A stretch of 21,533 bases of DNA from a virus, in IMG/VR virus record IMGVR_UViG_3300001533_003580, positions 1 through 21,533 of that record. One strand, 5' to 3'. The first letter of the stretch is position 1. Every line of letters begins with the position of its first letter. Made by a program: the position numbers and the translations under genes. The notes under the pieces are model-generated. The model had not been told where the DNA came from, made no database searches, and saw only the letters and a program-made list of their open reading frames with translations. This document shows, one piece after another, positions 1 to 21,533 of the stretch.

Positions 1-300
1 AAAGATAATCCTAATGAAAACAAAATCAAGATTGATAAGATATGCAAAAAGATATTGAAAGAATATAATGACATACTGCCTATCAGTCCTATTCATCTAT
101 TCTACTTTATGAATGATGAGGATAAATATAGAAAAGATATTATGGATATCTGTTACAAATTAATAGATATATGTGATGAAATCTGGATATATTACTATAA
201 TCTCACATCACCATTAAATATAAGCGATGGACAGAAGAGGGAACTTTATGATGCTATATACAAAGAAAAACTAATTGTTTTTAAAGAAGGGATTACATGA
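1..300 (+). CDS. 3' part of a DUF4406/DUF7768-like (nucleoside 2-deoxyribosyltransferase-fold) protein
   Basis: The frame is open from base 1, so the gene starts upstream and only about 99 codons are seen. A TTG at 55 is an internal start possibility but has no ribosome site. The visible part has SPIH near the start (ISPIHLF), a helix with DICYKLIDICDEIWIY, then S-x-x-x-x-SDGQKREL and a short hydrophobic end. This order (SP-x-H, cluster around C-D-E-hydrophobic, S/G followed by E of a helix) is the usual pattern of the small DUF4406/DUF7768 phage proteins of the deoxyribosyltransferase fold, thought to act on nucleotides. The fold match is by eye; the active residue order is plausible but the N-terminal Rossmann half is missing from the window. 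It overlaps the next gene by ATGA, so the two are translationally coupled. Confidence 0.5.
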   Translation, partial: KDNPNENKIKIDKICKKILKEYNDILPISPIHLFYFMNDEDKYRKDIMDICYKLIDICDEIWIYYYNLTSPLNISDGQKRELYDAIYKEKLIVFKEGIT

Positions 301-866
301 AACTAATAGATAAAATTGAATTAATACCTCTAGATCAAATAATACCTTATCACAATAATCCAAAGGAACACCCGCCAGAGCAAGTAAAAAAAATTGCCAG
401 TAGCATAAAGGAATTCGGGTTTTTGGTGCCAGTAATAGTGGACAGTGATTATGATTTAATTGCTGGGCATGGCAGGTATGAGGCTGCTAAATTAATTGGG
501 ATGGATAAAGTACCGGGATTAAAAGCGGAACATCTTACCGATGCACAGGTTAAAGCATTCAGACTTGCAGATAACCGGGTTGCCGAATCTGAGTGGAATT
601 ATGAACAACTATTAACCGAATTAGATTTAGTTGGTAATGAGTTTACTGGTTTTGATGATGACGAAATATTTGAAATGGAAGAATCCTTAAAAGAAATACC
701 CATGTCAGGTGATCTAGAGAAACTTGACAAAGAAGAAAATCCGCCAACAATGAATGTTAGATTTGAAAATCCTGAAGACTTTAGAAAAATGGAAGATGAT
801 TTAAGGAAATTAATTAAAGACAAATATCCAGATACTAATATCTTTATAAGTTCAGGTGAAATTTAA
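297..866 (+). CDS. ParB-like nuclease-domain protein
   Basis: A 189-residue protein. Residues 8-95 form a ParB/sulfiredoxin-type N-terminal domain: IPLDQIIPYHNNPKEH at the start, a helix ending in EFGFLVPVIVD, then the hallmark AGHGRYEAAKLIG (GHGR at 57-60) and LTDAQVKAFRLADNRVAE. The domain binds nucleotide, and in phage relatives it is often found beside or fused to DNA methyltransferases near the terminase genes. Here the remaining ~90 residues are acidic and charged, with no methyltransferase motif and no ParB helix-turn-helix, so a chromosome-partition role is unlikely. It starts inside the stop of the gene before (ATGA) and its TAA shares a base with the ATG of the Mom-like gene, implying coupled synthesis. 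I infer a helper or regulatory role in DNA modification or packaging; the exact activity is unknown. Confidence 0.85.
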   Translation: MKLIDKIELIPLDQIIPYHNNPKEHPPEQVKKIASSIKEFGFLVPVIVDSDYDLIAGHGRYEAAKLIGMDKVPGLKAEHLTDAQVKAFRLADNRVAESEWNYEQLLTELDLVGNEFTGFDDDEIFEMEESLKEIPMSGDLEKLDKEENPPTMNVRFENPEDFRKMEDDLRKLIKDKYPDTNIFISSGEI

Positions 867-1474
867 TGTTGTTGACTTTTGCTAATAGATATGCAATGGA
901 ATTTGCTTGTAAACACTATCATTATACGGGGAAAGTGCCTGGAGGGAAAGTAATAGGTTACAATGTTTATAATGATAAAAGAGAATGGTGTGGAATTATT
1001 ATATATGGCAGTGGTGTTAATTTGCATATTGCAGAACCTTATAATAAATGGCAGGGGCAGGTTATTGAACTTGTGAGAATAGCCTTAAATGGCAAACAGA
1101 GTTCTGTTAGTGAACCGCTTTCGATAAGTTTAAAATTAATAAAGAAAGACATTCCACTATTAGATTTAATTGTCAGTTATGCTGATGCTAACCAGGATCA
1201 TTATGGAGGGATATATCAAGCAACAAATTGGATTTATGAAGGTGAATTTGCCAGAGAACAAGGGATTAGAATATATGGCAAAATAATTCATAAAAGGACT
1301 GTTAACAGCAGATATGGTACATCCAGTATAGATTGGTTAAAGGAAAATATAGATCCTAATGCTGAAATAGTTAAGGGAAAATCAAAATTTAAATATTTAT
1401 ATCCACTTAATAAAAAAATGAGAGAGAAAGTCAAGTTATTAGCAAAGCCATATCCTAAAGAGAAGGATATATAA
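866..1474 (+). CDS. Mom-like DNA adenine modification protein
   Basis: A 202-residue protein that resembles the Mom family. Phage Mu Mom converts adenines to N6-carbamoylmethyladenine and so blocks many host restriction enzymes; family members have an acetyltransferase-like (GNAT) fold. Features recognised by eye are ELVRIALNG at 69-76, SEPLSISLKLI at 82-92, and above all SYADANQDHYGGIYQATNW at 104-122 (S-Y/F-A-D, H-x-G-x-IYQA-x-NW-x-Y-x-G), the strongest family signature. The C-terminal third is lysine-rich, suiting DNA contact. There is no Com-like zinc-finger gene upstream as in Mu; instead it is coupled by a one-base overlap to the ParB-like gene. It lies just before the packaging genes, so the genome could be modified before entering the capsid. 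Chemistry of this homologue is inferred. Confidence 0.75.
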   Translation: MLLTFANRYAMEFACKHYHYTGKVPGGKVIGYNVYNDKREWCGIIIYGSGVNLHIAEPYNKWQGQVIELVRIALNGKQSSVSEPLSISLKLIKKDIPLLDLIVSYADANQDHYGGIYQATNWIYEGEFAREQGIRIYGKIIHKRTVNSRYGTSSIDWLKENIDPNAEIVKGKSKFKYLYPLNKKMREKVKLLAKPYPKEKDI

Positions 1475-1487
1475 TATAAAAAATTAT

Positions 1488-1562
1488 GCGTATATGGTGT
1501 ATTGTTAGCACATTTGGTGTCCAACCAAAAGGAGGCGGTTTGATTCCGACCTATATGCTCCA
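1488..1562 (+). tRNA. Degenerate tRNA-Gly(TCC)-like element in the late-gene leader
   Basis: The 75 bases fold as a full cloverleaf. The acceptor stem is 1488-1494 with 1552-1558 (7 bp, one G-U). The D stem is 1497-1500 with 1508-1511 (4 bp, one U-G). The anticodon stem is 1513-1517 with 1525-1529 (5 bp, perfect). The T stem is 1534-1538 with 1546-1551 (5 bp, one bulged A at 1549). Discriminator T at 1559 and CCA at 1560-1562 are encoded. Anticodon loop TGTCCAA gives anticodon TCC (Gly); discriminator U, C35-C36 and the first two G-C/C-G pairs are bacterial glycine identity features. Departures from a normal tRNA are G in place of U33 (1519), a D loop ATTGTTA with no GG pair, and T-loop TTTGATT with T where C56 should be. 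It could be a decayed tRNA, a non-translating tRNA, or a structured leader RNA. It sits 38 bases before the small terminase start. Confidence 0.65.
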
Positions 1563-1599
1563 ATAAATAAAAATTATAGAAATTAGGGGGGTACCTGTA

Positions 1600-2007
1600 A
1601 TGGCCAAGAAAGCAGAAATAAATAGCCGCAGAAAAGAGTTGTGTAGTTATAAATTCCGGGGGTTCCCCTTAGATAAAATTGCTGAGACATTATCTGGCAA
1701 ATATGGAGTTACTAAAAGTACCATTGAACAAGACTGGTATAACAGAGAAAGCTGGCTTGGTGAAGTATTTGATATTAATCTAGACGAAGAGGATTTATTG
1801 ATATTAGATATTATTTCTGAAGAAAAAGAAATAAAAAGAGAGTGCTGGAAAACGTATCATGACACAGAAAATGATAGCGTTAAATTGGGGAGTATAAAAC
1901 AGTTGAGGGAGATTAATAATGACCTCATTAAGATGCTGCAGTCAATTGGAGCAATAAAGGAAGAGCCCAAGGTTGTTGGAGTTAAAATAATTGATGATGT
2001 AGAATAG
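1600..2007 (+). CDS. terS: Terminase small subunit (probable)
   Basis: A 135-residue protein directly before the large terminase, the standard position for the DNA-recognition subunit. Residues about 15-55 (YKFRGFPLDKIAETLSGKYG, then TKSTIEQDWYNR) look like a helix-turn-helix of the kind terminase small subunits use to bind the packaging site. The middle and C-terminal part is a charged helical region (EEKEIKRECWK, LREINNDLIKMLQSIG) suited to ring formation, ending in a short beta-like tail VVGVKIIDD. The start at 1600 is supported by the run AGGGGGG at 1586-1592, eight bases upstream. The call rests on position and fold pattern; the sequence family is very variable. Confidence 0.72.
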   Translation: MAKKAEINSRRKELCSYKFRGFPLDKIAETLSGKYGVTKSTIEQDWYNRESWLGEVFDINLDEEDLLILDIISEEKEIKRECWKTYHDTENDSVKLGSIKQLREINNDLIKMLQSIGAIKEEPKVVGVKIIDDVE

Positions 2008-2020
2008 GGCTGTTGATAAA

Positions 2021-3274
2021 ATGGCAGAGCTAGAGGTCAGATTGGATGGCATAATTCTCCCGGAATTTAAAGATTTCTGGAAGGCAACTAAGGATAATAA
2101 ATATTTATATTATGTGCTAAAAGGTGGCCGGTCCTCTGGAAAATCTGCACAGATAAGTATCAATCGAATAGTTGCAACAATGAAGGAGCCAGTTAATGGC
2201 CTGGTGGTCCGGAAATATGCTCATTATTTAAGGGAGTCAGTGTATACTCAACTCAAATGGGCTGCAAGACTCCTGGGTGTATATGAATACTTTAGTTTCC
2301 AGGTTAGCCCAATGCAGATTATATATAAACCTCGGGGTAATAAGATCCTCTTTGCTGGAGCTGATGATCCGCAGCGAATCAAATCACTTGCTACTGAGGA
2401 ATATCCATACACCTGGTTATGGATTGAGGAACTGGCGGAGTTTAAAACTGAAGATGAAGTAGAAACCATAGAGGACTCTATAGTCAGAGAAGAAACAGGC
2501 TTTGATTATAAAGTCTTTTATTCTTATAACCCGCCGAAAAGAAAGACCAACTGGTGCAATAAGAAATTCAATAGTGTAATATTGCCGGATATATACTATG
2601 TTCATCATTCGGACTATCGAGATAATCCATATATAGCTAATCAGACATTACAAAGAATAGAGATACTCAAGGAAGAGAATGAGAGGAAATATAAGCATAC
2701 CTGGCTGGGTGAGCCTATTGGTTCTGGAGTTGTTCCCTTTGACAATCTGGTATTTCGTACAATTACAGATGATGAGATTAATAAGTTTGATAATATTCGT
2801 CAGGGAATTGACTGGGGATATGCAGCTGATCCATTTGCTTTTGGAAGGTGGCATTATGATAAAACGAGGAGAAAGATATATTCTATGGATGAGATATACG
2901 GGGTGAAGTTAAGTAACAGGGAAGTAGCTGGGAAAATGAAGTCAAAGGGGTACCAGAATGATTTGACTATAGCTGATAGCGCAGAACCAAAGTCAATTGC
3001 TGAATTGAAATCCTACAATATTAGAATCAAAGGAGCTGTTAAAGGACCCGGTTCGGTTGAATACGGAGAAAAATGGCTTGATGACCTTAATGCTATAGTT
3101 ATAGACCCAAAGAGGACACCCAATACAGCCCGGGAGTTTGAGAACATAGATTACCAGGTTGATAGAGATGGTAATCTTAAAAATAGATTACTTGACAAGG
3201 ATAACCATACTATAGATGAGGCAAGGTATGCTTTTGAGAATGACGAAGAAAATGCTCAGGCAGAATTATGGTAA
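2021..3274 (+). CDS. terL: Terminase large subunit, PBSX/Terminase_3 family
   Basis: The 417-residue packaging motor and headful nuclease. The N-terminal ATPase shows the Walker A variant GGRSSGKS at 35-42, a Walker B LWIEE at 133-137 with catalytic E, and the coupling motif YSYNPP at 167-172. The C-terminal RNase H-like nuclease shows its acidic metal ligands: D264 in GIDWGYAADPFAF, D319 in IADSAEPKS, and D399/E400 in TIDEARYAF. Length and motif order match PBSX-type terminases. It docks on the portal encoded next and translocates DNA using ATP. The start follows the small subunit stop by 13 bases; GGGCTG at 2007-2012 gives only a modest ribosome site, so coupling to terS is likely. Confidence 0.95.
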   Translation: MAELEVRLDGIILPEFKDFWKATKDNKYLYYVLKGGRSSGKSAQISINRIVATMKEPVNGLVVRKYAHYLRESVYTQLKWAARLLGVYEYFSFQVSPMQIIYKPRGNKILFAGADDPQRIKSLATEEYPYTWLWIEELAEFKTEDEVETIEDSIVREETGFDYKVFYSYNPPKRKTNWCNKKFNSVILPDIYYVHHSDYRDNPYIANQTLQRIEILKEENERKYKHTWLGEPIGSGVVPFDNLVFRTITDDEINKFDNIRQGIDWGYAADPFAFGRWHYDKTRRKIYSMDEIYGVKLSNREVAGKMKSKGYQNDLTIADSAEPKSIAELKSYNIRIKGAVKGPGSVEYGEKWLDDLNAIVIDPKRTPNTAREFENIDYQVDRDGNLKNRLLDKDNHTIDEARYAFENDEENAQAELW

Positions 3275-3294
3275 TTAAGGGGGTAAAAGCCAGA

Positions 3295-5445
3295 ATGAGT
3301 ATATTGAGCAATATAGGAATGAGAATAAAGGCAGCAGGGGAAGTATTGTTAGGGGGAGAATTTAGCAGTACTTTTCAATTATACTCTGGAGGACAACCTC
3401 CGACCAGAGGGGACAGTGAAATACTAAAAGCATACAAAAAAATGCCCTGGCTCAGGGCAGCTGCTAACAAGATATCCCGTTCGATAGCTTCTAATGCGTG
3501 GAAGTTATATGTAATTCGCGATAACAATACAGGAAAAGCTATTAGCCGTAAAGACATAAAGAGGATGGACATTAATGGCCGCAGAAAAGAATTAAAAGAA
3601 TTGCAGCAGAATGATAACTTGGAGGAAATAACAGACCATGTATTCCTTGATTTAATAACCAGCATGAACCCCTTAATGATAGGGCTGGTTGGTAGGCAGT
3701 TAATACAGATATGGCTTGACCTGGTCGGTGAGGCCTATCTTTTGGTGGAAAGAAATAAACTGGGCCTGCCTGGGGAATTATGGCCTCTACCTCCTACTGC
3801 AATTAAAGAGATTGCAACAATTAATAAGCCATATTATAGGATATCACTTGGCAGCTGGAATGATACTATACCTGCTGAGGATATTATTATGTTTAAGGAC
3901 CCTGACCCCAGTAATCCCTATGGTAGAGGTTCCGGACTTGCACAATCAATGGGAATGGGCGATGAACTGGACACGGATGAATATGCAGCTAAGCACACAA
4001 AAAGCTGGTTTTATAACCGGGCCAGACCGGATATACTTGTTACATCTCCTGAGTTAAGTCCTAAAGATACAGTAAGACTGGAGGAAGACTGGCAAAGAAA
4101 ACACCAGGGGTTCTACAGGGCATATAAGGCACATTTTCTAAATAAGGACGTAAAAGTACATGAACTGAATCAGACATTTGAGAATATGCAGTTAGTAGAG
4201 TTAAGGCAATTTGAAAGAAATATTATAATAGAGGTTTTTGGTATACCGCCTGAGATATTAGGAATTATTGAAAGTTCTAACCGGGCCACAATAGATGCAG
4301 CAGACACACTATATGGGAAACACGTTCTGGTGCCAAGACTGGAATTATTAAGAGAAGTATTTCAGGTCAGGTTAGTTGATCAGTTTGATAACAGGTTATT
4401 ACTAGATTATGAAAGTCCTGTGCCGGAAGACAGAGAATACAAAAAGGAAGTAATGAATAATACTTCCTGGGCTTTTATGATAGACGAACACAGGGAGGCA
4501 GCAGGAAAAGACCCCTTACCAGATGGGCAGGGCCAGAAATTCATGGTCCCCATAAATTTAATAGCTGTTGATATAAAGGAATACGGTCAGACACAGCAGA
4601 GTAATTTATTAGAAGTTAATTATTCGAAGCAGCAGAGCAATCAGAATAAAAATGATATTGATATTAATTTAATTACAGAAATAATATCGGCTATAAATAT
4701 CGACCAGCTAAAAGGAGAAACAAAAATATTATATTATAAGGTATTGGAAGAGGTAGGTCAGGAAGCATTAGATGCCCTGGGTGTTGATATTGCCTTTAAC
4801 CTTGAAGCTCCTGAAATTATTTTTTATTCTGATGAGGTCCTTCTTGAAATGTATAGTAATATAAACACTACGACACTGAATGCATTAAAAGAAACTTTGA
4901 GAGAAGGTATCGAGTCAGGTGAAGGAATACCAAGCCTGGCAAAAAGAGTATCAGCTGTGTATGATGAGGCAAAGGGGACAAGGGCATTAGCGATAGCAAG
5001 GACAGAGTCCATGAGGACTGTTAACTATGGTACCCTTCAGGGATACAGACAAAGTCATGTGGTCGAGAGAAAGGAATGGATTGCCGTTCCAGACAGCAGG
5101 GTAAGAGACGGCCATATCGATTTAGACAGGAGAACCAGGAATGACCCGATACCACACGAGGCGAATTTTGTTCTGAAAGCAGGTAATAACGTAGGTGCGA
5201 TGGCAGAGTGTCCTGGCATGTTTGGTATAGCTGAAGAGGATATATTCTGCCGGTGCTCGATAGCTGCAGTTATAGGAGATAAGTCAAGTTATCAGGAGCA
5301 GGATAGAAGAGATGCCTACTGGAAAACCATGGACAAGAAGGCTACCGGCTATGAAAATGCAATGAAAGCTGCATATATAAAAGCCTTTCAGAAACAGCAA
5401 CTGGACGTTATGGATGTATTAAAGAACTGGAATGAGGGGGAGTGA
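3295..5445 (+). CDS. Portal protein fused to Mu gpF-like minor head protein
   Basis: One 716-residue frame contains two proteins that are usually separate. Residues about 25-400 are an HK97/SPP1-type portal: MPWLRAAANKISRSIA, WLDLVGEAYLLVER, EDIIMFKDPDPSNPYGRGSGLAQSMG, and the late FGIPPEILG-x-x-ESSNRAT segment typical of the channel domain. After a polar linker with QQSN repeats (about 435-465), residues about 525-660 are a Phage_Mu_F head-morphogenesis domain: IARTESMRTVNYG near 567, DSRVRDGHIDLD near 600, and the CRC motif near 651. The start at 3295 is preferred because AAGGGGGT at 3278-3285 precedes it; an upstream ATG at 3268 overlaps terL and lacks a ribosome site. The product should form the twelve-fold DNA entry ring and carry the gpF part into the prohead. 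Confidence 0.9.
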   Translation: MSILSNIGMRIKAAGEVLLGGEFSSTFQLYSGGQPPTRGDSEILKAYKKMPWLRAAANKISRSIASNAWKLYVIRDNNTGKAISRKDIKRMDINGRRKELKELQQNDNLEEITDHVFLDLITSMNPLMIGLVGRQLIQIWLDLVGEAYLLVERNKLGLPGELWPLPPTAIKEIATINKPYYRISLGSWNDTIPAEDIIMFKDPDPSNPYGRGSGLAQSMGMGDELDTDEYAAKHTKSWFYNRARPDILVTSPELSPKDTVRLEEDWQRKHQGFYRAYKAHFLNKDVKVHELNQTFENMQLVELRQFERNIIIEVFGIPPEILGIIESSNRATIDAADTLYGKHVLVPRLELLREVFQVRLVDQFDNRLLLDYESPVPEDREYKKEVMNNTSWAFMIDEHREAAGKDPLPDGQGQKFMVPINLIAVDIKEYGQTQQSNLLEVNYSKQQSNQNKNDIDINLITEIISAINIDQLKGETKILYYKVLEEVGQEALDALGVDIAFNLEAPEIIFYSDEVLLEMYSNINTTTLNALKETLREGIESGEGIPSLAKRVSAVYDEAKGTRALAIARTESMRTVNYGTLQGYRQSHVVERKEWIAVPDSRVRDGHIDLDRRTRNDPIPHEANFVLKAGNNVGAMAECPGMFGIAEEDIFCRCSIAAVIGDKSSYQEQDRRDAYWKTMDKKATGYENAMKAAYIKAFQKQQLDVMDVLKNWNEGE

Positions 5446-5526
5446 TAATTATTTATATAAAAGAGAAATTAAAGTATTTATACACCACTCCACGGCAAGA
5501 ATTAAAATTTAGACACAAAATTATGG

Positions 5527-5566
5527 TAACTCCATTGATTTTATTAATTAATGGAGTTAATTTTTT
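5527..5566 (+). terminator. Intrinsic terminator-like hairpin between portal and protease genes
   Basis: Arms 5527-5540 and 5546-5559 pair over 14 bases (one G-T) around a five-base loop, and six T follow at 5561-5566. The core TAACTCCATT pairs perfectly with AATGGAGTTA. GC content of the stem is low, so it may only attenuate transcription between the packaging and capsid genes. The flanking 166-base gap 5446-5611 holds no other feature I can support; I see no convincing promoter in it. Confidence 0.7.
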
Positions 5567-5611
5567 AGTTATTTTATTTATCAAATTAATCTCAGGAAGG
5601 AAGGTGTAAAC

Positions 5612-7186
5612 ATGGACAACCCTATTGAAGGCAGAAAGGTTATGACTATTGAAGAGTTTAAAAAACAGCAGAAAAAGATTGATAAAACGGAACAATTACT
5701 TCTGCGGAAAAGCTTTAATTGCGAAGTTAAGCAATCAAAGGAAAATGATAGAGCATTAGACTTTATTATTTCTACTGGTTCTATTGACAGGAGTGAGGAT
5801 ACACTTAACCCTAAAGGCTGGGAATTCAAGAACTATAAAAAGAATCCGGTTGTGCTCTGGGCCCATGATTATAAGAGTCCATCGATAGCCAAGGCACTTG
5901 ATGTTAAAGTTGAGGGTAATAACGTTATATCTACTGCTGAATTCCTACCCCACAACCTGGCAGACCATGACTGGGTTAAATTCTCAGACATGATATACCA
6001 GATGTATTTGAATGGATTCCTGAATGCTACTTCTGTTGGGTTTGACCCGTTTGAATGGAAAGATGCAGCAGACAGGGAGTGGGGGATAGACTTCATAAAG
6101 CAGGAGCTGCTTGAATACTCATGTGTACCGGTCCCTGCAAATGCAGAAGCTTTACTGCTGGCGGGTAAAAAGGGAATAGACTTAAAACCTTTGAAAATGT
6201 GGGCCGAAAAGACTCTGGAGGATTATCACGGAGAAGAGGGATTGTGGATTCCACGGGAAAAGATAGAAGGCATTGCTGTTGAACTAAATAATAAAAAAAT
6301 ATTTGATATAAACAAGGACAAAAAAGATAAAAACATTGGAAAAGGAGCTACAACTTTCCAGGACTTAGCCACAGCTGATAAGGAAAGAGAATGGGATGCA
6401 AGTGCAGCAGATAATAGAGTAAGAGAATGGGCAGGTGGTCCTGATAAGGATGATATAGATTGGAGTAAATACAGACAGGCTTTCTTCTGGTATGATTCTG
6501 AAGATAGCGAGAACTTTGGAGGCTATAAATTACCCTTTGCTGATGTGATAGATGGTAGTCTAAAAGCAGTCTGGCGAGGAGTTGCTGCTGCTATGGCTGC
6601 ATTAAATGGAGCCAGGGGTGGTGTTGATATACCTGAAGATGATAGGAAGACTGTCTATAACCATATAGGTAAGTACTATAATAAGTTCGATGAGGAACAG
6701 CCGGACTTGAAAAGTCTGAAAGATATAGATGAAGAGAGATCTAAAGAAATTGTACCGGTATTCGATAAAAAGGAAACAGATGAGAATGGAAATTTAATAG
6801 GAAAATGTGAATGTCCTCATTGTGGTGGGGATTTATTTGTACGGATGACACCTGAATTGGCAAAGGATATTGCTTTAACTTTCATCAACCATGTAGGAAT
6901 TGATGAAAGTAAATCCCTTAAGTTTATTGAGTTAGAAGTGAATAAGGTGTTAAATGAAAAACTGGAGGAAGTGTTAGAACAAATAAACCAGCTAAAATCA
7001 GGGGATAACCCTGGTGGAGATAAACAGCCGGATGATGATGATGAGACTGTCCTGGAACTTATTGATGAAGACGGAGACGAAGAAGAAGACGAAATTTCCA
7101 TCGATATAGACGAAATTGAAAGTATTATTGGCGAGGTTCTACAGGAGAGACTCAATAAAGCTACCGGCAAAATTGACCAGACATAA
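5612..7186 (+). CDS. HK97-type prohead protease (S78) with extra conserved domain, cysteine knuckle and acidic tail
   Basis: A 524-residue protein, much longer than a simple prohead protease (about 200). Residues 30-190 are the S78 protease: WAHDYKSPS with H85, NATSVGF with S141, and LLEYSCVPVPAN with E168 give the expected His-Ser-acid order and spacing. Residues about 260-360 are a second conserved block often attached to such proteases (WDASAADNRVREW, IDWSKYRQAFFWYD, FGGYKLPFAD, AMAALNGARGGVDIP, VYNHIGKYY). Then comes CECPHCGG (C399, C401, C404) and a helical, strongly acidic end with DDDDE and DEDGDEEEDE, which could act as scaffold. It would trim capsid N-terminal regions and itself during maturation. 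The start at 5612 follows AGGAAGGAAGGTG closely. Confidence 0.9.
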   Translation: MDNPIEGRKVMTIEEFKKQQKKIDKTEQLLLRKSFNCEVKQSKENDRALDFIISTGSIDRSEDTLNPKGWEFKNYKKNPVVLWAHDYKSPSIAKALDVKVEGNNVISTAEFLPHNLADHDWVKFSDMIYQMYLNGFLNATSVGFDPFEWKDAADREWGIDFIKQELLEYSCVPVPANAEALLLAGKKGIDLKPLKMWAEKTLEDYHGEEGLWIPREKIEGIAVELNNKKIFDINKDKKDKNIGKGATTFQDLATADKEREWDASAADNRVREWAGGPDKDDIDWSKYRQAFFWYDSEDSENFGGYKLPFADVIDGSLKAVWRGVAAAMAALNGARGGVDIPEDDRKTVYNHIGKYYNKFDEEQPDLKSLKDIDEERSKEIVPVFDKKETDENGNLIGKCECPHCGGDLFVRMTPELAKDIALTFINHVGIDESKSLKFIELEVNKVLNEKLEEVLEQINQLKSGDNPGGDKQPDDDDETVLELIDEDGDEEEDEISIDIDEIESIIGEVLQERLNKATGKIDQT

Positions 7187-7214
7187 TATTTTAAAAGAAA
7201 GAGGTGTAATAAAA

Positions 7215-8423
7215 ATGGTTACTAAACAAATAACTAAGGAAGACCTCAAAGCTATGGTGTCTGATATATTCAATGAGAAATTTGAAGATATTGAAGAGAC
7301 CAACCGCAAATATGTTCAGCAGATGCTTGATGAAAAGGTTAAGACAAGCAAAGAACAGCAGAAAGGGAAAGGGACAACTGCTGCCAGGTGGTTGAGAGCT
7401 CTGGCTGCTGGCAAAGGAGACCCTGAACGTGCTGCACGTTATGTAAAGCAGAAGTGGGAGGATGAGGAACTGGCAAAAGAGCTATCCGAATCAATCTTTG
7501 AAGATGGGGGTGTACTGGTCCCCGATGAATATGTTAATGAAGTCATTGAACTATTAAGAGCCAGAACCGCTGTCAGGGCTTTAGGTGCACAGCAGTTACC
7601 CATGAACTCAGGTTCCCTTACTATACCCAAAATTAATCAGGGAGCTACTGCAAGCTATGTAGGTGAAGGAGAAAGAGGACACTCCAGTCAGCCGGCCTTT
7701 GGAAGCCTGCAGCTCTCTGCTAAAAAATTAAAGTCTCTTGTTCCTATCTCAAATGATCTATTAAGAGACGGGGCACCGCAGATAGATAGCATAGTCCGTG
7801 ATGATATGGTTACGTCTATAAAACTGAGAGAAGACCTGGCTTTTATCCGGGGCGCAGGGACTGAAAACACACCGAAAGGTATGTATTACTGGGCTTTACC
7901 TGGTAATAAAAACGAAAGAACACTTGATTCTACTGCTGTTACGCTCGGGACTGTAACAAATGATCTAATGCAGATGATGTTACTGCTTGAGCAGGCGGAC
8001 GTTCCTATGACCAGGTGTGGTTGGATTATGTCTCCGAGAAGTGCCTATTTCCTCAGAAAATTGAGGGTCAATGACAATAATGGGGCATATGCATTTAAAG
8101 ATGAGATGCAGAAGGGTACATTGTTGGGTTTTGCATTCCAGACCACGAGCCAGATACCCAATAATCTAGATTTTTCAATTGATGGAGCAAATGATGAGTC
8201 TGAAATATACTTTGCAGATTTTGCACAGCTTATCATTGCTGAGAATACTTCAATGATTATTGATGTATCTGACCAGGCTTCATTCTGGGACGGAAGTAAA
8301 ATGAGGTCTGCATTTGACGAGGATCTGACTCTTATGAGGGCAATAACCAGGCATGATTTTGGTTCGAGATATGACCAGGCAATCTCTGTTTTAGAGGGAG
8401 TAGACTGGAAGTTTGCTGGATAA
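7215..8423 (+). CDS. Major capsid protein, HK97 fold
   Basis: A 402-residue protein. The start at 7215 is chosen because AAAGAGGTG lies at 7199-7205; the same frame is open further upstream but runs back into the protease gene. Residues 1-95 are charged and helical (a delta/scaffold-like region likely removed by the preceding protease). The shell domain starts near GGVLVPDEY at 98-106 and shows classic HK97-type features: LLRARTAVRALGAQ, SGSLTIPKI, YVGEGE, then VPISNDLLRDG, the LREDLAFIRGAG helix, TPKGMYYW, and late WIMSPRSAYFLRKLR and GTLLGFAFQTTSQIP. These match the Phage_capsid family. It forms the icosahedral shell; position after the protease and high-quality ribosome site fit high expression. 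Confidence 0.95.
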   Translation: MVTKQITKEDLKAMVSDIFNEKFEDIEETNRKYVQQMLDEKVKTSKEQQKGKGTTAARWLRALAAGKGDPERAARYVKQKWEDEELAKELSESIFEDGGVLVPDEYVNEVIELLRARTAVRALGAQQLPMNSGSLTIPKINQGATASYVGEGERGHSSQPAFGSLQLSAKKLKSLVPISNDLLRDGAPQIDSIVRDDMVTSIKLREDLAFIRGAGTENTPKGMYYWALPGNKNERTLDSTAVTLGTVTNDLMQMMLLLEQADVPMTRCGWIMSPRSAYFLRKLRVNDNNGAYAFKDEMQKGTLLGFAFQTTSQIPNNLDFSIDGANDESEIYFADFAQLIIAENTSMIIDVSDQASFWDGSKMRSAFDEDLTLMRAITRHDFGSRYDQAISVLEGVDWKFAG

Positions 8424-8448
8424 TAACAGATGAATTTCCTTGGTTGTG

Positions 8449-8474
8449 GGGTAAGAGACTTAGCTCTCTTACCC
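8449..8474 (+). terminator. Stem-loop after the capsid gene (terminator or mRNA processing/stability hairpin)
   Basis: GGGTAAGAGA at 8449-8458 pairs perfectly with TCTCTTACCC at 8465-8474 around a six-base loop. Only TTAAAATT follows, so the U-tract is weak. A leaky terminator or a 3'-stabilising hairpin for capsid mRNA would both fit the need for more capsid than connector protein. It falls in the 90-base gap before the next start. Confidence 0.55.
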
Positions 8475-8513
8475 TTAAAATTAATATTAGAAATAAAAAG
8501 GAGATGAATTATT

Positions 8514-8954
8514 ATGTTTCCACAGCATTTAGGAACATATATAAAAAACGAGCTGGGTTTAGCACCTATCAGCATTACTGCTGGAGATGGTGAGGATGGC
8601 GCACAGGAAGGACCTGCAGTAAACCGACTTGATTTCTATTCTGCTGTCGTTGGTGTACCCGTGACTTCCACTCTGGCAGAAGGAGAGACCGCAACAATAG
8701 AAGCTGAGGTTCAGGATTCTGCTGACGGCTCTACAGGATGGAAAGATCATGGGGACGCAGCAGAAGAGCTGGTACTAACTGGAGATACCGGGGGAAGCAC
8801 CGAAACTGGTATAGTTGAGCTGGATGTGGATTTAAAGGCAGCTAAAAAGTATGTGCGGGCAGTAGTGACTGTTACTCTCTCTGCTAGTGAAACTGATACA
8901 GCCGGATTTGCTGCAATTGTTGCACTCGGTGGTTCAGTAGAAAAACCTGTATAA
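8514..8954 (+). CDS. Probable capsid cement/decoration protein
   Basis: A 146-residue protein with an AAAAGGAG ribosome site at 8496-8503. It is rich in beta-strand and small residues: LDFYSAVVGVPV, ATIEAEVQDSADGS, then a strand pair with KYVRAVVTVTLSAS and FAAIVALGG. This layout resembles small jelly-roll/beta proteins of the Bbp16-like cement group that sit directly after the capsid gene in many phages and coat the shell. No catalytic motif is seen. The assignment is by position plus fold impression; a purely unknown structural protein is the main alternative. Confidence 0.5.
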   Translation: MFPQHLGTYIKNELGLAPISITAGDGEDGAQEGPAVNRLDFYSAVVGVPVTSTLAEGETATIEAEVQDSADGSTGWKDHGDAAEELVLTGDTGGSTETGIVELDVDLKAAKKYVRAVVTVTLSASETDTAGFAAIVALGGSVEKPV

Positions 8955-8985
8955 TCTCAAAAAATGAGTAGGTGATTAAAAGCAA

Positions 8986-9318
8986 ATGAGTACCACAACG
9001 GTAATTTTTATTAAAAATTATCCGCCCTATAATGCAGGTGATAGGGCGGGTTTTCCTGATGAGGAGGTCAAGGAGTTAATGAAAAAAGGCATAGCAATGA
9101 CTGTTGAAAAAAAGGCGAGGGAGAAGCCAGTTAAAAATAAAATGGTTGTAGGTAGAAAGAATAAATCTGTATTAAATGAACCAGCAGAGCCAGATGATGA
9201 TGAAACCACAGATATATCTCAATATCACACCGGTGGGGGCTGGTATGAAGTCCCGGGGGCAGAGAGAAAAATGAGAAAAAACGAAGCCCTTAAATATCTA
9301 GAAGAAATGAAAAAATAA
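8986..9318 (+). CDS. Small head-connector region protein, function unknown
   Basis: A 110-residue charged protein. The first ~40 residues (VIFIKNYPPYNAGDRAGFPDEEVKELMKKGIA) match a short module seen in many phages between capsid and connector genes (YNAG-x-x-AGF, then a helix ending in GIA/GVA). A lysine-rich linker and an acidic patch (EPAEPDDDE) follow. The last ~30 residues hold GGGWYEVPGAERK and a helix with NEALKYLEE, a motif that recurs in this class of protein. I do not recognise a function; its position suggests a role in head completion. Ribosome site AGTAGGTG lies 13-20 bases upstream of the ATG, somewhat distant. Confidence 0.7.
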   Translation: MSTTTVIFIKNYPPYNAGDRAGFPDEEVKELMKKGIAMTVEKKAREKPVKNKMVVGRKNKSVLNEPAEPDDDETTDISQYHTGGGWYEVPGAERKMRKNEALKYLEEMKK

Positions 9319-9339
9319 AGATAGAGAGGGGTTAAAATT

Positions 9340-9987
9340 ATGCCTCTATCAAACCATGCTCTTACCATCATTGATACTATAAAAAGCGAACTGGAAATTC
9401 CCCTATCTTACACAAATGAGGACAGTTATATTGAAAGGCTTATTAACTCTGTCAGTGAAGCAATCAAAAATTATTGCAGCAGAGACTTTGAAAAAAGGAC
9501 AGAAGCAGAAAAAATACAGGGATCAGGTAGGCGCAAGCTCTTTCTGTGTGGCTATCCAATAATTAGTATTACAGAAATAAAAATTAATGATGAAATTTTA
9601 AGCTCAGAAGAATATGAGCTGACAGAAGAGGGTAAGTCAGCAGGGTATGTCTATAAAGAAGATAGGTGGCCGGTTAGCATCATAGGAAGCCATGGGATAG
9701 TTACAGACCCGATATTTAGTGATGAAAAACACAATATAGAGGTTACGTATGAGACCGGATATGTACTTCCTAAAGATGAGACAGAGGAAAACCTAAGGAC
9801 GTTACCCTATGACCTGGAGGACTGCTGTGTTGAAGCAGTTGCCGCACGTTATGCTCAGAGAGGGACAGGCGGTAATATTAAGAGCTATAAAGAAGAATAT
9901 ATTTCAGTCACATTTGATGAGAAGACTGGTCTGCCAATAAATGTCCTGCAGAAGCTTAAAAACTCCGGCTATGTCAGGGTGGTGTGA
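9340..9987 (+). CDS. Head-tail connector protein, HK97 gp6-like
   Basis: A 215-residue protein. Its N-terminal helices (ALTIIDTIKSELEIP, SYIERLINSVSEAIKNYCSRDF) are the typical start of the gp6/gp15-type connector that stacks under the portal. Then comes a strand-rich insert (RRKLFLCGYPIISITEIKIND, YKEDRWPV, NIEVTYETGYVLP) and a final helix DLEDCCVEAVAARYAQRG; the TYETGY-x-x-P plus A-x-x-x-V-A-x-R-Y pattern is strong for this family. It forms a twelve-fold ring below the portal and seals packaged DNA. Ribosome site GAGAGGGG lies 10-17 bases upstream. Confidence 0.85.
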   Translation: MPLSNHALTIIDTIKSELEIPLSYTNEDSYIERLINSVSEAIKNYCSRDFEKRTEAEKIQGSGRRKLFLCGYPIISITEIKINDEILSSEEYELTEEGKSAGYVYKEDRWPVSIIGSHGIVTDPIFSDEKHNIEVTYETGYVLPKDETEENLRTLPYDLEDCCVEAVAARYAQRGTGGNIKSYKEEYISVTFDEKTGLPINVLQKLKNSGYVRVV

Positions 9988-9994
9988 TGTAGTT

Positions 9995-10519
9995 ATGAAT
10001 CCCGTAACAGTTAAGGATCAGAATAGAGTCCCTGAGTTGCTCAATGAACTTAAAAACCTGAGGGGGAAGAGGGTCCTTATAGGAGTGTTTGGAAAAGAAG
10101 AATCTGATTTGTATCTGAAGGCCTCTGTCAATGAGTATGGGGTAAAAATAGAGGTTACTCCTAAAATGAGGGCTTTTCTGCATTATAAGGGGTTGCATCT
10201 AAAACCCAGCACCCAGCAGATAGAGGTTCCGGAGAGGTCGTTTCTCCGCAGCACCTTTGATGAAAACCTCTTAAAAATAAAGAAAGATGCTCAGGGCAGA
10301 ATAGCAAAAATAATTGCCGGGGAAATAAGTGCAAAACAGTTGCTTGATACTATCGGTTCTGATATGGAAAAAGCTGTTAAAGAAAAGGTAAGGAGTATAA
10401 GAAACCCTCCTAATCACCCTTTTACTATAAAACAAAAGACTACAACGGCCGGTGTTGGGGATAAACCATTACAGGATACGGGGGATATGTTAAGACATAT
10501 AACCTATGAAATTAGGTGA
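9995..10519 (+). CDS. Neck or tail-completion protein (HK97 gp10-like, tentative)
   Basis: A 174-residue protein. I start it at 9995 (MNPVTVKD) because GGTGGTG at 9978-9984 is a usable ribosome site and the longer frame from 9941 lies inside the connector gene. It shows KRVLIGVFGKEES, ASVNEYGVKI, MRAFLHYKGLHL, and VPERSFLRSTFDEN, followed by a helix with AKIIAGEISAKQLLDTIG and a C-terminal NPPNHPFTIKQK and LQDTGDMLRHITYEI. The NEYG, PERSFLR, and final LxDTGxMxxxI order is characteristic of the phage virion-morphogenesis/neck proteins that adapt head to tail. Exact family is uncertain. Its stop overlaps the next start (GTGA). Confidence 0.65.
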   Translation: MNPVTVKDQNRVPELLNELKNLRGKRVLIGVFGKEESDLYLKASVNEYGVKIEVTPKMRAFLHYKGLHLKPSTQQIEVPERSFLRSTFDENLLKIKKDAQGRIAKIIAGEISAKQLLDTIGSDMEKAVKEKVRSIRNPPNHPFTIKQKTTTAGVGDKPLQDTGDMLRHITYEIR

Positions 10520-11088
10520 TCTTAGTGAGATTAAAATTTAGCAATATCATAAAAAACAGGAGTTATCCTATTACTTTAATTAAAAAAGAAGATGCAATTA
10601 TTGATAGAACAAAAATTATTCCTGGCAGCAGTCAGGAATATACAATCAAGGTCCCTGTATTCCATCTGACTGCAGAGGAAGTGGAGGCTTACGAGGGTGG
10701 AGAATATACAGCGCAGGACATAAGAATACATGAGCCGGAGATATTGAGGGGATATGGAGTATATGATATATGGCAGGCTGGCTTTGAATATGGAGCAGAC
10801 AAGTTAATTAAGCCAACTGATGAAGGATCTAGATTATATTATAAATGTACTCAGGGGGGTAAGGCTGGAGATATTGAACCGACTTGGCCGGAGAATATTG
10901 GAAGTACAGTCCAGGACAATGAAGTTGACTGGGAAACCGCTGGATATATTGAACAGAGGGTAACCGTAGAAAAAGGTGATGAGGTAATATACCAGTCTAA
11001 TAAATTTGAGGTAATGGATAAGAAAGAAGAAACTGTTCAGGCTGATTATAATAAATGTATCTGCAAAAAAGTAGCAGGTGATGGATAA
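10516..11088 (+). CDS. Neck-region structural protein with carbohydrate-binding-like insert
   Basis: A 190-residue protein starting with GTG inside the stop of the gene before; a second GTG at 10525 is also possible. Residues 40-80 are strand-like. Residues about 107-143 hold YYKCTQGGKAGDIEPTWP then STVQDNEVDWETAG, the short Y-x-C-x-x-x-G-(x)n-P-x-W-P-(x)n-G-x-T-V-x-D-x-x-V-x-W module common in phage tail and head decorations and similar to small carbohydrate-binding modules. The end has KGDEVIYQSNKFEV and two cysteines (CIC). No enzyme motif is seen. Position between neck and tail-terminator genes says virion protein of the head-tail junction, possibly surface exposed. Confidence 0.55.
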   Translation: MILVRLKFSNIIKNRSYPITLIKKEDAIIDRTKIIPGSSQEYTIKVPVFHLTAEEVEAYEGGEYTAQDIRIHEPEILRGYGVYDIWQAGFEYGADKLIKPTDEGSRLYYKCTQGGKAGDIEPTWPENIGSTVQDNEVDWETAGYIEQRVTVEKGDEVIYQSNKFEVMDKKEETVQADYNKCICKKVAGDG

Positions 11089-11654
11089 TGGCAATTGATA
11101 TAGACCAGTTATTATATGATATGCACCCTGCACTAAAGGAATATTGTGAGATACCTCAATTATTGCAGGCTGCACAGGATTTAGATCAGAGGGTTGAATT
11201 GGTTTATCCCAGGATAATAATAAACCCTTCCTTGCCTTATGGACAGGATGATTATGGAGAGATTGTTAGTCATGAGACGGTACCGAGCGAAGAAGAGGAA
11301 GAATTTGATTATGACATTATAGTATCACATTATAGTAATCCGAGGGTAACCCTTAGTATTAATGGCTATGGGAATAATCAAAAACCGGTAAGGACATATA
11401 TTCAGAAAGCTCAGGAGTGGTTCAGAATATCAGAGCTGGGTAAACGGTTCTTTGATGAATATGGAAATATTGTTGTCTACAGTGTTTTTGATATTGAGGA
11501 CAGGACTGAATTTCTGGAAGCTAATTATGAACAGAGACTGGGTTTTGATGTAATTTTGCAGTTCAGCGAAAAAGTACAGGTAAGAGAGAAGACGATAGAA
11601 CAAATAGAGATTACCAATAAGGAAACTGAGGAAAGTCAGGTTATTGATATTTAG
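11088..11654 (+). CDS. Neck/tail terminator protein
   Basis: A 188-residue protein sharing one base with the previous stop. Residues 30-60 (QRVELVYPRIIINPSLPYG), 80-100 (DYDIIVSHYSNPRVTLSINGYG) and 140-175 (NIVVYSVFDIEDRTEFLEANYEQRLGFDVIL) fit the neck terminator group found just before the sheath gene in myoviruses with DUF3383-type sheaths. The IEDRT-x-x-LE-x-x-YE-x-R-x-GFDV block is the clearest signature. It is expected to cap the tail and join it to the neck. A stretch EEEEEFD at ~69 is acidic. Confidence 0.75.
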   Translation: MAIDIDQLLYDMHPALKEYCEIPQLLQAAQDLDQRVELVYPRIIINPSLPYGQDDYGEIVSHETVPSEEEEEFDYDIIVSHYSNPRVTLSINGYGNNQKPVRTYIQKAQEWFRISELGKRFFDEYGNIVVYSVFDIEDRTEFLEANYEQRLGFDVILQFSEKVQVREKTIEQIEITNKETEESQVIDI

Positions 11655-11674
11655 AGAAAAGGAGTGTGGAATAA

Positions 11675-12697
11675 ATGCCTACAGATTTCGTGAGAGTTAC
11701 GGTAACAACAGAAACAACTGCATTGACCCGTGCAGGGTTTGGACTGGGATTAATATTTGATCCAACTGCTAATTTTGATTATACGCTGGTTGAGAATACA
11801 GCAGATATACCTGCAGCGGCAAGCGAAATGGTGGAGAACATGGTAGCGCAGGCTTTCAGTCAGGTACCGGCTCCAAGGCAGATAGCTGTCTATGGAGTAG
11901 ATATAACAGAACCTGTCTCTACTATTACTGATGAATTGAACAGTTTAATTCTTGAGCATAATGACTGGTATTTCTTATTATTGGCCAGCAGGACACAGGC
12001 GGAAATTAAAGAGGCTGCCGGCTGGGGTACTGCTAATGGTAAACTCCCAATATTCCAGGCTGATATTACAGAAGAAGTTGCTACCATTGTTGATATGGCT
12101 GAGGCTATCAGTAATGAAGTCCTGCTCTATGCTCATGACGGTGGTGTGGCAGAAGCTGATCCCTATATTGATGCAAGTATCTTTGGCAGAATAGCTCCAA
12201 CTGACCCGGGTTCTATAAACTGGGCAATAAAACAGCTCAACGGGGTACCGAAGACAACTTATACAAAAACAGAACTTAATACACTTGATGAAGCAAATGT
12301 AAATAGCTATATGGAATATATGGGAGTAAATGTAACGACTAATGGTATATGTACAAACGGGACATATGCAGATATTGTGCGCAGCAGAGACTGGCTGAAG
12401 TCCAGGATAGAGGAGAATGTGTTCTTTGTCCTGCTCAATAATGATAAGGTGCCATACACAGATATAGGCATAAGCCAGATAGTAGGGGCATTAAGAAAAT
12501 CATTAAGAGTAGCTGTTAGTCAGGGAGTTATTGCCACAGATGAAAATAACAATCCCATGTTTACCATTGATGCACCTACAAGGGCCGAAACCACTCCAAA
12601 TGATAGAGCAAATAGAATATTACCAGACATAAACTGGACGGCCACAATTGCCGGAGCAATTAATGAGGTTGAAATTAATGGAGTTTTAGAGGTTTAG
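11675..12697 (+). CDS. Contractile tail sheath protein, DUF3383-type
   Basis: A 340-residue protein with ribosome site AAAAGGAGTG at 11656-11665. Its start (FVRVTVTTETTALTRAGFGLGLIF), the ATPase-like alpha/beta middle (APRQIAVYGVD, EHNDWYFLLLASR, EVLLYAHDGG), the GRIAPTDPGSINWAIKQLNGV block, and the C-terminal NVFFVLLNNDKVPYTDIGISQI followed by ILPDINWTATIAGAINEVEINGVLEV fit the short sheath proteins of the DUF3383 group. The conserved GxxxWxxK-type segment and terminal beta strand (for intersubunit handshake) are present. It assembles around the tube and contracts to drive it into the cell. Main evidence that this phage has a myovirus tail. Confidence 0.88.
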   Translation: MPTDFVRVTVTTETTALTRAGFGLGLIFDPTANFDYTLVENTADIPAAASEMVENMVAQAFSQVPAPRQIAVYGVDITEPVSTITDELNSLILEHNDWYFLLLASRTQAEIKEAAGWGTANGKLPIFQADITEEVATIVDMAEAISNEVLLYAHDGGVAEADPYIDASIFGRIAPTDPGSINWAIKQLNGVPKTTYTKTELNTLDEANVNSYMEYMGVNVTTNGICTNGTYADIVRSRDWLKSRIEENVFFVLLNNDKVPYTDIGISQIVGALRKSLRVAVSQGVIATDENNNPMFTIDAPTRAETTPNDRANRILPDINWTATIAGAINEVEINGVLEV

Positions 12698-12726
12698 TTT
12701 AGTAGATAGAAAGGAGTGTAATTTAG

Positions 12727-13146
12727 ATGTCCAATTATGATCCGCAGAAAGTTATTATCACCATTGATAACGGTTACGTTATTACAGGTTTTGCTGCTGA
12801 TTCAATGATTGAAGTCACCAGAAGAGAAAACAAAAGAGATGTACACGTTGGGGCACAGGGAGAGGTTACCTTCACAGAGAGCGCAAATGATGTCGCCGAT
12901 GCCACAATACACCTTAAAGATTCTTCTCCTGCCAATTCTAAACTCATGGAATTATATGACTCTGGAGCTGAATTTGATTTCAACTGCATGGATCAGAATT
13001 TCAGGGAAGATGTGAGTGCTTCCGGTTCAAAATGTAAAGTAGCTAACCTTCCTGATTTTTCAAAGGGTAAGGATTTAGGTGAAAGAGAATGGTCCATTAT
13101 TGTGGCCGATTTTAAAGAAGCGTTTAAACATGCTACAGCTGAATAA
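12727..13146 (+). CDS. Tail tube protein, DUF3277-type
   Basis: A 139-residue protein after the sheath gene. YDPQKVIITIDNGYVITGFAADSMIEVTRRE, then AQGEVTFTESANDVADATIHLKDSSPANSKLMELYDSG and the C-terminal DLGEREWSIIVADFKEAF fit the DUF3277 tube family of small contractile tails. The protein is a compact beta sandwich that stacks as hexamers into the inner tube. Ribosome site AAAGGAGTG is at 12711-12719. Sheath-tube pairing in this order makes the call strong. Confidence 0.88.
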   Translation: MSNYDPQKVIITIDNGYVITGFAADSMIEVTRRENKRDVHVGAQGEVTFTESANDVADATIHLKDSSPANSKLMELYDSGAEFDFNCMDQNFREDVSASGSKCKVANLPDFSKGKDLGEREWSIIVADFKEAFKHATAE

Positions 13147-13164
13147 AGAAGGGGGTTTATAGAT

Positions 13165-13413
13165 ATGGCAAAAGGAGATAAACATGAATTTACTGTCAAC
13201 GGGAACAAATATGTGATTCAACACCCTGGTGTGGGCTGGGTAGTAGAACATACTGACAAATGTACAAACGTAAGCGGTAATCTTGTAAAGAAGGATTATA
13301 TAAATGGGCTTCTGGAGCATGTAATAATAGAGCCTAAAAATTTGACCCTGGATAGCTTTGATACTGCCCAGGAAATGAGTCAGGTGGTTCGTGAAATAGA
13401 GTCCTTTCTTTAA
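13165..13413 (+). CDS. Tail assembly chaperone, short form (lambda gpG analogue)
   Basis: An 82-residue protein between the tube and tape-measure genes. It begins with MAKGDKHEFTVNGNKYVIQHPGVGW and ends with a short acidic helix (TAQEMSQVVREIESFL). This is the usual place for the first chaperone (gpG type) that coats the tape measure before tube assembly. Ribosome site AAGGGGG at 13149-13155 supports the start. It stops at TAA 13411-13413, where the next frame continues the protein; a share of ribosomes probably shifts +1 to make the long form. Confidence 0.8.
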   Translation: MAKGDKHEFTVNGNKYVIQHPGVGWVVEHTDKCTNVSGNLVKKDYINGLLEHVIIEPKNLTLDSFDTAQEMSQVVREIESFL

Positions 13414-13414
13414 G
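13402..13414 (+). promoter_or_regulatory. Probable +1 ribosomal frameshift site (CTT TAA G)
   Basis: The chaperone frame ends TCC TTT CTT TAA. The downstream frame is closed by TAG at 13397-13399 and the upstream frame by the TAA at 13411-13413, so a shift must occur between these, a 13-base window. A leucine tRNA on CTT can slip one base to TTT while the ribosome pauses at the stop, after which AAG is read. This resembles the bacterial release-factor-2 site, where CTT is followed by TGA. A -2 shift would reach the same frame but pairs less well. No close upstream Shine-Dalgarno stimulator is seen; AGGTGG lies about 20 bases upstream. Confidence 0.65.
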
Positions 13415-13639
13415 CCGAAATATTATATAGAAACGTATGACAGCAAAGAGATACCTGTTAATCTGGATAGATATAAACGTAACATAAAAGGGACCAAAAG
13501 GGCCATGTGGGAACTGGCATTTGAACTGGGTTCTTACGAAGAGGTAAGAAATATGGATACGGATACATTTTGGGATGGTTATGCAGCTATGTGTAAATTT
13601 TCCGATGAAATTAATAAGAAGACAGGAGGTGGAAACTGA
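13412..13639 (+). CDS. Tail assembly chaperone extension (gpT-like part of the frameshift product)
   Basis: A 75-codon frame in the +1 phase relative to the chaperone. It continues from the shift site with KPKYYIETYDSKEIPVNL, then RNIKGTKRAMWELAFELGSYEEV and a helical end DGYAAMCKFSDEINKKTGGGN, and its TGA overlaps the ATG of the tape measure. There is no ATG, GTG or TTG in its first 35 codons, so it is most likely read only as the second half of a 157-residue fusion, as with lambda gpGT. An internal ATG after AAAAGGGCC could give a short product but would lose half the domain. It is expected to tether the tape measure to tube subunits. Confidence 0.7.
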   Translation, partial: KPKYYIETYDSKEIPVNLDRYKRNIKGTKRAMWELAFELGSYEEVRNMDTDTFWDGYAAMCKFSDEINKKTGGGN

Positions 13640-16008
13640 TGCCTGGTGCCGGAGGGTTAGCAGATAATCTGGTCAGAAATATAGGGTTTGGTATTGATTT
13701 TGGTATTAATGATACTAACCTCAGGAATGCAAACCAGCAGGTTGATAAATTAAAGAGCAATGTTCAAAGCACAGGTGAAGTGCTATATAAATTCAGGCGT
13801 CAGTCTCTTGTTGGTACAACAGCACTTGTCTCAGGGATAGGTTATGCTGTTAAACAATATGCTGACTGGGAAAGTGAACTAATAGATGTCGGTGTTATTT
13901 CTGGTACAACTGAGGATCAATTAAAAGCACTTGAACAGCAGACAATAAACCTGGGTATTGAAACACATGCGACTGCAACCGAAGTTGGCCAGGCACAGAG
14001 GTATCTTGCACAGGCAGGGCAAGAAGTAGAGGAAGTATTAACCAACGTTCCAGCTGTTCTTGCCTTAAATGCTATTTCCGGGATGGAAATGGCACGTGCT
14101 GCAGATATGGCATCTGATGTAGTCACTGGTTTTGGATACTCAGCTCAAGACACCATCAGGGTAATTGATGTTATGGCAAAGACATCAACGAAGGCCAATA
14201 CTGATGTAACGATGCTGGGAGAATCAATGGCAATGTCAGCTGGTTCTGCCAGACAGCTGGGTTTTGATATTGAAGAGACTTCTGCAGTTATCGGATTAAT
14301 GGCAGATTCAGGGATTAAGGGTTCTAAGGCCGGTATATATTTATCCACAGGACTGGCTATGCTAGTTGATCCTTCAGCTGAAGCCAGGAAAACAATGAAG
14401 GATTTAGGTGTGCAGCTTGAAGATGAATATGGCAATATGCACTCTCTAGCTGAGATAGTTGGACAGTTTGAAGTTGGCCTAGAAGGAATGTCTAAGGCAA
14501 CAAAACTTGCTGCATTATCTCAGGTTTTTGGAATAAGGTCTGCCAGAGGTTGGATGCAGGTAATTGGTGCAGGTAGAGATGAACTAACCAAGTTTGAAGA
14601 AGAGTTGTTGAGTGCTGGTGGGTTTGCTACTGAGTGGGCGGAGAAAAAATTGGATTCTCTTAGTGGAGCATGGAAAAGACTCAAAGGTTCTGTCAATGTC
14701 GCATCTATAATAATTGGAGAGAAATTTGCACCTGCAATAAGACTGGGAAGTGAACTTATAACAGGAGTAATAAATGTATTTAATAGGCTGCCTGAGCCTG
14801 TACAAACCGGTATTGCTTATCTTTTGGGACTGTCAACAGCCGTTTTGGGTATAGCTACAGCAGCTGGATTCTTATATAAGCCGTTAACTTCTGGCATAGG
14901 ACTCTTTGCTAAATATGGGAAAATATTATTGGCCTTTGGAGGGCACATTGCATTAATTGCGGGTATAATAGCAGGGCTGTATTTTGTTATTGAAGACTTA
15001 TGGGTCGGATTAAAAGGTGGAGATAGTACCCTTGTTCCATTAATTAATAAATTCTTAGAGTGGATCGGGGTAAGCAAAGATCTTAAAGAAATAGTTGATG
15101 ATACAATGAAAGGAATTGGGACTGCCTTTAATTTTTTAAAAGATGTAGCATTAGGGATTATCAGTTATTATGAACCCTTATTTAAAGACCTTTTCGGTGG
15201 TGTGTTGGTGACATTGAAAGGAATAGGACAGGGAGTGCTAGGCTTATTTACTACTATAGGTGGTCTCATATATGGACTGGTTACAGGAGATTTTAAGATG
15301 TTTGAAACTGGCTTAGAGAAATTATCTGAGGGAATTTTAAATATATTCTCAGGGATTGGTCAGGCAATTGGAGGCATGGTCAAGTTCGGAATAGAAAAAG
15401 GTTATGAGATGTGGTCCAGCTTTATAGACTGGATGTTAACCCCTATTGATTTTTCGGGGATTTTTTCTGGTATTGGCGAAGCTATATCCAGCTGGTGGCA
15501 GAATATAAAAGAGGGCTGGGCTGAGATTGATTTTTCTGGTCTGTTTAGGAATGCCATTGATAAGGCTATGGATAACTTGCCTGGGTGGATGCAGAATATG
15601 GCCGAGAAAATCATGGACTTTCTGCCTCAGAGTCCAGCTAAGGAGGGTCCCCTGAGTAAGCTGGATAAAGTTGGTGAAGGTTTTGCTGATGTACTTGGCT
15701 CTGGCTTGATGCGAGCTCAGAATAAGTTATCTGGTTATATGAATAGTTTTTTACAGCCTCAACTTGTAACACCTGAGGGGATAAGAATGACCCCTTATTT
15801 AGGAGAAGGTGCTAGAGGCGGAAGTACCGTTATCAACCAGACAAGAAATTTTAGCAGACAGAGCACAGCAAACCCGGTTATAAATAAGTACAGCATAACT
15901 ATTCCAGTTGAGGGGGCTGCTAACCCTGAGGACACAGCAATTGCTGTAAGAAATGTACTTGATGATTATTTTGCCCAGGCAAATGCCTCTTTAGGTGGTG
16001 ATGAGTAA
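13639..16008 (+). CDS. Tail tape measure protein, TP901 type
   Basis: A 789-residue protein. Residues about 65-270 are the TP901 core: YADWESELIDVGVISGTTEDQL, TEVGQAQRYLAQAGQ, MEMARAADMASDVVTGFGYS, MAMSAGSARQLGFDIEETSAVIGLMADSGIKGS. Hydrophobic segments near 385-412 and 419-457 could cross the host membrane during DNA entry. Near 664 the SPAKEGPLS motif, typical of the tape-measure C-terminus, is present. At the usual ~0.15 nm per residue the protein would set a tail of about 118 nm (inference, before any processing). No peptidase or lysozyme motif is seen in it. Ribosome site GGAGGTGG is at 13624-13632 and the ATG overlaps the chaperone stop. Confidence 0.93.
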   Translation: MPGAGGLADNLVRNIGFGIDFGINDTNLRNANQQVDKLKSNVQSTGEVLYKFRRQSLVGTTALVSGIGYAVKQYADWESELIDVGVISGTTEDQLKALEQQTINLGIETHATATEVGQAQRYLAQAGQEVEEVLTNVPAVLALNAISGMEMARAADMASDVVTGFGYSAQDTIRVIDVMAKTSTKANTDVTMLGESMAMSAGSARQLGFDIEETSAVIGLMADSGIKGSKAGIYLSTGLAMLVDPSAEARKTMKDLGVQLEDEYGNMHSLAEIVGQFEVGLEGMSKATKLAALSQVFGIRSARGWMQVIGAGRDELTKFEEELLSAGGFATEWAEKKLDSLSGAWKRLKGSVNVASIIIGEKFAPAIRLGSELITGVINVFNRLPEPVQTGIAYLLGLSTAVLGIATAAGFLYKPLTSGIGLFAKYGKILLAFGGHIALIAGIIAGLYFVIEDLWVGLKGGDSTLVPLINKFLEWIGVSKDLKEIVDDTMKGIGTAFNFLKDVALGIISYYEPLFKDLFGGVLVTLKGIGQGVLGLFTTIGGLIYGLVTGDFKMFETGLEKLSEGILNIFSGIGQAIGGMVKFGIEKGYEMWSSFIDWMLTPIDFSGIFSGIGEAISSWWQNIKEGWAEIDFSGLFRNAIDKAMDNLPGWMQNMAEKIMDFLPQSPAKEGPLSKLDKVGEGFADVLGSGLMRAQNKLSGYMNSFLQPQLVTPEGIRMTPYLGEGARGGSTVINQTRNFSRQSTANPVINKYSITIPVEGAANPEDTAIAVRNVLDDYFAQANASLGGDE

Positions 16009-16009
16009 T

Positions 16010-16546
16010 ATGGCCATACTTAAAAACCTGCAGATAGACATAGTTGAGAGCGAACAGGTCACATATACAAATACAGTGACAGATAAACCTATTGAGAGTA
16101 AGAATGATATAGCTGATCATATAGAAAATAAGCCATTAGAGATATCTATACCCGTTTTATTTGTCGGTCCTGACTGGAAAACAAAATATGATGAGCTCAA
16201 AAAGCTTAGAGACAGCAATGAATTAATATCATATTATGGCAATTTTCAGGTATATGAGAATATGGTTATAACCAGAATATCCCCTATCAAAGAGTCCAGT
16301 ATTTCAGATGGTTTCAGGACGGAAATAAAATTAAAACAGGTACGGGTAATAGAATTAGAAACAATAGATGATGTTATTAAAAACCTTGGAGTTGACCCTG
16401 TTACTGGAAATGCTCCACAGGTTGCTACTAATGATGAACAGACTAAAGATAAGGACACAAAAGAAGAAGAGATTGATGAAAGCACACTGGCCTCTCACTT
16501 ATATAAACTGCTTCATCCGGAGAAAAAGGCGGAGGAAAAAGTATAA
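16010..16546 (+). CDS. Baseplate/tail protein with Dit-like N-terminus
   Basis: A 178-residue protein. I prefer the ATG at 16010 (MAILKNLQ) since AGGTGG at 15993-15998 is at good distance, and codons further up overlap the tape measure. It shows LQIDIVESEQVTYTNTVTDKPIES with DHIENKPLEISIPVLFVG, then a helix (KYDELKKLRDSNEL) and NFQVYENMVITRISPIKE, the usual layout of Dit-like adaptor domains in simple baseplates (VT-x-HPVE-like strand, basic-helix, then a strand with interface residues). The last 45 residues are charged and low-complexity (TKDKDTKEEEIDE). It should link the tail tube to the hub. Confidence 0.7.
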   Translation: MAILKNLQIDIVESEQVTYTNTVTDKPIESKNDIADHIENKPLEISIPVLFVGPDWKTKYDELKKLRDSNELISYYGNFQVYENMVITRISPIKESSISDGFRTEIKLKQVRVIELETIDDVIKNLGVDPVTGNAPQVATNDEQTKDKDTKEEEIDESTLASHLYKLLHPEKKAEEKV

Positions 16547-16884
16547 TGAAAGCAAGCTATATTCCTATAAATAAGGAAAATATAATAAAGCAACCTGAGA
16601 GGTTCAGCATTAATCTGCATGGAATAACTCTGGTATTTGAGATATGCTGGAACCCTGAAGGCGGTTTTTTCTCTGTTGATATATATAATGAAGAGGAAGA
16701 TCCTATTGTGCTTGGCCGTAAGATAGTATATGGTTCTGATATCCTATATAATATCTATTCTCTATTGGAGTTACCAGATGTAGAGATAATACCGCTGGAT
16801 AAGTCAGGAGAGGCGGAGAAAACAGGTATAACACTTGACAACTTTGGAGAAGAGGTTAAGTTGTACGTGGTGGGTGGTGGTTGA
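16546..16884 (+). CDS. Baseplate plug protein, DUF6983-type
   Basis: A 112-residue protein overlapping the preceding stop by one base (TAATG). YIPINKENIIKQPERFSINLHGITLVFEICWNPEGGFFSVDIYNEEEDPIVLGRKIVYGSDILYN matches the small plug proteins found before the hub gene in simple contractile phages: paired strands FxxxLxGxxYxxxxxWN, FxxxIYD-like, and GxxLxxGxDLL-like turns. Plugs close the tube inside the baseplate hub. No other motifs. Confidence 0.75.
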   Translation: MKASYIPINKENIIKQPERFSINLHGITLVFEICWNPEGGFFSVDIYNEEEDPIVLGRKIVYGSDILYNIYSLLELPDVEIIPLDKSGEAEKTGITLDNFGEEVKLYVVGGG

Positions 16885-16887
16885 TAG

Positions 16888-17679
16888 ATGAAGGCCTTCG
16901 GTAGGGTGATAGAGTTTGAAATAGGCGGGAGTGTTATATGTTACCCTGATTTTTATATTACATTTTCAATCCAGTTCAATACTGATAGTGATGGCAATAC
17001 TGGGAACATAACACTCTATAATCTAAGCGAAGCTTCTATTGCCAGGATGGGAAAAGGGGTTAACTTCATATTAAAAGCCGGTTATAAAGGTGATGTCGGT
17101 ATTATATTACCCGGTGTGATAAGTGAAAGTAAAAGCATATGGAATACGATAGATAAGGTTACCAGGCTGGTTGTAAATGATAACTCAGATGAATGGGTAA
17201 AAACAAAGATAAATAGGACATGGAAAGTTAACAGTAAGGCAAGTGAAATAGCAAAGGATATAATCAGGTTATTGCCGCAGAGGGTGGGAGAAATCAGCCC
17301 TGCGAATGATATTAAATATCCTAAAGGGAAAACTTTTTCCTGCACCTGTAAAGAGGCACTCGAAGAGATTGCAGAAGACACAGGTTCCAAACTGCACATC
17401 AGTAGAAATGTAATATATCTACATAAGCCCGATCAGAGCAATAAAAGAATAATACTTCTCAATAAAGACACCGGACTGGTAGGCAGTCCTGAGAGAGTTG
17501 AAAGTGAAAGCGACAAAAAGATGTATGGGGTCAGTTCGCTGCTCAATTACAGGATAGAGTCGGATTCATTGATCAGGTTGCAGAGCAAAGACATAGATGG
17601 AATATACCGGGTTGTATCGGGTAATCATGATGGCAGAAACTTCTATACAAATGTGGAGGTTGAAAAATATGCAGGTTAA
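16888..17679 (+). CDS. Baseplate hub protein (gpD/gp44-like)
   Basis: A 263-residue protein at the hub position. N-terminal strands (FGRVIEFEIGGSVICYPDFYITFSIQFNTDSDGNTGNITLYNLSEASIARM) include a pattern seen in hub proteins where xxxxxxNLSxxTxxxL closes the first beta domain. A helical middle (SEIAKDIIRLLPQRVGEI) and a TFSCTCKEALEEIAEDTGSKLHI block follow, then a C-terminal strand domain ending YRVVSGNHDGRNFYTNVEVEKY. The order fits trimeric hub proteins that carry the spike. The final 11 bases overlap the next gene. GGTGGTGGT at 16873-16881 is the likely ribosome site. Confidence 0.75.
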   Translation: MKAFGRVIEFEIGGSVICYPDFYITFSIQFNTDSDGNTGNITLYNLSEASIARMGKGVNFILKAGYKGDVGIILPGVISESKSIWNTIDKVTRLVVNDNSDEWVKTKINRTWKVNSKASEIAKDIIRLLPQRVGEISPANDIKYPKGKTFSCTCKEALEEIAEDTGSKLHISRNVIYLHKPDQSNKRIILLNKDTGLVGSPERVESESDKKMYGVSSLLNYRIESDSLIRLQSKDIDGIYRVVSGNHDGRNFYTNVEVEKYAG

Positions 17680-18427
17680 TGAGCTTGTGAAAAAGATGCT
17701 GAATAGAAAATTGGACAATCTTCATGTGGCCATACCGGCCAGAATTAATAAATATGATCCTCAAAAAATGAGGGCAGAGATAACCCTGCTGGTCAAAAAT
17801 AGAGACGGTGAGGTAATTCCTCCAATACTGGAAGTACCGGTTAAGCATGAAAAGTTTGGCCCGTTTATTTTAAGACCCGGGTACAAGAAGGGCGATGTGG
17901 TCCAGGTGTTATTCAATGAGAGGGCTCTAGATAAACTGCTGATAACAGGTAAGCCTGAAGATACAGTATTCAGGCGGAGATTTTCTTATGATGATGCAGT
18001 AATAATCGGGGGTCTAAAGATAGAGCAAGAAAACAAATATCCGGCTGAAGAACCGGAAAGTTTCTATGTCTGCAACCTCGAGAAAAAGGTTAAGTTATAT
18101 CTTAATCCGGATGGAACTTTTAGGATTGCTAACGATCAAGATGATATTCAGGTTGAAATTGTAATGCAAGAAGACGGAATAATAAGGATTACTGATAATA
18201 AAAACGGTACAGAATTGAGGTTTGATATAAATAATACTGGTAATGTAATATTCAACCTTGCTAATAAGTTATTTCTGGGTTCTGCAGGAGCAACTGAAGG
18301 TGTTCCGTTAGGGGATAGCTTAAAAAGCTGGCTGGATAACCACACACATCCAGGAGATTCCGGAGGCACAACTGGTCCTCCAGACACTCCCAGCCCGTCT
18401 CCATCCGCAAAGGTGATGGTAGAATGA
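17669..18427 (+). CDS. Baseplate spike protein, gp138/gpV-like
   Basis: A 252-residue protein. The start at 17669 is set by GGAGGTTGAAAAAT just upstream; the frame open from 17597 lies inside the hub gene. Residues 15-105 are an OB-fold like gp138 N-termini: NLHVAIPARINKYDPQKMRAEI, PPILEVPVKHEKFGPFILRPGYKKGDVVQVLFNERALDKLL. Then come beta-helix-like strands (YLNPDGTFRI, IIRITDNKNGTELRFDINNTGN). The end holds NHTHPGDSGGTTGPP, with H225 and H227 as likely metal ligands of the spike tip. A proline/serine-rich tail (TPSPSPS) follows. It pierces the outer envelope when the sheath contracts. Confidence 0.83.
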   Translation: MQVNELVKKMLNRKLDNLHVAIPARINKYDPQKMRAEITLLVKNRDGEVIPPILEVPVKHEKFGPFILRPGYKKGDVVQVLFNERALDKLLITGKPEDTVFRRRFSYDDAVIIGGLKIEQENKYPAEEPESFYVCNLEKKVKLYLNPDGTFRIANDQDDIQVEIVMQEDGIIRITDNKNGTELRFDINNTGNVIFNLANKLFLGSAGATEGVPLGDSLKSWLDNHTHPGDSGGTTGPPDTPSPSPSAKVMVE

Positions 18428-18780
18428 AGAGCCTGTATCTAGATAATAATGGTGATTTAGTGATTAATCAACTAAATAACTTTAAGATGATAGATGGAGA
18501 GGATGAAGTTAGACAGAGAAATAGGCTGACTTTAGGTACAAGGGCTGGTGAATGGTTTTTAGATAGCTCATTTGGTTTACCCTGGTTTGAATTAATGGAG
18601 AAGGGTGTCACAAATGATGAAATAGAACGGGAAATAGTTGCTGCTCTACTTGAAGATGATTCAGTAAAGGAAATCACAGAGATGGAATTTAACCTAGATA
18701 AATCTAAAAGGAAACTCAATATCTATCTGGAGGGTACCTTAACCGGGGGAGAAGATTTTAAATTGGAAGCTGAGGTGTGA
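18424..18780 (+). CDS. Baseplate wedge protein, gp25/gpW-like
   Basis: A 118-residue protein overlapping the spike gene by ATGA. LYLDNNGDLVI, then EVRQRNRLTLGTRAGEWFLDSSFGLPWFELMEKGVTNDEIEREIVAALLEDDSVKEIT is the full gp25/DUF2634-type signature: Q-x-x-x-x-x-L-x-T-x-x-GEWFxDxxxGxPWxxxL, helix, then a C-terminal strand pair (NIYLEGTLTGGE). This protein connects wedges to the sheath and starts sheath polymerisation. Confidence 0.9.
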   Translation: MKSLYLDNNGDLVINQLNNFKMIDGEDEVRQRNRLTLGTRAGEWFLDSSFGLPWFELMEKGVTNDEIEREIVAALLEDDSVKEITEMEFNLDKSKRKLNIYLEGTLTGGEDFKLEAEV

Positions 18781-18785
18781 AATAT

Positions 18786-20108
18786 ATGCCTGATTATGGA
18801 GTTACGGAAAATGGCTTCTATAAAAAAGACAGAGAAACAATATTAAAAGAGATGGAGAATGCAGCAAAGAACCTGTTTGGAGATGACATTAATTTAAGTG
18901 AAAAATCGCCTCTGGGAATAATATTAAAGATAATATCCTATGCACTTGCACTTCTCTGGTTTGTCATGGAGAAAGTATATAATTCGTGGTGGGTCAGTAC
19001 AGCTACAGAGCAGAGCCTTGATTATGTGGGTGAATATATAGGTATATCACGCAGACCGGCAACCAATGCAACTGGCAAGGTCCTATTCAAAGGTGATGCG
19101 AATACTGAAATTCCTGCAGGATTTCTAATTGAAACTGAAGGATCAGAAATTATCCAATTTGAAACAACAGAATCAGGGGTAATTGATGAGACGGGAGAAA
19201 CAGAGCTGGGAATACAGGCTAAAGAAGCAGGGTCAAGTGGCAATGTATCAGCTAATACTATAACAAGTATAGTAAATCCCATATCTGGGCTGGACTCTGT
19301 TATTAATACTGATGCAACTGAAAATGGTCTGGACAGGGAAACTGATTTTGAATTCAGACAGCGATATAGAGAGAGTGTCTCAAAAACCGGAGGGTCTACA
19401 GTAGATAGTATTAGGGCCGCATTGTTAGCAGTAGAAAGTGTTAGGACAGCACTTGTGATAGAAAATGATACGTTAGATATTGTCGACAATATACCACCAA
19501 AGGCTATAGAATCTGTGGTATTAGGAGGGCTGGATAATGATATAGCAAAGGCTATTTTTGATTCAAAAGCAGGTGGAATAGAAGCCTATGGGGAAACAAT
19601 AGTTTCTGTTGAAGATGCGGCAGGAATAGAACATGATATAGGTTTCACCAGGGCAACAGAAATTAAGATCTATATAAGTTTGATTATAGAGACAAATGAT
19701 GAATACCCATTAGACGGTGATACTCAAATAAAGGATCAGATAATTGCTTACATTGGTGGCTATAGTAGCAGGGGGGTGTTACAGAATGGAATTGGCCTGA
19801 ATGAAGATATCCGTTTCAGCAGAATTGTTGATGCAATACACAATGTAGATGGTGTTACTGAAGTTAAGAGCCTGCGCATGGGAAAAAATGACTGGGGTAC
19901 CATTACTGGAATATCATCAAAAATAAGTATTGCGACCAGAGAAGTTGCCGAGACAAGTTTAGATTATATTGAAGCTGGAAGTATTGTAAGTACTGCTGAC
20001 AGCTACCTGAATGTAATTGAAAATAAAGTTGCAGTAAATAGGGTTATTATTAGTTCTTTTGTTGGAACTATTCAGAATGACATTCAAACAGAAGAAGTCT
20101 CAGGTTAA
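18786..20108 (+). CDS. Baseplate wedge protein, gpJ/gp47-like
   Basis: A 440-residue protein. The ATG at 18786 is preferred to the in-frame GTG at 18777 because GAGGTG at 18772-18777 is then at proper spacing. It opens with PDYGVTENGFYKKDRETILKEMENAAKNLFGDDINLSEKSPLGIILKI and carries WWVSTATEQSLDYVGEYIGISRRPAT, then AGF/LIxTE-type strands, FEFRQRYRESVSKTGGSTVDSIRAALLAV and VSVEDAAGIE, and a late IGLNEDIRFSRIVDAIHNVDGV. These are the classical Baseplate_J landmarks. The final ~50 residues are an extra tail. It forms the outer ring of the baseplate where fibres attach. Confidence 0.93.
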   Translation: MPDYGVTENGFYKKDRETILKEMENAAKNLFGDDINLSEKSPLGIILKIISYALALLWFVMEKVYNSWWVSTATEQSLDYVGEYIGISRRPATNATGKVLFKGDANTEIPAGFLIETEGSEIIQFETTESGVIDETGETELGIQAKEAGSSGNVSANTITSIVNPISGLDSVINTDATENGLDRETDFEFRQRYRESVSKTGGSTVDSIRAALLAVESVRTALVIENDTLDIVDNIPPKAIESVVLGGLDNDIAKAIFDSKAGGIEAYGETIVSVEDAAGIEHDIGFTRATEIKIYISLIIETNDEYPLDGDTQIKDQIIAYIGGYSSRGVLQNGIGLNEDIRFSRIVDAIHNVDGVTEVKSLRMGKNDWGTITGISSKISIATREVAETSLDYIEAGSIVSTADSYLNVIENKVAVNRVIISSFVGTIQNDIQTEEVSG

Positions 20109-20110
20109 TC

Positions 20111-20139
20111 AACTACCTTAATCTTTGAGGTAGTTTTTT
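20111..20139 (+). terminator. Intrinsic terminator after the baseplate genes
   Basis: AACTACCT at 20111-20118 pairs with AGGTAGTT at 20128-20135 around a nine-base loop (partly closed by T-G), and the run of six T at 20134-20139 follows directly. Strong and well placed two bases after the wedge gene stop. Confidence 0.85.
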
Positions 20140-20170
20140 ATATCAAAAAAAATGAAGGAGAGTGTTGATA

Positions 20171-20521
20171 ATGGAAATAACTGCAGAAGGGTATCAGAGT
20201 GTAAGAGATTTTATTGAGGCAAACTGGATTTATCATAGTTTAAGAGATGATTCAGATGATGAAGTAATTAGAATCTCTACAAGTGATGAAAGGACCGAAT
20301 GGACACATGATCCTGATGATCAGGTTCTTGAGTTAACAACAACTGTCGCTGGTTCTGATGATGATATTACACCACCACAGGCCTTTGCCGGTAGCGAGAT
20401 ATATGATGTCAGCTCTGGAGGCGACCCACTGGCAGATGAAACTTTTGAGGCCTTTACCATCGAAACTGACAGTGATGAGCTCACTGTTAAACACCGGATT
20501 GAAGTACCACAGGTGGTGTAA
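20171..20521 (+). CDS. Tail-fibre-region protein of unknown function
   Basis: A 116-residue acidic protein. The start at 20171 (MEITAEGYQSVRDFIEANW) follows AAGGAG at 20155-20160; alternative GTG/TTG codons just upstream are less well spaced. It has helix EGYQSVRDFIEANWIYHSLRDDSDDEVIRI, strands and an acidic loop (QVLELTTTVAGSDDDITPP), and ends with FTIETDSDELTVKHRIEVP. Similar small proteins with a NW-x-Y-x-x-LRDD start and LTVKHxIExP end occur next to fibre genes in other phages, and are probably fibre-adaptor or chaperone proteins. Function not established here. Confidence 0.7.
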   Translation: MEITAEGYQSVRDFIEANWIYHSLRDDSDDEVIRISTSDERTEWTHDPDDQVLELTTTVAGSDDDITPPQAFAGSEIYDVSSGGDPLADETFEAFTIETDSDELTVKHRIEVPQVV

Positions 20522-20524
20522 TAA

Positions 20525-20644
20525 ATGGCTAAAAAGGCTGTCAGGATGGTTAAATCAAAAGTTGATCTGGGTAATTTACTTGGTTCAAATAAAAATATTA
20601 AATCTGCAAAAACCAGGGGGTCTAAGGTCAGGGATGGTTCTTAA
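20525..20644 (+). CDS. Small basic 39-residue protein
   Basis: A 39-residue frame between the adaptor-like gene and the repeat gene. It begins MAKKAVRMVKSKVDLG and ends KTRGSKVRDGS, with eleven lysine/arginine residues out of 39 and few acidic ones. The ATG lies three bases after the previous stop, with AGGTGG at 20510-20515 as ribosome site. Its TAA stop lies inside the loop of the terminator that follows. No family is recognised; a short nucleic-acid or fibre-binding peptide is possible. The start/ribosome site spacing makes it a real candidate, but the length keeps confidence moderate. Confidence 0.5.
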   Translation: MAKKAVRMVKSKVDLGNLLGSNKNIKSAKTRGSKVRDGS

Positions 20645-20658
20645 GCCATCCCTTTTTT
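20630..20658 (+). terminator. Intrinsic terminator overlapping the small gene's stop codon
   Basis: AGGGATGG at 20630-20637 pairs perfectly with CCATCCCT at 20646-20653 and six T follow (20653-20658). The stop codon TAA 20642-20644 is in the loop, so translation to the end of the small gene would hold the hairpin open, which may couple termination to translation. Confidence 0.8.
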
Positions 20659-20686
20659 CTGCAGGAAGGAAGGATGGTGATAATAA

Positions 20687-21533
20687 TTGAGCTGGGAACT
20701 AATAGAAACCTTATAGAAAAGTTTATATCTATAATAGATCCAATTTTACGCTGGTAGAAACTTTAGACAACATTTCAGATGATGTCTATTCAGTATATGC
20801 AGATGCTGACTATATTTATGCTGGTTCAAATGATACTGGGCTCTATATTTATAACCGGTCAGATTTTACTGTAGCAGATATTTTAACAGAAGCTACAGCT
20901 GGTGTTAGGTCAGTATATGCAGACGCTGATTATATTTATAGTGGGGCTGCAGATAGTAGAGTCCGTATCTATAACCGGTCAGATTTTACGCTGGAGGAGA
21001 CTATACTTCTTACAAATGAGATCAATTCAGTATATGCAGATGCTGACTATATTTATGTCGGTAGTTCTGACAATAAAGTTTATGTATACAACAGAAACGA
21101 TTTTAGTTTAGAAACCACCTTAATAGGTGCTAGCAATGATATAACCTCAATATATGCAGATGCTAATTATATATATGCCGGTAGTATTGACAATTCAGCT
21201 CGTATATATAACAGAAGCGATTTTAGTTTAGTAAAAACCTTAACAGATGCTACTAATGCTATACGCTCAGTATATGCCGATGCCGACTATATCTATGTAG
21301 GTAGTAGTGATAGTAATGTCTATATTTATAGTCGATCCGATTTTACTCTAATAGACACTTTAACAGATACTGCTAGTGCTATATGGTCAGTGTATGCAGA
21401 TGCTGATTATATTTATACTGGTTCACAGGATAACAAAGTTTATATTTATGAAGAATTGGTTTTTTCAGTTACAACCCTGAATGCCTCAGATATCAAATAC
21501 AATCAGATGCAATTAAATGGTGAACTTGATTAT
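20687..21533 (+). CDS. Propeller-like 40-residue-repeat fibre protein, frameshifted near its start and cut by window end
   Basis: The frame 20706-21533 is open for 276 codons and runs off the window. It encodes six repeats with SVYADADYIY at 20790, 20910, 21027, 21147, 21267 and 21387, each followed by xGSxDxxVYIYNRSDFTLxxTL. A 40-residue, strand-rich repeat suits blades of a beta-propeller. After the sixth copy it changes to VTTLNASDIKYNQMQLNGEL, like the first strand of a fibronectin-III domain. The frame has no ATG, GTG or TTG in its first ~680 bases. The likely start is TTG 20687 (MSWELIETL), which is in another frame, ends at TAG 20714, and echoes the repeat's FTLVETL; entering the repeats needs a +1 shift in 20706-20716. 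This may be a decayed gene, an assembly error, or a shift site. Position after the wedge gene suggests a receptor-binding fibre. Confidence 0.6.
20790..21449 (+). repeat. Six tandem 117-120 base repeats (propeller blades)
   Basis: The blade core recurs at spacings of 120, 117, 120, 120 and 120 bases. The first and third cores are identical over about 30 bases (20790-20819 and 21027-21056); others differ by a few silent and coding changes. Such direct repeats are liable to recombination and to short-read misassembly. Confidence 0.85.

Follow-up and report, generated by a model that had tools for sequence, protein, structure and literature searches.

A tRNA-Gly-like RNA beside the mom gene of phages: structure, genomic association and a proposed role as glycyl donor for Mom

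Between a DNA modification gene and the packaging genes of a virus (IMG/VR record IMGVR_UViG_3300001533_003580, positions 1 to 21,533; this whole stretch of 21,533 nucleotides is called the window here) lies a 75-nt sequence that resembles a glycine tRNA and departs from the standard tRNA in both its D loop and its T loop. What is such an RNA for, and which of its neighbours does it serve?

Structure and gene neighbourhood of the RNA

A first-pass annotation, made from the sequence without database searches, described four stems, an encoded CCA and a UCC anticodon, together with G33, a D loop without GG and U56, all of which are present in the sequence (Table 1). It also called the stems nearly perfect; the pairing is as claimed, but a bulged A at position 1549 in the T stem was missed. 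Likewise, its placement of the RNA in the leader of the packaging genes is incomplete: the RNA forms the trailer of mom, a gene which that annotation overlooked and whose stop lies 13 nt before the RNA start. The variable region consists of four bases. Judged as a translating tRNA, the RNA is irregular in G33, the missing D-loop GG, U56 and the bulged A1549, whereas the length of its anticodon loop (7 nt) is regular and its glycine identity set (G1-C72, C2-G71, C35, C36 and U73) is complete.

Table 1. Features of the window at and around the tRNA-Gly-like RNA
Feature	Positions	Strand	Description and basis
ParB-like protein gene, directly upstream of mom	297..866	+	PF02195
mom, Mom-family DNA adenine hypermodification enzyme, GNAT fold	866..1474	+	PF25680, phrog_1384
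tRNA-Gly(UCC)-like RNA, 75 nt, encoded CCA; proposed glycyl donor for Mom	1488..1562	+	covariance models
Acceptor stem	1488-1494/1552-1558	+	GCGUAUA/UAUAUGC, 7 bp, one G3-U70; sequence
Acceptor 5' strand	1488..1494	+	G1-C72 and C2-G71, glycine identity; both in 53/53 distinct relatives
D stem	1497-1500/1508-1511	+	GUGU/GCAC, 4 bp; sequence
D loop	1501..1507	+	AUUGUUA, without GG; sequence
Anticodon stem	1513-1517/1525-1529	+	UUUGG/CCAAA, 5 bp; sequence
Anticodon loop	1518..1524	+	UGUCCAA, 7 nt; G33 at 1519; UCC at 1520-1522; sequence
T arm	1534..1551	+	stem 1534-1538/1546-1551, GGCGG/CCG-A-CC, bulged A at 1549; sequence and cmscan alignment
T loop		+	UUUGAUU, U56; sequence
Discriminator and CCA	1559..1562	+	U73 at 1559; encoded CCA at 1560-1562; sequence
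Probable small terminase subunit (terS) gene, downstream neighbour	1600..2007	+	position only; no family match
Large terminase subunit gene (terL), control gene	2021..3274	+	PF04466, PF17288

The Rfam tRNA model RF00005 recognises the RNA with 40.1 bits against a cut-off of 29 (E 1.8e-5). Additionally, covariance model R1, for which only 22 class-I tRNAs from Halanaerobium saccharolyticum were used and which is independent of the window RNA, gives 35.3 bits (E 5.6e-8 in 0.5 Mb searched), and R2, a second model built from RNAs found with R1, gives 66.3 bits with the window RNA in its training set. ARAGORN makes no call at the RNA, and its folding energy as a single sequence is not significant (z -0.82). 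Since this folding energy is not unusual, the case for the RNA rests on the covariance models and on covariation in relatives.

The mom product matches PF25680 (E 2.4e-40, 138.8 bits against a cut-off of 27.1) and phrog_1384 (E 2.1e-43). In a PDB fold search, its predicted structure (pLDDT 93) aligns with Mu Mom (8bv8) over 169 residues with a Z of 19.2 and an rmsd of 3.7, far above other GNATs at a Z of about 12; acetyl-CoA GNATs rank after Mu Mom, and no aminoacyl-tRNA-using GNAT is among the matches listed. The 8bv8 entry is the Mu Mom 'inactive mutant S124A', and in a phmmer alignment S82 of the window Mom falls on the mutated serine if the entry numbering runs nine residues apart from the chain index. 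The window encodes a true Mom, predicted to make carbamoylmethyl-adenine in DNA. A ParB-like gene precedes mom also in phages phiEf11 and Appa, and in phage Shade with one small gene between. The product of the window gene (297-866) is possibly a partner of the modification.

On the other side of the RNA, the closest terL relatives (70-80% identity, from Halanaerobium-type phages) have neither mom nor the RNA, which indicates that the RNA does not travel with the packaging genes. A search for terS homologues gave no match, and neither did the DNA around the RNA against 50,697 phage records or in an exact search of viral contigs. Some terL relatives have an ordinary tRNA (Met, Lys) a few hundred bases ahead of terL, close to the expected site of terS (L134:3395-3467, L105:907-981).

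Association of the RNA with mom in two surveys

Relatives of the window Mom from IMG/VR and named phages provide 95 loci, including the window, and 98 terminase loci serve as the control for R1 and R2. R1 finds 24 tRNAs at mom 3' ends in the 95 loci, against about 0.5 expected from the control rate, and all 24 have anticodons ending in CC (NCC). R2 places an RNA at the mom 3' end in 57 of the 95 loci, nine of them on the opposite strand; 25 of these loci had gone into the training of R2, so new information comes only from the rest. In the 98 control loci, the same model matches four times, never near terL. Ten further loci (L178, L183, L189, L192, L193, L198, L213, L227, L228 and L229), which both covariance models miss, have an RNA of 67-70 nt that lacks the D arm and lies inside the mom reading frame at its 3' end; it shows 7/7 acceptor pairs and GCUCCA ends. 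In total, 67 of the 95 mom loci have a tRNA-Gly-like RNA, and 28, including the window's nearest sisters L152 and L153, have no adjacent RNA. Among named phages, Salinibacter phage B2_17 has an annotated tRNA-Gly after mom, Microbacterium phage Appa an annotated tRNA-Gly(CCC) beside mom on the opposite strand, and Arthrobacter phage Shade an unannotated RNA overlapping mom. The window RNA fits this mom-linked class in adjoining mom and in its NCC anticodon, U73 and bulged T-stem A; it is among the more degenerate members and could be charged poorly, which counts against the donor role proposed below.

Several other matches were set aside: the R2 matches lying far away from mom in G021 and G025 (genomes of L153 and L165) represent ordinary tRNA-Met rather than the mom-linked type, ordinary tRNAs with Asn- and Trp-type anticodons account for the matches located 1.7-1.9 kb before mom in L142, L188, L190 and L199, and a cyano-S1 leader match in L137 is weak and below the cut-off. 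L171:118-1334 holds two tandem mom-like reading frames with the RNA after the second, and in phiEf11-like prophages the place of the tRNA after mom is taken by a conserved inverted-repeat region (L142:2506-2660; also L173, L188, L190, L196 and L199).

A second survey started from the RNA, scanning 2.9 million viral contigs with a DNA pattern that specifies only a CC anticodon and a bulged T arm. The pattern occurs in at least 120 viral stretches with at least 108 distinct RNAs, and a mom profile finds mom in 114 of the 120 listed stretches, or 116 after one iteration, versus 0 of 133 terL loci. Among the first 80 of the at least 120 stretches, 78 have mom at E <= 1e-3, with the RNA before mom in 40 and after it in 38, always on the same strand. 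The four listed stretches without a mom match comprise two cut at the locus edge (L307, L337) and two without a recognisable mom (L310, L349); the mom-type RNA of L310 (L310:1183-1255) directly follows a tyrosine-integrase ORF (46-1171) and is possibly an orphan copy or an attachment site.

The RNA is thus locked to mom. The first-pass annotation had also offered a switch for terS mRNA and a phage RNA mimic of tRNA. Neither is supported: the RNA tracks mom and not terS (67/95 mom loci, 116/120 listed RNA loci), adjoins mom on either strand and on either side, and is missing from the nearest terL relatives.

The arrangement of the two genes bears on a role in cis. Of 48 same-strand loci, 39 show an overlap between the RNA and the mom stop codon, and in 10 more the RNA is nested in the mom ORF, so its maturation would destroy the mom message. 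In particular, in L135, L140, L185 and others, the D arm of the overlapping tRNA supplies the mom stop UAA (-15 relative to the mom stop), and an RNase P cut at the RNA 5' end would therefore take the stop off the mom message. Such a layout would suit a cis-acting structured element, that is, a processing or punctuation signal or a switch for mom or terS expression. However, opposite-strand copies, and copies placed before (40/78) or after (38/78) mom, cannot act in cis on one message, and a cis element has no need for glycine identity bases. We consider this explanation very unlikely, slightly more so than a role in translation (see below), although a cis effect could be added in the mom-overlapping layouts.

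Covariation, conserved bases and phylogeny of the RNA

Across an alignment of 25 RNAs, standard pairs make up 97.5% of the pair cells, and double changes occur in 17 of 21 pairs. The covariation score reaches 0.814, versus 0.197 for shuffled and 0.13 or less for slid controls (the alignment being fitted to the structure), and covariation is present in all four helices, which establishes the structure. This bears out the first-pass view that the RNA is not decaying at random: the covariance search of relatives for which it had called recovers the RNA beside mom with compensatory changes. That the RNA is left over from a tRNA in decay, or marks a prophage attachment site, might explain the non-standard bases and the ARAGORN miss, but the strong covariation, the invariant identity bases (below) and a position inside the phage genome, beside mom on either strand, make this the least probable of the explanations weighed here.

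Base counts were taken over the 53 distinct RNAs of the mom-first survey. G1-C72, C2-G71, C35 and C36 are invariant (53/53), and U73 (51/53) and G3-C70 (50/53) are nearly so. G1-C72, C2-G71, C35, C36 and U73 constitute the bacterial glycine identity set, in which U73 is also an antideterminant against D-aminoacyl-tRNA deacylase (PMC9976931). In contrast, decoding and elbow features are relaxed: position 33 is U in only 29/53, the anticodon loop varies from 6 to 9 nt with 8-9 nt in 25/53, base 34 is U, A or C with A34 in 10/53, and the D-loop GG occurs in 26/53. A bulged T-stem A is found in 46/53, 25 in an insert column and 21 in a shorter 4-bp form. With the identity bases kept and the decoding features relaxed, the RNAs appear to be under selection for charging but no longer for decoding. 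In RNAs without an encoded CCA, bases 74-76 after U73 are often CAA or CUA (C-N-A), which may reflect a former CCA or a processing preference.

These counts weigh on two further explanations. One is a normal translation tRNA-Gly, slightly degraded, that helps phage codon usage; the window RNA does score as a tRNA, and some mom-linked copies, such as the Appa tRNA-Gly(CCC), look canonical. Against it stand the restriction to the glycine type beside mom, the low frequency of U33, the long anticodon loops and A34 (29, 25 and 10 of 53, respectively), the bulged T stem in 46/53 and the D-armless forms in 10 loci, so that we regard it as very unlikely, albeit the least improbable of the alternatives. 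The other holds that the RNA counters host anticodon nucleases or defences that target tRNA, as a decoy or replacement, and shares a counter-defence region with mom by chance. Anti-restriction genes are generally known to cluster in phages, but chance sits poorly with distant phages showing a link to a single enzyme family and a single amino acid, and a decoy would be expected to have a normal anticodon loop, which relatives do not keep; we hold it to be less probable than a cis-acting element and ahead only of a remnant.

On a tree of the 95 Moms, the RNA is found throughout the main clade, and its opposite-strand state involves nine changes, at least seven of which are forced by well-supported branches, indicating that the RNA-mom linkage survived repeated rearrangement. 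The RNA is absent from the five most distant Moms, the phiEf11-like prophages, an enterobacterial-type group, L152 and L153. Missing from several Mom lineages, it is frequent but not obligatory.

Proposed glycyl donor for Mom

With mom as the neighbour gene, the likely job of the RNA comes into view: we propose that it is, very probably, a non-translating glycyl-tRNA dedicated to Mom, donating glycine for DNA adenine modification. The first-pass annotation had suggested a non-translating aminoacylated tRNA like the staphylococcal cell-wall tRNA-Gly, and the retained charging identity, the relaxed decoding and elbow bases and the covarying pairs agree with it. In the proposed mechanism, the RNA would be transcribed together with mom and processed into a cloverleaf that ends in CCA. 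The host glycyl-tRNA synthetase, for which it retains the identity bases, would load it with glycine. The bulged T stem, the degraded elbow and the degraded anticodon loop would keep it largely out of translation; EF-Tu binds tRNA where the T-stem bulge lies, from which such an exclusion may fairly be inferred. Mom, with its GNAT fold, would then use the Gly-tRNA as donor and convert selected DNA adenines to glycinamide-adenine, which would protect phage DNA from restriction.

The Mom product is reportedly alpha-N-(purin-6-yl)glycinamide (Swinton and colleagues, 1983), and glycine on tRNA is an activated form of exactly its glycine unit. Two routes are conceivable: acyl transfer to N6 with a subsequent intramolecular rearrangement, or an amine exchange in which the glycine amine attacks C6 and the ester takes up the released nitrogen. 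By both routes, glycine would supply the C6-attached nitrogen and both carbons, and the adenine's own N6 would become the amide.

Further points count against this donor. Acetyl-CoA with iron was reportedly proposed as Mom co-substrate (Karambelkar, 2020). The two stretches with the RNA but no recognisable mom (L310, L349) also speak against it, as do the 28 of 95 mom loci that show no adjacent RNA, where a host tRNA-Gly could serve, necessarily so if Mu Mom uses tRNA; phage Mu is not known to carry a tRNA gene. Acylated CoA such as glycyl CoA has been named as Mom donor in a 2021 paper (PMC7824862). On the other hand, a 2025 review cites a preprint by Silva et al. (2023) whose title has Mom working with "charged tRNA". 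To judge by this title, the principle has already been reported, and the genome association supports it from an independent side. A dedicated phage RNA family, the T-stem bulge, D-armless members and the overlap with mom were not found in the literature searched, and the preprint may contain some of these. The Mom cofactor has been a question for decades, and the genome association points to glycyl-tRNA.

In our judgement, a broader reading has an even chance. On this reading, phages would have evolved a family of tRNAs that have left translation and whose sole task is to bring glycine to a DNA-modifying enzyme as its co-substrate; the bulge in the T stem, the loss of the D arm and the unusual anticodon loops would be what bars them from the ribosome. 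In layouts with the RNA across the mom stop, producing the tRNA would cost the mom message, which would balance enzyme and donor.

Known systems share parts of this arrangement. The window Mom resembles Mu Mom in its family, PF25680, its fold and the aligned serine, and the donor idea is identical as far as the title of the preprint tells, whereas the window phage has its own dedicated tRNA-Gly-like RNA, which Mu is not known to have. In staphylococci, non-proteinogenic tRNA-Gly with a degraded elbow is used by FemX, a GNAT-fold enzyme, for cell-wall bridges and not by the ribosome. The window RNA is likewise a glycine tRNA with a degraded elbow proposed to feed a GNAT-fold enzyme, but here the acceptor is a DNA adenine and not peptidoglycan, the RNA is phage-encoded with a T-stem bulge, and some relatives lack the D arm; no Fem gene is among the window proteins scanned, so the likeness is one of working principle. 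GNAT toxins of the TacT type read U73 and G71 of Gly-tRNA (PMC9976931), both of which are kept in the mom-linked RNAs, although TacT acetylates the glycine on the tRNA whereas Mom is proposed to take it off.

With ordinary phage tRNA genes and RF00005, the window RNA shares a cloverleaf, CCA and a covariance score above the cut-off; unlike them, the mom-linked RNAs lack conserved decoding and elbow features, are of the glycine type only and are locked to mom. They are natural minimal tRNAs, apparently selected for charging and freed from decoding, and offer ready material for testing which parts of a tRNA are recognised by GlyRS, EF-Tu and Mom, respectively. Many of them are missed by standard gene finders.
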